Assembly: GCF_900660755.1 (NCBI RefSeq)
Contig: NZ_LR215050.1
Span: forward strand, 1,178,001 to 1,242,000
Length of the DNA stretch: 64,000 nt
Direction of reading: 5' to 3'
Source: Acholeplasma hippikon
Lineage (GTDB): Bacteria > Bacillota_I > Bacilli_A > Acholeplasmatales > Acholeplasmataceae
The translations under genes were made by a program, and so were the position numbers. The notes under the pieces were generated by a model. The model saw nothing but the letters and a program-made list of their open reading frames with translations. It ran no database searches and was not told the origin of the DNA. This document shows, one piece after another, positions 1 through 64,000 of this stretch (its first letter is position 1; every line of letters starts with the position of its first letter).

Positions 1-1570
1 TTTCTAATTGGCTTGTGAAATCATAGAAGAACTTAGAGTGTTCTAAACTACATTCTCCTGTACGTAGACGAATAACGTGATTATTTTCGAAGTCTGATTT
101 ACTCTTATCTATAACATATTCTAATACAGATAATTCATTTAACTTTTCAACGGCATCATTTTGATAAATGTCTTCAGCTAAATCATACATTAATAAAACT
201 TGGTCAGTCATTTGATTTAATTCAGATTCTGCTGCACCAGAGAACTTAGAACCAACCTCAACCATTTCTTCAACGATTAAAATGAAGTTATGTGCGTGGT
301 CGGCTATACGTTCTAAGTCATTAATTAAGTGATATAATTTACCAATTTCTAATTCATCTTTATAACTTAGATGTTCACCTGATAATTTAACTAAATATAG
401 CGAGATAGCGCCATTTAAGAAGTCAATTGTCTCTTCGTTCTTTTTCACAATATCAGGATTAATTGGTGTTTGAGATTTAATCGATTGGAAAGATAAAATT
501 AAGTTTTCTTTTGTTAAATCAAACATGCGTTTAACTTCTTTATGAAGAGCTGTTAAAGCAAACGATGGTGTGACTAATAATTTTTCATCAATAAATTGTA
601 AATTCATACTTGCAAGACTTGTTGTATCATCTTTAATAATCTTTTTAGAGAATTTTTCTAATTGATTTACAAATAGAATTGCAATAAATGCTGTAGATAC
701 ATTGAAGAAGATTTGGAATAAAGCAACTTGGAAGTTTGGATTTACATTATTTAATAAGCCAACAATCTCATCTGTAAAGATCCATAAGATTGCAGTAAAG
801 ACGATTGTACCTAATAAATTAAATATTAATTGAATAAATGCTAAACGTTTAGCATTAGCATTACCACTTAAGGAAGCAATAATACCAGTTGAAGTTGTTC
901 CTACTTCAGCACCTAAGACAATATACAATGCATATTCAAGTGGAATGGTTTGACTAGAAACAAGAATAATAGCTAATCCAACCACTAAAGTAGAAGAGTT
1001 AACAAGTATTGTGAATAAAATACTTATGATAATCAATAAAACAGGAAAATTAACGGCTTGGAACGCACTAGAGATAAAATCCTTCATCTCTGGTGTTTGG
1101 AAAGAACTAGAGGCAAAATTCAAACCAATAAAAATTAATCCAAACCCAACAAAAATTTGAGCGAACTTTTTCGTTTTTGTTTTTTTAGCAAACATTTCCA
1201 TTAAGACACCAACAAGTGTAAATAATGATAAATAAATTGCATATTCAACTGTTGCAAAACTTGAAATCAGTGCGGTTAATGTGGTACCTATGTTTGCCCC
1301 TAGGACAATTGCGATTCCCTGAGCAAGCGATAGTAAATTAGCATTTAAAAATGAGATTGTCATGACTGTCACTAATGTACTTGACTGCATAACAGCTGTA
1401 ATAAATGCTCCAAAACCAAAGGACAAGAATCTATTATTAGAAACCTTAGAAAGACCTTTTTGCATGCGCTGAGATGATATATTTTCTAATCCTGCTGACA
1501 TCTGATGAATTCCAACTAAGAAGATAGCTAGTCCAGATAACAAGGATACGATACTAGTAATGATTTCCAT
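1..1570 (-). CDS. Na+/phosphate cotransporter, NptA/YjbB type (C-terminus cut by window edge)
   Basis: Likely a membrane transporter of the Na/Pi-cotransporter II family with a PhoU-like cytoplasmic C-terminal domain. Translating from the ATG at 1570 gives an N-terminal hydrophobic segment and the two family hallmarks, an early AVMQSSTLVT stretch and GANIGTTLTALISS. The part nearest the window edge is hydrophilic and helical as in PhoU-like tails (it contains RLRTGECSLEHS). The start is supported by AGGAG about 6 nt upstream. The frame stays open to base 1, so the last residues lie outside the window. It probably moves phosphate across the membrane using the Na+ gradient; the substrate is inferred from the family only. 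Confidence 0.85.
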   Translation of the reverse strand, partial: MEIITSIVSLLSGLAIFLVGIHQMSAGLENISSQRMQKGLSKVSNNRFLSFGFGAFITAVMQSSTLVTVMTISFLNANLLSLAQGIAIVLGANIGTTLTALISSFATVEYAIYLSLFTLVGVLMEMFAKKTKTKKFAQIFVGFGLIFIGLNFASSSFQTPEMKDFISSAFQAVNFPVLLIIISILFTILVNSSTLVVGLAIILVSSQTIPLEYALYIVLGAEVGTTSTGIIASLSGNANAKRLAFIQLIFNLLGTIVFTAILWIFTDEIVGLLNNVNPNFQVALFQIFFNVSTAFIAILFVNQLEKFSKKIIKDDTTSLASMNLQFIDEKLLVTPSFALTALHKEVKRMFDLTKENLILSFQSIKSQTPINPDIVKKNEETIDFLNGAISLYLVKLSGEHLSYKDELEIGKLYHLINDLERIADHAHNFILIVEEMVEVGSKFSGAAESELNQMTDQVLLMYDLAEDIYQNDAVEKLNELSVLEYVIDKSKSDFENNHVIRLRTGECSLEHSKFFYDFTSQLE

Positions 1571-2127
1571 ATAAACTCCTTTATTATTTAAATGTTAACC
1601 AAACTTATTATACATCAACTGAATAAAATGCAAGGAATTTTATAATGAAAACTATGAAAATAAAATCAATTTAGGTTGAAAGTGAATAATTAAACTACAA
1701 ATAGCTAGACTAATCATTTAGTTAAGTGAATCTAAAAAAATGGCTTAATAAAGCCAACGATATAAGTGGAAATTAACAGTAAAAATTCGTTCTGAAATTA
1801 GTTTTATCGCCTTAACAATTCAGTTAAAATAAGTTTAGTAGTTAAAATTCAATCAGTTTATATTTAACCATATATATTTATATATATGGTTATTTATTTT
1901 TTATAATGTCATAAGGTATGATACAGGTATAAATTTACTATACGCTAAAGTGATAAATCGATAACATGAAAAAGTGCTTTTTAAAAGGAGATACAATTAA
2001 ATTGAAAATTGAAAGAAAGTGAAAGTGATTTTCCATAAAAAAAGACTATTTGGCTATACAAAAACATTAACCTTATGAAAGATAAAAATGCTTGAAAGTT
2101 ATGTAAGCATTTACATGGTTGAATAAG
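1571..2127. other. Intergenic region without a recognisable gene; one strong hairpin
   Basis: About 560 bases between the divergent Na/Pi transporter and nrd operon. No ORF with a convincing ribosome binding site was found on either strand. The clearest structure is an 11-bp perfect hairpin at 1866-1891 (AACCATATATA arm, 4-nt loop) followed on the plus strand by a T-rich run, so it could end rightward transcripts, although no plus-strand gene is visible before it. Shorter hairpins lie at about 1742-1755 and at 2087-2112 (AAATGCTT arms). Confidence 0.5.
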
Positions 2128-2156
2128 TTGCAAATCACTTTTCTATCCCTTATAAT
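2128..2156 (+). promoter_or_regulatory. Sigma-A-type promoter of the nrd operon
   Basis: TTGCAA at 2128-2133 and TATAAT at 2151-2156 are separated by 17 bp. This is close to consensus and places the transcript start near 2163, about 115 nt before the nrdD start codon. Confidence 0.7.
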
Positions 2157-2191
2157 TCATCATACTCAATCATGACGGGGAATAAGGAAAA

Positions 2192-2236
2192 GCCAAATGC
2201 TTAATAATTTTTTATTAAGTAGCACTATGCTTTGGC
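2192..2236 (+). promoter_or_regulatory. Structured leader of the nrd operon
   Basis: Inside the predicted 5' leader, GCCAAATGC at 2192-2200 can pair with GCTTTGGC at 2229-2236. Inside that, CTTAATA and TATTAAG form an inner hairpin with a T-rich loop. It has no U-tract, so it is not a simple terminator. I do not recognise a known riboswitch or an NrdR box here. Confidence 0.4.
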
Positions 2237-2279
2237 GCCGATTAGTATTCCTAAACAATATGTGAAAAGGGGTATGGCC

Positions 2280-4568
2280 ATGTTACAAAAAATCAGAAAA
2301 CGTGATGGAAGAATCGTTCGATTCAACCAAGAAAAGATTCATGATGCAGTGCTTAAAGCATTTATAGCTGCTGGTAAAGATATTAAGAAGGTAGATGATG
2401 TTACAACAAGAGCACTCAAAAACATCGATATGAAATATAACGATGTCATTCCGACAGTTGAAAATGTTCAGGATGAAGTTGAGAGGGCACTTATTGGACT
2501 TAATCAAACCGAAGTTGCTAAAGCTTACATTCTATATCGTGAGGAACGCAATAGAGTAAGAGATAGAAATACTAGATTAATGCGTACATTTCATGACATT
2601 GCATTCTCTAAATCTACAGAGAGTGATCTAAAGAGAGAAAATGCAAACATCAATGGTGATACGCCGATGGGAGCGATGCTTAAATATGGTAGTGAAGGTG
2701 CAAAGGAGTTTAACAAGATATTTGTTTTAAATCCAAAGCACGCAAAAGCGCATGAGGAAGGATTAATCCATATTCATGACTTAGATTTCTTAACCTTAAC
2801 TTTAACTTGTTGTCAAATTGATTTAACTAAGTTATTTACAGGTGGATTCCAAACAGGTCATGGATCATTAAGAGAACCTCAGGATATTAAGACTTATGCA
2901 GCACTTGCATGTATCGCAATTCAATCAAACCAAAACGACCAACATGGTGGTCAAAGTATACCTAAGTTTGACTTCGATATGGCAGTAGGGGTAAGAAAAA
3001 CTTACATTAGACACTTCAAAAACAATTTAGCAAAAGCATTCAAATTCTATGGAATTGATTTAGATGCTAAAGAGTTAGTAACTAAAATTGAAGGAGTACA
3101 TCAAATTTCACCTAAATTAGGCGATAGAACGATTGATGCATATATCAAACCATATTTAGAAGATGAAATCGAAAAAGACCGTATTTTAGACTTTGCAACA
3201 AAAGAAGCACATGAAGAAACTGTAAGAGATACTTACCAAGCAATGGAAAGTTTAGTTCACAACTTAAACACAATGCATTCTAGAGCTGGTGCACAAGTAC
3301 CATTTTCTTCAATAAACTACGGTACAGATACATCAAATGAAGGTAGATTAGTTATTGAATCAATCTTAAAGGCAACTGATCGTGGATTAGGTAGTGGAGA
3401 AACTCCAATCTTCCCTATTCAAATCTTTAAGGTTAAGAAAGGTCTTAACTTTAAAGAAGGAGAACCTAACTATGATTTATTCCAATTAGCAATGAAAACT
3501 TCTGCTAAAAGATTGTTTCCCAACTTCTCATTCTTAGATGCACCATTTAATGCGAAGTATTACAAACCAGGTAATCCAGATACTGAGATTGCATATATGG
3601 GATGTCGTACAAGAGTTATCGCTAATGTATTCGACCCAGAAAGTGAAGTTGTTACAGGAAGAGGTAACTTAAGTTTTACTTCAATTAACCTTCCGCGTCT
3701 TGCAATCTTAAATAAAAAAGAAGAAGCATTCTTCGAAGCATTAGATGAAACGATGGATTTAGTGATTGAACAATTATTAGAAAGATTTGATATTCAAAAA
3801 GCACTTCATGTGTATAACTTCCCATTCTTAATGGGGCAAGGTGTATGGCTAGGTAGTGATAAATTAAATCCTGGTGATACGATTGAAGAGGTTATTAAAC
3901 ATGGAACGCTTGCGATAGGGTTTATTGGCCTAGCAGAAACATTAAAAGTCTTAGTTGGTAAGCACCATGGTGAATCAGAAGAAGCACAAGCTTTAGGTTT
4001 AAAGATTGTTTCATTCATGAGAGAAAAAATGGATAAAACAGCTCAACAATATAAATTAAACTTCTCACTGATTGCAACTCCAGCTGAAGGTTTATCAGGA
4101 AGATTTGTAAATATGGATAAGAAAAAGTTTGGTGTGATTGAAGGTGTTACAAACCATGATTTCTATACAAACTCATTCCATGTACCAGTCTACTATCCAA
4201 CAGAAGCTTTCCATAAGATTGATGTTGAAGCGCCATATCATGAATTAACAAACGGTGGACATATTACTTATATTGAATTAGATGGTAATCCACAAAATAA
4301 TTTAAAGGCCTTTGAAGCAATTATTAAATATATGGCTGAAAAAGGAATTGGATATGGATCAATTAATCATTCTGTTGACTATGATCCAGTATGTAAATAT
4401 GTAGGTATTATTAATGATGAATGTCCAAAGTGTGGAAGGAAAGAAACATTAGATCAGCCATTTGATAGAATCAGAAGAATCACAGGGTATTTAGTAGGTA
4501 CCTTGGATCGATTCAATGATGCAAAACGAAAAGAAGTCGAAGAACGTGTTAAACACTTCAAATCATGA
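2280..4568 (+). CDS. nrdD: Anaerobic (class III) ribonucleoside-triphosphate reductase
   Basis: A glycyl-radical enzyme that reduces ribonucleoside triphosphates to deoxynucleotides without oxygen. The 762-aa product starts with an ATP-cone regulatory domain (KIRKRDGRIVRFNQEKI, about residues 3-95) followed by the catalytic barrel. Near the C-terminus a CxxC zinc site (ECPKCGRK) precedes the glycyl-radical motif RRITGYL, with Gly at about residue 736. ATG 2280 is chosen because AAGGGG lies 7 nt upstream; ATG 2274 is too close to it and the upstream extension to 2232 has no Shine-Dalgarno. It needs activation by NrdG, whose gene overlaps its 3' end. Confidence 0.95.
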   Translation: MLQKIRKRDGRIVRFNQEKIHDAVLKAFIAAGKDIKKVDDVTTRALKNIDMKYNDVIPTVENVQDEVERALIGLNQTEVAKAYILYREERNRVRDRNTRLMRTFHDIAFSKSTESDLKRENANINGDTPMGAMLKYGSEGAKEFNKIFVLNPKHAKAHEEGLIHIHDLDFLTLTLTCCQIDLTKLFTGGFQTGHGSLREPQDIKTYAALACIAIQSNQNDQHGGQSIPKFDFDMAVGVRKTYIRHFKNNLAKAFKFYGIDLDAKELVTKIEGVHQISPKLGDRTIDAYIKPYLEDEIEKDRILDFATKEAHEETVRDTYQAMESLVHNLNTMHSRAGAQVPFSSINYGTDTSNEGRLVIESILKATDRGLGSGETPIFPIQIFKVKKGLNFKEGEPNYDLFQLAMKTSAKRLFPNFSFLDAPFNAKYYKPGNPDTEIAYMGCRTRVIANVFDPESEVVTGRGNLSFTSINLPRLAILNKKEEAFFEALDETMDLVIEQLLERFDIQKALHVYNFPFLMGQGVWLGSDKLNPGDTIEEVIKHGTLAIGFIGLAETLKVLVGKHHGESEEAQALGLKIVSFMREKMDKTAQQYKLNFSLIATPAEGLSGRFVNMDKKKFGVIEGVTNHDFYTNSFHVPVYYPTEAFHKIDVEAPYHELTNGGHITYIELDGNPQNNLKAFEAIIKYMAEKGIGYGSINHSVDYDPVCKYVGIINDECPKCGRKETLDQPFDRIRRITGYLVGTLDRFNDAKRKEVEERVKHFKS

Positions 4569-5061
4569 AATTAGATTAAATGATATGATTTCTGATTCCA
4601 TCGTTGATGGATTTGGATTAAGGTTCGTTATCTTCACACAAGGATGTAAGTTAAGATGTCTAAATTGTCATAACCCTAAAACACATGATTTAAATGGTGG
4701 AAAGATGGTAAATTTAGATGAAATTCAAAGACTATGGAGAAAAAATCCAATTATCCACGGCATCACAATTAGCGGTGGTGAACCATTCTTACAACCTGAA
4801 AGTGTAAGTGAATTAGTTAGACGAGCAAAAGCTGATGGTTTAGATGTCATTTGTTATAGCGGGTATACTTATGAAGCCTTGAGAAAGCGAGAATGTAAGT
4901 CTACAAATCAGATTTTAGATAAAGCAGATTATTTAATTGATGGACCATATATCCATCAATTAAGAAATCTAAACCTCTTATTTAGAGGAAGCAGTAATCA
5001 AAGAATAATTGACTTAAGAAAAACGAAGGAATTAGGTCAAATTGTTTTGTATCAAGAATAA
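4516..5061 (+). CDS. nrdG: Anaerobic ribonucleotide reductase-activating protein (radical SAM)
   Basis: Radical-SAM enzyme that installs the glycyl radical on NrdD. The Fe-S cluster motif CKLRCLNC (CxxxCxxC) follows the family-typical DSIVDGFGLRFVIFTQG, and GGEP is the SAM-binding motif. The start is uncertain: ATG at 4516/4519 would overlap nrdD by about 50 nt, and GTG 4546 is an alternative. Conserved sequence begins only at NHEIRLNDMI, just past the nrdD stop, so a start close to the nrdD end is also possible. Either way the two genes appear translationally coupled. Confidence 0.92.
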   Translation: MMQNEKKSKNVLNTSNHEIRLNDMISDSIVDGFGLRFVIFTQGCKLRCLNCHNPKTHDLNGGKMVNLDEIQRLWRKNPIIHGITISGGEPFLQPESVSELVRRAKADGLDVICYSGYTYEALRKRECKSTNQILDKADYLIDGPYIHQLRNLNLLFRGSSNQRIIDLRKTKELGQIVLYQE

Positions 5062-5073
5062 GGAGAGAGAATT

Positions 5074-5442
5074 ATGCTTGTTGTATTTGATAGTTTGACT
5101 GGTCAAACAAAAAGATTTGCTAACAACTTAGGTTTTAATACAGTCCACGTCAAATTATATGAGGAAACTGATGATGATATATTTTTGGTTACAAGAAGTA
5201 TTAACTTTGGACAAATTCCAGAAACAACAAAAGACTTCTTAGAAAACTATAAGCATAAAGTTATAGGTTGTGCAGTCTCAGGCAATATGAACTGGGGGGC
5301 AAACTTCGGTATGGCAGGCGTAAAAATAGAAAATATATACAAAATTCCATTGGTTAAGAAGTTTGAAGGTTCTGGTTTTAAATCAGATGTTGAATTTGTT
5401 AAAAATTGGATATTAGAGAAAACGAAGAAAGAGGATAAGTGA
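5074..5442 (+). CDS. nrdI: Flavodoxin-like ribonucleotide reductase maturation protein
   Basis: NrdI is a small flavoprotein that helps assemble the metal/tyrosyl-radical cofactor of NrdF. The 122-aa product begins with the FMN phosphate-binding strand-loop LVVFDSLTGQTKRFANNL and continues with the typical SGNMNWGANFGMAG region. GGAGAG lies just before the ATG. It lies 12 nt after nrdG and directly before nrdE, the usual nrdIEF order, so the aerobic module has been joined to the anaerobic nrdDG pair in one operon. Confidence 0.93.
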   Translation: MLVVFDSLTGQTKRFANNLGFNTVHVKLYEETDDDIFLVTRSINFGQIPETTKDFLENYKHKVIGCAVSGNMNWGANFGMAGVKIENIYKIPLVKKFEGSGFKSDVEFVKNWILEKTKKEDK

Positions 5443-5444
5443 GT

Positions 5445-7547
5445 ATGGATCAAAGAAAAGATATAATTCCTGAGTGGATAATTCTAAACAATCAAGTAAT
5501 TGATGAAAATGGAGAATTAAGAGATATTGATAAAGATAAGGCAGCAGCGAAAAGTTACTTCCTTAATGAAATTAATAAGAAGACTCAATTCTTCCATTCA
5601 TTAGAAGAAAAGTTAGAATATTTAATTGAAAATAATTACTATGAGAAGGAATTTTTAGAAAAATACACGATGGAACAAATCCAAACCGTATTTGATATTG
5701 CATACGCTGCAAAATTCCGTTTTCCAACTTACATGGGTGCATTTAAGTTCTATAATGATTATGCCCTTAAGTCTCGCGATGGTAAAAACTTCTTAGAACG
5801 CTATGAAGATCGTTTAGCAATAAACGCACTTTACCATGCAAACGGAGATTTTGATAAAGCACGTGGATTAATTCGTTTATTAATTCAACAAGACTTTACA
5901 CCAGCAACGCCTACACTATTAAACACAGGTAAGAAGATGCGTGGTGAATTTGTTTCATGTTTCTTACTGGAAGCAGGAGATTCATTAAATGATATCTCAA
6001 GGATCTCAGAATTCTCAATGCAACTATCTAAGGTTGGTGGAGGGGTTTCAATCAATCTATCAAACCTGCGTGCTAAAGGTGAGGCAATTAAAGGCATTCC
6101 TAACGTTTCTAAAGGTGTTGTAGGGGTAGCAAAACTATTAGATAACAACTTTAGATATGCTGACCAAATGGGTCAAAGAACGGGTGCTGGAGCGGTTTAC
6201 CTAAATGTATTCCATGCTGACATTGAAGACTTCTTATCAACTAAGAAGTTAAATGCGGATGATGATATTCGTGTAAAAACTTTATCAATGGGTGTGGTTA
6301 TCCCTGATAAATTTATTGAACTTGCTAGAGAAAATAAAGATATGTATGTGTTCTACCCACATACTGTATTCCAAGAATATGGATTAGATTTCGCAGATGT
6401 TTCTATTGATATGAATAAATGGTATGACATCTTAGCGGATAATCCAAAGGTCAGAAAACGTAAGGTAAATCCAAGAAAAATCCTTGACATGATAGCATCA
6501 CTTCAAGGCGAATCAGGATATCCTTATATCATGTTTAGTGATAACGTAAATAAAGTAAACCCATTAGATAGACCAGTTAAGTTCTCAAATCTATGTACTG
6601 AAATCTTACAACCAACCATTACATCTCACTATGGTGATTATGGTGCTGGTAATGATGAGATTGGAATGGATATCTCATGTAACTTAGCATCTGGACATAT
6701 GGGAAACATGATTAAACATAATACAATTAAAGAAACTGTATTTGCTGCAATGGATGTAATGAACTCTGTTTCTAATAATACAGATATTAAACATGTACCA
6801 GCTGTTGCAAAAGCAAATAGATTAAATCGTTCAGTTGGATTTGGTATTATGGGTCACCATGGTTTTATTGCTGAAAACTATATATTATATGGAAGTGAAG
6901 AAAACTTAGATTTAATCGATGTGTTCTTCAACATGGTTAACTACTATTCATTAGTACACTCAATGAATAAAGCTAAAGAAACTGGTGAAAAGTTCTATCG
7001 CTTTGAACAAAGTAAATATGCAGATGGTTCATACTTTGACGGACGAGGACAAATTCTACCTAAGACAGATAAAGTGAAACAAATCTTTAAAGATATTTAC
7101 ATTCCAACAGATAACGATTGGCTACAATTAAAAGAAGATGTCATGACTTATGGATTATATAACTCTCACCGTTTAGCAGTAGCGCCAAATGGATCAATTG
7201 GTTATATCATGTCTGCTACACCTTCATTAACACCAATCAAACAATTAGTTGAAGAACGTACTTATGGTAACTCAAAGACTTATTATCCAATGCCTGCATT
7301 AGATGTTGCATCATTTATGTATGAAACAGCTTATCGTATGGATAATTTTAAAGTGATTGATGTCATCGCAACCGCTCAAAAGCACGTTGACCAAGGTATC
7401 TCATTTGAATTATGTATTACATCAGATATTACAACAAGAGAACTTCAAAAATATTATTTATATGCACATTATCAAGGTATTAAAACACTTTACTACACAA
7501 GAACTCAAAAGTTAAAAATTGAAGAATGTGAATCATGTGCGGTCTAA
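5445..7547 (+). CDS. nrdE: Class Ib ribonucleoside-diphosphate reductase, alpha subunit
   Basis: Large catalytic subunit of the oxygen-dependent class Ib enzyme. The 700-aa protein contains the active-site cysteine segments FVSCFLLEAGDS and NLCTEI, and ends in CESCAV, the swinging C-terminal cysteine pair reduced by NrdH. GAGG at 5431-5434 is 10 nt before ATG 5445; a GTG at 5439 overlapping the nrdI stop is the alternative start. It works with NrdF (next gene) and is re-reduced by NrdH at the end of the operon. Confidence 0.95.
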   Translation: MDQRKDIIPEWIILNNQVIDENGELRDIDKDKAAAKSYFLNEINKKTQFFHSLEEKLEYLIENNYYEKEFLEKYTMEQIQTVFDIAYAAKFRFPTYMGAFKFYNDYALKSRDGKNFLERYEDRLAINALYHANGDFDKARGLIRLLIQQDFTPATPTLLNTGKKMRGEFVSCFLLEAGDSLNDISRISEFSMQLSKVGGGVSINLSNLRAKGEAIKGIPNVSKGVVGVAKLLDNNFRYADQMGQRTGAGAVYLNVFHADIEDFLSTKKLNADDDIRVKTLSMGVVIPDKFIELARENKDMYVFYPHTVFQEYGLDFADVSIDMNKWYDILADNPKVRKRKVNPRKILDMIASLQGESGYPYIMFSDNVNKVNPLDRPVKFSNLCTEILQPTITSHYGDYGAGNDEIGMDISCNLASGHMGNMIKHNTIKETVFAAMDVMNSVSNNTDIKHVPAVAKANRLNRSVGFGIMGHHGFIAENYILYGSEENLDLIDVFFNMVNYYSLVHSMNKAKETGEKFYRFEQSKYADGSYFDGRGQILPKTDKVKQIFKDIYIPTDNDWLQLKEDVMTYGLYNSHRLAVAPNGSIGYIMSATPSLTPIKQLVEERTYGNSKTYYPMPALDVASFMYETAYRMDNFKVIDVIATAQKHVDQGISFELCITSDITTRELQKYYLYAHYQGIKTLYYTRTQKLKIEECESCAV

Positions 7548-7559
7548 GGGGATAAAAAC

Positions 7560-8657
7560 ATGGCAGAGAAAATTAAAAGACTTGTTAAACAAAAAGTTGA
7601 AACACCTTATGAAGGTGCTAACTGGAATACCAATGAAGATGAGTATACTCAATCTTTTTATGAACAAAACTTAAGCCAATTTTGGCGTCCTGAAGACATT
7701 TCCCTTCAACCAGACTTAAACGTTTGGAGTGCATTAAGTGATGATATCAAATTAGCTTACGCAAGAAACTTATTAGTGTTAACGTTCTTAGATACTTATC
7801 AAGGTGATATTGGTATGCCAGTTGTAGGACGCAGCATTGATGAAAGATTCCATCAAAGAAAAGCTGTGATCAATTACATGGCAGCGATGGAAAATGCGAT
7901 TCATGCGAAAAGTTACTCTAATATCTTTATGACTTATATGACAACACCGGAGATTGATGATTTATTCCGTTGGGGTGAAAAACACGCTAACTTACAAAAC
8001 ATTATGAAGCTGATTGTTGGTGAATATAAAGCACTTGATAAAATGAATTATAAAAAACAATTCATGGAAGATGATCCATCATTTAATGAACGTGAATTTG
8101 AAGTTCAACAATGGAAGGCAATGGTTGCCTCAGTCTTCTTAGAAACTTGGTTATTCTACTCAGGTTTCTATTACCCACTATTTTTCTATGGTCAAGGTAA
8201 ACTCATGCAAGCGGGGGAAATTATTAACCTTATCTTACGTGATGAATCAATCCATGGATTATATGTTGGTCGTCTAGCTCAAGAAATTTATGAAACATTC
8301 CCAGTTGACTTACAAGATGAACTTCAAGGATGGATGAATAAATTCTTACTTGATTTATATCATGAAGTTGGTGAATTAATTGAAAGTATTTATGATGCAG
8401 TAGAATTAACACATGATGTTAAAATCTTTGTTAGATATAATGCCAACAAAGCCTTAATGAACTTAGGGTTTGAACCATACTTTGAACATGAAGATGTTAA
8501 CCCAGTTGTCTTAAACGGTTTAAATACTGAAACAAAGACAATGGATAACTTCTCAATGAAGGGTAATGGTTACCAAAAGATGAAGAGTGAAATGTTAAAA
8601 GACTCTGATTTCTATTTTACAAATGAGAAAATTATTAAATTCGGAGAAGAAAAATGA
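7560..8657 (+). CDS. nrdF: Class Ib ribonucleoside-diphosphate reductase, beta subunit
   Basis: Radical-generating small subunit with a dimetal centre. Ligand-type motifs are visible (MENAIHAKSYS and RDESIHGLYVG, each with Glu and His). At 365 aa it is somewhat longer than the usual roughly 320-340 aa, mainly through N- and C-terminal extensions. It starts 12 nt after nrdE and its end overlaps the nrdH start by 4 nt (ATGA), so nrdF and nrdH are probably translationally coupled. Confidence 0.94.
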   Translation: MAEKIKRLVKQKVETPYEGANWNTNEDEYTQSFYEQNLSQFWRPEDISLQPDLNVWSALSDDIKLAYARNLLVLTFLDTYQGDIGMPVVGRSIDERFHQRKAVINYMAAMENAIHAKSYSNIFMTYMTTPEIDDLFRWGEKHANLQNIMKLIVGEYKALDKMNYKKQFMEDDPSFNEREFEVQQWKAMVASVFLETWLFYSGFYYPLFFYGQGKLMQAGEIINLILRDESIHGLYVGRLAQEIYETFPVDLQDELQGWMNKFLLDLYHEVGELIESIYDAVELTHDVKIFVRYNANKALMNLGFEPYFEHEDVNPVVLNGLNTETKTMDNFSMKGNGYQKMKSEMLKDSDFYFTNEKIIKFGEEK

Positions 8658-8914
8658 GTGTAATTTTATTAACTAAAAACGATTGTCCACAATGTAACCA
8701 ACTAAAAATGTTTTTAAAGTTTGGACTAAATGGTAAATATGATAGTGATATCCAAATTGTTAACAAAGAAGCCAATACTGAAGAATTTGAGAAATTAACA
8801 AGTCAATATGGCGTCTTAACATTACCTACATTTATTGCAGGTGATGATGTATTATCTAAAACTCAACCAACACCAGTGGTTGCGTTCTTAGAAAAACATA
8901 TTGGTAAAAAATAA
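8654..8914 (+). CDS. nrdH: Glutaredoxin-like electron donor NrdH
   Basis: Small thioredoxin-fold redoxin of 86 aa with the active site CPQC at residues 11-14 and the cis-Pro segment TLPTF. It supplies electrons to NrdE. It is the last gene of the operon and is followed by a strong terminator at 8918-8953. Confidence 0.9.
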   Translation: MSVILLTKNDCPQCNQLKMFLKFGLNGKYDSDIQIVNKEANTEEFEKLTSQYGVLTLPTFIAGDDVLSKTQPTPVVAFLEKHIGKK

Positions 8915-8917
8915 AAG

Positions 8918-8953
8918 AAAAATAAGGCAATCCTTGTGGATTGCCTTATTTTT
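8918..8953. terminator. Bidirectional terminator between nrdH and the GH18 gene
   Basis: A 13-bp or longer GC-containing stem (AATAAGGCAATCC with its complement, loop TTGT) is flanked by A/T runs on both sides. It ends the nrd operon on plus and the convergent GH18 gene on minus. The stop codon of the GH18 gene lies inside the right arm. Confidence 0.9.
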
Positions 8954-11132
8954 CTTTATACATTGATTCTTTTAAAGCTTCAAGAAGAATGTTTGTCGTA
9001 TCTGTACCATACTCCCAGAACATTAAGCCAGCTAGCCCTTCACGTTTAATCCACTGTGCTTTTTCAGCAATTGAACGAGGGTTATCAAAACTAATGAATT
9101 CTGTACCATCTGTTTTATATATATAAGGAACACTGGCACGTTCGTCATAAGCAGTAATATAATCTGGATTGTTCATGATTTGAACAATTTCATTATAGAA
9201 AACTGAACCAGCATTGGTGAACGAACCATAAGTGTTTCCAGTTTTTGTTCGCACTTGACGAATACCGTAGAATGCTAAACCAACAATTAACTTACTATCT
9301 GGAACACCTAAGTTATTAAATAATTGAACAGATTCGGCAATTGAAGTTGATGAAGTTGTTGCACCTAATTGTAGTGTTGAATTATGCCAAGATGTTGCAG
9401 CTTTTAATGGGTTTTGGTAACGTCCACCGTTATTAACTAATCCATACATCATCATGTTGACATAATCTAAATATTGATTAGAGTTTTCTAAATCGTAACG
9501 AGGCATTTGCCATTGACCACCAGCAATAGCAGCAGTAACTAAGTGATTAGGGTTATTGGCCTTAACTTTTTCATAAACTGTTTTTGCGAGTTTAGTGAAG
9601 TTAGTCTTTTCACTTGAAGTTGGTGTTTCCCAGTCTAAATCAACGCCGTGGAATCCATATTCATTAATGATTTCAACAAGTTGATCAGCCATACGATTGA
9701 TTTTTTCTTGGCTTCTTGCAACCTCAGACCAAACACTTGGTTCAGAAGCAGGACCAACAACTAAGACAACATAGTTACCATAAGCTTTCGCTCGTGGCAT
9801 GATTTCTGTTGCTACATTATTTAAGTAAGCAGTACCTTTTAGATTTCCATTTGTGTCTAAATCAATAAATGCTGCATTAATAATGTCTAATGTTTCGAAT
9901 AATAAATCTGGTAAGCTACTATAACTTCTATAAATATAACCACTTGCGATACCATTACTAAATGATTTCATCATTCTCACTTCGGTTTTATAAGTATATT
10001 GATAGGTAGAACCATCACTTTTTGTGATCTTGGCAGTTAATGTTACTTCATCATCATTAAATGAGTTATTAAACTTACCGGTCTTAGAGATGACAGATTC
10101 GTTACTTGATTCCCAGTTAATTGTGTAGTCACTATATGCTAGAGGTAGTTTTAAATCTTTGTCAGTGAACTGAGGAATAATTGAATTTAAATAGTTGTTT
10201 AAACTTTCAATTGACATGCCACCATACTGAGCAGTTAATTCTTTTACATAATTATCTGTTTTAGCAGTATAAGGTGTAAATGTTTCAATCACATTCACTC
10301 CATCAAACCAACCAACAAAGTCAAATTGTGCCTTTTGAGGTGTTGGTAAGATAAATTCTTCATTTAAGTAAATTTGATAATTAGCTTCGTTATTTGAATT
10401 CGTATAAACATAAGCTGTTGTTGCAGTTTCTAAATCGTTATCTAAACTTACAATCGAATTTAATGAAGAAGTAGTAAATAATGATTTTAATTCACTGTTT
10501 GTCTCAATATCAGCGTTTTGATAATGTAAAGCTAAGATAAAATCATAATCTGGAAGATCTAAGGCTTCAATTGCCTTATCACGTGGATCAACAAAGACAA
10601 CTTTGTAGATATCTAAGGATGTTTCATATTTTAAGAATAATTTGTAGTACCATCTTAAACCTGTAGAAACATTTGTAAAGATAGTTATATCTCTTGATTC
10701 TTCATCATTATGAGATATATTATCAAATGTAAATGAAGGTGTAATATGAACTAAATCCTCTTTATGCCATAAACCACCATCTGAATTTAACTTAAGTAAA
10801 GTTGTGATTTTTTCGCTTTTCTTCATAAAGTCTTTAGCTTTAAAGTTATAAATTAATTCGTTATTTGAAATTGTATATTTATTTTTATTGATTGTCTTAC
10901 CATTAACTTTTAAACCATAGCTAGAAAATATCGAATCTAATTTGATTGTTAATGAAATAAAGTTTGATAATAAATCGATTCTTGCTTCTAATCCATCTGA
11001 AATTTCAGTTACTTGGTAGTTTTCTAAATCTACAGTAACATTAATTTTTGGTGAGTTATCATTAAAGTTTACACAAGCAACTAATGTTGGAATTAAAAGA
11101 AGCATTAATAGTATAGATAGAATCTTTTTCAT
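8946..11132 (-). CDS. Lipoprotein with C-terminal glycoside hydrolase family 18 domain
   Basis: A 728-aa surface lipoprotein: signal peptide with lipobox LVAC, a region of unknown fold, an InlB B-repeat-like segment (FDFVGWFDG, about residues 270-305), an atrophied Ig-like module (YTINWESSNESVISKTGKF, about 345-395), then a GH18 barrel from about residue 400 to the end. The catalytic strand reads FHGVDLDWE: the last two Asp and the proton-donor Glu of DxxDxDxE are present, while the first Asp is His. YVNMMMYGL and LAFYGIR are further GH18 strands. Chitinase or endo-N-acetylglucosaminidase activity is possible; a pure binding role cannot be excluded. GGGGGT precedes the start. Confidence 0.88.
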   Translation of the reverse strand: MKKILSILLMLLLIPTLVACVNFNDNSPKINVTVDLENYQVTEISDGLEARIDLLSNFISLTIKLDSIFSSYGLKVNGKTINKNKYTISNNELIYNFKAKDFMKKSEKITTLLKLNSDGGLWHKEDLVHITPSFTFDNISHNDEESRDITIFTNVSTGLRWYYKLFLKYETSLDIYKVVFVDPRDKAIEALDLPDYDFILALHYQNADIETNSELKSLFTTSSLNSIVSLDNDLETATTAYVYTNSNNEANYQIYLNEEFILPTPQKAQFDFVGWFDGVNVIETFTPYTAKTDNYVKELTAQYGGMSIESLNNYLNSIIPQFTDKDLKLPLAYSDYTINWESSNESVISKTGKFNNSFNDDEVTLTAKITKSDGSTYQYTYKTEVRMMKSFSNGIASGYIYRSYSSLPDLLFETLDIINAAFIDLDTNGNLKGTAYLNNVATEIMPRAKAYGNYVVLVVGPASEPSVWSEVARSQEKINRMADQLVEIINEYGFHGVDLDWETPTSSEKTNFTKLAKTVYEKVKANNPNHLVTAAIAGGQWQMPRYDLENSNQYLDYVNMMMYGLVNNGGRYQNPLKAATSWHNSTLQLGATTSSTSIAESVQLFNNLGVPDSKLIVGLAFYGIRQVRTKTGNTYGSFTNAGSVFYNEIVQIMNNPDYITAYDERASVPYIYKTDGTEFISFDNPRSIAEKAQWIKREGLAGLMFWEYGTDTTNILLEALKESMYKEK

Positions 11133-11177
11133 GCAATACCCCCTTGTAGCATAAGTTATGTCTACTCATAGTTTATT

Positions 11178-11197
11178 ACATATTTAGTAAAATATGT
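11178..11197. promoter_or_regulatory. Palindrome upstream of the GH18 gene
   Basis: A perfect 8-bp inverted repeat (ACATATTT - 4 nt - AAATATGT), 46 bases before the GH18 start codon, in the position expected for an operator. No regulator can be assigned. Confidence 0.35.
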
Positions 11198-11246
11198 ATA
11201 CTTTGGAACATTATTTTCATATTAAAAAAACAATATGTAATAAAAA

Positions 11247-11263
11247 AAGGCTAATCTAGCCTT
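11247..11263 (-). terminator. Terminator of the GNAT gene
   Basis: Minus-strand stem AAGGCTA/TAGCCTT with a 3-nt loop, followed by a run of T, directly after the acetyltransferase stop codon. Confidence 0.85.
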
Positions 11264-11267
11264 CAAT

Positions 11268-11780
11268 TCAAATCCGAATTTCGTATAATAATTCAACAGA
11301 TTCTTCACTTGCGATACGGTTTTTTCTTACCCCTTTATGTTCATTTTCAATCATTCCAAGTTTTTCCATTACACGGCGACTTGGTAGGTTACGCTCATCG
11401 CAATGAGCAACCACTTTTTTAAAGTTAATCCTTTTGGCTAATGTTAAGATTTCAAATGCTGCTTCAGTCACAAAACCTTTATTTTGATAATCTTTATGAA
11501 GTACCCAACCCAGTTCAGCCTCATCACTATTTAGCCTGTATAAGCCAATTTCGCCGATATGTTTATCCTCAAAAACAATTGCAAATTCATAGTTATCTGG
11601 ATTATTATTTTCCCAGTTATAAACTGCATTTTGTAAAGAAAGTAAAGTTTCTTCGATTCTTAATTTTGGTAGAAATAACATGTATTGATTAGATACTTCA
11701 TCTTTCGCGTAATCATGTTTAGTATCTAAATCATTTAATGTGAGTGGTCTAAGTAGTAGTCTATTTGTGTGTAGTTCCAT
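11268..11780 (-). CDS. GNAT family N-acetyltransferase (RimJ/RimL-like)
   Basis: A 170-aa acetyl-CoA-dependent acetyltransferase. It begins with the family-typical LHTNRLLLRPLTLNDL; the segment IGEIGLYRLN followed by AELGWVLHKDYQNKGFVTEA is the beta4-beta5 acetyl-CoA pyrophosphate loop, and CDERNLPSRRVMEKLGM is the conserved C-terminal part. ATG 11780 has GAGG upstream and is preferred over the longer frame to 11810. The substrate may be a ribosomal protein N-terminus, but this cannot be read from sequence. Confidence 0.88.
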   Translation of the reverse strand: MELHTNRLLLRPLTLNDLDTKHDYAKDEVSNQYMLFLPKLRIEETLLSLQNAVYNWENNNPDNYEFAIVFEDKHIGEIGLYRLNSDEAELGWVLHKDYQNKGFVTEAAFEILTLAKRINFKKVVAHCDERNLPSRRVMEKLGMIENEHKGVRKNRIASEESVELLYEIRI

Positions 11781-11831
11781 ATATGCCTCAATAGTGATTA
11801 AAATCACCATAAAATATTTTTTATAAAGTAA

Positions 11832-12176
11832 TTATTTATATTTTAGAAATTCTGGATTTTCAATAAAGTTTCCAGAAGCATCTCTTAATAATGGAAGAAC
11901 CTCAAGGATTGCATCATTATTAATTGGCCCATAAATATGAGGAAACTCTAGATTAAGTTTCTTACTCATTTCATAAATTAATGGCGAAGTTAGTTTATTT
12001 TCATCTAATAAAAGTAGTACGAATGATTTATCCATACTAAATTTATTTAAGATAATAGGAAGTGTTTCAATGGTTGAGTTATGTATGAAGCCATCTTTTA
12101 TAAGTTCAGCTTCGCCCCAATGTTTTAAATTTCTAACACTTTCCCAATATGTTTTTTCTATACATTTAATAATCAT
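11832..12176 (-). CDS. DUF952 family protein
   Basis: A 114-aa protein with DUF952 features: the segment DGFIHNSTIE (His-Ser region) and EFPHIYGPIN near the C-terminus. The biochemical function of the family is not firmly known. It lies one base after the 82-aa gene upstream and shares its transcript. Confidence 0.8.
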   Translation of the reverse strand: MIIKCIEKTYWESVRNLKHWGEAELIKDGFIHNSTIETLPIILNKFSMDKSFVLLLLDENKLTSPLIYEMSKKLNLEFPHIYGPINNDAILEVLPLLRDASGNFIENPEFLKYK

Positions 12177-12177
12177 A

Positions 12178-12426
12178 TTATTCAGCTAATAAATAGAACT
12201 TAATATCTTCGTCTTCATTAACAAACTTTACGCGAATATCCTCACCTTTAGTTACTAATTTAACTTTGACAGTACGGTTTGTTCCTTTTTTTTTCCCTTC
12301 TGTTTTTGCTTTTAATTCAAAACCAGATTCTACAACTTTCATTTTGATATCTTCATTAGATTCAACCAATTTGATTGTCATAATTTTATTTTTTCTAACG
12401 TTATTTAAAAAATCTTTCTTTTCCAT
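12178..12426 (-). CDS. Small hypothetical protein
   Basis: An 82-aa protein rich in Lys and Glu with alternating short charged strands (for example TVKVKLVTKGEDIRVKF). No signal peptide, membrane segment or family is recognised. It starts about 40 nt after the end of a terminator and heads a small unit with the DUF952 gene. Confidence 0.6.
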   Translation of the reverse strand: MEKKDFLNNVRKNKIMTIKLVESNEDIKMKVVESGFELKAKTEGKKKGTNRTVKVKLVTKGEDIRVKFVNEDEDIKFYLLAE

Positions 12427-12461
12427 GTTTTCACCTACGAAAATATTATACCTTCAAAGTT

Positions 12462-12493
12462 AAAAAAAGAAGCAAGTATTTATGACTTGCTTC
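12462..12493 (-). terminator. Terminator overlapping the end of the M48 gene
   Basis: Minus-strand stem GAAGCAAGT/ACTTGCTTC followed by TTTTTTT. The left arm codes for the last residues of the protease and the stop codon is in the loop. Confidence 0.85.
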
Positions 12494-14489
12494 GTTTATA
12501 GATTAAGAAACCGGGTTGATTAATTTTACCCTTAGCTTTTAAGGCAACATCAGGGAACGTATGGAGTGAGAACTGATCATCTAAAGTATCTAAATAATGG
12601 AACACTTTATCAGCCACTAAATTCAATTTTTCAACATCCTTAATATTAAAAGGATAATATAAAACAAAGTGTGTAGAATGTGCAGTATTATAAGTTTTTG
12701 TTCCTACAGCGAGTGCAATTACTTCTGGTGAGTCTTTAACAAGATTAATCACCTGATTGATAATTTCTTGATTGGTGTATTGTTCTAACTTATCATTTAA
12801 TTTAAAACTAAACACTTTTTGAAGTTCCATTGAATTATCTAGTTTTTTGGTTTGGATACTACGAATAAAATCGCGTCCTTCTACATTGCCCATCTTCATA
12901 TAGTAATCCCCTAAAACATGAATTGCATTTAACATGTATTCAGAGTTTTCTTTTTCAACAACTTTTAATAAGTATGCTTCACCTTGAGGGTCAAAATAAT
13001 GTGTTAAATAGATAAGTCCAACAAAATAGTTTTCTGCTTCTTTTTCTGGATACTTTTCTAATACAAGATGTGCGACTCTTAAATATTCTTCAAAGTCCCA
13101 CATACTATATGCTGTTTGAAGATGACGCATGATTTCAGTAGAACTAACATCAACGTTTTTCTTATAAGATTCTTTATCCTTTAAATACTTTTCATAAGAT
13201 TCTTTGAACCCATTTGAAGTTTTTAAGAACCCATTATTAAAGAAAATATTTAAGAATTTTAAAACGTCTTGATCAAAATCGTGTTGATCAGTTAAATCTA
13301 AACTAATATTTGAAACATTAAATTTATCACGTCGATTCTTAATTGTTGGATGTGTTGTAAAACGAGGATCTAAATGATTTAAAGAAATATAATCATATAT
13401 AGAAATTCTTTCATTATAGTGTTTTATTAGATAAGTATTTAATTGATCCATTAATTCTTTTGTGAAGCCATTTTCTTTAATCGCTTCATCGAAAACATCA
13501 GGGAAGAAGTAATTAGAGAGTAAATCTAAGCCAAATCCTTTTATCGATGCTTGAATGTAATCTTTTTGTTTATGTTTTGATAATACAAAATCATCAGCCA
13601 AGTTTTCTGCATAAATCATACTAAGTTCATTTTCAAGTACTGCTTCAGCTTGAAGCTTACCATATAAAGGCGATAAAAATCTAAATACATTTTTTGGTAG
13701 TAAACGATCTAACTTCGCTTGGTACTTATAGATTTTTGTTGTATAATTCGTGTCTTTATTTTTGAAGTGTGCAATCTCATGATAGAGAATTGATTTAATT
13801 TCACTTCTTGTTAAATTTTTAAGTAAGACAAAACCGGTTGCTATATATAATTTTTTATTGTGTTCAGCAATTGAACAGTTTCCACTAAATGTGATTTCAG
13901 CTTGAAACTTCATATCGATATTTTCTTCTTTTAAAACCTCAGCAATTAAAGCTTCAACATCTGAATATCGTTCATAAGGTGGTAGAGGTTTTTCTTTAGG
14001 TTGTAAGAAATAAATCAGGTTAATTGATAAAATCAATGTAATCAATAAAGTAAGTATCAATAAGATAATTGAAATTTTAGATTGAAGACTAGAATCGGGG
14101 AAATTTGCTAAAGACATTCCCGATACAAAGGCAGCTAAAATGAATAAAACAAGCATACATATTGTATAAAAATATGTCACGCGATAAAGTTTTAATGTTT
14201 TTCTTCTAACTTCTTTAAGATCGGTTACTTCCGATTTCTTTTTTAACATGAAATCTAAATATTCTTCTGATTTTTTAATATCGTACTTTTTTGTAATTTT
14301 GCGTGATATAAAATAATTAAGAATGAGTAAAACATATAAAACAAAATTAATTTCTAAAGAAAGTCTAAAACTTAAATCAGAATTAAATTTACCAACATAG
14401 TTTCCAGTTAAGACTAAAGCAATGTAAAAAAAGACTAGAAGATAAAAACTTAGTACTTTCAAAAGTGTCGTTTTCATGTTATTTTGCAT
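12480..14489 (-). CDS. Membrane-bound M48-family zinc metalloprotease with large C-terminal extension
   Basis: A 669-aa membrane protein. Two to four hydrophobic segments lie in the first ~170 residues, followed by a protease domain with the zinc-binding HEIAH at residues 237-241 (ILYHEIAHFKNKD) and a downstream Glu-containing segment (MIYAENLADDFVLSK) that can supply the third ligand. After residue ~380 comes a helical, TPR-like extension not found in the short HtpX proteins. ATG 14489 is preferred because GGTGGA lies just upstream; a TTG at 14501 is an alternative. A likely role is membrane protein quality control. Confidence 0.82.
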   Translation of the reverse strand: MQNNMKTTLLKVLSFYLLVFFYIALVLTGNYVGKFNSDLSFRLSLEINFVLYVLLILNYFISRKITKKYDIKKSEEYLDFMLKKKSEVTDLKEVRRKTLKLYRVTYFYTICMLVLFILAAFVSGMSLANFPDSSLQSKISIILLILTLLITLILSINLIYFLQPKEKPLPPYERYSDVEALIAEVLKEENIDMKFQAEITFSGNCSIAEHNKKLYIATGFVLLKNLTRSEIKSILYHEIAHFKNKDTNYTTKIYKYQAKLDRLLPKNVFRFLSPLYGKLQAEAVLENELSMIYAENLADDFVLSKHKQKDYIQASIKGFGLDLLSNYFFPDVFDEAIKENGFTKELMDQLNTYLIKHYNERISIYDYISLNHLDPRFTTHPTIKNRRDKFNVSNISLDLTDQHDFDQDVLKFLNIFFNNGFLKTSNGFKESYEKYLKDKESYKKNVDVSSTEIMRHLQTAYSMWDFEEYLRVAHLVLEKYPEKEAENYFVGLIYLTHYFDPQGEAYLLKVVEKENSEYMLNAIHVLGDYYMKMGNVEGRDFIRSIQTKKLDNSMELQKVFSFKLNDKLEQYTNQEIINQVINLVKDSPEVIALAVGTKTYNTAHSTHFVLYYPFNIKDVEKLNLVADKVFHYLDTLDDQFSLHTFPDVALKAKGKINQPGFLIYKRSKS

Positions 14490-14542
14490 ATGTTCCACCA
14501 ATGTGTATCGTTAATATTATTATAACAGTAGATGTATAAATA

Positions 14543-14567
14543 ATAAAAAAGATATCCGAAGATACCT
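14543..14567 (-). terminator. Terminator of the YbaK-type gene
   Basis: Minus-strand stem AGGTATC/GATATCT closed by a UUCG tetraloop, followed by a T-run. Confidence 0.85.
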
Positions 14568-14569
14568 TT

Positions 14570-15034
14570 TTACTCAATAATATCGATGAATTGGGCTTCT
14601 ATATAATCCTTTAAGTGATAGGAGTTCAACTCAATTTGATAACCAACTTTACCAGCTGATACATAAATATGATCAAATAGGATAGCCGTATCATTGATAA
14701 TTGTTTTAAATTTCTTTTTCATGCCAATTGGTGAACAGCCACCATGAATGTAACCAGTTAATGGAAGTAGCTCTTTCTGTGGAATCATTTCAATTGATTT
14801 AACACCAACCGCTTTAGCAGCTTTTTTTAAATCTAATTGTTCAGATACCGGCACACAAAAAACATAATAGTTTTTATCGTGTCCTCGTGTTACAAGAGTT
14901 TTAAAGACGCTATCTAAGTCTTCACCTAGCATCTTAGCAATCTTTTCTCCATCAGTGACATCTTTACTATATTCATGTGGGATATATTCAATTTTAGCCG
15001 CATCTAATAGACGCATAACATTAGTTTTTTCCAT
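14570..15034 (-). CDS. ybaK: Cys-tRNA(Pro)/aminoacyl-tRNA deacylase, YbaK/EbsC type
   Basis: A 154-aa trans-editing protein that hydrolyses mischarged aminoacyl-tRNA. Conserved pieces include KTLVTRGHDKNYYVFCVPVS, LDLKKAAKAVG and GYIHGGCSPIGMKKKF, the last holding the family GG-SP region. ATG 15034 is chosen because conserved sequence starts there. There is no Shine-Dalgarno; instead TATAAT lies 6 nt before the ATG, which suggests a leaderless transcript. A longer frame to 15100 reads through a terminator and is unlikely to be used. Confidence 0.88.
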   Translation of the reverse strand: MEKTNVMRLLDAAKIEYIPHEYSKDVTDGEKIAKMLGEDLDSVFKTLVTRGHDKNYYVFCVPVSEQLDLKKAAKAVGVKSIEMIPQKELLPLTGYIHGGCSPIGMKKKFKTIINDTAILFDHIYVSAGKVGYQIELNSYHLKDYIEAQFIDIIE

Positions 15035-15040
15035 GACAAT

Positions 15041-15046
15041 ATTATA
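15041..15046 (-). promoter_or_regulatory. -10 element giving a probable leaderless mRNA
   Basis: Minus-strand TATAAT ends 6 nt before the ybaK ATG, so transcription would start at or next to the A of the start codon. The matching -35 (TTTAAA, 16-bp spacing) is weak. Confidence 0.5.
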
Positions 15047-15091
15047 GACCCGAATATAAGAATTTAAAAGATTTATGTAAAAAATAAAAAA

Positions 15092-15114
15092 AACTGACAC
15101 ATCATGTATCAGTT
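15092..15114 (-). terminator. Original terminator of tRNA-Trp, now separated from it by the prophage
   Basis: On the minus strand a stem AACTGATAC/GTGTCAGTT is followed by eight T. It lies just downstream of the tRNA-Trp 3' fragment at 15127-15172 and would have ended the tRNA transcript before integration. Confidence 0.75.
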
Positions 15115-15126
15115 AATAATTATCTA

Positions 15127-15172
15127 AATGGCGGGGGCAACAGGATTCGAACCCATACAAACGGTTTTGGAG
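15127..15172. repeat. attL: 46-bp direct repeat (3' half of tRNA-Trp)
   Basis: Identical to 25875-25920. It covers the tRNA-Trp 3' end, acceptor strand, T arm and part of the anticodon loop. Beyond 15172 the sequence departs from the tRNA, so this copy is only a fragment. Confidence 0.95.
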
Positions 15173-15188
15173 TCCAATGAATATAATG

Positions 15189-15204
15189 CACATCATCTGA
15201 TGTG
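15189..15204. promoter_or_regulatory. Inverted repeat at the left end of the prophage
   Basis: CACATCA and TGATGTG separated by 2 nt, followed by a T-rich run and then the first phage gene. It may be an operator or a weak hairpin. Confidence 0.35.
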
Positions 15205-15234
15205 TATTTTTATTTATTTCAAGGAGTGTTATTA

Positions 15235-15465
15235 ATGTTTGAATGTATTATTGAAAAGTTAAATGCAGAACTTGAAGTTAATAAACTTGGTGATTATAGA
15301 AAATTTAAGTTTGTTCAAAAACAACTTAACTCTAAAGAAAATGCTATTAAATTCTTTATTGAAATTCTTAATTATAAAAAATGGAAAGTTAATAAAATCG
15401 TGTATCGCATAGAATACGAAAAAAGACTTTATCAAATCAAAAAAAATTCATATCTACCACAATGA
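15235..15465 (+). CDS. Small phage protein of unknown function
   Basis: A 76-aa basic, Lys/Tyr/Asn-rich protein with a helical pattern and no membrane segment. AAGGAG lies about 8 nt before ATG 15235, which is preferred over upstream starts. It is the first gene after attL. In the circular form it would lie just downstream of the outward promoter at 25767-25795, which suggests an early function, perhaps regulatory. No family is recognised. Confidence 0.6.
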   Translation: MFECIIEKLNAELEVNKLGDYRKFKFVQKQLNSKENAIKFFIEILNYKKWKVNKIVYRIEYEKRLYQIKKNSYLPQ

Positions 15466-15468
15466 TAG

Positions 15469-15529
15469 AAAGAGTCTATTAAATTTAAAAGTATGTGTGG
15501 TAGCATACCAAGAAGTTAATAGACTCTTT
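15469..15529. repeat. Large hairpin in the phage intergenic region
   Basis: A perfect 14-bp inverted repeat: arms 15469-15482 and 15516-15529 (AAAGAGTCTATTAA), with a 33-nt loop that holds a smaller TATG/CATA stem. There is no clear T-run, so an origin, packaging or mRNA-stability role is as likely as termination. A further 6-bp hairpin lies at 15572-15595. Confidence 0.6.
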
Positions 15530-15597
15530 GTGTTATGCATTCTTGTTATTCTTCTTTCCCCTTATGGATCTACTTAGTAACTCCTATCGCTAAGTGG

Positions 15598-15683
15598 ATT
15601 CTGGATGTGGTTGAATAATCGATTCGCCTCCATGTGAGTCTTAGTCAACCATATCCAGAATTTAAAATAGATTCACATGGAGG
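15598..15683 (+). promoter_or_regulatory. Interlocked inverted repeats (pseudoknot topology) covering a ribosome binding site
   Basis: Arm A (15598-15614) pairs with A' (15645-15661): 17 bp with one G-T. Arm B (15627-15640) pairs with B' (15670-15683): 14 bp with one G-T. The order is A-B-A'-B', so B lies in the loop of A. B' ends in GGAGG, the Shine-Dalgarno of the next gene, so the B-B' pairing would hide it. Confidence 0.6.
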
Positions 15684-15693
15684 AATAAGGGAA

Positions 15694-15969
15694 ATGAAAA
15701 AGCAATTTGTCACTGCAACTTTTATCAGTGATATAATCTCACTCAATGATGATACTGGAAAGTATGAGCCTATTGGAAAGTTTTATGCACGTGATGGAAA
15801 AGGCTACGTAGCTTGCGATAATACAACTGGCGATGCATGGACTGAATTTTTCGACAGTAGGGAAGAAGCCATTAAATGGCTAGATAATAAAGATCCAATT
15901 TATATTGGTCAAACAGTCATTAATAAGATTACTAATAAAAAAATGAAAGTTACCAGATATGATGGATAA
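15694..15969 (+). CDS. Small phage protein of unknown function
   Basis: A 91-aa soluble protein of mixed strand/helix character (KFYARDGKGYVACDNTTGD in the middle). ATG 15694 has GGAGGAATAAGGG upstream and is preferred over an upstream start at 15634 that lies within the inverted repeats. Its translation may be controlled by the interlocked repeats before it. Its position near the replication-side genes would suit a single-strand DNA-binding or regulatory role, but no motif proves this. Confidence 0.6.
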   Translation: MKKQFVTATFISDIISLNDDTGKYEPIGKFYARDGKGYVACDNTTGDAWTEFFDSREEAIKWLDNKDPIYIGQTVINKITNKKMKVTRYDG

Positions 15970-16085
15970 AATGTTGAAATATATAAAAAACAATAGGTGA
16001 AATTGTTAATGATAATAAGTTACGCAAACCACATTATGGGTGCATTAAAATAAAAAAACGCTACATAGAAAGAGAAAAATGAGTT

Positions 16086-16111
16086 TACCTGGTAACTCTC
16101 TCTACCAGGTA
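16086..16111. repeat. Perfect 9-bp hairpin
   Basis: TACCTGGTA and TACCAGGTA with an 8-nt loop, in the 209-nt gap before the winged-helix gene. There is no T-run. Confidence 0.6.
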
Positions 16112-16178
16112 GATTCTTAAAGTAAATTTTAAAAGGGATTTATTTTAAAAATCTAAAGAATAATGAAAGGGAATAAGA

Positions 16179-16970
16179 ATGAGTCATACACTGGATAAGT
16201 TAACTAAATTAGAACTTAATAAAGTGATGAGCGCACGTAAAGGCGTAGCTTTAAAGTTCGATAAATACTTATTATCACTAGATGCATCAGAATCTAGTAT
16301 TTTACTCTATTCAGGCTTATTCTTTTTAGTTCCTAGACCAATTAGAAAATCATTCCACAAACACAATCATCCAGTTAAAATGAAGAAATCTAAGGAAGAA
16401 GTTTATAAGACTTTAGGTATCTCAAGAACTCAATTTTATAGATCAATTAATGAGCTAGAGAAATTAGGTCTAGTTACTACTGTGGCAACTAAGTATGGCG
16501 TTTCATATTACAACCTTAACTATAACCTAGATGCAACAACTGAAAGTTCATCTGAAGCATTTATTACAACAGATATGCTTCAAAATAAATATGTAACAAC
16601 TAAACAAAATAAACAAAAGACATTTTCGGCTAATGCACGTATCGTATTAGGTAAATTAACTCGTTTATCTCAGCAAAGAGCTAATAGAACTGTTGAAACA
16701 ACTGCTAAAGATTTAAGCAGTTCTTTTGGCTTATCAAAATCAACTATGTATTACTTATTAAAACAATTCACAGAAACTGGATTAATTGAAGCTAATAAAG
16801 TTGAAGCTTGTATCTATACATTAGTGCTTTTAGATCACTATGTTTCTAAACAAAGACAGCACAATCAAGAAGTTATTGATAAACGTGCTAACTTCATTAA
16901 ATTCTTATATAAAGAACCAACTAGAGCAGAAAGTGATGCCATTGATAGAATCTTTAATAGCATAAAATAA
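16179..16970 (+). CDS. Phage protein with two winged-helix DNA-binding domains (putative replication initiator or regulator)
   Basis: A 263-aa protein. Residues about 66-105 (EEVYKTLGISRTQFYRSINELEKLGLV) and about 163-205 (AKDLSSSFGLSKSTMYYLLKQFTETGLI) each read as a helix-turn-helix followed by a wing. Tandem winged helices are typical of several plasmid replication initiators (Rep_3, RepA) but also of regulators. No HUH rolling-circle nickase motif is seen here or in any other phage gene. It lies directly before the structured intergenic region, the expected place for an initiator next to its origin. GAAAGGGA precedes the ATG. Confidence 0.6.
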   Translation: MSHTLDKLTKLELNKVMSARKGVALKFDKYLLSLDASESSILLYSGLFFLVPRPIRKSFHKHNHPVKMKKSKEEVYKTLGISRTQFYRSINELEKLGLVTTVATKYGVSYYNLNYNLDATTESSSEAFITTDMLQNKYVTTKQNKQKTFSANARIVLGKLTRLSQQRANRTVETTAKDLSSSFGLSKSTMYYLLKQFTETGLIEANKVEACIYTLVLLDHYVSKQRQHNQEVIDKRANFIKFLYKEPTRAESDAIDRIFNSIK

Positions 16971-16988
16971 ACCCTTATTTTAAGGGTT
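16970..16988 (+). terminator. Hairpin after the winged-helix gene
   Basis: AACCCTTA/TAAGGGTT with a TTT loop overlaps the stop codon. The following T content is modest, so it may be a weak terminator. A second candidate (AACAC/GTGTT stem, then a T-rich run) lies at about 17081-17107. Confidence 0.55.
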
Positions 16989-17227
16989 GTTTAGCGTTAT
17001 ATATAAGACTTCAAACGACTAAAAAAGTCTTTAAAAATAGCAAATTCAACTACAAATAAGAGAAAAATAGCGATTGATTAACACTCGAAAATCTGGGTGT
17101 TTTATTTTTCATCAATATTAGTCCAAAAATGGAACAATCAGTATAAAAAAGAGATTTATATGTCATATATTTCTAAAAATGGGACATATATATATATGAG
17201 TTAAATAAAATAGTTTAATAATTAAAT

Positions 17228-17445
17228 GAATTCTAAGGGCAAGCCCTTGAATTCGTTTTAAAACAAGAAAGGAAGTGCGCTCAGTGAAAAAGTCATTCTT
17301 TAAATATACATCATAACTTACAACTAACCACTGAATGACTTTTGGCCGCCTTATGTTCACTTCGTTCACGCACTTACTGGCCGAAAAGAAAAAGCGTGGG
17401 ACACTTAGGGGTTTTACCCCTCTACCGTTCCCACACCCTAGGTGT
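17228..17445. other. GC-richer, densely structured phage intergenic region (candidate origin/packaging signal)
   Basis: At least five strong hairpins lie in about 220 bases. (1) 17228-17254, arms GAATTC-AAGGGC. (2) 17288-17298 with 17333-17343, an 11-bp perfect stem. (3) 17339-17347 with 17379-17388, around GGCC, using bases also available to hairpin 2. (4) 17396-17401 with 17429-17434, enclosing 17407-17412 with 17416-17421. (5) 17433-17445, ACACC/GGTGT. No ORF with a good start explains it. Filamentous-phage intergenic regions have this look. It lies between the putative initiator and the coat gene. Confidence 0.6.
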
Positions 17446-17501
17446 CACCCCATGTATTCTTAAAATTATGCTTGGACTTGGTTTAATTGCAATTTTAGTG
17501 C

Positions 17502-17525
17502 AAAAAAGAGATCCATCATCTCTTT
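17502..17525 (-). terminator. Terminator of the small minus-strand phage gene
   Basis: Minus-strand stem AAAGAGAT/ATCTCTTT with a 5-nt loop followed by T residues, directly after the stop codon at 17526-17528. Confidence 0.8.
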
Positions 17526-17663
17526 CTATAGTTTTAATTCATTGTAAGGAATTGTTATTTCATTATGTTTATGAACCTGATCAGAGTAAGTTATTTTCAA
17601 GTAACAATCTTTGTAGTTATAATTAATGCCAAATTTAATTAAATCTTTTATATCTTTTTCCAT
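17526..17663 (-). CDS. 45-aa protein encoded against the phage genes
   Basis: The minus-strand ORF runs from ATG 17663 to TAG and has AAAGGGGG about 6 nt before the start and a rho-independent terminator immediately after the stop, which together make it a credible gene despite its length. The product (begins MEKDIKDLIKFGIN) has polar and aromatic strands and no membrane segment. It is the only gene in this part of the prophage on the minus strand and lies just upstream of the coat gene. Function unknown; a small regulator is possible. Confidence 0.6.
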   Translation of the reverse strand: MEKDIKDLIKFGINYNYKDCYLKITYSDQVHKHNEITIPYNELKL

Positions 17664-17759
17664 ATTTTTCCCCCTTTCATGTAATGTTGTACTATTTTTT
17701 AAATAAAAGTTGGTCAGCTAATTTGAAAGTTAGTTTTTTTAAAGTTACCTTTAAAGCAT

Positions 17760-17772
17760 GATACCTAGTATC
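17760..17772. promoter_or_regulatory. Palindrome before the coat gene
   Basis: GATAC-CTA-GTATC, about 10 bases before the coat-gene Shine-Dalgarno: a candidate operator or small hairpin for control of the structural genes. Confidence 0.35.
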
Positions 17773-17798
17773 AAATACTTATGAAAGGAACTTTAATC

Positions 17799-18047
17799 AT
17801 GGCAAAACGTAAGAGTTTAGCAACTAATAAAATTTTATTAGCTGTTTTAATCATTGTAGGGATTTTCCTATTCATGATGATGCTTGTGCCACAGATTCCA
17901 ACTTCTGCAGAGACTCCTGAGTCATTGATGAAATTCATCGAATGGTTTGTTGATCTACGCAGTCACTTTGAACAGTATGTTGGATTATACGCATTAATTA
18001 TCGCTGTTCTTGGTGTGGGTGGTTATTTCGTAGTTAAGTCTAAATAA
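17799..18047 (+). CDS. Putative major coat protein of the filamentous phage
   Basis: An 82-aa protein with the build of a filamentous-phage major coat protein precursor: basic start (MAKRKSLATNK), hydrophobic signal segment, a plausible signal peptidase site after PTSA, a short acidic/amphipathic segment (ETPESLMKFIEWFVDLRSHF), one membrane helix (YALIIAVLGVGGYFVV) and a basic tail KSK. ATG 17799 has GAAAGGA 9 nt upstream; the ATG at 17781 has no such site. A terminator-like hairpin follows, as after gene VIII of Ff phages, which would allow higher expression than the downstream genes. Confidence 0.75.
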   Translation: MAKRKSLATNKILLAVLIIVGIFLFMMMLVPQIPTSAETPESLMKFIEWFVDLRSHFEQYVGLYALIIAVLGVGGYFVVKSK

Positions 18048-18059
18048 TTTAATACTGTA

Positions 18060-18083
18060 GGCCGTTGGTTTTAATCAATGGCC
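18060..18083 (+). terminator. Attenuator/terminator after the coat gene
   Basis: Stem GGCCGTTG/CAATGGCC with an 8-nt loop followed by TTT. Partial readthrough would give high coat-gene and lower downstream expression. Confidence 0.65.
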
Positions 18084-18115
18084 TTTAAGTGTTATCTAAG
18101 AAAGGAGTTCATCTT

Positions 18116-18853
18116 ATGTTAAAGAAATTAATACTTCTCTTAGGTGCATTTGGTTTATTACTCTTTGTATGTTTATATGACTTCACGCCTACACAAGCTG
18201 TGATACCAGATGAACCAATAAATCATAGTCCAATTGAAAATAGTGCCGACAGTTCAAGGTCAGTTCTAAAGCTTGTGCATACATTACAAGGAAACAATCA
18301 AATGTTAAATAAGACAGCAAGCGCTGTTGTTATTCATGAAGATGAAACTTACTATTATGCAATAACCAACTATCACGTTTTAGATAAAGATAATTATGAA
18401 ACTGTTGCACTAGATCTATATGATTATCTGGGCAATCAATACCAAGCATCAAAGATTTCATTAAACCAGGCACAACAATTAATTTCAGAAATTTATGATT
18501 TAGGTTTAATAAAGTTTGAAAAACTAGCTAGTGAATTTGTGATTCCAGATGTAAGAACAAATCCATTAAATTCAACTGTTTTATTGACTGCTGTGGGCTA
18601 TCCAAACGGCACTAGGTCAATAACTAATGGTTACTATCAAAACATGGTAAATATCGAGAATTTTCCGTTCCAGGTGATTAGTCATAACGTATCAATCACA
18701 CATGGAAATAGTGGTGGTGGCTTGTTTGATGCTTCTGGGAAACTTGTTGGGATTAATGTTGCAGCTGCGCTAGATCTAAATGGGGATTTAGTTCAAAGTT
18801 ATGCAATTCCAACAAGCAAAGTTTTAGAGTATTTAAGTTTATTTAATTTATAA
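18116..18853 (+). CDS. Secreted trypsin-like (S1/HtrA-type) serine protease encoded in the phage structural operon
   Basis: A 245-aa protein with an N-terminal signal peptide (MLKKLILLLGAFGLLLF) and a chymotrypsin-fold domain. The complete triad is visible: His87 in TNYHVL, Asp128 in YDLGLIKF, Ser199 in HGNSGGGLF, with the following GKLVGINVA strand. There is no PDZ domain. AAAGGAG lies 8 nt before ATG 18116. It is placed between the coat gene and the surface-protein genes, so it is probably exported with the virion proteins. It may process phage surface proteins during assembly or cut host surface proteins at entry or exit. Such a protease is not part of the standard filamentous-phage set. 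Confidence 0.85.
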   Translation: MLKKLILLLGAFGLLLFVCLYDFTPTQAVIPDEPINHSPIENSADSSRSVLKLVHTLQGNNQMLNKTASAVVIHEDETYYYAITNYHVLDKDNYETVALDLYDYLGNQYQASKISLNQAQQLISEIYDLGLIKFEKLASEFVIPDVRTNPLNSTVLLTAVGYPNGTRSITNGYYQNMVNIENFPFQVISHNVSITHGNSGGGLFDASGKLVGINVAAALDLNGDLVQSYAIPTSKVLEYLSLFNL

Positions 18854-18874
18854 AATTAGAAAGTAGGGATTTAT

Positions 18875-20527
18875 ATGAATAAAAAATTACTAAGTTTATT
18901 AATGGTATTTTGTTCACTAATTGGGGTGGCATTAACCACGCAAAAAACATTTGCTGCTAATAGTGCTTCAGAAATAACAATAAATGGGGAATCATATACT
19001 AACTTTATTATTGATTATGATGGTAACGGAAATTATGGCTACACTGTTTATTTAGATGGTGTAGCATATCCTGGTGGATTAATAGGTCTAATTGATGATT
19101 ATGCTGATTCTTTTACTAATCCAAATATTGACTATGGTCTCGAGATTAAAGGCGCAGCAAATCAACCAATTACAATCACCGGAACTGGTTCAGTAAATAG
19201 AGTTCACATCAATTATGACGGAACTAAAATTGATATTTACTTAGATGGCGTTAAATATTCGGGTGGACTTTCAACATATATTGATGATTTTGCAACAGAA
19301 ATTTCAAATCCATACGCTGTATATGCAATTATGATTTCATCAAACTTACGCCCAGTTATTAGTGGGCAAGAAACATTTGTTACTTCAGTTGATGATCCTA
19401 AACCGTTATCCTTCTTCCAAGGTTACTTAACAGCTATTGATGAAACAGATGGTAACATCACTAACAATATTTATGTTGTATCAGACAATTACACAACAAA
19501 TAAGTCAATTTTAGGAACTTATACAGTTGTGTTTGGGGTTAAGGACAGCGCAAACAATGAATCAACACTTGAAGTTAAAATTTCAGTTGTCGATGTCACA
19601 AAACCAGTGATTACAGGTAACTCATCAAAAGTTCAAATTTCTTATACTCAAACATGGAATGTAGAAAATTTTAGATCAACATTAACTGTATCAGATAACT
19701 ATGCAACAATGAACAATAGTCATATTGTTGTTAAAACTGATGGATACACATCAAATAAAACTAATTTAGGAACATATAACGTTGTGTTCTCAGCTACTGA
19801 CCCTTCTGGTAATGAAACAACATTCACAAAACAGGTTGAAGTTATTGATGATATTGCGCCTGTATTTAGTGGTCCAACAGTACTTACAAAACCAAGCACA
19901 TCAATTTTATCTGTAAATGAAATCAAAGCACAATTAACAGCTACAGATGCTAAAGAAGGTAACAAGACATCACAAATCACAGTATTTGAAGATAACTACA
20001 CTGGAAATGGTAACCGAGTAGGTAACTACACAATTACATTCCAGGTATCAGACTCTAAAGGTAATAGAGCAACTCACGTAGTAACTGTTTCTGTGCAAGA
20101 TAACATTCCACCAGTTTGGTATATCCAAGATGGCGTGTCATTTAAGCTTGTCCAACCAGCAACATTAACAAGACAACAAATCATTAACTTATTAGTAGCA
20201 ACTGGACAATTAAATGTTTCAGCTACAACTCAAATTAATTTCTTAGTTGATGAGTATTCAGGAAACGAAACAACTCCAGGTGTTTATACAGTAAGTATTG
20301 GATATTCAAATACTGCTGGAAATGAAGGCGTTCATACAATTGCTATTACAGTATTAGATCAAGAAGATTCTAATCCAATTGTAGTGAATCCAGATAAGAC
20401 AATTCTTGATAACATTGTTGAGTTCATTTCAAGTCCGACTGGTATTGTAACAATTGTTGCAGTTGCTGGTTTAGGATTCATTTTAATTGCTACAAACAAC
20501 AAAAAAACTTATAGAAGAAAAAAATAA
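18875..20527 (+). CDS. Phage surface protein with tandem Ig-like domains and C-terminal membrane anchor
   Basis: A 550-aa protein with a signal peptide (cleavage near TFAA). An N-terminal region contains a duplicated motif (VYLDGVAYPGGL and IYLDGVKYSGGL). About four Ig-like modules of the DUF5011/HYR kind follow from residue ~160 (repeated NLGTYNVVFSATDPSGNE-type strands and VDVTKPVITG linkers). A C-terminal membrane helix (IVTIVAVAGLGFILIAT) and the basic tail RRKK complete it. This is the architecture of an adsorption (pIII-like) protein that stays in the membrane until assembly. Host lipoprotein OppA (47678) carries a related Ig-like module. Confidence 0.75.
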   Translation: MNKKLLSLLMVFCSLIGVALTTQKTFAANSASEITINGESYTNFIIDYDGNGNYGYTVYLDGVAYPGGLIGLIDDYADSFTNPNIDYGLEIKGAANQPITITGTGSVNRVHINYDGTKIDIYLDGVKYSGGLSTYIDDFATEISNPYAVYAIMISSNLRPVISGQETFVTSVDDPKPLSFFQGYLTAIDETDGNITNNIYVVSDNYTTNKSILGTYTVVFGVKDSANNESTLEVKISVVDVTKPVITGNSSKVQISYTQTWNVENFRSTLTVSDNYATMNNSHIVVKTDGYTSNKTNLGTYNVVFSATDPSGNETTFTKQVEVIDDIAPVFSGPTVLTKPSTSILSVNEIKAQLTATDAKEGNKTSQITVFEDNYTGNGNRVGNYTITFQVSDSKGNRATHVVTVSVQDNIPPVWYIQDGVSFKLVQPATLTRQQIINLLVATGQLNVSATTQINFLVDEYSGNETTPGVYTVSIGYSNTAGNEGVHTIAITVLDQEDSNPIVVNPDKTILDNIVEFISSPTGIVTIVAVAGLGFILIATNNKKTYRRKK

Positions 20528-20534
20528 TGCAACA

Positions 20535-20556
20535 GGGGTAAATTAATTTTTACCCC
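20535..20556 (+). terminator. Stem-loop between the two surface-protein genes
   Basis: GGGGTAAA/TTTACCCC with a 6-nt loop. No T-run follows, so partial attenuation or mRNA protection is more likely than full termination. Confidence 0.45.
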
Positions 20557-20580
20557 CTTGCAATTTTGCGAGGTTCAACT

Positions 20581-22272
20581 ATGAAAAAAATATTCTCATT
20601 TCTATCACTTCTGTTATGTATTCCAATCTTACTAGCTAATACCGTTCCAGTCGTTCCTGGAACAACAACTTATGCTTATAACGAGTTTAGTGAAGAATGG
20701 AGTGAACAAGGAAATTACTACTATTTTACTGGTAGTATTTTCCATTCAAATGGTAGTTCAGATGATTATTATATCGTTGATTTTAATCTACCAACAAATG
20801 CAGTGATTGAATATAGAAACTCTAATACACTCCAAAATCATGGAACTAATAATGAATGGGTTAGAGTAGATAAGTATGATCCACAACAAAATGGTTATTC
20901 TAGATTTAGAATGCGTGTGATGTATTTTGCTGCATGGGGTGGATATTATGAAGTAAACCAAACCACTGTTGATAGCATTAACAATGACGGCAAATTTTTA
21001 GGAACTTACATTGTGGGTGAGAATTTTAGTTTTGAAATTCGTTACTACCTTGCAATTGTAGATAATCCAACTGAATTTGATTCAGTCCAAGATTTACCAA
21101 TGACTGCAGAAAATGTGCTGGGTAATGTATATTTCACTGTTAATGGAAATGAAGTCATTGTTACTATCTGGTATGATGGCACGCCTTACACTTTAAAATA
21201 TAATTTTAGTTCACAAACTGATATGACTATTTTTGATGCTGAAGAAATTTACTTCATGAAACGCAGCAATAAACCACAAATCTTTATTAATCTAACTAAA
21301 GACAGATTATATCTAAGAGATATGTTATCTGCAGGAAGTGATAAAAAGCCAGCATTCGTTCCACATGTTATTTGGGACTTAAATACAAATACCATAACTA
21401 AAATGGAAAAGTATAACGCTTATGCTTATGTTAAACAAAACAATCAAGGTGCTTTAATAGCTTATTATTATGTTGATGAATTCATCATGGATAATATTAT
21501 TTCAACAACCTTAAGCTACACTTCTAGACAACGATCAGATGAATGGTTTGGACTGGTTACAAGATATACAGATTGGAAGACATTTATCTGGAGCCACACA
21601 AGTGAAGATACTTTACACTATAGAAACTTAACAAGCACATGGGAATGGATGATTCCTGGATACAATTTAATTTTCTTAGGATTAAGAGCTACGACTTATT
21701 ATGAGATGCCTAGAATTCAAGCATTAGATTTTACTAATTTACCAAGTTATTACAACGTATCTAAACAAGAAATTGAAGCCGAATATCAAAAAGTAAATGC
21801 TTCATTTACACAGTTAAAAGACAACCCAAGATATAAAGTCTGGGCATTTGCGCTGCAAGAAGGTAAAGAGTTCGAACTAGGTTGGTTTGGTAAGATTCAA
21901 ACCGAATTTTATAACAATCCAGATAATCCAGATGATCCAAAGAATTTAAAGATTATTGAGATTGTTTATAAAACAGATGACAAGCTTTACACTACAGTTG
22001 GAAAAGATATGAATCTTTTAATCACTGTTGAACCTAAAGTTGATGGCATCGCAAACGAAGATAATAAAGAATTTTCACCTTTATTAATTCCGTTAATCAT
22101 CTTTGTTTTATCACTAGCAATTGGCTTTACTAAGGGGCAGTTAATCACTAGAAATGGATTCAACTTTAAATACGTGGTTGGTTCATTGATTCTATCAATT
22201 TTGGTTTATTTTGTCGTAGTTAATTGGACTAGCATTATAAAATCGTTGGTGATCTATCCATGGTTGAAGTAG
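20581..22272 (+). CDS. Large phage membrane-anchored protein (candidate adsorption/minor coat protein)
   Basis: A 563-aa protein with a signal peptide (MKKIFSFLSLLLCIPILLA) and a long exported domain rich in Tyr, Trp and Asn. The C-terminus has two hydrophobic segments, at about 495-515 (LLIPLIIFVLSLAIGF) and 530-550 (VVGSLILSILVYFVVVNW). ATG 20581 is preceded by GAGG and is preferred over a TTG at 20566. Its place directly upstream of a small two-span protein and the Zot-like ATPase corresponds to gene III or the orf4-like gene of filamentous phages. No named family is recognised. Confidence 0.7.
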   Translation: MKKIFSFLSLLLCIPILLANTVPVVPGTTTYAYNEFSEEWSEQGNYYYFTGSIFHSNGSSDDYYIVDFNLPTNAVIEYRNSNTLQNHGTNNEWVRVDKYDPQQNGYSRFRMRVMYFAAWGGYYEVNQTTVDSINNDGKFLGTYIVGENFSFEIRYYLAIVDNPTEFDSVQDLPMTAENVLGNVYFTVNGNEVIVTIWYDGTPYTLKYNFSSQTDMTIFDAEEIYFMKRSNKPQIFINLTKDRLYLRDMLSAGSDKKPAFVPHVIWDLNTNTITKMEKYNAYAYVKQNNQGALIAYYYVDEFIMDNIISTTLSYTSRQRSDEWFGLVTRYTDWKTFIWSHTSEDTLHYRNLTSTWEWMIPGYNLIFLGLRATTYYEMPRIQALDFTNLPSYYNVSKQEIEAEYQKVNASFTQLKDNPRYKVWAFALQEGKEFELGWFGKIQTEFYNNPDNPDDPKNLKIIEIVYKTDDKLYTTVGKDMNLLITVEPKVDGIANEDNKEFSPLLIPLIIFVLSLAIGFTKGQLITRNGFNFKYVVGSLILSILVYFVVVNWTSIIKSLVIYPWLK

Positions 22273-22487
22273 TTGAAATTGCTAAAAAGTATTTAGGTTC
22301 GTTAAGTCCTGCAATTATTCTATTATTTTCTATTCTAGCAACTGCTGGATTTATTAAATGGAGCGCACGATTAGCTGATTCATTTAGAACAATTATGAAG
22401 CACCCTGCTTATGTGATTTTAGTATTAATTGTTGCAGCTGTTTTATTCTACTTTTACTTCAAATTTGCTGCGCCATTATTGGAGTAA
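22260..22487 (+). CDS. Small two-span membrane protein (minor coat pVI-like by position)
   Basis: A 75-aa protein with two membrane helices (PAIILLFSILATAGFI and YVILVLIVAAVLFYFYF) separated by a basic loop. Its start overlaps the upstream gene by 13 nt, indicating coupled translation. Position between the large anchored protein and the pI-like ATPase and its size both fit a minor coat protein like pVI. Confidence 0.65.
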   Translation: MVEVVEIAKKYLGSLSPAIILLFSILATAGFIKWSARLADSFRTIMKHPAYVILVLIVAAVLFYFYFKFAAPLLE

Positions 22488-22491
22488 TCAT

Positions 22492-23433
22492 ATGGATAAA
22501 GTGGACAAATATATAGATTGGTTATTTAACTTCATAGATACATATCAAAAGAAAATTAAAAGTCTTGTTGAATTTTTATCAAATATAACTGTTAAGCTAA
22601 TGAGTTTTCATAATAGTTTAATTCAGTTTTACATTCAAGTATTTAGTGATTTTTCAAAGTTTGCACGTTATACAACATATCCAATTCACTGGGCTTTAAT
22701 TCTCTATGATTTATGGCGAATGAAACCAGATAAAGAAAAACTACCAATCTTCGAAGTTGGTGCGCACTATATTTATGGTAAGCCTGGAAGTGGTAAATCT
22801 ACGATGACTTATCATGCGATGATGGACTATGCCTATTTAACTGGTAAGGTAAGCTTAACGACTGCACAAATGGAGTTGCCTAGAATTAACTTATCTGGAG
22901 CAAGTTACTATTTACATCAAAGATTTAAGCCTTCTGATCTATTCATTGATGGCGAACAAAAATATGCAATTGATACCAAGAAATTTAACTTCATTGTTTA
23001 TGAAGAAATGCTTACACAATATAACCAAAGAAATAACAAAGAATCAAAATATAACAATGAATTTTTACCATTAATTGGTGCATTAGGAACACAGCGCCAT
23101 CAAGGAATTGACTTGTTCTACTTCATTTCACAACTTCCAAAAGGAGATATTCAATTGATGCAATTATTAAATTGGTATCATGAACCAAAAGTTAAAAAGG
23201 GATTTGATTATAAGTATTGGTTAGAAACTGGTAAATATAGATTTGTTATTAAGGGTTGGCGAATTAAATCATTTAAAGTTACACCTAAAGGCAGTGGCGA
23301 ATATGAACTTACCAATAAACGTGTTTGGTTCTATGAGAATACACTCCAGGAAGAAATGAGATACTTCAACCCACTTAACATGAAAAAAGACTTTGAAAAT
23401 AAACCTATTCTAAAACTGGAGGCAAAACCATAA
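22492..23433 (+). CDS. Zot/pI-like filamentous phage assembly ATPase
   Basis: A 313-aa protein with Walker A GKPGSGKST at residues 96-104, a Walker B-like strand FIVYEE at 167-172 and the segment TQRHQGIDLFYFISQLPKGD, which matches the conserved His/Gln region following Walker B in Zot/pI proteins. The N-terminal ~85 residues are helical with an amphipathic, possibly membrane-associated part. pI-type ATPases power the extrusion of the phage through the host membrane. GGAG lies 7 nt before ATG 22492. This is the best marker that the element is a filamentous phage. Confidence 0.82.
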   Translation: MDKVDKYIDWLFNFIDTYQKKIKSLVEFLSNITVKLMSFHNSLIQFYIQVFSDFSKFARYTTYPIHWALILYDLWRMKPDKEKLPIFEVGAHYIYGKPGSGKSTMTYHAMMDYAYLTGKVSLTTAQMELPRINLSGASYYLHQRFKPSDLFIDGEQKYAIDTKKFNFIVYEEMLTQYNQRNNKESKYNNEFLPLIGALGTQRHQGIDLFYFISQLPKGDIQLMQLLNWYHEPKVKKGFDYKYWLETGKYRFVIKGWRIKSFKVTPKGSGEYELTNKRVWFYENTLQEEMRYFNPLNMKKDFENKPILKLEAKP

Positions 23434-23789
23434 TGAACACTGACTTAATATATTCATTTATTCAAATCTTAATAATTGTTGTAATTCTCGTTTCATGTTA
23501 TGCATTATTTTGGTGGGGGTTATTTATTCCTATCAGAAAGAAACAAGCTTTAGATCGAGAACTTGATGATAAACGAAAAGAACTTGAACAAATCCAAATT
23601 CAAAAAGGGGTTGAATGGGAAAGTTATAAGGATTTGCAAAACCAGTTTGAAGCCATGAGAAAAGAGTATTTTGCGAATAAAAACAAACTTGAAGAAATCA
23701 AGGAAGAAAATGCAAAACTTGAAGCAGATAAAATTAAGCTTAAAGATACTCTAGCAGCATTGAAGAAAGAAAAGGATAAGACAAAATAA
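23433..23789 (+). CDS. Phage membrane protein with long coiled coil
   Basis: A 118-aa protein with one N-terminal membrane helix (IQILIIVVILVSCYALFWW) and then about 85 residues of charged heptad-like coiled coil (ELDDKRKELEQIQIQ and onward to the C-terminus). Its ATG overlaps the stop of the ATPase gene (TAATG). It probably works next to the assembly ATPase at the membrane, perhaps like the pXI companion of pI, but this is inference from position only. Confidence 0.6.
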   Translation: MNTDLIYSFIQILIIVVILVSCYALFWWGLFIPIRKKQALDRELDDKRKELEQIQIQKGVEWESYKDLQNQFEAMRKEYFANKNKLEEIKEENAKLEADKIKLKDTLAALKKEKDKTK

Positions 23790-23794
23790 AAAAT

Positions 23795-23822
23795 GGCATA
23801 TATATATTCTTATATATATGCC
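23795..23822 (+). terminator. Terminator of the phage structural operon
   Basis: Twelve-bp stem GGCATATATATA with its complement and a TTCT loop, followed by a T-rich stretch. It separates the morphogenesis genes from the integrase. Confidence 0.8.
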
Positions 23823-23869
23823 GTTATCTTTATTGTTGTTTTTTTCTGTGTAATTGATATTTTATAACT

Positions 23870-23938
23870 TCACTTGAAAAGTGACATAAAATGCTGTTTA
23901 ATATGGCTGATATATCAATTATAACTGGTTGCGCAACC
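23870..23938. promoter_or_regulatory. Operator-like palindromes upstream of the integrase
   Basis: Two palindromes lie in the 174-nt gap: TCACTT-GAA-AAGTGA at 23870-23884 and GGTTGCGCAACC at 23927-23938. They are candidates for repressor or integrase-arm sites that control integrase expression. Confidence 0.45.
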
Positions 23939-23963
23939 TTTCTAATATGAAAGGAAAAGAAGA

Positions 23964-24821
23964 ATGACAATCAAAGAATTAACTGAAAAACATTTGAATA
24001 AAATTGCTTTAGAACTATCTAAAGGAACATATGAACACTATAAGTCACACTATCAACATCTAGTATCTTGGTGCGAAAAAAATGAAGTTATTAATGTTGA
24101 AGATCTAACAGAATCAAAACTTACAAAATATATTTTTGAAATGAAAGAAGTTTGTAGCAATAGAACTATAAACATGAGAATAGGAAATCTTCAGAGATGT
24201 TATAGGGCGTTTGGAATAGAATTTGAATATTTGCAAAGAATACCTAAACTAAAACAGAGATTAGTTACATATGATTATATTGAGCTTGCTGATATAAGGA
24301 GAATGAGAAAATATTTCTATTCTTTACCTATGACCGAGAGAAATATATATGAAGCTGCAGTGTTTTTAATTTTAATGGAAACGGGCTGTAGAAGAACAGA
24401 GCTTATTAATATTGAAAAGAAGAATATTGATTTCGAATATAATTTAATTAAATTTACAAAAACAAAAACATTTGAAGATAGAATTGTTCCGTTTAAAGAA
24501 AAAACAGCTCCAATTATTCAAGAGCTGTGTAAAATGAATACTGATAAATATTTATTTGTAAATCCAAATACAAATAAACAAATGACTAAATCAGATTTAG
24601 AAAATTTGATGAGGAAATACAAAAGAAAATTTAATTTTGAAAAATTTCATGCACATATGTTTAGGCACAGTTTTGCAACAATAATGATTGACTCTGGTGT
24701 TGATAGAAAGACCTTGCAAAGAATGACTGGACATAGTGATGGGAAGTCGTTAGACAGGTATATACATATCAGACAAAGTAAAATTATGTCAGATTACAAA
24801 GATAAGTTTTTAATTGATTAA
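23964..24821 (+). CDS. int: Tyrosine recombinase/integrase of the prophage
   Basis: A 285-aa site-specific recombinase with an N-terminal SAM-like core-binding domain (about residues 1-95) and a catalytic domain with all key residues: Arg143 in GCRRTEL, His231 and Arg234 in HMFRHSF, His257 in TGHSD and nucleophile Tyr266 in DRYIHI. It is intact and has a good ribosome binding site (AAAGGAAAAG). It should catalyse integration and excision between the phage att site and the tRNA-Trp 3' half. It lies near attR, the usual integrase position. Confidence 0.93.
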   Translation: MTIKELTEKHLNKIALELSKGTYEHYKSHYQHLVSWCEKNEVINVEDLTESKLTKYIFEMKEVCSNRTINMRIGNLQRCYRAFGIEFEYLQRIPKLKQRLVTYDYIELADIRRMRKYFYSLPMTERNIYEAAVFLILMETGCRRTELINIEKKNIDFEYNLIKFTKTKTFEDRIVPFKEKTAPIIQELCKMNTDKYLFVNPNTNKQMTKSDLENLMRKYKRKFNFEKFHAHMFRHSFATIMIDSGVDRKTLQRMTGHSDGKSLDRYIHIRQSKIMSDYKDKFLID

Positions 24822-24823
24822 AA

Positions 24824-25498
24824 TTAAACATCCCAATTAACTGTAATTTTTTCAAATATCTTTGAATAGAAAAGCAAATCATCGGCTGAGCATTTAAACA
24901 AGTTACATAGGTTGATTATTTGTGTGGAGTTCAACGGAAGCGTATTCCTTTCCATTTGAAGATAAACTGACTCAGGAACATTTAAAAAATTTGCAACATC
25001 CATAGATGAATAATTATATTTAGATCTAAAATATCTAAGTGAGTTAAGGTGTAATGATTTATTCTTTTTATAACTGATTTCATACATCATGTGGAAATAG
25101 GCTTTGACTGTTGTATCAATTCCAATACTATACCAATTTTCTATTACTTTACTTAAATAAGTTTTATTTGTGAAATGACCATTTTTACTCATAAGAGTAT
25201 AGAAAAGGACACAGTTCATAATTCCTGGTTCAATAGGCAATATTGATCCATAATAATATTCCATGAAAAAATCTATTGCATTTTTTTTATTATAGATAGT
25301 TAAATTTAGTGAAAAGTTTTCTAATATGTGAATGAAGTTTTTTTCGTTAGAAAAGTATTCTATATCTTTAGTATTCAAAAATTGATGATATACATAATCA
25401 TCATAACTTTGAATAGGAAAAACATTAGTTGGTTTGGGTTTAAATTTAAGTAGTTGAGTTTGGCGGATTCTTAAGGAAAGATTACGCTTCATCATCAT
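24824..25498 (-). CDS. Phage protein with C-terminal XRE-type helix-turn-helix
   Basis: A 224-aa protein. The C-terminal ~60 residues are a Cro/CI-type HTH (YNYSSMDVANFLNVPESVYL and then LCNLFKCSADDLLFY). The N-terminal part is helical and of unknown family. Placing the DNA-binding domain at the C-terminus is the reverse of the CI layout. The start is taken as the first of three Met codons that overlap the stop of the upstream XRE gene, with AAGGA nearby, giving coupled translation; a longer frame to 25597 would run far into the upstream gene. It is convergent with the integrase. Confidence 0.7.
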   Translation of the reverse strand: MMMKRNLSLRIRQTQLLKFKPKPTNVFPIQSYDDYVYHQFLNTKDIEYFSNEKNFIHILENFSLNLTIYNKKNAIDFFMEYYYGSILPIEPGIMNCVLFYTLMSKNGHFTNKTYLSKVIENWYSIGIDTTVKAYFHMMYEISYKKNKSLHLNSLRYFRSKYNYSSMDVANFLNVPESVYLQMERNTLPLNSTQIINLCNLFKCSADDLLFYSKIFEKITVNWDV

Positions 25499-25721
25499 CC
25501 CATCCTTTAGTTGCGACTTCATATATTCCGCGAATTCCAAATAAATCATTTGGAGTGCATTTGAACAAATCACATAATTGTAGGATTTGCTTTGCATTAG
25601 CTATTGATTTGCCTTTCTCCAAAGCCCAATAGTTTGCTTGTGTCATATCTAGTAATTTAGCAATATCTCGTTGACTTAACTTAGCGGCCTCTCTAAATTC
25701 CTTCAGTTTAGGTAATTCCAT
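25482..25721 (-). CDS. Stand-alone XRE-family repressor
   Basis: A 79-aa protein that is almost entirely a Cro/CI HTH (AKLSQRDIAKLLDMTQANYW, then LCDLFKCTPNDLFGI). The Shine-Dalgarno GGAGG is 7 nt before ATG 25721. It is divergent from the outward promoter at 25767-25795 and is the likely lysogeny repressor or Cro-like switch protein. Its last strand-helix segment is closely related to the end of the 224-aa neighbour, suggesting that the two HTHs are duplicates. Confidence 0.82.
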   Translation of the reverse strand: MELPKLKEFREAAKLSQRDIAKLLDMTQANYWALEKGKSIANAKQILQLCDLFKCTPNDLFGIRGIYEVATKGWDDDEA

Positions 25722-25766
25722 AGATAACCTCCGTTTTCTTTTGACAAATTTAATTTATCAAATACA

Positions 25767-25795
25767 TTGACATCACGACAGTTTTGATTTATCAT
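25767..25795 (+). promoter_or_regulatory. Outward-facing consensus promoter at the right end of the prophage
   Basis: TTGACA at 25767-25772, a 17-bp spacer and TATCAT at 25790-25795. Two ATTTATCA direct repeats (25753-25760 and 25788-25795) flank the -35 and overlap the -10, and may be operators. In the integrated state it reads antisense into tRNA-Trp; in the excised circle it would read across attP into the left-end genes. Confidence 0.6.
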
Positions 25796-25840
25796 AAAGA
25801 TGAAATGACAATTTAAAACGGTCATTAAGTCTCAAAATAT

Positions 25841-25860
25841 AGCTGCATTATATTGCAGCT
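25841..25860 (-). terminator. Phage-supplied terminator for tRNA-Trp
   Basis: Stem AGCTGCA/TGCAGCT with a 6-nt loop, followed on the minus strand by ATATTTT. It lies 16 bases after the tRNA 3' end and can replace the original terminator now stranded beyond attL. On the plus strand no T-run follows, so rightward transcription should pass. Confidence 0.6.
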
Positions 25861-25874
25861 CTCGTTAATAATAT

Positions 25875-25920
25875 AATGGCGGGGGCAACAGGATTCGAAC
25901 CCATACAAACGGTTTTGGAG
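25875..25920. repeat. attR: 46-bp direct repeat
   Basis: Identical to 15127-15172. Here it is continuous with the native 5' half of tRNA-Trp, so the phage copy restores a complete tRNA gene. Confidence 0.95.
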
Positions 25921-25951
25921 ACCGGTGTGCTACCGTTGACACCATGCCCCC
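25877..25951 (-). tRNA. trnW: tRNA-Trp (anticodon CCA)
   Basis: Minus-strand cloverleaf: acceptor GGGGGCA/TGCCCCC, anticodon loop CTCCAAA, T loop GTTCGAATC, encoded CCA end. It reads UGG only, consistent with TGA being a stop codon. It is the integration target of the prophage. Confidence 0.95.
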
Positions 25952-25963
25952 TCGCGCTTTAAT

Positions 25964-25992
25964 AGTATAGCATAATAAAAAAATGATTTCAA
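25964..25992 (-). promoter_or_regulatory. Promoter of tRNA-Trp
   Basis: Minus-strand TTGAAA and TATACT with 17-bp spacing, about 13 bases before the tRNA 5' end. Confidence 0.6.
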
Positions 25993-26010
25993 TATCAAAA
26001 AAAAATAAAA

Positions 26011-26020
26011 AAAGCCAAGT
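26011..26020 (-). other. Right half of a terminator split by the IS element
   Basis: AAAGCCAAGT at 26011-26020 is the complement of ACTTGGCTTT at 27703-27712. If the IS and one ACT copy are removed, the two join as a perfect 10-bp stem with loop AAAT, followed on the minus strand by a long T-run: the original terminator of the 27717-28763 gene. Confidence 0.8.
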
Positions 26021-26110
26021 AAATACTTGATATGATACCTCTAAAGTAGACACAGGAAATAATATAAAGAAATATATATTATTACTGTTAATACTTGGAG
26101 GTATTTTATT

Positions 26111-26821
26111 TTGAGAAAAAACAAACGATTAAGTTATGAAGAAAAATTACTTATTTGCACGATATATGAGAAAGGCGAAGGGTCACTTAGACAGTTAGCA
26201 AGTCAGTTTGGCGTAAGCAAAAGCGCAATAGAGGTACTGATTTTCAAATATAGTAAGTTTGGTGCTGAAGCATTACGTATGCAAGGTATGAATCAAAGTT
26301 ATACTGAAACATTAAAAAATGAAGTTGTTGAATCATATAGGAATGGTGCTGGAAGTTATTATGATTTAGCCCTAAAATATGGAATTCGTAATCCGTCATT
26401 AATAGCAAGATGGGTATTAGGGTATAATAATATCAAAACTACACATAGTGAATCAGGTGGTATCGATATTATGGGACGTAAAACAACATTAGATGAAAGA
26501 GTTAAAATTGTAGAATACTTAATTCAAAATGAGTTTGATTATCAAGGTACCTCCTTGAAGTTTGAAGTAAGCTACCAACAAGTATACACTTGGTACAAAA
26601 AGTACCAAGTTTTTGGTGTTGATGGACTTAGTGACAAGCGTGGTCGAAAAAAACAACCTGATGAATTATCAGAACTTGAAAAATTAAGACGTGAGAATGA
26701 ACGCCTAAAAAAAGAATTATATTTAAGTGAGGCAGCCAAGAAAGTCTTCAAAAAAAAACAAGAGTTGGAGGCCAAATCCCACTTAACAAGATTAGAAACC
26801 AAGAAACATATGAAACAATAG
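26111..26821 (+). CDS. IS150-like transposase OrfA
   Basis: A 236-aa protein with two helix-turn-helix modules (YEKGEGSLRQLASQFGVSKS near residues 17-40; a second around FDYQGTSLKFEVSYQQVYTW, 140-160) and a C-terminal leucine-rich helix (LEKLRRENERLKKELYLSEA) for multimerisation. TTG 26111 has GGAGG 10 nt upstream. A -1 slip on the nine-A run at 26750-26758 would fuse it to OrfB and make the full transposase. Confidence 0.85.
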   Translation: MRKNKRLSYEEKLLICTIYEKGEGSLRQLASQFGVSKSAIEVLIFKYSKFGAEALRMQGMNQSYTETLKNEVVESYRNGAGSYYDLALKYGIRNPSLIARWVLGYNNIKTTHSESGGIDIMGRKTTLDERVKIVEYLIQNEFDYQGTSLKFEVSYQQVYTWYKKYQVFGVDGLSDKRGRKKQPDELSELEKLRRENERLKKELYLSEAAKKVFKKKQELEAKSHLTRLETKKHMKQ

Positions 26822-27660
26822 CTTATTTTAAAGATGTTTACGATATTAAATGGCTCTGTGAACTGTTAGGTATACCGCGATCTGCATATTATAAATGGTC
26901 AAACAGAATTAAACCATCCTATGAAACAAAGAATGAAGAAATGCTAGAAGTTATACAAACCTACTATAAACATTTCAATAAAAAATACGGTTATAGACGT
27001 ATTAGAGATAACATCAATAAATATACTGGAAAAAATCATTCAGAAAACTACATTTATCGTTTAATGCGAGCCTACAATTTAAAATCTATTATCCGTCGTA
27101 AACGTCCAGGTTTCTTGAAGACTAAACCTGAACAAGTTGGACAAAACATATTAAATAGAGAATTTAGTGCATCCAATCCAAATGAGAAATGGTTAAGTGA
27201 TGTTACAGAATTTAAATATGGATACAGTGGTCAAAAGCTTTACTTATGTGCGATATTAGACGTATATGATAAGAGTGTAGTTTCTTATCATATACATCAT
27301 AGAAATGATAATCATCTCGTTTTTACAACCTTTAATAAGGCAGTGAAAAAGAATCCTGGTGCTCAACCAATGTTTCATAGTGACAGGGGATTTCAATACA
27401 CGAGCAGATCATTTAAGAATCTATTAGATAAACACAATATGGTGCAAAGTATGTCTAGAGTAGGTAAGTGTATTGATAATGGACCAATCGAGAACTTATG
27501 GGGCATCATCAAATCTGAAATGTATTATTTAGAAACGTTTGATTCATCAGAAAAACTCACAAAAGCAATTAAAGATTACATTAAGTTCTATAATCAAGAA
27601 AGAATACAACGTAAATTAAAAAGCCATACACCTTTAGAATATAGGTATATGGCCATTTAA
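26752..27660 (+). CDS. IS150-like transposase OrfB, DDE integrase (made by -1 frameshift from OrfA)
   Basis: The frame is open from the A-run at 26750 onward; the first ATG is only at 26941, after conserved sequence (WLCELLGIPRSAYYKW). The rve/DDE catalytic core has Asp in WLSDVTEF, Asp in FHSDRGFQYT and Glu in GPIENLWGIIKSEMYY. It cuts and joins the IS ends as an OrfAB fusion. The coordinates given are for the frame, not a proven start codon. Confidence 0.88.
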   Translation, partial: KKTRVGGQIPLNKIRNQETYETIAYFKDVYDIKWLCELLGIPRSAYYKWSNRIKPSYETKNEEMLEVIQTYYKHFNKKYGYRRIRDNINKYTGKNHSENYIYRLMRAYNLKSIIRRKRPGFLKTKPEQVGQNILNREFSASNPNEKWLSDVTEFKYGYSGQKLYLCAILDVYDKSVVSYHIHHRNDNHLVFTTFNKAVKKNPGAQPMFHSDRGFQYTSRSFKNLLDKHNMVQSMSRVGKCIDNGPIENLWGIIKSEMYYLETFDSSEKLTKAIKDYIKFYNQERIQRKLKSHTPLEYRYMAI

Positions 27661-27716
27661 TTTTATATTATTTACCGTGTCTACTTGACAAGAGGCTGTT
27701 CAACTTGGCTTTCAAC

Positions 27717-28763
27717 TTATTTCTTATCTTTTTTCTTTAATTCTTCTTCATCGATATCAGAGAATATTTGTTCACGTGGAGTGTAGTTTTCTGGAAGACC
27801 ATTTGTAGCTTTTTCTGGACGTCCATTTCTAATTAACTTCTTAACAGTTCTATGGAAGAACATGAAGTAAGGAATTAATAGAAGAATAACGAAGTAAATA
27901 CCATATACAACAAAGTAAACTGAACGATATTCTTTTAAATCAACTGGTTGGAATTTATCAACTAAGTTTAAAGCTTGTTTTTCTTCAGCAGTAGGAACTT
28001 CTGGATTTGCAAAAGTCTTAGATAAGTTGTAAGTTTCAGCAGTTAAGTTTAATGTTTCGTGTGACACTAATGGTTCACCACCATAAACATCTTCACCACT
28101 TGTAATACGATAGATAAATACTTTTTCTTCCTCACCAGTTATGTGAGCATAAACATTAATATATTCAATATCATATTCATAGATTCCACCAAAACCATCT
28201 TGGTTTTCTCTATATAAATTATAGTTAGTAATACGTAGTGTATAAGGAACTTGATTGTTAGCTAAGAAGCCATTCACATTCTTCCAAATTGTGTGTTTTG
28301 TAACATCATTTAATGTAACATTTTCTTTCTCTGGATCACCTGTGTGATGAGCAGTAATTTCAAAACTATAGTACATTACATCTTCATGACTGTGTTCTAA
28401 TACGATATAGAAACCATCTCTATAGATATCATATCCTGGAGCTTTTTCAGCTGAAACGAATGGATAAACACCTAATTTAATTTGATACTTCGGATCGATA
28501 TCTTCACCAGTAGTATCGTAAGATTCCGCTCCATCAAGCGTTTTAATCTTATCTGTTGAGTAATAATAATTGTATGGAGCATTATAATAAGCCATACCAT
28601 CAAAAATATTATATGAGTCGTCTTCATTGACTGCTCCCATTAAATAATCAGAAGCATATAAACTTTTTTGGATTTCAACAATTCCTCCAAAGAAGAACTC
28701 AATTAAAACAACGATTAGTAATGCAAAGAATATATATAGGATTCTACCAAACCATTTTGCCAT
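27717..28763 (-). CDS. Membrane protein of unknown function
   Basis: A 348-aa protein with a membrane helix near the N-terminus (ILYIFFALLIVVLIEFFF) and a second at about 285-305 (VYFVVYGIYFVILLLIPYFMF); the ~260 residues between are hydrophilic and strand-rich and probably outside the cell. The cytoplasmic tail is charged and ends EEELKKKDKK. No family is recognised. Its original terminator is interrupted by the IS, so transcripts may now run antisense into the transposase genes. Confidence 0.7.
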   Translation of the reverse strand: MAKWFGRILYIFFALLIVVLIEFFFGGIVEIQKSLYASDYLMGAVNEDDSYNIFDGMAYYNAPYNYYYSTDKIKTLDGAESYDTTGEDIDPKYQIKLGVYPFVSAEKAPGYDIYRDGFYIVLEHSHEDVMYYSFEITAHHTGDPEKENVTLNDVTKHTIWKNVNGFLANNQVPYTLRITNYNLYRENQDGFGGIYEYDIEYINVYAHITGEEEKVFIYRITSGEDVYGGEPLVSHETLNLTAETYNLSKTFANPEVPTAEEKQALNLVDKFQPVDLKEYRSVYFVVYGIYFVILLLIPYFMFFHRTVKKLIRNGRPEKATNGLPENYTPREQIFSDIDEEELKKKDKK

Positions 28764-28842
28764 GTAAATAATACCGCCTTTCTATATAATAATACCAAAT
28801 TTATGTGTAAAATAAAAAAAATAATTTTTTTTCAAAACAGAC

Positions 28843-28870
28843 TTTACAAATAAAATTTTATTGGTATAAT
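28843..28870 (+). promoter_or_regulatory. Promoter of the tRNA cluster
   Basis: TTTACA at 28843-28848 and TATAAT at 28865-28870 with 16-bp spacing and a TG just before the -10. It lies 17 bases before tRNA-His. Confidence 0.65.
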
Positions 28871-28887
28871 AATACATGCGTCGACAC

Positions 28888-28964
28888 GGCGGTCGTGGCG
28901 AAGTGGTTAACGCATCTGCTTGTGGCGCAGACACTCGAGGGTTCGATTCCCTTCGGCCGCCCCA
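28888..28964 (+). tRNA. trnH: tRNA-His (anticodon GTG)
   Basis: Cloverleaf with the extra G(-1) paired to C73, anticodon loop TTGTGGC, T loop GTTCGATTC and encoded CCA. Confidence 0.95.
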
Positions 28965-28976
28965 TCTAAATAATAC

Positions 28977-29051
28977 AGGCCCATAGCCAAGCGGTAAGGC
29001 AATGGACTTTGACTCCATCACTCGTAGGTTCAAATCCTGCTGGGCCTGCCA
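28977..29051 (+). tRNA. trnQ: tRNA-Gln (anticodon TTG)
   Basis: Acceptor AGGCCCA/TGGGCCT, anticodon stem-loop ATGGA-CTTTGAC-TCCAT, encoded CCA. Confidence 0.95.
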
Positions 29052-29087
29052 TATTATTACTAAAGAGCGACACATGCCACCAATTCT

Positions 29088-29172
29088 GCGGGTGTGGCGA
29101 AATTGGCAGACGCACTAGACTTAGGATCTAGCGCTTTACGGCATGCAGGTTCAAGTCCTGTCACCCGCACCA
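29088..29172 (+). tRNA. trnL: tRNA-Leu (anticodon TAG)
   Basis: Class II tRNA with a long variable arm (CGCTTTACGGCATG region), acceptor GCGGGTG/CACCCGC, anticodon loop CTTAGGA, encoded CCA. Confidence 0.95.
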
Positions 29173-29182
29173 CTTATTAGGT

Positions 29183-29206
29183 AGAAGTTTAAGAACTTCT
29201 TTTTTT
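29183..29206 (+). terminator. Terminator of the tRNA cluster
   Basis: AGAAGTT/AACTTCT with a TAAG loop followed by seven T. Confidence 0.9.
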
Positions 29207-29316
29207 GCTTTTTGACTTGATTAATTTTAATATATTTGAGAGTAGAGATAATCGCTATTTATTTAATTATTATTAATGGTATCATTAAATGAAGTATCAT
29301 AAAAGGGAATGAAAAT

Positions 29317-30336
29317 ATGGATAACAACGAACGTGGTAATCATTTAAGAAAATTAAGAAATGAACATAACTTAACACAGGAAGCATTAGCATCTCGTTTA
29401 GGATTTGAATCACGAACTGCTATTGTGAATATGGAAAACGGAAAAGAAATAAGTAGTGATGTCATCTTAGGGTTGTGTGAAATTTATAAGGTTGATCCTA
29501 ATACAATCTTGATGTATCAATCAAATAATCAAAATTCATTAACAAAAGAACAATCTAAAAAAGAAGTTATTGTTTATAATCCAAGAACACATATAAGTTA
29601 TTTTAGTTTAATATTTATTATTTTATTAACAATTCCTCTATTTATATATTATATAGATAAGGAGTTAACGCTAAAGTATTTAGCTGGATTAATTGTCCTT
29701 ATTCCAATTGGACTATTCACCTTTTTTACTGATGCGTATAAAGAAAAGAAGAAAAGTTCTCTTACACTTCAAATCCCTATTATAAATAAAGTTAAATATA
29801 AACATGAGTTAAACGAAAAGGAATATATAAAACAGATAAATTTCTTTAAAAAAACAAGAGTAATGTTCTTATTTATGTCAGTATTCTTAAATTTTATTTC
29901 AATTGGGATTATAGGTTTAACAGATGTAATGAGTGATGTGATGCTTGGTGTGATTAGTTTATCTTCAATAATTTCAATTATTATAACTACACTATCATTA
30001 GGAGACTTTAATAAAGAAGTAACTGTAAGCTATAAAGCATTCAAAACACCAGTCAAAAAATCATTATTATCAATTCTAATTGAAGTTGGATTATATTTCT
30101 TAACAATGTTTAGTTTGACAGTAAGTGAATTAAATATCGATTTTTCGTTATTCTTGTTTGTTGTTTTCTTATACTTAACCATGATTATGCGATATGTGGA
30201 CTTATTAAGTTATGCTAAATTCAGCAAAATGTATAAAACAATAGAAGTTGATCACAATGACATGACTAAACAAGTGATTAAGTTTGATGTCCAGCAAAAA
30301 CAAATTGTTTCTATTAAAAACAAATCAAAAAAATAA
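29317..30336 (+). CDS. Membrane protein with N-terminal XRE-type helix-turn-helix
   Basis: A 339-aa protein. Residues 7-62 are a Cro/CI HTH (LRKLRNEHNLTQEALASRLG); then come about six membrane helices in three pairs (about 95-135, 180-230 and 250-290) with lysine-rich cytoplasmic loops. This layout suggests a membrane-tethered regulator that senses a membrane or surface signal. No target is known. Ribosome binding site AAAGGGA. Confidence 0.72.
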   Translation: MDNNERGNHLRKLRNEHNLTQEALASRLGFESRTAIVNMENGKEISSDVILGLCEIYKVDPNTILMYQSNNQNSLTKEQSKKEVIVYNPRTHISYFSLIFIILLTIPLFIYYIDKELTLKYLAGLIVLIPIGLFTFFTDAYKEKKKSSLTLQIPIINKVKYKHELNEKEYIKQINFFKKTRVMFLFMSVFLNFISIGIIGLTDVMSDVMLGVISLSSIISIIITTLSLGDFNKEVTVSYKAFKTPVKKSLLSILIEVGLYFLTMFSLTVSELNIDFSLFLFVVFLYLTMIMRYVDLLSYAKFSKMYKTIEVDHNDMTKQVIKFDVQQKQIVSIKNKSKK

Positions 30337-30342
30337 CTTTTA

Positions 30343-30390
30343 AACACCTCCTAAGCAATGTATGATGTAGGCAAAAGGAGGTGTTTTTTT
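30343..30390 (+). terminator. Terminator that overlaps the next gene's ribosome binding site
   Basis: AACACCTCC pairs with GGAGGTGTT across a 25-nt loop and is followed by a T-run. The right arm contains GGAGG, which is also the only Shine-Dalgarno for the 107-aa gene starting at 30393. Confidence 0.7.
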
Positions 30391-30392
30391 GT

Positions 30393-30716
30393 TTGGCATA
30401 CAAAGAGATATTTGAACTGTTATTTCAAGTTGAACCACAAACAGGAAATTTTTTGATAGATGCAATAGTACCCATTCTCTTATCATTAATTTTCTATAAA
30501 GTAGTCTTTATGTTTGTTGGTAAGCTGTATGATTCCGGGGTCGTTTGGGGGAATGACATAGGGAGTTTATTACATTGGCTATTAAGATGTGGATTAATTT
30601 ATATATCAATTAAGGTATTTAATCAATTTATTCATTATTGGCCAATTTTATTAGTAAGTATCATTATCTTGATAATTATTTGTATAATGATTAAGTATAA
30701 TAAAAATTTAGTATAG
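30393..30716 (+). CDS. Small membrane protein of unknown function
   Basis: A 107-aa protein with three hydrophobic segments (IVPILLSLIFYKVVFMFVG, LLRCGLIYISIKVF and ILLVSIIILIIICIMI). TTG 30393 is the likely start, 11 nt after GGAGG; the GTG at 30381 overlaps that site. Translation is possible only if the hairpin at 30343-30390 is open. No family is recognised; it is followed 17 nt later by the NERD gene. Confidence 0.55.
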   Translation: MAYKEIFELLFQVEPQTGNFLIDAIVPILLSLIFYKVVFMFVGKLYDSGVVWGNDIGSLLHWLLRCGLIYISIKVFNQFIHYWPILLVSIIILIIICIMIKYNKNLV

Positions 30717-30733
30717 GAACGGAAGAAATTAAC

Positions 30734-31477
30734 ATGGCAAAGAAGAAAAAGAAAAATAACGGAGAATTGCTTTATGAAACGATAAGTGTCATTATTGTAT
30801 TTATAGTTACATTAACAATAAAAACTATTTCAATTATTTACGATGCAATAACAATTTATACGTCAGGTTATAAACAAAAATCTCAAAAAGGATTCTTCAA
30901 AACATACTTTGATAAAGGTAATTACGGAGAATTTAAATTATATAAAAAAGCTGTTAGACAATTCGGCAAACCAAATGTTTTAACAAATATTTATCTATCC
31001 CATACAACAACAGATACAACTGAAATAGATGTACTTGCTATTAGTAAAGAAGGTATCTATGTATTTGAAATGAAAAATTATAATGGATATATCTTTGGAT
31101 CTAAAAATGATGAAAATTGGACGCAAGTATTCCACAAAAATGCTAAACATAAATTCTATAATCCACTTAGACAAAATTATGCGCATACAAAAGCACTTCA
31201 AAATTATTTAGAAATTGATGATTCTAAAGTTATTCCAGTTGTTGTTTTTTCTAACTACGCTAAATTAAGTAAGATTAATATAACAGACAAAGAACAAGTC
31301 ATTCAATTAAAGAATTTGAATAGACTTATCAGAAAAACAAGAAAAGTTAAAACTAATGTTTTATCTTTAGAAGAGAAGGAAAGTTATTTAAAAAAACTTA
31401 TCGAACGCTCTTGTATGCCAGATGAAGTAAAACAAAAACATATTGAACAAGTAAATGATTTAAAAATTCAAAAATAA
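30734..31477 (+). CDS. NERD-domain (nuclease-related) membrane protein
   Basis: A 247-aa protein with an N-terminal membrane helix (TISVIIVFIVTLTIKTI) and a NERD domain at about residues 55-170. The core reads GNYGEFKLYKKAV, TEIDVLAISKEGIYVFEMKNYNGYIFG, with the Glu, Asp and Glu-x-Lys residues of the PD-(D/E)xK-like fold. NERD proteins are presumed nucleases or DNA-processing factors. A terminator follows at the stop codon. Confidence 0.85.
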   Translation: MAKKKKKNNGELLYETISVIIVFIVTLTIKTISIIYDAITIYTSGYKQKSQKGFFKTYFDKGNYGEFKLYKKAVRQFGKPNVLTNIYLSHTTTDTTEIDVLAISKEGIYVFEMKNYNGYIFGSKNDENWTQVFHKNAKHKFYNPLRQNYAHTKALQNYLEIDDSKVIPVVVFSNYAKLSKINITDKEQVIQLKNLNRLIRKTRKVKTNVLSLEEKESYLKKLIERSCMPDEVKQKHIEQVNDLKIQK

Positions 31478-31499
31478 AGGGCCAATTGGCCTTTTTTTG
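31476..31499 (+). terminator. Terminator of the NERD gene
   Basis: GGCC-AATT-GGCC extended by A/T pairs, followed by seven T, starting at the stop codon. Confidence 0.88.
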
Positions 31500-31628
31500 A
31501 TATTTCCTTAAAATAGACTAACAAAAACGGACATACTGACAAAAAGAATCATCATACAAGTTGTTAATAAAATTCTTTTATTAACTGCTTGATATAATAA
31601 ACGTGTAAAAACAGATGGGGTAAAGTAT

Positions 31629-34600
31629 ATGAATAAATATATAAAAGTGTTATTTTTCGCTTTTATTTGTATCCTTTTGGCTCCCAATATTTCAGCTTTA
31701 GAAGATAATTCAAAGATAAATGTATCGGATTATCAATTTTATCAGTCAACTTATTCAACAATTTATATATCATCAGAGTTAAAAGATATATCAGCGTTGG
31801 AATTAGAAATCTATTATGATTCATCAATTATGGAGATTCAGTCTACGTGGTCGAATCTCTCGAATTATACCACTAACATAAATGTTGAGGGTCAGATTAA
31901 ATTTGCATTTCTCGCTAGTGAGGGGATTAGCGGGTATCAAGACTTATTAATGATAAATATACGTATTAAAGATGGGGCAGCTCTAGGTAGTTACCCTTTT
32001 AGTGTTTATGTAGGGGATGCATATCACTCTGATTTAAGTAAGGCGTTCGTTGAAGGGAAAACATCACGAATATCAATTATTGAATATGTTTCGCAGCCAG
32101 GTAGCATTTATTTTTATGGTGGAATATCTAGAAATCCAATTCCTTATGAAGAAGAGTTTTACATTACACTATATACCTCTAATGCATACAATTTAGCAAC
32201 AGGTACTTTTAATATTTTCTATAATGAAGAAAACCTAGAGCTACTAGAAATAGAACTAACAGAGAACTTCGGTAATGATGTGATTAAAACAATCAATCAT
32301 AATAAAGGATTTAGTTCGATTAGTTTTGTTGATGCAGATGGCATAAATTACTACTCGCAAATTCTTATAGTTCGATTTAAAAATATATCAACGAGACCTG
32401 TTTCAGATTCAATTAGAATCGAACCTAAAAATTTATATAATGCAGACTTGCAAAAATTGAACGCAAGCTCTCAAAGTTGGAATCTTAATTTATCTGGGGA
32501 ACCCCAACAAATAAAGAATAAAATTATGATGAACTCTGTATCAGGTACAACAGATGATGAAATTAAAGTTAAAGTATCGATATCGGAAAATACGATGCTT
32601 GCTGCTGGTGACTTTGTTATTAGTTATGATAAAGACATTTTTAAAGTAAAAGGTATTCAAGTATCCGAAGATATTGAAAAAACAAAGTCTATTTTAGAAA
32701 CACACGTTGAAATAGATAAGGGAACTGTTAAATTTTCATTTATTAATATGGAAGGTCTAATAGAAGCAATTGATCTATTAGAAATAGAATTTGAAATTAT
32801 TCGTAATGATAATGATATCAACAGTACAATTTCCATTTCCACTAGTGGCACCGTAGATAAAACATTTAATCATATATCATTTAATTATGAAAATTCTACA
32901 ATTAGTTTAGATAAATATTATCTTGTTCGATATTTTGATTATCTAGGAAACATTGTCTCAGAACAAAGAATAAGAAGAGGAAATGATGGAATAGAACCTG
33001 AGGCGATTGAAAGAGCACATTATTATTTCACTGGTTATTCCAAATCACGTTATTATGTTTTAAATGACATGGATATTTATCCAGTTTATCAAGCAATAGC
33101 ATATAGAATTACATACGATACTTATGTAAGAAATGCACTTTACTATTACACAATTGAAACTGGAATGTATGTCTTACCTGAATTAGAGTGGGATGGGGTT
33201 ACATATCTTGGTTGGAAATATAACAATGAAATTTATAAAGAAATAAACCTAAGTGAAATTTTATCTGACATTTATTTAGAAGTCGTGTATGTTCAAGGAG
33301 AAAACACACTAGTTCAATTTAGCACAGATGATATTGAAAGTGAAACAGTCACCTATATTGGTGTTGATGGAAAATCAAACTTTAAAGACGGTAAGTTTAT
33401 TGTGCAGTTTGACCGCTTTAAATTAAATGTTAAAGAGATGAAGGCAACAGAAGAAGCTTTAAATGCTGGGTTTGAAGTTACTTTTGAAAAATACAATTAT
33501 AACGGTGAAATTATTTTTACTGTTACAGGTGTAAAAGGTATAACTGAAGATATTTACTTAGCAACCATTATTTTTGAAGCAGTAAATACTGAGGATAATA
33601 TATTGATTTATTTAAGTGTTACACCAACACAAGTAAAAGATCACAAGGGAAATAAAATCGGTTTACAAGCGTTTTATACGTCTTTTGATTTAGGCAAATA
33701 TTATACGGTCACTTATTATGATTTTTATGGACATAAGATATATGAAGAACAGGTGAAAAAGTACAATTATATATCAATACCAACACCTGAAGATATTCCA
33801 GGATATAACTTCGTAGGGTATTCTAAGGAGTATATTCCTGTTGTAGAAGATATGGATATCTATCCAATATATGAAGCGAGAAGATATTCTATTGGGTATT
33901 CAGATTATCTACCAGGAGCTTTATACGAATACACAATTGAGACAGGAAATTATGTGTTACCAAGTGTGGATTGGGAAAGATATGACTATATTGGCTGGAG
34001 ATATAATGGAGAAATTTATAGAGAGATAAATTTAAGTGAAATTCTAGATTATATTTATTTTGAACTAGTGATGATGCCTAGCCAAACAATTGTTTTAGAT
34101 GTGAATGCATTCGATCCGATGGAAAATATTACAGTTACTATTGGAGCAAATAAAGCATCTTTACTTAAAGAAGCAACCTATGAGGTGAGATTTGATTCAA
34201 AAGTATTAACATTTAATAAAATCAAGTTAACTGATACAGCAAACAATTTAAATTATGAATTATTCGCAATTGAATTGTTAGAAAATGGAATATTAACATT
34301 TAAGGTTCGAGGTGAGGAAGTCAGTGATGTTGACATAAATTTAGTGGAAATTACATTTATGTCAAATGAACCAAATCCGTTAACTTCGTATATAGTAGTT
34401 TCTGCTTCACAAGTCTATAATTCGAGTGGAAATAGAATCAAACAACTAAGTAAAACCCAAATCTTTAGTACCTATCCATTTTACACAGTTAGATATTTTG
34501 ATTATGAAGGAAATGTAATTTCTGAACAACGTATTAAAGAATACAATCACGCAATTGAACCTGAAATCCCACAAAGACCAGGACATCTATTTATTGGGTT

Positions 34601-36821
34601 TACGCATTCGCCTTACAATATTACAAGTAATTTAGATATATATCCTATATATTCAATGGAATCATATCGTATTGAATATTCTCATAGTGTAAATAATGCA
34701 AAATATACATTTACAAATGAAGAAGGAATATATGAACTACCTCAAGTTAATATGCCTGGTTATACATATATGGGGTGGAAGTATAAAGATGTTATTTACA
34801 AAAAAATAGATTTAAGTAAGATTTATGAAGATATTTTCTTTGAACTCGTTATTTTTGAAAACAAAAAGATAAGCATCGTTACAGAAAATGAAGGGCTAGA
34901 TAATGATATTAAGACAATCATTCATCTTGATGCAGCATCAAATATAGCTGCAGCTGATTTTATTGTCAAATATGATAAAAATAAATTAAGTGTCAAATCA
35001 ATTAAAATCTTATCTGGTGTTGATGAGACAAATAGCTTAATTATGACACATAATATTTATGATCAGGGTGAAATTAAGTTCTCATTTATAAATCAAGAAG
35101 GATTAAAAGAAGCCTTAGATATGATTGAAATTATTTTCGAGGCAATCAATAAAGAAGAAGAACTAACCACTTTAATTTCGATTGAAGGAAGTGGTATTGT
35201 TGATAAAGATTTCTATCCGATTAATTTAATTTATATGAATGAAGAAATCAAAGTTTTTAAGTTCTACACTGTAAAATATTTTGATTATTTAGGAAACTTA
35301 ATTTCGACTCAAATGATACGTAAATCAAATGATTCAATTGAACCAGAGATAGATACTAGAATGGGATATAACTTTATAGGTTTTAGTGAAGAAACTACCA
35401 ATATAAATAAAAATTTAGAAATATATCCTATTTATAGTGCGATTGAATATAAGATTATATATTCAGAAACACCAAAAAATGCATTAACCACATACACTAT
35501 ATTGACCGATGACTATGTGATTCCCGGATTAGAAAAAGAAGGACACACATTTATAGGCTGGAAATACAATGGAGAGTTTGTAGAAAAATTAAACTTAAGT
35601 GAAATTTTATCAGATATATCATTAGAGTTAGTTTTAGAAGTAAATACGTATGAAATTACTTTTGAATACGATGGCATAATTGAAACTCACCAAGTAGTTT
35701 ATGGCATGCCGATTATCTATCCAAATTTAGAAAGTGAATTATATGCATACTTATGGGACATTGATTATAAGATAATGCCTGCGATGAATCTATATACTAA
35801 GGCAACGTATGTCATAAAAGAACCGGAAGTTGATTTAAAAGATCATTACAATTTGATTTATGGAGAAGAACTAATCATTAAACCTGAAATAATTGCTCCA
35901 TATCAAGGTGTAGAAGTAGCTTATTATTGGATTAATCATTTAAATGAGATGATGATAAAAGATGAGATCATCATTAAAGAAGTTAATGAATCAGGTATTT
36001 ATAAATTAGTACTTAATGTTCAGTATGGTGATGAAAACACTACTTATGTAAGGGAATTTGAAGTTGAAGTTAAACCAAAAATCATTTCAATTTCACTTGA
36101 ACAAAATAGTTTTGTTTATAGTGGTAATGAAATTAACTTAGATTATAGAGTTTATGATAATTTTTCTAAAGAGTTAGTTATTATCAAACCATATTCAATC
36201 ATTGATTCTGGAAATTATTTAGTGGAGTTTGAATTAAATGAACTCATCAAAAATAATTATGTGCTAGATAATAATTTAATTGAAGTCATAGTTCATAAAG
36301 CTGAACAATCAATTAACTTAAGTGATTTTAGTTTTGAGATAGGTTCATATGAAATTAGATTAAATGCTGATAAGGCGTTTGCATATTCATTAAATAATGT
36401 GAGTTTTGTTGCAAAAGAAATCATCGATAACTTAGTAGAATTTACTACTTATCAAGTACATCTAAAGTTCATTGAAACGAATAACTATTTAGAAAGTGAA
36501 TCGATTTTAGTTACATTAACAACAACAGTTGATGGAATCAAACTAATTAATGAGATGAATCAAATTAATGACATAAAACTAAGTGATTTTGATAAACTTA
36601 AAGACTTTAATCGAAGAATTGTTGGCGTCAAAGATGGTTCATATGAAGGTGCTAAAGCAAGACTAGATGAACTAATCCATTTATATAATAATTTGGTTCT
36701 AGACATTAATAATGAATATAAAGAAACAAGACAAAATGGCTTCGCATACGCATATATTGGCTTATCAGCACTTACAATGCTTGCGGCTCCAATCATTTGG
36801 AGAAGAGGTAGAAAACAATGA
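31629..36821 (+). CDS. Membrane-anchored multi-cohesin-like surface protein (scaffoldin-like)
   Basis: A 1730-aa protein with a signal peptide (cleavage near NISA) and a C-terminal membrane helix (AYIGLSALTMLAAPIIW) with basic tail RRGRKQ. Between them are about six modules with the cohesin pattern (introductory strands, then AGDFVISYDKDIFKVKGI, then a GTVKFSFIN strand, then LLEIEFE): residues about 35-150, 157-287, 297-430, 557-690, 819-950 and 1079-1212. From the third on they alternate with four ~125-aa repeats that start YxVRYFDYLGN and contain an IYPIY strand and LGWKYN (InlB B-repeat-like). Residues ~1340-1650 look like further B-repeat/Ig-type modules. Cohesins bind dockerins, and the third gene of this operon ends in a dockerin. 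Confidence 0.8.
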   Translation: MNKYIKVLFFAFICILLAPNISALEDNSKINVSDYQFYQSTYSTIYISSELKDISALELEIYYDSSIMEIQSTWSNLSNYTTNINVEGQIKFAFLASEGISGYQDLLMINIRIKDGAALGSYPFSVYVGDAYHSDLSKAFVEGKTSRISIIEYVSQPGSIYFYGGISRNPIPYEEEFYITLYTSNAYNLATGTFNIFYNEENLELLEIELTENFGNDVIKTINHNKGFSSISFVDADGINYYSQILIVRFKNISTRPVSDSIRIEPKNLYNADLQKLNASSQSWNLNLSGEPQQIKNKIMMNSVSGTTDDEIKVKVSISENTMLAAGDFVISYDKDIFKVKGIQVSEDIEKTKSILETHVEIDKGTVKFSFINMEGLIEAIDLLEIEFEIIRNDNDINSTISISTSGTVDKTFNHISFNYENSTISLDKYYLVRYFDYLGNIVSEQRIRRGNDGIEPEAIERAHYYFTGYSKSRYYVLNDMDIYPVYQAIAYRITYDTYVRNALYYYTIETGMYVLPELEWDGVTYLGWKYNNEIYKEINLSEILSDIYLEVVYVQGENTLVQFSTDDIESETVTYIGVDGKSNFKDGKFIVQFDRFKLNVKEMKATEEALNAGFEVTFEKYNYNGEIIFTVTGVKGITEDIYLATIIFEAVNTEDNILIYLSVTPTQVKDHKGNKIGLQAFYTSFDLGKYYTVTYYDFYGHKIYEEQVKKYNYISIPTPEDIPGYNFVGYSKEYIPVVEDMDIYPIYEARRYSIGYSDYLPGALYEYTIETGNYVLPSVDWERYDYIGWRYNGEIYREINLSEILDYIYFELVMMPSQTIVLDVNAFDPMENITVTIGANKASLLKEATYEVRFDSKVLTFNKIKLTDTANNLNYELFAIELLENGILTFKVRGEEVSDVDINLVEITFMSNEPNPLTSYIVVSASQVYNSSGNRIKQLSKTQIFSTYPFYTVRYFDYEGNVISEQRIKEYNHAIEPEIPQRPGHLFIGFTHSPYNITSNLDIYPIYSMESYRIEYSHSVNNAKYTFTNEEGIYELPQVNMPGYTYMGWKYKDVIYKKIDLSKIYEDIFFELVIFENKKISIVTENEGLDNDIKTIIHLDAASNIAAADFIVKYDKNKLSVKSIKILSGVDETNSLIMTHNIYDQGEIKFSFINQEGLKEALDMIEIIFEAINKEEELTTLISIEGSGIVDKDFYPINLIYMNEEIKVFKFYTVKYFDYLGNLISTQMIRKSNDSIEPEIDTRMGYNFIGFSEETTNINKNLEIYPIYSAIEYKIIYSETPKNALTTYTILTDDYVIPGLEKEGHTFIGWKYNGEFVEKLNLSEILSDISLELVLEVNTYEITFEYDGIIETHQVVYGMPIIYPNLESELYAYLWDIDYKIMPAMNLYTKATYVIKEPEVDLKDHYNLIYGEELIIKPEIIAPYQGVEVAYYWINHLNEMMIKDEIIIKEVNESGIYKLVLNVQYGDENTTYVREFEVEVKPKIISISLEQNSFVYSGNEINLDYRVYDNFSKELVIIKPYSIIDSGNYLVEFELNELIKNNYVLDNNLIEVIVHKAEQSINLSDFSFEIGSYEIRLNADKAFAYSLNNVSFVAKEIIDNLVEFTTYQVHLKFIETNNYLESESILVTLTTTVDGIKLINEMNQINDIKLSDFDKLKDFNRRIVGVKDGSYEGAKARLDELIHLYNNLVLDINNEYKETRQNGFAYAYIGLSALTMLAAPIIWRRGRKQ

Positions 36822-37441
36822 AAAAGATTTTAATGATTTTGAGTTTATTGTTGACATCACTCCTTCTTATGGGATGTAATTTCACAACAGCACCAAATAA
36901 TGAACTGGACGCAGTCAATAAAGTAATTTCAGACTTTAGTTTGAGAAAAACTTTAGGTTATCAATTGATAATTGAACAAACTTATGAAGAAACAATCGTT
37001 AATCGATATGAAGAACAAAAAACATTTGAGATAGTAGGTAGTGAAGTAGTTTCGTACTTCACGATTAACGAACGAAGACTAAATGATCTAAGTGAAGAAG
37101 CACAATTTAGCGAGACGTTAAATAAATACATTTTTAAAAATGAATTGCTTTTGGATGATTTAACTGATGAAGTTATAGAAGAGATTACCACTGAAGCATA
37201 TATGCAATTTAATTTAATTGTTAAATCAATCTCAAAAGAATACTTCGTTTTTTACTCGATTGAAAATGGTATTTTTAAAGGGAATCTTCAAGATGATAAG
37301 GTTAAGGAAGCATTAGACTTAGTGGTTTCTGAAGTTAGTAATGTTCAAATTGAAATTGTATTTTCAAATAATATAAAGCAAATAAAAATAAATTACAAAC
37401 AAGCAAAAACATCTACGCAAATTAAAATTGTATTTTATTAG
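36818..37441 (+). CDS. Small lipoprotein of the cohesin/dockerin operon
   Basis: A 207-aa protein with signal peptide and lipobox (LLLMGC), then a helical and strand region of unknown family rich in Glu, Ile and Lys. Its ATG overlaps the stop of the 1730-aa gene (ATGA) and the subtilase gene starts 14 nt after it, so all three are co-translated. It may assist folding or anchoring of the large partners; nothing in the sequence proves this. Confidence 0.7.
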   Translation: MKKILMILSLLLTSLLLMGCNFTTAPNNELDAVNKVISDFSLRKTLGYQLIIEQTYEETIVNRYEEQKTFEIVGSEVVSYFTINERRLNDLSEEAQFSETLNKYIFKNELLLDDLTDEVIEEITTEAYMQFNLIVKSISKEYFVFYSIENGIFKGNLQDDKVKEALDLVVSEVSNVQIEIVFSNNIKQIKINYKQAKTSTQIKIVFY

Positions 37442-37455
37442 GAAAGGGGATAAAA

Positions 37456-40400
37456 ATGAAAAAAATATTTCTTTCGGTAATGTTCATCGTTAGCTTATTG
37501 TTCTTGGTGGCATGTAATGTCAAAGACAAAGGTGACTCAGAATATGTATATAACGGAAAAGATAGAGAAGAAGTTACGCATTTTGATAAAGATGGTAACT
37601 TATTAGTTCCTTTTGATGTTGCATATCAACTAGAGGTTGATGAAGCATCATATGACAGTCATACGGCACTTGTTAAAATGAAAAAATACGATCTTGGTCG
37701 CCTTCAACATAAACTGTATGAACTAGGTGCTTTAGAAATTGAGCAAAACGTCAATTTAGGAAATGAAGCTTGGTACTTAATAAAATTACAAGATGATAAA
37801 AAACCAAAAGATTTTATTAAAGCAGCAAGACAAGTAGAAGGATTCATCTTTGTTGACTATAACTATCTACATAAAACTGAGACTGTGGGCAGTTATAACG
37901 AAGTAGACATTGATGATGTTTTAAATAATCCAAGAATTGGAGAACAATGGTATTTAGATGCCTTTGGAGTGAAAGATACATGGGATTATTTAGAAGAACA
38001 AAATATGAATTCGGGTGGAGATTCATCAGTTGTTGTAGCAGTTATTGATACAGGGGTAGACTATAATCATAAAGATTTAGCTGCTAATATGTGGGTAAAT
38101 GCTAGAGAAATTCCAAATAACGGTATTGATGATGATGGCAACGGATATATAGATGATTATTATGGGATTAATACAATCGCAAATAATACGGAAGTCTTAG
38201 ACGACCATGGACATGGTACCCACGTTGCAGGTATTATCGCTGCAGCAAATAATAAAGAAGGTATTGTAGGTATTGCCTACCAAACAAAGATTATGGCTAT
38301 CAAAGCAGGTATGTCTAGCGGCTTCTTTACACAATCAAGTATTGCGCAAGCAATTATCTATGCTTATGAAAATGGAGCAGATGTGATTAACATGAGTTTT
38401 GGTGGCTCAAGTCTTTCACTTGCTGTTCAAGATGCTTTATCACTAGCTTATACAAGATCGGTTTTAGTCGCAGCGGCAGGGAATGATGGTTTACCAAATG
38501 AATTAATTCCTGGGTGGTTTGGCCCAGTTATTCCGAATTATCCAGCTGCGGTTCCTTATGTTATTGGGGTTATGAGTGTTGGGCCATCAGGCTTACAATC
38601 AGGGTTCTCTAACTGGGATGGTTACGCTTATTCAAATATTGAGTATGAAGTGTACGCACCAGGTGAAGCAATTTTATCAACTTTACCTAATGATCGATAT
38701 GGTGCATGGTCAGGAACATCAATGGCTGCACCTTATGTATCAGCAGTTGCAGCACTTTTAAGATCGAAATATACAGATAGAGAAATCTATACAAATAAAT
38801 TTATTATGGGTCAAATCAATGGAGCTTCTAAACTTGAAGCATGGACATTTATTCCAGTTCAAATCAATGTTCCAATGATTGTTGATAGTTTGTCAGCATT
38901 TACAACATTACCAAAACCACAAATTAATTTAAATGATTACTATTTATTTGATTCTAAGAAATTAAGTTCAAAAAATAATGGTGATGGCTATGTGGATGCA
39001 GGCGAAATCATTGATGTTGGCGTGGTCATTAGAAATCGTTGGGGTATGAGTAAAGATACCATTGTAACAATAGACACACTAACGCCAGGCGGTGTAACTG
39101 ACCCATATGTTGAAATCATTAAAGGTGAATATAATTTCCAAGGTGTAGGAACATATTCAACAAAAGATAACTTAGAAAGAAATGGTTCCGAAATTAAAGG
39201 GGTAGAAGAATCATTAAGAATTAAGTTAAGAGAAGATACTCCGAATGACTATGTTGTTAAACTAAATGTTAATATCACGTATAAAAATGGACTTGATGAG
39301 GAAGACCAAACAGCGTATAGAAATAAAGATGAATACATCATCTTCAATGTTAGAAGAGGTACAATTCTACCTTCTGTTGTTAGAGAAGATACAACATTAA
39401 CAAAAGATAATTTCTATATTTTAGCAAATACTATGACAGTTTTACCTGGTGTAACCTTGACGGTTGAACCAGGAACACAAATACAATTTTGGTCAAACGA
39501 TCCAAATGATGCGTATGCTGAAAATTCTATGGCATATATTAATGTTCAAGGTAGAATGATTGTACATGGAACTGAGGAAGAAAAAATCAAGATTTTTCCA
39601 AGTGAATTGATGAATCAATTCCGTGTAGAAATCAGAGAATCGAGTGCTGGATTCGTTTCATTTGATTATGTTGAAATTTCTAACCCACACTTAAGAATTA
39701 CTGAAGCACGTCATACATACTTTACAAAAATATATCCAAATATGCCAGATTATTATAGATACTTAAGTGAAGGTAAGATTCATGAATCATACGGTGGCTT
39801 AGAGTTATCTATTAATAATGTGTATCAATCAATTTTCTATGGAATGACTGGATATTACTATTACTATAAACCTCAATTCTATGGAAATCTTTATGATAGT
39901 ATCATTGTTCAAAGTACAATTAATTTCAGATCAGGAGTACTTGAAAATAATGTTATTTTAAATAATTATAAAGAAGGCGAATATGATTCTATTGCATCAA
40001 CGTATTATGCTTCATCAAACGGTGTATCAGTAAATAACATTACTTTTGATAACTATACTGGAAAAACATACATAAGGTTATATTCAAATTCAAGTAAACT
40101 CCCAGAAAGTTGGGATAAACTTGCTGAAAGATTAGATGCTAAAGTTGCCACTTTTGAAAATGTACAAACGATTGAAAGACTCTTTGGAAATTATTATGAT
40201 TTAGCTTACTTTAGTGCCAAAAAAATAAATGGAAATCTAACTTTTGATGATGGCTCAGTTATTGGTAGTGATTCAAATTACCCATATCATGGATATTTTA
40301 ATAGTAATTATAAAGCTCACGCATTACCATCTCAGGCAGTAAATTATGCATATTTTGAGTTTACAAAAGAAAACTATATTTCTTCATTTAATGTGATTGA

Positions 40401-43400
40401 TAGTAATATTTATCTTGATTTAGAAGATAATCATCAAATTCAAATCTCACAATATGACGCAACTAATTTAATATATGAATCATCAGATAACTATATACTA
40501 ACAGTCGATGATAATGGTTTAATTAAGCCAAATAATATCGGGCAAGCAAAAGTTATTATTTATACAGAAGACTTTGGTTTTAGTACAGAAATAACAGTTA
40601 ATGTATCACATCAATTATCACTTGAAGAAGTTATTGTTTATCCAATTGATGAGATTATGGATGTTAATCAAGCGTTCCAATTAGAATATGAATTATATCC
40701 ATATAATACGACTGAAAGAAAACTTATTTTTGAATCAAGTAATCCATCAGTTGCGAGTGTTAATGAACATGGATATATCATAACTAAAGATGTTGGTGAT
40801 GTAACAATCTTTATTAAAAACCAGCAGGGTGATGTGCTTAATGAAGTAAACTTTAAGGTTTCAAATAAAATTAAGTCTCTACAATTTACTAGAAATAAAC
40901 TTCAAACAACATTAGCAAATGATGATGATATTCAATTAATTATTAATCCAATTTACGGTGATAAAGAGGATTTAGTCATTACAAGTACAAACCCAGAAGT
41001 TGCTTATTTTGACGGAGAAAAACTTGTTAAGGTTCAAAATGGATATACATTAATTGAAGCATATGTTAAGGGAACTGATCTTGCAGCAGAGTTATACTTA
41101 GAAGTAGTTGATGAAGTGATTTCAAACGAAATAGATAAAGTAGTAGCTACATACTCACATGTCTTTGTTTTATCTAATAATGAAATTTATGCTTGGGGAG
41201 AGTATATATCTATTCCAAGAAAGATTACTTCGAATACAGAAATGAAAATAGTAGATTTTTATGCGCATGATTATACTTTAATATTAATTGATGAAAATGG
41301 AACAACCTTAATGAGTTATCTTTCAAGTAATGGTACCTTAAATCAAACTAATAGTAATTTTGATTTTAATCAAATAACAAATATCAAGCATATTTTTAGA
41401 GCAAGATACCAGGACACATATTATCTTATTAATGATAAAGATGAATTATTTAGTATCGGAAATAATTATTATGGCTTAATCGGCGATGGTACAACAACAA
41501 ACGTAAATGTTCCATATAAACTAATGAATAATGTTAAAGAAGTTTACTCTACTAATTACTACACATTTATCTTAACAAAGACCAATGATTTATATAGAAT
41601 TGGTGGAAGTAATAATACTGGTAATAAACCAACGTTAATCTATAGAAATATTAAACAAGTATATCAATTTTATCATTCGGTTTCGTTCTATGACGATCAA
41701 AACTACTACAATTTTGGCATTTATGATTATGAACCAACTATTACAGAATACTTATATGTAAATAGTGAATCATACCAAAAATTCCAAATGATTATTGAAG
41801 GTAATACATTATATTTAGGCGACGGAAATAGAATCTCGCCAATTGAAAAAGAAATGATTTATACGTTTGAATCAAATATCATTGATGTTAAACAAAGTTA
41901 TCGTGATATGGTTGTTATAACAGAAAATGAAATTTACATGATTGGACGAAATGACTACAACATGCATCTGTTAAATAACACACGCTCAAACACAGGTATT
42001 TCTAATATTATTCTTAAATCAGGTATAACTACTCCAAATCTTCAAATTGAAAATTCAAATATTTATCATTCTAGATTAGAAGACGATTCGATTGTTATTG
42101 AATTTAATCAGGAAATTTTTAAAGATAGAAACTTTACAAGAATTTATGTCAATAATGGATCAACAGGAAGAAGTATTCCTATAAACACAAGAATTGATGG
42201 TAATAAATTGATTATTACTTCATCATCATTTGTTCATGGACAATACTATTACGTGGTCGTTCAAGATTACTCAGTAAGAAACGTTAATGGAAAACAAAAC
42301 ACTTATTATTCTCAATCATTCAATTATTATGGTATTGATCGACCAATTGAAGTTATCAGTCCAAATGTGGATGATTCAAAAGTGTTTGAACAAGATAAAA
42401 TCGAATATAAAGTTAAATTTAATTTAGTAATCATGTCAAATAATTTTGGAAACATTCATCTTTTAAATGAAGGTAATGAAGTTATTGATTCAATTACGCT
42501 ATCCTTAGTTAACAATGAATTAATCGTACGAGGAACATTGTTAAATGGAACATATCGTTTAATTATTCCAGAAGATGCGTTTGCTAACTATCATGGAAGA
42601 TCAAGTGAAGCGTTAGAATTTAGTTTCAGTGTGGATAAGAAGCTAGTTTATCAAACAAACTCACATGAAAACAACCTAAGAAAAGCAATTGATGAGGAAA
42701 TTAAACTAACATTCGCAAATGATATTACTCTGGATGTAAATGGCATCAGTATCTTAACAAGTGATGGCAATTTGGTTGAATTTGATACTGAAGTTATAGA
42801 AAATCAATTAATCATTAAACCAACATTAGTTCATGGCATGAACTATCAAGTAGTTATTTTAGAAAATAGAATTGTAGACTCACTTGGTTTGGTCAATGAG
42901 AAATTTGAATTTAGATTTGAAACATACCAACCTATTGAATTATTAGGTCAGTCAATATTAGATCAAGCAACTAATATATCTACAAGACAAGATTTCAAAT
43001 TCTATTTTAATTACGCTCAAATAGGACCAGCGTATCAACAAATCAAGTTAACAGAGAAGACAGAGCAAAGTGTTTCAATTAATAAATCACTCAATAAAGG
43101 CGTACTTAATGTATGGTCAACAGGCGTACTTAAACAAGGAACTGAGTATCAATTAGTCATTCCTGAAAATGCACTAATTGACGAAAATGGCATAGGAAAT
43201 GAATTAATTGAAGTGAATTTTGAAACATATACAAATAATAGAAAAGCGATTAGTAGAGAAGATATTGATGAAATCATTCGTAAATTATACCTATCTGGAT
43301 ATAATACTTCATTTACTGGAAATGCTATTTTAAATAATTTCAATTTAACTAATCTTGATTTATGGTTTAGAATCCAAGGTCAATCTACAGATAGTTACAC

Positions 43401-44679
43401 TGCAATCAATGGGGTTGCTGGTAACTTCTGGGGAACAATCGATTTAAACTTAATTCAAAAACACATTATTGATTTTGACATCTTCCCATCATTAGAGGAT
43501 ATTATTATTGGTGAATTCCTAACTGAAGCACCAGAAACTGCATTCCCGTTTGTAGTTGATGTTGAAGTTTATAATGAATCCGGCTTAAAAGTAGATAAAG
43601 TTGGTAATGAATTAATCACGGTTAAAGTTCACTTTAATAAAGACATGGAAACATCCATTCCATTAAGAGTTGCCTTTGGTTCAAGTGCACCATATGCTGA
43701 ACGTTTAATTGAAGGTTCATATGAAACACCACGCATGTGGGTTGGAACATATCAATTAACTACTATTATTGAAAATGGTAATCAATTCTTTAGTATTCAA
43801 AATGGACACGTAGAAGGGCAATCGTTCTTTAGATTAATGCCTGATACAGCAAGATTTAGATTTGAAATTGATACAACCGCTGCACAAGCTATGTTAATGC
43901 AAGCAGAAGCTACTTATGAAGGTATTAGATTAACTTGGTTCCAAGATGACTTTGATACATTAGCAGGATTTAATATTTATAGAAGTGAACAAGAACATGG
44001 TTTATATACAAGGATTAATCAATATGTTTTAGGTATTGATGAAACGACATTATTAGATACTTCTGTACAACCAGGAAAGATGTATTACTATAACTTTACT
44101 GTTGTTAAGACAGATCTTACAGAATCAGAACCTTCCGGCAAAGTGATTGTAAGAGCGTTTGATAAAATGGCTCCAAATATTTACCATACAAGAATTTATC
44201 AAGCATTTACAAATTCAAACTTAGTTATTTCTGCAATTATTAATGATAATATTGCTGTAAACTCGGCTAAGGTTTACTACAGAATTACAGGCGCTGATAC
44301 ATGGAAAGTTTTAACAATGACAAACAATAATGATAAGTATACTGCAGTTATTTCTTCAAGTGATATTACACTTGCTGGATTAGAGTACTATATCGAAGCA
44401 TTCGATGGCATTAACTATACTCGAGATGGAAATGCCGAAAATCCAATTAACACAGTTGTTCAACTTGCGGTTGACAGCAGTGCTAAGGGAGATGTGAATG
44501 GTGATGGCATCGTATCAACACTAGATGCATTAATGATGCTTCAAGCAATTAATGGACGTTTAAACTTGACAGCAGAACAATTCTTAAAAGCAGACTTAGA
44601 TAATAGTGGTAACTTATCAACTTGGGAAGTATTAAAAGTCTTACAATATGCAAGTGGACAAATTTCATCACTTAACTAA
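37456..44679 (+). CDS. Giant subtilisin-family (S8) lipoprotein with C-terminal type I dockerin
   Basis: A 2407-aa protein. The signal peptide has lipobox LVAC. A prodomain (about 45-145, fervidolysin-like) is followed by an S8 protease with the full catalytic set: Asp198 (AVIDTGVD), His253 (HGHGTHVAG), Asn343 (AAAGND) and Ser422 (SGTSMAAPY). After a beta-helix-like section (about 640-920) come Big2-like Ig modules (about 1000-1225), an RCC1-like propeller (about 1230-1510), three SbsA/Big_5-like Ig modules (about 1525-1930) and an Fn3-like domain (about 2150-2240). The last ~65 residues form a dockerin with two calcium-loop repeats, DVNGDGIVSTLDALMML from residue 2346 and DLDNSGNLSTWEVLKVL from 2380. 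It is probably a surface protease docked on the cohesin protein of the same operon. AAAGGGG precedes the ATG. Confidence 0.9.
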   Translation: MKKIFLSVMFIVSLLFLVACNVKDKGDSEYVYNGKDREEVTHFDKDGNLLVPFDVAYQLEVDEASYDSHTALVKMKKYDLGRLQHKLYELGALEIEQNVNLGNEAWYLIKLQDDKKPKDFIKAARQVEGFIFVDYNYLHKTETVGSYNEVDIDDVLNNPRIGEQWYLDAFGVKDTWDYLEEQNMNSGGDSSVVVAVIDTGVDYNHKDLAANMWVNAREIPNNGIDDDGNGYIDDYYGINTIANNTEVLDDHGHGTHVAGIIAAANNKEGIVGIAYQTKIMAIKAGMSSGFFTQSSIAQAIIYAYENGADVINMSFGGSSLSLAVQDALSLAYTRSVLVAAAGNDGLPNELIPGWFGPVIPNYPAAVPYVIGVMSVGPSGLQSGFSNWDGYAYSNIEYEVYAPGEAILSTLPNDRYGAWSGTSMAAPYVSAVAALLRSKYTDREIYTNKFIMGQINGASKLEAWTFIPVQINVPMIVDSLSAFTTLPKPQINLNDYYLFDSKKLSSKNNGDGYVDAGEIIDVGVVIRNRWGMSKDTIVTIDTLTPGGVTDPYVEIIKGEYNFQGVGTYSTKDNLERNGSEIKGVEESLRIKLREDTPNDYVVKLNVNITYKNGLDEEDQTAYRNKDEYIIFNVRRGTILPSVVREDTTLTKDNFYILANTMTVLPGVTLTVEPGTQIQFWSNDPNDAYAENSMAYINVQGRMIVHGTEEEKIKIFPSELMNQFRVEIRESSAGFVSFDYVEISNPHLRITEARHTYFTKIYPNMPDYYRYLSEGKIHESYGGLELSINNVYQSIFYGMTGYYYYYKPQFYGNLYDSIIVQSTINFRSGVLENNVILNNYKEGEYDSIASTYYASSNGVSVNNITFDNYTGKTYIRLYSNSSKLPESWDKLAERLDAKVATFENVQTIERLFGNYYDLAYFSAKKINGNLTFDDGSVIGSDSNYPYHGYFNSNYKAHALPSQAVNYAYFEFTKENYISSFNVIDSNIYLDLEDNHQIQISQYDATNLIYESSDNYILTVDDNGLIKPNNIGQAKVIIYTEDFGFSTEITVNVSHQLSLEEVIVYPIDEIMDVNQAFQLEYELYPYNTTERKLIFESSNPSVASVNEHGYIITKDVGDVTIFIKNQQGDVLNEVNFKVSNKIKSLQFTRNKLQTTLANDDDIQLIINPIYGDKEDLVITSTNPEVAYFDGEKLVKVQNGYTLIEAYVKGTDLAAELYLEVVDEVISNEIDKVVATYSHVFVLSNNEIYAWGEYISIPRKITSNTEMKIVDFYAHDYTLILIDENGTTLMSYLSSNGTLNQTNSNFDFNQITNIKHIFRARYQDTYYLINDKDELFSIGNNYYGLIGDGTTTNVNVPYKLMNNVKEVYSTNYYTFILTKTNDLYRIGGSNNTGNKPTLIYRNIKQVYQFYHSVSFYDDQNYYNFGIYDYEPTITEYLYVNSESYQKFQMIIEGNTLYLGDGNRISPIEKEMIYTFESNIIDVKQSYRDMVVITENEIYMIGRNDYNMHLLNNTRSNTGISNIILKSGITTPNLQIENSNIYHSRLEDDSIVIEFNQEIFKDRNFTRIYVNNGSTGRSIPINTRIDGNKLIITSSSFVHGQYYYVVVQDYSVRNVNGKQNTYYSQSFNYYGIDRPIEVISPNVDDSKVFEQDKIEYKVKFNLVIMSNNFGNIHLLNEGNEVIDSITLSLVNNELIVRGTLLNGTYRLIIPEDAFANYHGRSSEALEFSFSVDKKLVYQTNSHENNLRKAIDEEIKLTFANDITLDVNGISILTSDGNLVEFDTEVIENQLIIKPTLVHGMNYQVVILENRIVDSLGLVNEKFEFRFETYQPIELLGQSILDQATNISTRQDFKFYFNYAQIGPAYQQIKLTEKTEQSVSINKSLNKGVLNVWSTGVLKQGTEYQLVIPENALIDENGIGNELIEVNFETYTNNRKAISREDIDEIIRKLYLSGYNTSFTGNAILNNFNLTNLDLWFRIQGQSTDSYTAINGVAGNFWGTIDLNLIQKHIIDFDIFPSLEDIIIGEFLTEAPETAFPFVVDVEVYNESGLKVDKVGNELITVKVHFNKDMETSIPLRVAFGSSAPYAERLIEGSYETPRMWVGTYQLTTIIENGNQFFSIQNGHVEGQSFFRLMPDTARFRFEIDTTAAQAMLMQAEATYEGIRLTWFQDDFDTLAGFNIYRSEQEHGLYTRINQYVLGIDETTLLDTSVQPGKMYYYNFTVVKTDLTESEPSGKVIVRAFDKMAPNIYHTRIYQAFTNSNLVISAIINDNIAVNSAKVYYRITGADTWKVLTMTNNNDKYTAVISSSDITLAGLEYYIEAFDGINYTRDGNAENPINTVVQLAVDSSAKGDVNGDGIVSTLDALMMLQAINGRLNLTAEQFLKADLDNSGNLSTWEVLKVLQYASGQISSLN

Positions 44680-44685
44680 TTAAAA

Positions 44686-44718
44686 AAAAGTGGACAATGT
44701 CGTATTGTCCACTTTTCT
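44686..44718 (+). terminator. Terminator of the cohesin/dockerin operon
   Basis: Ten-bp stem AGTGGACAAT/ATTGTCCACT with a 5-nt loop, flanked by A and T runs. Confidence 0.9.
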
Positions 44719-44816
44719 TATTTAGATTTGAATTAAAGGAATTTATATGCAAAGTATTGTTGTGTTTATAAGAAAGAATAGTTGATTATATATTGAATAT
44801 TATATACAATAGAATT

Positions 44817-44953
44817 ACCATAAAGAGAAGGAGAGAGACAAGCTCTATGACCCTTCAGCAACCTGCCTAAGGTAAGGTGCTAATGCTTGATTGATGGTTA
44901 TATATAATCCTAGTTATTTATATGCCATCAAACGATGGCATTTTTCTTTTTTT
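44817..44953 (+). promoter_or_regulatory. SAM-I (S-box) riboswitch with terminator
   Basis: The aptamer at about 44817-44899 holds the S-box core: AAGGAG, GCTCTATGA, CCTTCAGCAACC and AAGGTGCTAA in order, with P2 (GAAGG/CCTTC) and P1 (ACCAT/ATGGT). A terminator follows at 44922-44941 (ATGCCATC/GATGGCAT) with a T-run to 44953. TTGATGG at 44891-44897, which includes part of the P1 3' strand, can instead pair with CCATCAA at 44925-44931, giving the antiterminator. SAM binding would turn off the 102-aa gene that follows. Confidence 0.9.
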
Positions 44954-44970
44954 GGTAGAAAGAGGAATGT

Positions 44971-45279
44971 ATGGAAAACATATTAGCAAAAAATATAGAT
45001 AAAATCTTTTATGATAAGAGAAGTTACTTAGATTATTTATATGATTTAAATAAAGAGATTAAAAATAAATTAGAAAAAATAAAAAAAGAACTTGATCAAA
45101 AAATAAAAGTAATTACAATAGAAACACTAAGAGATATTATTAATGTAAAAAACATTGAAGATTATGAAAGTTATTATCGTTATTTGTTTGTTAAAGAGTG
45201 TCTGATGATTAAAATTAAGATGGTTAGTCTTTATATGAAGGATACTGACTTTAAAAACGGAATAAAAGGTAGTTTATAA
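44971..45279 (+). CDS. Unknown protein controlled by a SAM riboswitch
   Basis: A 102-aa helical, Lys/Ile-rich protein without signal peptide or membrane segment (a coiled-coil-like stretch around LNKEIKNKLEKIKKELDQKI). AGAGGAATGT provides a ribosome binding site and the start is 18 nt after the riboswitch terminator. S-box targets are normally methionine or SAM synthesis, salvage or transport genes; this product resembles none of these. A remnant or a small regulator is possible. Confidence 0.6.
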   Translation: MENILAKNIDKIFYDKRSYLDYLYDLNKEIKNKLEKIKKELDQKIKVITIETLRDIINVKNIEDYESYYRYLFVKECLMIKIKMVSLYMKDTDFKNGIKGSL

Positions 45280-45411
45280 TATAAATTAGTAAAGTGTAAG
45301 ATAATTTAGTTATACTGATTTTAGATAAGTAAGAAATCCACTACTAGGTGTGGGATACTTATTTAATAAAACATCTTAATAAAAGCATTGAAAGAGAAAG
45401 AGAAGTATTTA

Positions 45412-45876
45412 ATGATAAAAAGAAAAGCACTGATTTCACTTGGGATAGCAATCAATTTGTTTATTTGGATTAACTCGATTTTACCGGGCAACGATAGTGC
45501 AAACTTAAGTGGTGGTATCACTGAGTTCATCTATCATATTTTAAATAAATTAAATATCGGTATAAGTATCGATTTATTGTCGCTAATGATTAGAAAACTT
45601 GCTCATTTTACGGAGTTTTTTATCCTAGGAATTACTTGGGTTTTTATTTTTAAAAAGTATAATTATAGATACCCAATAACATTTATTTATGGATTATTGG
45701 TTGCTTTAATTGATGAATTTATTCAGTATTTCATCCCAGGCCGAGCATCAAGTATTTTCGATGTTGCAATTGATGGTGCTGGTGTACTTTTTGGATTATT
45801 AATTATATATTTACTTGAAGTATTTATATTAAGAAAAAATGAAATATATATAGATAAAGAAAAAGCAGATGAATAG
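45412..45876 (+). CDS. VanZ-like membrane protein
   Basis: A 154-aa protein with about four membrane helices. VanZ hallmarks are RKLAHFTEFFILG (about residue 60) and DEFIQYFIPGRASSIFDVAIDGAG (about 103-126). The family's biochemical role is unclear; VanZ gives low-level teicoplanin resistance in enterococci, which makes little sense in a wall-less cell, so another membrane role is likely. ATG 45412 is preferred over a TTG at 45388. A hairpin ahead of it at about 45328-45363 may be the terminator of the previous gene. Confidence 0.85.
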   Translation: MIKRKALISLGIAINLFIWINSILPGNDSANLSGGITEFIYHILNKLNIGISIDLLSLMIRKLAHFTEFFILGITWVFIFKKYNYRYPITFIYGLLVALIDEFIQYFIPGRASSIFDVAIDGAGVLFGLLIIYLLEVFILRKNEIYIDKEKADE

Positions 45877-45887
45877 TCATCTGCTTT
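45862..45887. terminator. Bidirectional terminator
   Basis: AAAGCAGATGA/TCATCTGCTTT with a 4-nt loop and T-runs on both strands, between the convergent VanZ-like and DJ-1 genes. Confidence 0.88.
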
Positions 45888-45891
45888 ATTT

Positions 45892-46413
45892 TTACTTTTT
45901 GAGTGCTTTGATTAACTCAGGTAAATAAAGTGGTAAATCTGGTGGACGACGTGCACTAATAATGTGTCCATCGCTAACAACAGGTTCATCTGCCCAAAGT
46001 GCACCAGCATACATCATATCATCTTTAATACCGGGGGTTGAAGTCATACGGACATCTTTTAAAATACCGGCAGAACTTAATACCCAACCAGCATGACAAA
46101 TCACACCAATAATCTTTTTATTATCATGCATGTATCTTACAAAGTTTAAAACTTCTGGAAGACGTCTTAAATAATCTGGTGCCCATCCACCGGGGATAAT
46201 GATACCATCGTATGATTTAATATCCACTTGTTTAAAGGCAACATCTGATTTTGTATGTAAACCGTATTTACCTTTATAATCTTTGTTTGCTTCTTCAGCA
46301 GCAATTGTTACTTCACATCCAGCTTCTTTTAATCGAATCATTGGATAGAAGAATTCTAAATCGTCAAAATCATTTGAAACAATGGTTAAGACTTTTTTTC
46401 CTAATAATTCCAT
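45892..46413 (-). CDS. DJ-1/PfpI family protein
   Basis: A 173-aa protein with a class I glutamine amidotransferase-like fold. The nucleophile-elbow cysteine is in GVICHAGWVL, and IIIPGGWAPDYLR is the other conserved strand-loop. Members act as deglycases, chaperones or, less certainly, peptidases. GGAGG precedes ATG 46413; the longer frame to 46458 lacks support. Confidence 0.88.
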   Translation of the reverse strand: MELLGKKVLTIVSNDFDDLEFFYPMIRLKEAGCEVTIAAEEANKDYKGKYGLHTKSDVAFKQVDIKSYDGIIIPGGWAPDYLRRLPEVLNFVRYMHDNKKIIGVICHAGWVLSSAGILKDVRMTSTPGIKDDMMYAGALWADEPVVSDGHIISARRPPDLPLYLPELIKALKK

Positions 46414-46473
46414 GTCATACCTCCACAGTTTCATTATATAGTTAAAATAAAATATCAATATTTATTTGCATGA

Positions 46474-46500
46474 AAAAACCCAATCATTAAGACTGGGTTT
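46474..46500 (-). terminator. Terminator of the TetR gene
   Basis: Minus-strand stem AAACCCA.../...TGGGTTT followed by TTTTTT, at the TetR stop codon. Confidence 0.85.
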
Positions 46501-47089
46501 ACTTGATATCGAAGTATTTCATGAATAAATCAATATGATTCACAAAGATTGATTCATCTTTAACCAAGAATCCTTCTGGATCGTTAGTTAAGTATTTTTC
46601 ATAGAAGTGGTAAACGAAGAATGAATGATACATCTTCGCAGCAAGTTTTGGATCTTCAGTACGCATTAAACCCTTATCCATTAATGATTTAAAGTAATAA
46701 GTATAAGCGGTTCTAGGTTTAACGATAAATTCTTCATGTAATAATTTTTTTAAACGTTGACTTGAAAATTCTTCTGGAATTAGTATTCCTGTTAGTGTAT
46801 TAATATGTTTTTGTTCAAAAAATTGATTTGTCTTTAATGAGATGTTTTTAAAAAACTCTTTTGGACTTAAATCAGTTACCTTATATAGAGGATAAACATT
46901 TTCTTTTAATTCATTTACTAATTCATTAGCAATATCTAAGAGAATATCTTCCTTAGATTTGTAGTGATTGTAAATAGAAGAAGCTTTGATTCCTGCGCTT
47001 TTTGCAAGATCACGCATACCTAAATTTTGATAACCATATTGTGAGAATAATTCAATTGCGTTCTTGTAGATGAGTTCTTTAGTTGTCAT
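46499..47089 (-). CDS. TetR-family transcriptional regulator
   Basis: A 196-aa regulator. The N-terminal HTH reads FSQYGYQNLGMRDLAKSAGI then SSIYNHYKSKEDIL; the helical C-terminal part would bind a ligand and dimerise. GGAGG precedes the start. Its divergent neighbour is the 67-aa membrane protein at 47293; the target genes are unknown. Confidence 0.88.
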   Translation of the reverse strand: MTTKELIYKNAIELFSQYGYQNLGMRDLAKSAGIKASSIYNHYKSKEDILLDIANELVNELKENVYPLYKVTDLSPKEFFKNISLKTNQFFEQKHINTLTGILIPEEFSSQRLKKLLHEEFIVKPRTAYTYYFKSLMDKGLMRTEDPKLAAKMYHSFFVYHFYEKYLTNDPEGFLVKDESIFVNHIDLFMKYFDIK

Positions 47090-47292
47090 AATAATCCTCC
47101 ATACGATTGATAACTAACTACATTTTAGTCATAGAAAACTACTTTGTCAAACAAATCGTGAATAATACATATAAATATACGCATGTGTATGCACGTATGT
47201 GTGAGAAAATAGATAAAAGTTAATCAAAAAATTGCGAAAATATAAAAACCATGATATAGTATTGATAACATAAATTTAAAAGGAGTCAAACC

Positions 47293-47496
47293 ATGAAAAA
47301 TTTCCTTAAAGCTAAAAAAGACCTAATCCTTGCTATTTCACTTATTGTTATTGCATTACTACCAACATTCATTACACTATTTGTTAAAGGTAGAACACTT
47401 GTTGATCTAGGATTATTACTTACTGCAATTTTAGTTATTGCTTTAATTCTTCCAATTGTGAATGCATTAAAGCGTAATGCAAACAAGTCAAAATAA
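47293..47496 (+). CDS. Small two-span membrane protein
   Basis: A 67-aa protein with two membrane helices (ILAISLIVIALLPTFITLFV and LGLLLTAILVIALILPIV) and basic ends. AAAGGAG precedes the ATG and a strong terminator follows. No family is recognised. Confidence 0.65.
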   Translation: MKNFLKAKKDLILAISLIVIALLPTFITLFVKGRTLVDLGLLLTAILVIALILPIVNALKRNANKSK

Positions 47497-47510
47497 GAAA
47501 ACTTAAGAAT

Positions 47511-47556
47511 AACACCCTGTTGAGGCATAAAAAATGCTTGAAACAGGGTGTTTTTG
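47511..47556 (+). terminator. Terminator of the small membrane-protein gene
   Basis: Eleven-bp stem AACACCCTGTT/AACAGGGTGTT, with an inner GCAT stem, followed by TTTTTG. Confidence 0.88.
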
Positions 47557-47590
47557 TTCAAAAAGGGGGACGAAAAGCATAAAAAAACAT

Positions 47591-47606
47591 TTGAAAACGT
47601 TTTCAA
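47591..47606. promoter_or_regulatory. CcpA-like (cre) operator upstream of oppA
   Basis: The perfect palindrome TTGAAAACGTTTTCAA fits the cre consensus WTGNAANCGNWNNCW. It lies just upstream of the probable oppA promoter (TAAAAT at about 47640), so it could mediate carbon control of the peptide transporter. Another LacI-family regulator is possible. Confidence 0.55.
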
Positions 47607-47677
47607 TACGTATTATTGTTGATTTTTGTTATTTTTTGGTAAAATACTATTAAATATTTTTTAAGGAGAGAGAAAAA

Positions 47678-50377
47678 ATGAAAAAAGTATTATACGGATT
47701 CTTACTTTTATCATTAACATTACTAGTTGCATGTACTAAGACAAACAATGCTCCAGTGATTAGCGGTGCTAACGATACATCTATCGTTGTAGGCACAGCC
47801 TTCGACCCTAAAGCAGGCGTTACTGCTTCAGATAAAGAAGACGGCAATCTAACTGACAAAATTGTTGTAACAGGCACAGTAGATGTTAATACAGTAGCTA
47901 CTTATACACTTACTTACTCAGTAACTGACAGTGGCGACAAAACAACAGAAAAAATTAGAAAAGTGACAGTAACAGAACCAAACTTAGATGGTACAAAATA
48001 TAATGGCGTACTAAATCTTAAGTTTGCAGATGCGGACACTAAACATACATTCTTCGCAGCTGCAGAAAAATACCTATTAGACTACATGGCTGGTGGTATT
48101 CCGTACTACGTTGCTAACTCATTCAGTTTATTAGCTGATCGTGTTACATTACCTGTAACAGATTACATCCCATCATATGGTTGGGGTACAAGATTAGCTG
48201 AGATCACTAAAGATGACTCACAAGTTTTAGGTGTTGACGGTACTTATGGTCAAGCTGGTAAATATACTTACCGTGACTGGAATAACCAAGACTTCTCAAC
48301 ATTAAACTACTGGATCTATGATGACTCAGTTTCAGCTACATACTTAGACTTTATCGAAGGTACATTCTTCCGTGCTACATTAAACGATGCTAGAAACGGT
48401 TGGGAATTCGTTCCAGCATTAGCTGCTAAAGCTCCTGAAGCTCCAGCTGCTAGCCAAGAAATCGTTAACGGTAAAGTAACATCTAAAGTATGGAGAGTTA
48501 CATTAAGACAAGACTTAGAATGGGCATTCAACTCAAATATTAATACTACAGGATTTGACTTAAAGATTGATGCTAATGACTTCTACTGGACATACAGAGA
48601 AGCATTAACAAGAAACTTCTTCCGTGCAATTTCAGGTGGTGGTGACTTCGTATCAGAAATCCAAGGAGCAGAAGGTTATTCTAAATTAGCTTCTGAAATC
48701 TATGGTGCTGGTGGTACTCCAACAGCTGATCAATTAGCTGCATTAGACGCTGAATGGGCTAAAGTTGGTATCAAGAAGATTGATGACTACACATTAGAGT
48801 TCACAACTAAGAATGCTAAAGCATTATTCGATGTGTACTACTTAATGGGATGGCCAGCAATGAACGAAGATTTATATAAAAAACATGGCAACCAATATGG
48901 TACAAACGAATTAACAGTTGCTTCATCTGGTGAATACATCATGAATTCACACGAATCAGGTAAAGTAACAAGATACATTAAGAATGAGAAATATCCTCAT
49001 GCTTCAGAAACTCAATGGACTGGTTGGGATATCTATATCTACAACTCATCAGAAGTTGCGTTCCAAGCATTCTTAGATGGTAAATTAGAATCAGCAGCAA
49101 TTCCAAATGCTCGTTTATCTGAATTTATCTCAGATCCAAGATTATTACAAACTCCAGATGCTACAACTTGGAGATTAAACGTAAACGGTCTTAAGACTGT
49201 TGAAGCTCAACAAGCTCAATTCCCTGGTTCAACTTATGTTCCAGAACCAATCTTAGGCTATGTTGAAATGAGAAAAGCTATGTACTTCATCTTAGATAGA
49301 CAAGCGCTACAAGAAGACTGGGTACCAGCTTCAGGTTTAGGTCATACTTACTTCTCATCTGCATACTATGTAGATCCAGAATCAGGTATTCCTTACCGTT
49401 CAACTCCTCAAGGTCAAGCAGTAGCTGACGAATATCAATTCGAATCTTGGGGCTTCAACGCAGGTTTAGCACAAGCTTACTTCAATGCAGCAGTAGAAAA
49501 AGCAATCGCTGAAGGTTTCTACACTGCAGGTACAGCAGCTAACCCAACAGTTATTAACTTAGAAGTTAGATTCATGCAATTATCAACTTCACAAGCTACA
49601 CAATTACGTGCAGACTTCGTGAAACAAGAATTTGAAAAACTATATGATTCAACTAACCATGTTAAGATTGCAGTAGAAATCTTAGATACTCCATTCCCTG
49701 GAATCTACTATGATTACATGATGGTTGGTGAATTCGATGTTGCTATCGATGGTATCTCAGGTTCAGCATTAGATGCATCTTCATTCTTAGATGTATTCTC
49801 ATCAGACAACCGTGGTGGATTCACAATTAACTGGGGTGTTGATACTTCATTACCAGTAATTCCAGTTGAATGGGATCATGACGGAAATCCAAATACTCCA
49901 AAGATCACTCAATTATTCTCATTTGATGCGATTGCTACAGCCTTAAATGGTAAAGCTACAATCGTTGATGGTGATGATGTTCCACCAGTATTAGTACCTG
50001 GTGATTATGCAACTTGGACAGATGTTAAGAATCACTTAGAAGACTTCGTTGATGTGACTGTTTTACCTACATTTGCAGGTGAAGGATTCCAAATCTTAGA
50101 AGATGAATCAGCATTAGGTGGAATCTGGGTAGTATTACCAGCTAACTACACATTTGCTGAAGTTAAAGCATTATTCGAAGATTTAGGATACACTTACTTC
50201 TCGGCTGAAGATTATGAAGGTGAGTGGGGAGCTGAATTTGCTAAAGGAAGCACATATGTTATCTATGGTCCAGACTGGGCTGAAGGTGGAGATAGTGCTG
50301 ACTGGGCAGCAGAATACGGCTTAGTTGCTCCAACAGATGCTGAAGGTAACTTATTACCATCAATCTTACTTTACTAA
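47678..50377 (+). CDS. oppA: Oligopeptide-binding lipoprotein with N-terminal Ig-like domain
   Basis: An 899-aa substrate-binding protein of the SBP_bac_5 family. The signal peptide has lipobox LVAC, then an Ig-like module of the DUF5011 kind (about residues 25-105), then the binding domain (NDFYWTYREALTR; ASSGEYIMNSHESGKVTRYIKNEKY; MRKAMYFILDRQAL). It is much longer than the usual ~550 aa because of the N-terminal module and C-terminal additions. It presents peptides to OppBCDF. GGAGAG precedes the ATG. Confidence 0.9.
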   Translation: MKKVLYGFLLLSLTLLVACTKTNNAPVISGANDTSIVVGTAFDPKAGVTASDKEDGNLTDKIVVTGTVDVNTVATYTLTYSVTDSGDKTTEKIRKVTVTEPNLDGTKYNGVLNLKFADADTKHTFFAAAEKYLLDYMAGGIPYYVANSFSLLADRVTLPVTDYIPSYGWGTRLAEITKDDSQVLGVDGTYGQAGKYTYRDWNNQDFSTLNYWIYDDSVSATYLDFIEGTFFRATLNDARNGWEFVPALAAKAPEAPAASQEIVNGKVTSKVWRVTLRQDLEWAFNSNINTTGFDLKIDANDFYWTYREALTRNFFRAISGGGDFVSEIQGAEGYSKLASEIYGAGGTPTADQLAALDAEWAKVGIKKIDDYTLEFTTKNAKALFDVYYLMGWPAMNEDLYKKHGNQYGTNELTVASSGEYIMNSHESGKVTRYIKNEKYPHASETQWTGWDIYIYNSSEVAFQAFLDGKLESAAIPNARLSEFISDPRLLQTPDATTWRLNVNGLKTVEAQQAQFPGSTYVPEPILGYVEMRKAMYFILDRQALQEDWVPASGLGHTYFSSAYYVDPESGIPYRSTPQGQAVADEYQFESWGFNAGLAQAYFNAAVEKAIAEGFYTAGTAANPTVINLEVRFMQLSTSQATQLRADFVKQEFEKLYDSTNHVKIAVEILDTPFPGIYYDYMMVGEFDVAIDGISGSALDASSFLDVFSSDNRGGFTINWGVDTSLPVIPVEWDHDGNPNTPKITQLFSFDAIATALNGKATIVDGDDVPPVLVPGDYATWTDVKNHLEDFVDVTVLPTFAGEGFQILEDESALGGIWVVLPANYTFAEVKALFEDLGYTYFSAEDYEGEWGAEFAKGSTYVIYGPDWAEGGDSADWAAEYGLVAPTDAEGNLLPSILLY

Positions 50378-50402
50378 GATTAAAAGTAAATAATTAATAG
50401 AG

Positions 50403-50455
50403 TTATACAACAAGAAAAAACCACTCTTCAAACGAAGGGTGGTTTCGTTGTATAA
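50403..50455 (+). other. Long hairpin between oppA and oppB without a T-run
   Basis: Outer arms TTATACAAC/GTTGTATAA (50403-50411 with 50447-50455) enclose a stem AAACCACTCTTC paired to 50434-50445. No T-run follows. It is better read as a 3' mRNA stabiliser or processing site that lets oppA be expressed above oppBCDF than as a full terminator. Confidence 0.6.
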
Positions 50456-50572
50456 AAAATACAAAATTTATATGAAATTATGTTTTTTTAATATTATACA
50501 TTATATATTTTTAAAATAAATGAAATTTTGATATAATATATAATATTATATAAAAATAGATAGGAGATTCAC

Positions 50573-51700
50573 ATGTTAAGATATTTTCTTACAAGATTAT
50601 TATGGGTGTTTATAGTCTTAATGTCCATCTTAACAATTACATTCGTATTCTTAAAAATCCAACCAGAATATCCGCCTACTAAATATGACGATAAAAAGGC
50701 ATGGTTAGTAAGAAACTGGAACGATGGTTATATGACTAGATTAGTAATTGACATAGATTATAAACCTACGCCAGATTCAGAGCCATTAACTCCGGCAGAG
50801 TTAAAAGCTTTACAAGCACAATATGAGGCTAATCCAAAATTATATACAATCTATACAGATCAAGACATAAATAAACCAATCAGAGTACTCTGGGTTTTTG
50901 AACGTGTTCCTGTGGCTAAACAATATGGTGAATGGTTAAGAAACGTATTCACTAAATTTGACTGGGGTGTTTCAACGAAGATTCAAATGAATGTTGATGC
51001 AACTACAGTTTTAAATCGTTCATTTGGTTACACAATTGGTATTAACCTTTTAGTTATTCTTTTCCAAATTCCATTTGGATTATTCTTAGGTATTACCGCA
51101 GCTATGAAGAAAGACAAATTATTTGATAATATCGTTTCTGTTATTATCATGGTCTTTATTTCATTACCAAGTTTCGTAGTTATTATGTTATTAATGAAAT
51201 GGTTTGGTTCTGACTTAGGTTGGTTACCATATACATGGGCAGCTAAGGATATGCCACTAGCGCAACGTATGTTGAGCCACGTTATCCCGGTTGCATCATT
51301 ATCATTAGGTGGTATTGCAAGTTTATCAAGACGTGTTAGAGCTGAGTTAGCAGATGGTTTAACTCAAGATTTCGTTTTACTTGCAAGAACAAAAGGTCTT
51401 TCAAAGAGACAAGCAATTTACAGACATGCTTTACGTATCTCATTAACACCAATCCTACCAGGCTTAATGTTCAGCTTTGTTGGTTTATTTGGTGGTGCAG
51501 GTATTACTGAACAAGTTTATGGTATCCCAGGTGCTGGATGGGTCTTCCTACAAGCAACACTTGGTGGACAACCAGACTATAACGTAATCATGTATGACAC
51601 TGCATTCTTCGGGTTCATCGGTTTATTCACAGGTATCTTAATTGATATGTCTTATGGATTAGTCGACCCAAGAATCAAGATGGGAGCTTCAAATGGATAA
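50573..51700 (+). CDS. oppB: Oligopeptide ABC transporter permease
   Basis: A 375-aa inner permease with an N-terminal helix, a ~110-aa external loop and five more helices. The EAA-like coupling loop reads ARTKGLSKRQAIYRHALRIS. The typical C-terminus is present (YGLVDPRIKMG). TAGGAG precedes the ATG. Its end overlaps the oppC start by 8 nt. Confidence 0.92.
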   Translation: MLRYFLTRLLWVFIVLMSILTITFVFLKIQPEYPPTKYDDKKAWLVRNWNDGYMTRLVIDIDYKPTPDSEPLTPAELKALQAQYEANPKLYTIYTDQDINKPIRVLWVFERVPVAKQYGEWLRNVFTKFDWGVSTKIQMNVDATTVLNRSFGYTIGINLLVILFQIPFGLFLGITAAMKKDKLFDNIVSVIIMVFISLPSFVVIMLLMKWFGSDLGWLPYTWAAKDMPLAQRMLSHVIPVASLSLGGIASLSRRVRAELADGLTQDFVLLARTKGLSKRQAIYRHALRISLTPILPGLMFSFVGLFGGAGITEQVYGIPGAGWVFLQATLGGQPDYNVIMYDTAFFGFIGLFTGILIDMSYGLVDPRIKMGASNG

Positions 51701-53654
51701 GAGAATTGATCAATCAAAATTCCAATTCGTTGATATTAATGAAAAAATCTTCGATGCAAAGTTTGAAGGAAAACCACGTTCATTCTTAAAGGATGCGATG
51801 GTTCGCTTTGCGAAAAATAAATTAAACCTAATTGCCACAACAATTGTAGCAATGGTTATATTCCTATCAATTTTTGTACCAATCCTAACACCTAAGGATT
51901 ACTCATCTGCAAATAATGCAAACATGAGATATTTACCTCCAAGAGTTCCATTACTAGAAAAAATTGGTATTTTAGATGGAACAATTAAAGTGAAGAGCGC
52001 TAACGTAGATTTTGATAACTATGTTTTAATCAATCCTGCTGAAGATGATGTATTTGAAAATAGGTTATTCTATCCAAAGAGTGATCAATTCAACAACTAT
52101 GACAAAAACTTCATTAAGAGCGGTTCATTAGTAAACTTCCATGAATATGGTAATAATAAAACACCTGAATATTTAGGTGGTACAAATGATATTATCTTAA
52201 ATAATAGACAAGCACACATTGTAATGTACAATACAAATGTTTCGTTTGCTGAGAATACATTAGTTAAAGTAACATTAAACTCAATTGCAGAAAATGGTAA
52301 ATTAACTATTTACATTAAACCAAATAATTTAACAGAATTATTACCTGAAGGTATGCTTGAAACAGACCCAGAAAGTTTAGCATATTATGTTAAATTAGGT
52401 GAAATTACTGAAGCAACTGAAGAAGCAGTTGAACTTTTAGTTGAAGATACTGTATCTGGTAAATTAGCAATCGTCTTTGAATCTCCTGAATCAAGAGATA
52501 GAGTTTCAATTAACTCAATTTCATTTGATTTCCCAGAAGGTAAAGGACAAGATATTGAATTTGAAGGCTATACTTTATCACAATGGTCTTCAATTACAAT
52601 GACAGGATTTGGTGGTACATGGATTAGAAATAATGCGTATACTATTAAAGCTGCATTTACATATTATAAATATAATGATATCTTTGCAAACAGATTAGCA
52701 ACAATCTCAAACGTTGAATATGAAGCAATCTTAGAGAAAAACCCAGAAATGCGAGATGCAATCGTTTATAACGATCCTGCTGATCCTAAGAAGGGTTGGA
52801 AATTTGAAGGTGGTCCTTTCGAATTAGTAGAAGTTGTTTCATATACTACTCCAATTACTGGACCAGATGGTCAACCTTACTTCTCATATAGAGTTCTTAA
52901 AAATGGTTTATTAGCATCAGGTTACACTGAAACTCCATTCTTCCTATTTGGAACAGATGGTAAAGGCCGTGACTTATTTGCTGAAGTTTGGTTATCATTA
53001 CGTACTTCATTATTACTTGGTGTTATTGTATCAGTGATTAACATCGTTATCGGTATTGTCTGGGGTTCTATCTCAGGTTACTTTGGAGGTACAATTGACT
53101 TTGCAATGGAACGTTTCGTTGAAGTCTTAAGTGCATTCCCAGGGTTAACCGTATTAACAATTCTTTATATTGAATTTGGTGCTGGTTTTGGATTACTATT
53201 AATCTACTTAACATACTCTGGATGGATTGGCGTTGCGGGTATGACTCGTATCCAGTTCTATCGATATAGAGGTAGAGAATATGTATTAGCATCTAGAACA
53301 CTTGGTGCAAGTGATGCTCGATTAATCTTCAAGCATATCTTACCAAATGGTTTAGGCTATATTATTACATCAGTTATCTTATCAGTTCCATCAATGATCC
53401 TAACAGAAGCATCATTATCTTATTTAGGTTTTGGTCTAGGTGAATCTTCAACATTAAACTTTGGTTTATTTAAACTTTCAGGTTTATCATTAGGTATCAT
53501 TCTTTATGAAGGACAAAACAACATGACAACTCCAGGAAGATTCTACTTAGTATTAATTCCTGCGATTATTATCATTATTATCATGATCGCGTTCAACTTA
53601 TTCGGTAATGCTTTACGTGATGCAATGAATCCATCATTAAGGGGGCAAGAATAA
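51693..53654 (+). CDS. oppC: Oligopeptide ABC transporter permease with large extracellular insertion
   Basis: A 653-aa permease, about twice the usual ~300 aa. One membrane helix at residues ~37-60 is followed by about 350 residues outside the membrane and then the normal five-helix core from ~420 (coupling loop ASRTLGASDARLIFKHILPN). The insertion is predicted to face outward between the first two helices. It may help docking of OppA or peptide capture in a cell lacking a wall. Confidence 0.9.
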   Translation: MDKRIDQSKFQFVDINEKIFDAKFEGKPRSFLKDAMVRFAKNKLNLIATTIVAMVIFLSIFVPILTPKDYSSANNANMRYLPPRVPLLEKIGILDGTIKVKSANVDFDNYVLINPAEDDVFENRLFYPKSDQFNNYDKNFIKSGSLVNFHEYGNNKTPEYLGGTNDIILNNRQAHIVMYNTNVSFAENTLVKVTLNSIAENGKLTIYIKPNNLTELLPEGMLETDPESLAYYVKLGEITEATEEAVELLVEDTVSGKLAIVFESPESRDRVSINSISFDFPEGKGQDIEFEGYTLSQWSSITMTGFGGTWIRNNAYTIKAAFTYYKYNDIFANRLATISNVEYEAILEKNPEMRDAIVYNDPADPKKGWKFEGGPFELVEVVSYTTPITGPDGQPYFSYRVLKNGLLASGYTETPFFLFGTDGKGRDLFAEVWLSLRTSLLLGVIVSVINIVIGIVWGSISGYFGGTIDFAMERFVEVLSAFPGLTVLTILYIEFGAGFGLLLIYLTYSGWIGVAGMTRIQFYRYRGREYVLASRTLGASDARLIFKHILPNGLGYIITSVILSVPSMILTEASLSYLGFGLGESSTLNFGLFKLSGLSLGIILYEGQNNMTTPGRFYLVLIPAIIIIIIMIAFNLFGNALRDAMNPSLRGQE

Positions 53655-53655
53655 T

Positions 53656-55137
53656 ATGAATAAAAAAGAAGTAGTTATTCAAGTTAAAGACCTCTCAGTA
53701 TCATTTAGAACAAATGCCGGAATGGTTCAAGCTGTTCGTGGTGTATCTTATGAATTATATAAAGGTGAAACTTTAGCAATCGTTGGTGAATCAGGTTCTG
53801 GTAAATCTGTAACATCAAGATCAATTATGGGTATTTTAGCCGGTAATGCGGTTGTCAACCATGGTGAAATTCATTATGAAGGAAGAGACCTTTTAAAGCT
53901 TCCAGAAGAAGAGTTCCACAAAATTCGTGGTCGTAAAATTGGTATGATTTTCCAAGACCCAACTTCAGCTTTAAACCCAATCATGAGAGTCGGTAAACAA
54001 ATTACTGAAGCGATGATTTTAAATGGTAAGAGAAAAGAAAATAAAATAAAAGAATTATATAATGCTGAAGAAGTTGCTTATACAAATGCAATCCTAAGAT
54101 TAAATGAAATCAAAGCGGATGCTTCATTTGATAAAGCAACTAAGAAAGCAGAAATCGCTAAGATTAAAGCAGTTATTAGTGAAACTAAAGTTAAATTAAT
54201 TGAAGCGAAGAAAAAAGCTAAAGAAACAATTGAAGAAGAATATGTTCAATATAAAGAACAATATCTAAAAGAAAAAGAATTATACATTTCTACATTTAAG
54301 AATGGTAAGGCTGAATTACAAGCTAAGTTGGCTGCATCTCAAAAGGGAACTCCCCAATATATTGAAATCTTAAAACAATTAAGAAATGAATATTCAACTG
54401 CAAGATATCGTAGAGAATTATTCTTAATCAAAGATGCTTATTTAAGAAAAATTAAAGTAACACATTATGAAGCAAAATTAGAAGCTTATAAGATCATGAA
54501 AGAAGTTGGAATTCCTGAACCTGAAAAGCGTTTCAAGATGTATCCATTTCAATTTTCTGGTGGTATGAAGCAAAGAATCGTTATTGCAATTGCATTAATG
54601 GCTCAACCTGAAATCTTAATCTGTGATGAACCAACAACTGCCTTAGACGTTACAATCCAAGCACAAATTCTTGAATTAATCAAAGATATTAAGAAGAGAC
54701 GTAACCTAAGTGTTGTATTTATTACCCATAACTTAGGTGTAGTTGCTAATATTGCTGATCGTGTAGCGGTTATGTATGCTGGTAAAATTGTTGAATATGG
54801 TACTTTAGATGATGTTTTCTATGATCCAAAACACCCATATACTTGGGCATTAATGAGTTCAATGCCAGATATCAACTCTAAAGATAAATTACAAACAATT
54901 CCTGGTACACCACCAAATATGTTATTCCCACCTAAAGGTGATGCATTTGCACAAAGAAACAAATATGCAATGGCAATCGATTTTGAAGAACAACCTCCAA
55001 TGTTTAAAGTAAGTGAAACTCACTATGCTGCAACTTGGTTGTTACATCCAGACGCACCTAAATTAGAAATGCCAGATGTAATTAAAGAAAGAATTGTCGC
55101 TATGAAAGAAGAAATCAAGCGTTTAGGAGGTAAATAA
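53656..55137 (+). CDS. oppD: Oligopeptide ABC transporter ATPase with coiled-coil insertion
   Basis: A 493-aa ATPase. All motifs are present: Walker A GESGSGKS, Q-loop MIFQDP, signature FSGGMKQR, Walker B ILICDEP, His in FITHN, and the Opp-type C-terminal region. Between the Q-loop (~residue 98) and the signature (~299) lie about 150 extra residues, highly charged Lys/Glu/Ala-rich helix (about 122-270), in the helical subdomain. The usual length is ~330-350 aa. Confidence 0.92.
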   Translation: MNKKEVVIQVKDLSVSFRTNAGMVQAVRGVSYELYKGETLAIVGESGSGKSVTSRSIMGILAGNAVVNHGEIHYEGRDLLKLPEEEFHKIRGRKIGMIFQDPTSALNPIMRVGKQITEAMILNGKRKENKIKELYNAEEVAYTNAILRLNEIKADASFDKATKKAEIAKIKAVISETKVKLIEAKKKAKETIEEEYVQYKEQYLKEKELYISTFKNGKAELQAKLAASQKGTPQYIEILKQLRNEYSTARYRRELFLIKDAYLRKIKVTHYEAKLEAYKIMKEVGIPEPEKRFKMYPFQFSGGMKQRIVIAIALMAQPEILICDEPTTALDVTIQAQILELIKDIKKRRNLSVVFITHNLGVVANIADRVAVMYAGKIVEYGTLDDVFYDPKHPYTWALMSSMPDINSKDKLQTIPGTPPNMLFPPKGDAFAQRNKYAMAIDFEEQPPMFKVSETHYAATWLLHPDAPKLEMPDVIKERIVAMKEEIKRLGGK

Positions 55138-55139
55138 CC

Positions 55140-56564
55140 ATGACAGAAAACAATAATGATGTAATTTTAAAGGTTGTTAATCTTAAACAACATTTCAAAA
55201 CAGGTGTTGGTAAGTATAAAATGCTTAACAAAGCTGTTGATGGCGTATCTTTCGAAGTTAAACGTGGTGAAGTATTCAGTTTAGTTGGAGAATCTGGTTG
55301 TGGTAAAACAACAACTGGTCGTACAATTATTAAAATCTACAAACCTACTGATGGTGAAGTATATTTATTAGGTAAAAGAATCGTTGCAGGTACAAAAGGA
55401 TGCAAGGATGAAATTGCTAAATTAAAAGCTGAATTACCAATTAAAATCAAAGAAATTAAATTAGATGTTAACTTATCAGAAGCCGATAAGACATCAAAAA
55501 TTGTTGAATTAAAGGCTCAAACAAAATCAAGAATTGATGAGTTAAAAGCTGAAATTAAACAAAGAAATCATGATCAAAATACAAAATATCGTCCAGCTAA
55601 AGAAGAAGTAGAAGCTTATAAAGAAGCTGCTAAAAAAAGAATTGCTGAATTAAAAGAATTAATTAGAAAAGAAAATGCTGCTTTTGCTGCTTTCAAAGCA
55701 CAAGCTTTCAAACAAACTGATAGCTTACCAGCAAATACTGATCCTGATACTAAAGAAAGAATTCATAATGAAGAATTAGCAATCTATCGTGAAGTTCGTC
55801 GTAAGAAGAACAAAGCAGTTAGAGAGTATCAATCAGAAATTACAACTCAAATTACTTCTCCAAAATTCTTCAATAGACCACTTCTTAACAAGATGCAAAT
55901 GGTATTCCAAGACCCAATTGATTCATTAAACCCAAGAATGAATGTTAAAGACATTATTGCTGAAAGTTTATACATCAATGGTATCAAACATGATGATATC
56001 GTCTTAGAAAAGGTATATGAAGTTTTAAAACTTGTTGGCTTACAACCAGACCATGCGGATCACTATCCACATGAATTCTCAGGTGGTCAACGTCAAAGAG
56101 TTGGTATCGCTCGTGCGATCATCTCTGAACCACAATTAATCATTGCCGATGAGCCAATCAGTGCGCTAGACGTATCAATTCAAGCTCAAGTTATTAACTT
56201 ATTAAATGAGTTAAGACATAAATTAGGATTAACAATTCTATTTATCGCCCATGATTTATCAGTAGTTAAATTCTTATCTGACAGAATCGCGATTATGTAC
56301 TTAGGTAAGATCGTTGAAATGGGAAGCAAAGACAAAGTCTTCAATAACCCATTACACCCATACACATTATCATTAATCTCATCTATCCCAATGCCAGACC
56401 CAGACTTCGAAAGAGCTCGTAAAGGCGTTATCAAATATGATCCAAGAGTTCATGATTACAGTGTAGACAAACCAACATTAAGAGAAATCGAACCTGATCA
56501 CTTAATCTATGCAAACGATAAAGAATTCGAAGAATACAAGAAAAAACTTGCAGCAAATAAATAA
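55140..56564 (+). CDS. oppF: Oligopeptide ABC transporter ATPase with coiled-coil insertion
   Basis: A 474-aa ATPase with Walker A GESGCGKT, Q-loop MVFQDP, signature FSGGQRQR, Walker B LIIADEP and His in FIAHD. About 150 extra Lys/Glu/Ala-rich residues (about 85-235) lie between Walker A and the Q-loop, i.e. in a different place from the insertion in OppD. Its helix pattern (for example ELKAEIKQRNHD) suggests a coiled-coil hairpin. GGAGG precedes the ATG. Confidence 0.92.
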   Translation: MTENNNDVILKVVNLKQHFKTGVGKYKMLNKAVDGVSFEVKRGEVFSLVGESGCGKTTTGRTIIKIYKPTDGEVYLLGKRIVAGTKGCKDEIAKLKAELPIKIKEIKLDVNLSEADKTSKIVELKAQTKSRIDELKAEIKQRNHDQNTKYRPAKEEVEAYKEAAKKRIAELKELIRKENAAFAAFKAQAFKQTDSLPANTDPDTKERIHNEELAIYREVRRKKNKAVREYQSEITTQITSPKFFNRPLLNKMQMVFQDPIDSLNPRMNVKDIIAESLYINGIKHDDIVLEKVYEVLKLVGLQPDHADHYPHEFSGGQRQRVGIARAIISEPQLIIADEPISALDVSIQAQVINLLNELRHKLGLTILFIAHDLSVVKFLSDRIAIMYLGKIVEMGSKDKVFNNPLHPYTLSLISSIPMPDPDFERARKGVIKYDPRVHDYSVDKPTLREIEPDHLIYANDKEFEEYKKKLAANK

Positions 56565-56569
56565 GTAAT

Positions 56570-56929
56570 ATGAGTAAATTTATAAGATATTCAATCATTA
56601 CCTTATCTATCGCGCTTGCATCAACATTGATATTCTGGCTAGTTTATGGATTTGAAATGAGATTAGATTATATATCTAACTCAATCTTCGTCATTGCAAT
56701 TTCAGTTCTTTGTGTTTCAGTCATTATGTTTACTGGGGCAACAAGAGTTTTCTTAGGATTTTCTTACACATCAAAAATGTGGTTAAATTCAAAAAAGACA
56801 AAAGAAGAATATGGAAACTTTAAAGAATACTATGATGAAAAATCACCTAGTCATAAAAAGGATACTTTAGATATAATTGTGATTTGTTTGATTTATATCT
56901 TAGTCGCAATCTTTTTAATCAGTATATAA
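56570..56929 (+). CDS. DUF3899-like membrane protein
   Basis: A 119-aa protein with helices at residues ~6-27, ~36-60 and ~98-117 and a charged cytoplasmic loop (NSKKTKEEYGNFKEYYDEK) as in DUF3899 proteins. It lies 5 nt after oppF and ends the opp transcript; it may be a minor partner, but the function is unknown. Confidence 0.65.
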   Translation: MSKFIRYSIITLSIALASTLIFWLVYGFEMRLDYISNSIFVIAISVLCVSVIMFTGATRVFLGFSYTSKMWLNSKKTKEEYGNFKEYYDEKSPSHKKDTLDIIVICLIYILVAIFLISI

Positions 56930-56934
56930 ATAAG

Positions 56935-56967
56935 AACCAGAACTTAATTGTTCTGGTTTTTTTATGC
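56935..56967 (+). terminator. Terminator of the opp operon
   Basis: AACCAGAAC/GTTCTGGTT followed by seven T. Confidence 0.9.
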
Positions 56968-56972
56968 AAAAA

Positions 56973-57003
56973 ATAAGCACCTACTATGTTAGTAGATGCT
57001 TAT
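56973..57003 (-). terminator. Terminator of the S41 gene pair
   Basis: Minus-strand stem ATAAGCA-CTACT with one mismatch, followed by ATTTTTTGC. Confidence 0.82.
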
Positions 57004-57006
57004 AGT

Positions 57007-57729
57007 TTATTTAACTGAATTTTTAATAATTTCTACAGCTTCTTTATAATAACGATTTGGATCATATGAATCACTATATAGGAAGTAAGCTAACTTTTCA
57101 TCTAATGCTAGACCAACATTGATTTGGACATAAGATTGTTTTGATACTGAGTAACAAACCACTTCTCCAATAGCTTTAATATGTTCTTCAGTCATTGTAT
57201 CAAATGCTTTAAACGCAGTAATCATATATTTGTTAGGAAATTCTTTACGTTTGAATTTGTTTTCTAAACGATTAATATCATCATGCATATTTTTATTATA
57301 GAAATCGAAACCTTTATTTTTAATTAATAAAGCGATATATAAACGCTTATGTTTTCCATACTTAATATTTTTTTCAACTAAAAGTTTATATAAAATTGTA
57401 TAGTCTTGATTATTTGAGTGTACTTGATAACCGGCATCATAGAATGATTTTGGGTTTTCAATGACATTTGTTCTGAAAGGAATTGGACCTGCTTGAACTT
57501 GAATGACTTTAGCAATTTTAGCTAAGTTGTTATAAGATGCTAATAGTTTTTTGAAGTATAAGACAACAACAAGAAAACCTAGGAATAATATTAAGTAATA
57601 TAAAGTTAAATCATTTAAATCTGTTACAGTCACACCAATTACGATGATTAAGGTAATAAAGACTGCGAGTATACCTAAGAATATTCCAAAGTATAGATTA
57701 CGTTTTCGTAAGATAGCTTGTGCGTTCAT
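57007..57729 (-). CDS. Membrane protein of unknown function
   Basis: A 240-aa protein with two N-terminal helices (YFGIFLGILAVFITLIIVI and LTLYYLILFLGFLVVVLYF) and a ~175-aa soluble domain. It lies 15 nt after the S41-like gene and is in the same transcript. CGGAG precedes the ATG. No family is recognised. Confidence 0.68.
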   Translation of the reverse strand: MNAQAILRKRNLYFGIFLGILAVFITLIIVIGVTVTDLNDLTLYYLILFLGFLVVVLYFKKLLASYNNLAKIAKVIQVQAGPIPFRTNVIENPKSFYDAGYQVHSNNQDYTILYKLLVEKNIKYGKHKRLYIALLIKNKGFDFYNKNMHDDINRLENKFKRKEFPNKYMITAFKAFDTMTEEHIKAIGEVVCYSVSKQSYVQINVGLALDEKLAYFLYSDSYDPNRYYKEAVEIIKNSVK

Positions 57730-57744
57730 ATGCTTCTCCGTTCA

Positions 57745-60468
57745 TTAATTATTTAAGATACCTGCTAATATTTCATTATTATATAAATCTTCAATAGCAA
57801 TTTCATAATCTGGTGTAATACCAGCTTCATTTGTAATATAAGTGCCATCCGCTAAACGAATCATGTTCATGTTTTGGCTACTCATTGTAAAGAAAGTACC
57901 ATCTGGTAATAAAATTGGTGTAATTGATGATGTACCACCACCAGAAGTTTGACCAATAATCTTACCTAAGTTATTTTGTTTGAAAATTGTTGATAATTCA
58001 TTTGCTGCTGAGAATGAAACAACGCTTTGTAGTAAGAACCACTCATATTCATCATATGCATTGTATGAAGTTGTTACATAAGAAGTAGAGTAAGATTTTG
58101 TCTCACCATCATAGCTAGATACTGCGAAAGGTTCGTTTGTCATTAGACCAACTATACGATATAAAGCACCAACATTACCACCTGTATTGAATGTAATATC
58201 TAAACCAATATTTTTAACAGTTGGGTGATTTTGTTTGATTTCTCTAATCATTGTTTCAATGTAAACAGCCGAGTCACTGTAAATTAAGTTTACCACGTCA
58301 CTCTTTATTTTCCAAGCATTGTTGTAATTTGTAGGAATTCCCTTTGTAAGCCCAATATAGGCCGTATCATAAAGGTTATTATATGCGATAGTAGCCATAT
58401 AAGTTACATTATTAATTGTCTTCTTATAATAGCCATTAGCACGGTAATCTGTTTGTGTAGTGTCTTCTTTAACAAATTCCCAACCATCATTAATTAAGGT
58501 TGAAGCATAACTTGTTAAGTCGTTTTGTGAGATACCCCAAATAAGTGTTTCAGTAATTGTATCTTTTCCGGTTGATTGATTATAAACAAAGTATCTGTTA
58601 CCACCATTTAATGCTGGAAGAATATTTGTTTGTTTGAATACATAGTTATATGGTTCATCATCCCAAATAGTTGTTTCTTCAATATCCATTGTTTCAAATC
58701 CATCAAATGAAATAACTGCTGAATTATCATCAATTAACCAATATTTAGGTCGACGAATCGAATCTGCTGCCCAACCAGAAGTTGTTCCAGTTTTCCATTT
58801 TGCTGCAATTGCATCATCAACGATATATAAACCATTTAAATACCAGTTTAAAACGTTAGAACCATAAGATGATTGTGTAACTGGCGGGTTATAAGTTGAT
58901 GCATTATAATAACCGGCAAATCCATATGAGGTATGTAGTTCATCTAATTTCTTCATTAAGATGGATTGAACAGTAGCAGTGACTACTTTAGGGTCGCTAT
59001 TCATTAAACCTGATTTATAAGTTTGAAGTACATCATAGAATGAATTAATTTCTTTATAATCTTTTAATCCATAGAAATGATCCATATTAAATGCTAAGAC
59101 ATCATAATTATGTTGAAGTAAATCTTCTGGTAATTTTGTGTTGTTCTTGCTAGAACGTCTAATTTTATTATATGCAGGATCTGAACTAGATACTTGACCA
59201 TAAATACCGAATAATTTATCACCGTTAAAGTAAACATTGTAGTAACTTGAACCGGCAAATAATTGGTTAACGATGTATAAAGGTGCTAAGTAATCATCAC
59301 CATATACAGCTAAGTCTAAATTATAAAGGTTTAAGTTATAAACAACATCAATACCTTCAGTGTATTCTTTATCTGGATGATCTAAAACATATTCAATATT
59401 TCTACCATAGTTAGTTTCAGTTGAATAAATGTATGCCCAGTAGAATGCAGGGTCATTTGTAGAAATTAAGTTTTTATTGAAATCAATTGTACAAATTAAA
59501 TCATAGATTACATCTTCAGTATCATCATAATATTGATAAGTAATATCTAATACACCATCTTCGAAAGTAAAATCGAATGTTTCAAATAATTCTGGGTCAA
59601 TAAAACCTTTAAGTAATGCTAAGAATTCATAAACATTTACATAAGGCACTGAACCATTTTCAGCATAGAAAATATCTAAGTTACCATTTTTGACATCAAA
59701 CTCAGTTGTTGTGTTTTCAAATGGAATTGAAACTTTATTAGCAATTTCAATTTCATATGTTGAAAACATTGCGTGTAAAGTTAGATTTTCGCTTACTGAA
59801 GCAGTTAAGTCATAAGGCTCATTTTGATTATCTGTATAGAAATACTTAAATGTAACATCTGAATAATTAAATGGCACTGCTGGGGCTTTCTCATTTAATA
59901 GAACAGGTAATTTAGCAACCAATTCCCCGTCTTTACCTAAATAAGAAACATAATTGACTTCAACGTTAGCGTTATAAGTCCAAGCAGCAATTAAAGTAAT
60001 TGAGTTATTGATTGGTGCATCTAAATCAAATGGAACATCAACATTTAATACATACCAATGTTTGAATAAACCATTCGTACTGGTTGGTGTTGTGACTTCA
60101 TCGATGATGTTGCCTCTTTTAACACTCAATGTTTCAATCGTTTCACCAAAATTTGATTGTAATGTAACTGTAACAAATTCATAATCTTCAAAGTAAGCTG
60201 TTAAAACAGTGTCTTTGTTGATTGGTGTTGTAAATATAAATGATTTTTCGATGTCAGTTTCATACCAATATTTGAAATCAGCATCGGGTTTTGAAGGCAT
60301 TGTAGTAGGTTCGGCAACCCTTTCGCCTTCTTTAACAGTTGAAGTTAAAAATACTTCGCCTGTATCATATTTAAATGTAACTGTATATGATTTTGGTCCA
60401 CTAGGTTGACAGGCAGTTACAAGTAATATGATGATGAATGAAAAGATAGATAATGCTATTTTTTTCAT
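57745..60468 (-). CDS. Lipoprotein with InlB-type repeats and a divergent S41 peptidase domain
   Basis: A 907-aa protein. The signal peptide has lipobox VTAC. Three B-repeat-like modules (FKYWYETD, FKHWYVLN and FKYFYTDN) cover about residues 28-240. A long middle part of unknown fold (about 245-600) is followed by an S41 (tail-specific protease-like) domain: the strand NIGLDITFNTGGNVGALYRI, the nucleophile region VSFSAANEL, and GKIIGQTSGGGTSSITP. The canonical NNGGG reads FNTGG, so activity needs testing. Probably a surface protease. GAGGACG precedes the start. Confidence 0.78.
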   Translation of the reverse strand: MKKIALSIFSFIIILLVTACQPSGPKSYTVTFKYDTGEVFLTSTVKEGERVAEPTTMPSKPDADFKYWYETDIEKSFIFTTPINKDTVLTAYFEDYEFVTVTLQSNFGETIETLSVKRGNIIDEVTTPTSTNGLFKHWYVLNVDVPFDLDAPINNSITLIAAWTYNANVEVNYVSYLGKDGELVAKLPVLLNEKAPAVPFNYSDVTFKYFYTDNQNEPYDLTASVSENLTLHAMFSTYEIEIANKVSIPFENTTTEFDVKNGNLDIFYAENGSVPYVNVYEFLALLKGFIDPELFETFDFTFEDGVLDITYQYYDDTEDVIYDLICTIDFNKNLISTNDPAFYWAYIYSTETNYGRNIEYVLDHPDKEYTEGIDVVYNLNLYNLDLAVYGDDYLAPLYIVNQLFAGSSYYNVYFNGDKLFGIYGQVSSSDPAYNKIRRSSKNNTKLPEDLLQHNYDVLAFNMDHFYGLKDYKEINSFYDVLQTYKSGLMNSDPKVVTATVQSILMKKLDELHTSYGFAGYYNASTYNPPVTQSSYGSNVLNWYLNGLYIVDDAIAAKWKTGTTSGWAADSIRRPKYWLIDDNSAVISFDGFETMDIEETTIWDDEPYNYVFKQTNILPALNGGNRYFVYNQSTGKDTITETLIWGISQNDLTSYASTLINDGWEFVKEDTTQTDYRANGYYKKTINNVTYMATIAYNNLYDTAYIGLTKGIPTNYNNAWKIKSDVVNLIYSDSAVYIETMIREIKQNHPTVKNIGLDITFNTGGNVGALYRIVGLMTNEPFAVSSYDGETKSYSTSYVTTSYNAYDEYEWFLLQSVVSFSAANELSTIFKQNNLGKIIGQTSGGGTSSITPILLPDGTFFTMSSQNMNMIRLADGTYITNEAGITPDYEIAIEDLYNNEILAGILNN

Positions 60469-60591
60469 ACTTCGTCCTCCTCTTTGATTATTAATTATAA
60501 CACATTAAAAAAAATAACTTTGATTGATACTTATAAATATAATTTATAAAACTACGATTTTAGGTTAAAATAAATAGTAATGTATTCGATA

Positions 60592-60663
60592 AATACTCAG
60601 ATTGTGTAAAAATCTAATTTACAAGGCTTCTAACTGAGTATTGAAGGTATTAGATGTTATAAT
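60592..60663 (+). promoter_or_regulatory. suf operon promoter region with inverted repeat
   Basis: An extended -10 (TGT-TATAAT, -10 at 60658-60663) lies 36 bases before sufC. A 9-bp inverted repeat AATACTCAG/CTGAGTATT (60592-60600 and 60634-60642) reaches the -35 region, so a repressor binding there could control the operon. Confidence 0.5.
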
Positions 60664-60699
60664 GAGTTAGAATAAAATAATACACAAAAGGAGTAAAAC

Positions 60700-61467
60700 A
60701 TGTCAACTTTAAATATTAGAAATCTCCATGTTTCAATCGAAGATAAAGAGATTCTTAAGGGTGTAGACTTAGTTGTTAATTCAGGTGAAGTCCACGCAAT
60801 TATGGGTCCAAACGGAACAGGTAAATCTACATTAGCTTCTTCATTAATGGGACACCCAAAATACCAAGTAACAGAAGGTAGTGCATCATTAGATGGCGAA
60901 GATTTATTAGAAATGGAAGTAGATGAAAGAGCAAGAGCAGGTTTATTCTTAGCTATGCAATATCCACAAGAAGTTTCAGGTGTTACAAATTCAGACTTTA
61001 TGAGAAGTGCTTTAAAAGCAGTTCGTGGTGAAGATATCCCATTAATCAAATTTATTATGGAATATGAAAAGAATGCTGAAGAATTAAAAATGAGAGAAGA
61101 TCTTCCTCACCGTTACCTAAATGAAGGTTTCTCAGGTGGAGAAAGAAAAAGAAATGAAATTCTTCAATTAAAGACTTTAAAACCTAAGTTCGCAATTTTA
61201 GATGAAATCGATTCAGGTTTAGATATCGATGCATTAAGAATTGTTGGTGAGAATGTTAATAAGATGATTTCACCAGAGTTTGGTTGTATCTTAATTACGC
61301 ACTATCAAAGAATTTTAGATTATATTAAACCAACTCACGTTCATATCATGATTAATGGTAAAATCGTGTTAACTGGTGGACAAGAATTAATCACTAAGAT
61401 TGATCAAAATGGTTATGAATGGGTTAAAGAAGAGTTAGGAATCGATTTCGAAGCTGGTAAGGAATAA
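60700..61467 (+). CDS. sufC: Fe-S cluster assembly ATPase
   Basis: A 255-aa ABC-type ATPase of the SUF system. Walker A GPNGTGKST, signature FSGGERKR, Walker B FAILDEI followed by DSGLDIDALRIV, and His in LITHYQ are all present. It powers cluster assembly on the SufBCD scaffold. AAGGAG precedes the ATG; it is the first gene of sufC-D-S-U. Confidence 0.96.
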   Translation: MSTLNIRNLHVSIEDKEILKGVDLVVNSGEVHAIMGPNGTGKSTLASSLMGHPKYQVTEGSASLDGEDLLEMEVDERARAGLFLAMQYPQEVSGVTNSDFMRSALKAVRGEDIPLIKFIMEYEKNAEELKMREDLPHRYLNEGFSGGERKRNEILQLKTLKPKFAILDEIDSGLDIDALRIVGENVNKMISPEFGCILITHYQRILDYIKPTHVHIMINGKIVLTGGQELITKIDQNGYEWVKEELGIDFEAGKE

Positions 61468-61469
61468 TT

Positions 61470-62345
61470 ATGAGTCAAATTATTATTTCTAAAGACCGTT
61501 CATTTCAATCAATTCCTGGAGTCATTATTACTGATTCAGGAATTACTATTCAAAAAAATGCTCATTTAACCGAAACAGTAACTATTAAAGTTTTAGACAG
61601 AACCTTAGAAAAATTTGATGTAACTGTTGAAGAAAGTGCTTCTGCAAAAGTCATCTTATCGATTGATGATCATGTAGAAGGAAGCGCTGATTATTATATT
61701 AATTTTGCTGCTAAGGCAAATGCAAACTTAAAATTCTTACTAATCAGCAACATTCAAACAGAAAAATCAGTAGTTCATTTAAAAGGTAATTTATATAGAG
61801 ATGCAAATATTAATTTTATGGCAAGTTTCGTAAGTCATAAGATTGATGCAGTTATCCACTTAGATTTAGTTGAACCAGGTGCTTCATTAAAGGTTCGTAC
61901 AATTACAATCTCAGCAAAAGATAACGTTCAAAATCTAGATGTTCACATGATTCACCATGCGCCACATACAACAGCTGAAATGACAAATATTGCCATTGCA
62001 GGTGAAAATGGTATTGTGAGATTAAATGGTGTAGGTGAAGTCTTAAAAGGAATGGTTGATTCAAGCGCATTCCAAACATTAAGAGGGATTATCACAAATG
62101 ATAAAGCTCAAATTGATGTTAACCCAATTCTAATTATCGATGAATATGATATTCAAGCTGCAGGACATGCTGCAACAGTTGGTAAATTAGAAGAAGAAAC
62201 ATTATACTACTTAATGAGTAGAGGATTAACTTTAGAAGAAGCCACAAAGTTAATCATTAATGGATTCTTAAGACCAGTCATTGATGAAATTGATGATGAA
62301 GTCATTAAAGAAAATGTTATTAATTTAGTAAACGAAAGAATATAG
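61470..62345 (+). CDS. sufD: SufD-like Fe-S cluster scaffold subunit
   Basis: A 291-aa SufB/SufD-family protein with the right-handed beta-helix core and conserved TNIAIAGENGIVRLNGVGEV, followed by the C-terminal helical segment (GHAATVGKLEEETLYYLMSRGL). It is shorter than most SufD proteins (often ~420 aa) because the N-terminal helical domain is reduced. It pairs with SufC. Confidence 0.88.
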   Translation: MSQIIISKDRSFQSIPGVIITDSGITIQKNAHLTETVTIKVLDRTLEKFDVTVEESASAKVILSIDDHVEGSADYYINFAAKANANLKFLLISNIQTEKSVVHLKGNLYRDANINFMASFVSHKIDAVIHLDLVEPGASLKVRTITISAKDNVQNLDVHMIHHAPHTTAEMTNIAIAGENGIVRLNGVGEVLKGMVDSSAFQTLRGIITNDKAQIDVNPILIIDEYDIQAAGHAATVGKLEEETLYYLMSRGLTLEEATKLIINGFLRPVIDEIDDEVIKENVINLVNERI

Positions 62346-62348
62346 AAT

Positions 62349-63551
62349 ATGAATGTAGATCGAATTAAAAAACAGTTTCCAATTTTTAAAAAACATCCTG
62401 AGATTCACTTTTTTGATTCTGCAGCATCAAGTTTAAAGCATAAGGACGCAATCAAAAGTTTATCGGATTATTTAGCATACAATGGCACAAACGTACACCG
62501 TGGTGTTTATAAATTAGCTGCGGAAGCAACTGATTTATATGAAGGCGCACGTGCTAAAGTTGCTGATTTTATTCATGCAGATGTAAGTGAAATTGTTTTT
62601 ACAAAGTCTACAACACATGCGATTAACATGCTTGCTTATGCTATTCAAGATTTAATTAATGAAGGTGATGAAATTGTGATTTCTGAATTAGAACATCACT
62701 CAAATTTACTTCCTTGGTTAAATTTAGCTGAAAAGAAAAAGGCAGTTGTTAAGTTTATTCCCCTTGAAAAAGGTTCAATTACAATATCTAACTTTAAAAA
62801 AGTGTTAAGTAAAAAAACTAAATTAGTTGTGACACATCATATCTCAAATGTGTTTGGATATGTTGCTCCAATTAAGAAAATGATTGAACTAGCACATAAA
62901 GTTGGTGCTTATGTCTTTGTTGACTGTGCACAAAGCGCGAGTCAAGTTGAAATAGATGCGAAGAAATTAGATATTGATTTCTTAGCATTTTCTGGACACA
63001 AGATGTATGGACCAAATGGTATTGGTGTTTTATATGGTAAGAAAAACTTACTTGAAATGATAAATCCTGCTGAATTTGGTGGAGAAATGGTTGATAAGGT
63101 TCATCTAGATAAAGAATCAACATATAAAGCTGTGCCTTATAAATTTGAATCAGGTACGCCACCGATTGCAGAAGCAATTGGTTTAGCGAGTGCAATTGAC
63201 TTTATTAAGAAAGGCAATCGCAAAGCTAAATACCAATACACATTAAATTTAAGAAATTATATTTTAGAAAATTTAAAAGATGAAAAAGGAATTACGATTT
63301 ACAACAAAGATTTTGACACAAATCTAATTACTTTAAATATTGATGGGGTGCATCCACATGACGTTGCCAGCTTCTTAGATAGCATGGAAGTCTGTGTGAG
63401 AGCAGGACATCATTGTAACCAATTAACCATGAGATATTTAGAGCAAAATGCCACTATTCGTGCTTCAGTAGGTATATATAATACAATTGAAGACTGTGAT
63501 GTATTGATTAAAGCGTTAAAAGAAACACGTGATTTCTTCATCGGTTTTTGA
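62349..63551 (+). CDS. sufS: Cysteine desulfurase
   Basis: A 400-aa PLP enzyme that provides sulfur for Fe-S clusters. The PLP lysine is in FSGHKMYGP, the histidine/aspartate region is VFVDCAQSA, and the catalytic cysteine is in VRAGHHCNQL. It lies 3 nt after sufD. It transfers persulfide to SufU, encoded next. Confidence 0.95.
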   Translation: MNVDRIKKQFPIFKKHPEIHFFDSAASSLKHKDAIKSLSDYLAYNGTNVHRGVYKLAAEATDLYEGARAKVADFIHADVSEIVFTKSTTHAINMLAYAIQDLINEGDEIVISELEHHSNLLPWLNLAEKKKAVVKFIPLEKGSITISNFKKVLSKKTKLVVTHHISNVFGYVAPIKKMIELAHKVGAYVFVDCAQSASQVEIDAKKLDIDFLAFSGHKMYGPNGIGVLYGKKNLLEMINPAEFGGEMVDKVHLDKESTYKAVPYKFESGTPPIAEAIGLASAIDFIKKGNRKAKYQYTLNLRNYILENLKDEKGITIYNKDFDTNLITLNIDGVHPHDVASFLDSMEVCVRAGHHCNQLTMRYLEQNATIRASVGIYNTIEDCDVLIKALKETRDFFIGF

Positions 63552-63563
63552 AAGGAATAAAAC

Positions 63564-64000
63564 ATGGACTTAAAAGCATTATACAGAGAAGTAATTATGG
63601 ATCATTATAAGAATCCAAAAAATAAGGGATTAGTCAATGATGAAACGTATTTTACAGTCCATTTAAATAACCCAACTTGTGGTGATGATATCACAGTTCA
63701 GTTACTTGTTAAAGACGGTATCATTAAAGATATGCGTCATCAAGGTATTGGATGTTCAATTTGTTGTTCATCAGCAAGCGTCGCTTCAGTCACTTTAATT
63801 GGTAAAACATTAAGTGAAGGGCTCAAAACGATTAATGAGTTTTATGAACTCATCAAAGGTAATCCATTTAATGAAAAATTATTAGATGGGGATGCCTTAG
63901 CGTATCAAACTGTTCACCAGTTTCCAGCTCGCGTGAAATGCGCAACCTTAGGTTGGAAAGCTTTTGAACAAGCTATCCTAGTTAAAGATAAGGAGATTTC
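63564..64000 (+). CDS. sufU: SufU sulfur-transfer protein (C-terminus cut by window edge)
   Basis: Translation from ATG 63564 (AAAGGA 7 nt upstream) gives a SufU/IscU-family protein. The three ligand cysteines are visible in NPTCGDD, GCSICCSSAS (the family usually has a single Cys at this point) and VKCATLGW. It accepts sulfur from SufS. The frame is open to base 64000 and lacks only the last few residues. Confidence 0.92.
   Translation, partial: MDLKALYREVIMDHYKNPKNKGLVNDETYFTVHLNNPTCGDDITVQLLVKDGIIKDMRHQGIGCSICCSSASVASVTLIGKTLSEGLKTINEFYELIKGNPFNEKLLDGDALAYQTVHQFPARVKCATLGWKAFEQAILVKDKEI

What the first reader, a model, noticed from the sequence alone, without database searches (positions are those of the whole stretch)
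31629..36821. Alternating cohesin-like and B-repeat modules in the scaffold protein
From residue ~297 the protein alternates a cohesin-like module with a ~125-aa repeat starting YxVRYFDYLGN and ending in a conserved LNLSEIL segment, four times. Modules 3 and 6 share near-identical strands (KFSFINMEGLIEAID and KFSFINQEGLKEALD), while 4 and 5 are more divergent. This points to duplication of a two-module unit and perhaps two binding specificities.
Basis: seen in the sequence. Interest (0 to 1): 0.55.

Follow-up and report, generated by a model that had tools for sequence, protein, structure and literature searches.

The report
Amplified cohesin scaffold beside dockerin protease
A relative of Acholeplasma carries a membrane-anchored protein with six cohesin-type docking modules, next to a surface protease that carries the matching kind of plug; here the third docking module, with its spacer, has been copied up to four units, whereas two other genomes have one.

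Summary
Window ORF 31629-36821 (1730 aa) has six cohesin-type modules; from residue 296 a cohesin and a ~126-aa B module alternate four times. B modules are 41-53% identical (Z 33-50); C3/C6 39% (Z 30); C4/C5 33% (Z 15). C3 models as a type I cohesin fold (Z about 14).

The protein is the first gene of a three-gene cluster: cohesin scaffold, small lipoprotein, and a 2407-aa S8 protease lipoprotein ending in a Pfam dockerin. The same cluster occurs in a same-genus genome deposited as Acholeplasma laidlawii QMP CG1-1743 and in Mycoplasmatota bacterium zrk2, each with three cohesins and no extra cohesin-B units. A tree puts window C3-C6 together, inside the third-position class. So the array is a 1-to-4 amplification of the third cohesin plus a B-repeat that had already doubled.

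The residue equivalent to the dockerin-contacting Asp39 of C. thermocellum is Asp only in C3 and C6: I predict they bind the protease dockerin, while C4/C5 have lost or changed binding. Binding is untested. A new variant of known noncellulosomal cohesin-dockerin systems, not a cellulosome.

The parts
31629..36821 (+). Six-cohesin scaffold gene, 1730 aa: signal peptide, C1-C2-[C3-B3]-[C4-B4]-[C5-B5]-[C6-B6], C-terminal beta-rich region, transmembrane segment, RRGRKQ tail
   Evidence: ORF; Pfam cohesin 79.5 bits whole protein; hydrophobic ends
31710..32087 (+). Cohesin C1 (residues 28-153)
   Evidence: Pfam 30.3 bits; groups with C1 of two other genomes 93/91
32088..32504 (+). Cohesin-like C2 (154-292)
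   Evidence: Pfam only 13.0 bits; 31% identical to C2 of G005 (Z 26.6); position-2 group weak, 59/51
32514..32918 (+). Cohesin C3 (296-430), keeps the Asp39 equivalent
   Evidence: Pfam 38.1; model and fold match
32919..33296 (+). B3: two B-repeat-like halves (431-556)
33297..33701 (+). Divergent cohesin C4 (557-691), Lys at the Asp39 position
   Evidence: no Pfam hit; Z 14 to C6 and 15 to C5
33702..34079 (+). B4 (692-817)
34080..34481 (+). Divergent cohesin C5 (818-951), Thr at the Asp39 position
   Evidence: Pfam 23.6 against cut-off 24.1
34482..34859 (+). B5 (952-1077)
34860..35264 (+). Cohesin C6 (1078-1212), keeps the Asp39 equivalent
   Evidence: Pfam 37.9
35265..35642 (+). B6 (1213-1338)
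   Evidence: two Flg_new stretches, 25.4 bits against cut-off 27
35643..36740 (+). C-terminal extracellular region (1339-1704); MBG domains are detected in the two orthologous scaffolds, none here
   Evidence: no Pfam hit protein 9; orthologs
36741..36797 (+). Predicted membrane segment (1705-1723)
   Evidence: best C-terminal 19-mer, mean hydropathy 1.71, followed by WRRGRKQ
36818..37441 (+). Second gene: 207-aa lipoprotein, no known family; overlaps the scaffold gene by 4 bases
   Evidence: lipobox-like LMGC; no Pfam hit above cut-off; overlap; ortholog in G005 E 5e-12
37456..44679 (+). Third gene: 2407-aa lipoprotein protease, S8 domain at 38023-38778
   Evidence: S8 177.1 bits; lipobox-like LVAC; triad-type D198, H253, S422 invariant in A3
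44485..44637 (+). C-terminal type I dockerin of the protease (2344-2394)
   Evidence: 31.0 bits against cut-off 22.9; 38.5 bits in the genome scan
31476..31495 (+). Terminator-like hairpin before the cluster
   Evidence: 6 found against 3.2 expected in the region
44686..44716 (+). Terminator-like hairpin, 14 pairs, after the cluster

Best explanation
The protein is a membrane-anchored, noncellulosomal multi-cohesin scaffold whose partner is the S8 lipoprotease made from the same gene cluster. The protease, lipid-tethered at its N-terminus, ends in a type I dockerin; a cohesin of the scaffold grips that dockerin and fixes the far end of the protease to the cell surface. Shown: the domain content, the three-gene order in three genomes, joint presence of scaffold and protease, and amplification of the third-cohesin unit in this genome only. 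Inferred: that the two proteins bind; that C3 and C6, which keep the Asp39 equivalent, are the main binding sites; that C1, C2, C4 and C5 bind weakly, bind something else, or serve as spacers; and that the B modules are stiff spacers that lift the cohesins off the membrane.
For: Pfam cohesin and dockerin in genes of one cluster. Genes overlap 4 bases and are 14 bases apart, with terminator-like hairpins at both ends. Same scaffold-lipoprotein-protease order in G005/A. laidlawii QMP CG1-1743 and zrk2, dockerin included. In the genus, Pfam cohesins and the protease each occur in the same 2 of 8 genomes. G005 has one dockerin only, that of this protease. C3 model: cohesin fold, Z 14-15 over about 132 residues. 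Profiles hit type I cohesins in the PDB. Third-position group 99/98, window C3-C6 96/97. Asp39 equivalent kept in C3, C6 and both third-position orthologs, 4 of 12 modules, and in no other; D39 contacts dockerin S11-T12 in C. thermocellum (PMC4728124, passage).
Against: No binding test and no complex model. Six cohesins for one cluster dockerin is more than needed. The contact argument carries one residue across at about 20% identity; the dockerin has Thr-Leu and Thr-Trp where the C. thermocellum dockerin has Ser-Thr, so contacts may differ. The protease is already lipid-anchored, so docking is not needed merely to hold it on the cell. Co-occurrence in 2 of 8 genomes is a small sample (Fisher p 0.036, not corrected for relatedness).
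Confidence: 0.7

Rival explanations
1. The array is mainly a stalk: C1, C2, C4 and C5 and all B modules are beta-rich spacers, copied to lengthen the protein, and one or two cohesins do all the binding. Copy number then sets reach, not valency.
For: C4 has no Pfam hit and C5 is just below cut-off; both lie on long branches and have lost the Asp39 equivalent. B-repeat-like modules are common in surface proteins of the family (51 of 88 genomes have a match to the C-B profile, most of the listed ones over the B part only).
Against: C6 keeps the full third-position signature beside C3, which a pure stalk does not need. C4/C5 still align over the cohesin length.
Confidence: 0.35
2. Two specificities: C3/C6 hold the protease, and C4/C5 (or C1/C2) hold the second dockerin protein of this genome, a 6124-aa repeat protein.
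For: Exactly two dockerin genes in the genome; C4/C5 form a separate pair; the two dockerins differ at the recognition positions.
Against: The giant lies directly upstream of its own membrane protein, whose N-terminal A2 domain sits next to a Pfam dockerin in 6 of the 7 genomes (of 88) that have A2; three same-genus genomes with that pair (G004, G006, G007) have no Pfam cohesin. A2 itself does not match cohesins.
Confidence: 0.15
3. The scaffold works between cells: cohesins on one cell bind dockerin proteases on another, so that the array serves adhesion or aggregation.
For: Both partners are surface proteins of large size.
Against: Expressed from one cluster, the simplest pairing is on the same cell; nothing here tests trans binding.
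Confidence: 0.1

Closest known systems
Noncellulosomal cohesin and dockerin proteins (Peer et al. 2009; known here by title in a reference list; text not held)
   Same: Cohesin and dockerin modules outside cellulose degradation; Archaeoglobus fulgidus cohesin 2xdh is the top fold match of C3
   Different: Here a conserved three-gene cluster with a protease and a membrane-anchored scaffold, and lineage-specific amplification of a cohesin-B unit
S8 protease with double dockerin of Clostridium thermocellum (Chen et al. 2024, as told in review PMC12484212, passages)
   Same: Subtilase carrying dockerin, proposed to be held at the cell surface by a cohesin of a cell-bound scaffoldin
   Different: There a double dockerin in a cellulosome producer; here a single C-terminal dockerin, a lipoprotein protease, and a dedicated scaffold in the same cluster
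Cellulosomal scaffoldins such as CipA
   Same: Several type I-like cohesins in one noncatalytic protein; cohesin fold
   Different: No carbohydrate-binding module found, no dockerin-bearing glycoside hydrolase in the genome, transmembrane anchor, B-repeat spacers
InlB B-repeat / Listeria-Bacteroides repeat (PF09479)
   Same: First half of B aligns with the InlB B-repeat 2y5p (E 0.0019)
   Different: Two divergent halves per module, alternating with cohesins; below the Pfam cut-off in the window protein

Membership tests
Cohesin domain (PF00963, type I-like) | Sequence profile above curated cut-off | tested here: met
   C1, C3, C6 above 24.1 bits; C5 23.6, C2 13.0, C4 none: met for 3 of 6 modules
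Cohesin domain (PF00963, type I-like) | Jelly-roll beta-sandwich fold | tested here: met
   C3 only: model pLDDT 81.4, pTM 0.58 for C3-B3; Z 14.4 to 3ul4, rmsd 2.8 over 133; 1ohz Z 13.7. C1, C2, C4, C5, C6 not modelled alone
Cohesin domain (PF00963, type I-like) | Binds a dockerin | not testable with these tools
   Only the contact position could be compared: Asp kept in C3 and C6 of the six
Dockerin type I (PF00404), protease C-terminus | Two calcium-loop repeats, profile above cut-off | tested here: met
   31.0 bits against 22.9; loops DVNGDGIVSTLD and DLDNSGNLSTWE
Cellulosome | Dockerin-bearing glycoside hydrolases and a carbohydrate-binding module on the scaffold | tested here: not met
   2 dockerin proteins in the genome, neither with a glycoside hydrolase or CBM above cut-off; none in the scaffold
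Listeria-Bacteroides repeat (PF09479) | Profile above cut-off 27 bits | tested here: inconclusive
   B6 25.4, whole protein 18.7; single repeat of the G005 scaffold 32.2; profile match to InlB 2y5p, E 0.0019
S8 peptidase | Subtilase domain with Asp-His-Ser triad | tested here: met
   177.1 bits; D198, H253, S422 invariant between the two aligned orthologs; the triad motifs are recalled

The most novel reading that the evidence does not exclude
The amplification has produced a dual-code scaffold on a wall-less cell: C3/C6 keep the ancestral protease-dockerin code, while the fast-evolving C4/C5 pair has been re-coded for another dockerin, for instance that of the 6124-aa giant, so that one membrane scaffold couples a protease to a giant surface repeat protein.
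Probability: 0.13. Interest if true: 0.65.

Novelty: new variant of a known kind. Interest (0 to 1): 0.45.

Why it matters
Cohesin-dockerin biology is known mainly from cellulosomes. Here a small genome with only two dockerin genes keeps a cluster in which a cohesin scaffold travels with a protease, and one lineage has raised the third-cohesin unit from one to four. With one to three dockerins per genome, the cohesin code can be tested completely: every cohesin against every dockerin. That would show whether repeat amplification adds valency, specificity or just length. It also offers a way for bacteria without a cell wall to build organised surface complexes.

Tried and rejected
Whole-protein self-BLAST gave only the trivial match (one search listed no off-diagonal pair, another the full-length row only), so modules were compared one by one. 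A genome-contig scan with the scaffold protein found no relative; a second scan with the protease alignment gave three loci, one of them a 5.9-kb fragment (Solobacterium UBA3303) without flanks. Idea that the N-terminal A2 domain of the giant's neighbour is a divergent cohesin: no Pfam hit, no profile match to the third-position cohesins (hhalign probability 3.2), and its model has pLDDT 46.9, too low to search; left open, although in G020 two Pfam cohesins stand in that gene position. Tree of whole B modules: unresolved; neither B4+B5 (p-AU 0.28) nor B3+B6 (p-AU 0.36) is rejected. Nine-module cohesin tree without zrk2 had weak support (68/86) for C3-C6; adding zrk2 gave 96/97, but the program warns of long branches (C1, C5). 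PDB phmmer with the whole protein gave nothing convincing (best E 0.079). The order-wide cohesin scan covered 95 genomes of at least 90% completeness and found 7 with a match.

Literature. Seen as search listings only, unless said: cohesin+dockerin with Acholeplasma (4 papers), Mollicutes, A. laidlawii+genome+dockerin, noncellulosomal, Izemoplasma/Mycoplasmatota (466 with at least two terms, 20 listed), subtilisin, contact residues, Tenericutes, Acholeplasma surface proteins (8 listed). Passages read: PMC10266427 (reports a dockerin in an Acholeplasma single-cell genome, cohesin only in another taxon), PMC5817068, PMC12484212, PMC11557425, PMC5772552, PMC4728124, PMC7301438 and PMC4221730, both with 0 occurrences of cohesin or dockerin, PMC6030884, PMC6071333. 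In these searches I saw no report of this gene cluster; only one open-licence library was searched and Peer et al. 2009 was not held.

Full report
Observation. The ORF at 31629-36821 encodes 1730 aa. From residue 296, a cohesin-like module and a ~126-aa module alternate four times after two further cohesin-like modules. Local alignments against 200 shuffles give Z 33-50 for all 6 pairs of B modules (41-53% identity), Z 30 for C3/C6 (39%), Z 15 for C4/C5 (33%). Against that, C1 and C2 are remote: C1/C4, C1/C5 and C2/C4 are not above chance (Z under 2), and Pfam sees C1, C3 and C6 above cut-off, C5 just below it, C2 far below, C4 not at all. DNA similarity between modules is low and patchy, so the duplications are not recent.

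Nature of the modules. A model of C3-B3 (five aligned sequences, pLDDT 81.4, pTM 0.58) matches solved cohesins: 2xdh Z 15.0, 3ul4 Z 14.4, 1ohz Z 13.7 over about 130 residues; Foldseek's listed best 50 of the PDB are all cohesins or cohesin complexes. By sequence, profiles of these modules reach cohesins 3ul4 (E 4.6e-5) and 1g1k (E 7.6e-5) and, for B, the InlB B-repeat 2y5p (E 0.0019). Each B is a tandem of two B-repeat-like halves: Pfam finds two stretches in B6. In a tree of halves all four second halves form one group (100/100), while first halves fall with the single repeats of the two other genomes (that side is unresolved inside).

Surroundings. The gene is followed, after a 4-base overlap, by a 207-aa lipoprotein and, 14 bases on, by a 2407-aa S8 protease with a lipobox and a C-terminal type I dockerin. 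Terminator-like hairpins lie at 31476-31495 and 44686-44716. The scaffold has a signal-like N-terminus and a C-terminal hydrophobic segment with a basic tail. The window's genome (1.47 Mb, 2 contigs) has two dockerin genes; the only gene with cohesin matches over the cut-off is this one, while one other gene has a weak match of 11.9 bits.

Relatives. Genome G005, same genus, has the same three genes (scaffold 972 aa, three cohesins; protease 44% identical). Mycoplasmatota bacterium zrk2 has them too (scaffold 1292 aa with three cohesins, lipoprotein 238 aa, protease 2499 aa with dockerin). In the genus, Pfam cohesins and the protease occur in the same 2 of 8 genomes. In the family, cohesins are patchy: 9 of 88 genomes; dockerins 14 of 88. 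Full cohesin-B units appear in the window genome (four) and, with a single B-repeat, once in G005; in the listed matches of other genomes the C-B profile covers the B part, with a few reaching into the cohesin part (not all matches were listed).

History. A tree of the 12 cohesins of the three scaffolds recovers the positions: third position 99/98, first 93/91, second weak at 59/51; window C3-C6 group at 96/97, C4+C5 at 96/95. The branches are long and the program warns of it. The simplest history is C1-C2-C3-single repeat, then a doubled repeat, then one C3-BB unit becoming four. Whether cohesin and B always moved together cannot be shown, as the B tree is unresolved. That the two relatives did not lose units cannot be excluded either, but would need two losses.

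Function. In C. thermocellum, cohesin D39 contacts dockerin S11-T12 (PMC4728124, passage), and Asn37, Asp39, Gly123 and Ala125 touch the Ser/Thr motif (PMC5772552, passages). In three alignment modes the D39 column holds Asp in C3, C6 and the third cohesins of G005 and zrk2, and in none of the other 8 of 12 modules (C1 Glu, C2 Thr, C4 Lys, C5 Thr). Other residue labels printed in that call rest on recall. Hence the prediction that C3 and C6 bind the protease dockerin. The dockerins of the three proteases have Thr/Val-Leu and Thr/Ala-Trp at the recognition positions, unlike the Ser-Thr of C. thermocellum, so the exact contacts must differ.

A second, separate pair in this genome. The other dockerin closes a 6124-aa protein of GLUG and B-repeat motifs. 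Directly downstream lies a 2613-aa protein of cadherin-like repeats with a hydrophobic C-terminal segment; its N-terminal domain (A2) occurs in 7 of 88 family genomes, in 6 of them beside a Pfam dockerin (G000, G004, G006, G007, G008, G010; not G001). A2 is not shown to be a cohesin. G004, G006 and G007 have this pair without any Pfam cohesin, G005 has the protease cluster without A2: the two systems come and go separately, which speaks against a shared scaffold, though not conclusively for G000, which has both.

Known or new. Cohesins, dockerins, B-repeats and dockerin-bearing S8 proteases are all known. The cellulosome label fails: no dockerin-bearing glycoside hydrolase or carbohydrate-binding module was found above cut-off. 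I rate it a new variant of the noncellulosomal cohesin-dockerin kind. That Mollicutes lack a cell wall is stated for the class in PMC5817068 (passage).

Noticed in passing
L007 630-19004 and L037 123-7964 (own genome, C1:1299129-1325363): A 6124-aa GLUG/B-repeat protein ending in a dockerin, next to a 2613-aa cadherin-like protein with a hydrophobic C-terminal segment; the N-terminal A2 domain sits beside a Pfam dockerin in 6 of the 7 genomes (of 88) that have it: perhaps an unrecognised dockerin receptor.
   Followed up: partly
L007 630-19004: The giant holds long stretches that look identical to each other in its GLUG half (seen by eye in the translation), as if recently duplicated.
   Followed up: no
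L042; zrk2 genome C1:1008087-1008665; G018:C35; G042:C10: Single reading frames that carry both a cohesin and a dockerin: could polymerise or close on themselves.
   Followed up: no
L008 1424-2737: A 437-aa lipoprotein-like protein with a weak cohesin match (11.9 bits), encoded beside what look like glycan-degrading enzymes (by eye).
   Followed up: no
window 36818-37441: The small middle lipoprotein is kept in all three clusters but matches no known family above cut-off; its role is unknown.
   Followed up: partly
L034 (G020): The gene next to the dockerin giant carries two Pfam cohesins where other genomes have the A2 domain.
   Followed up: partly
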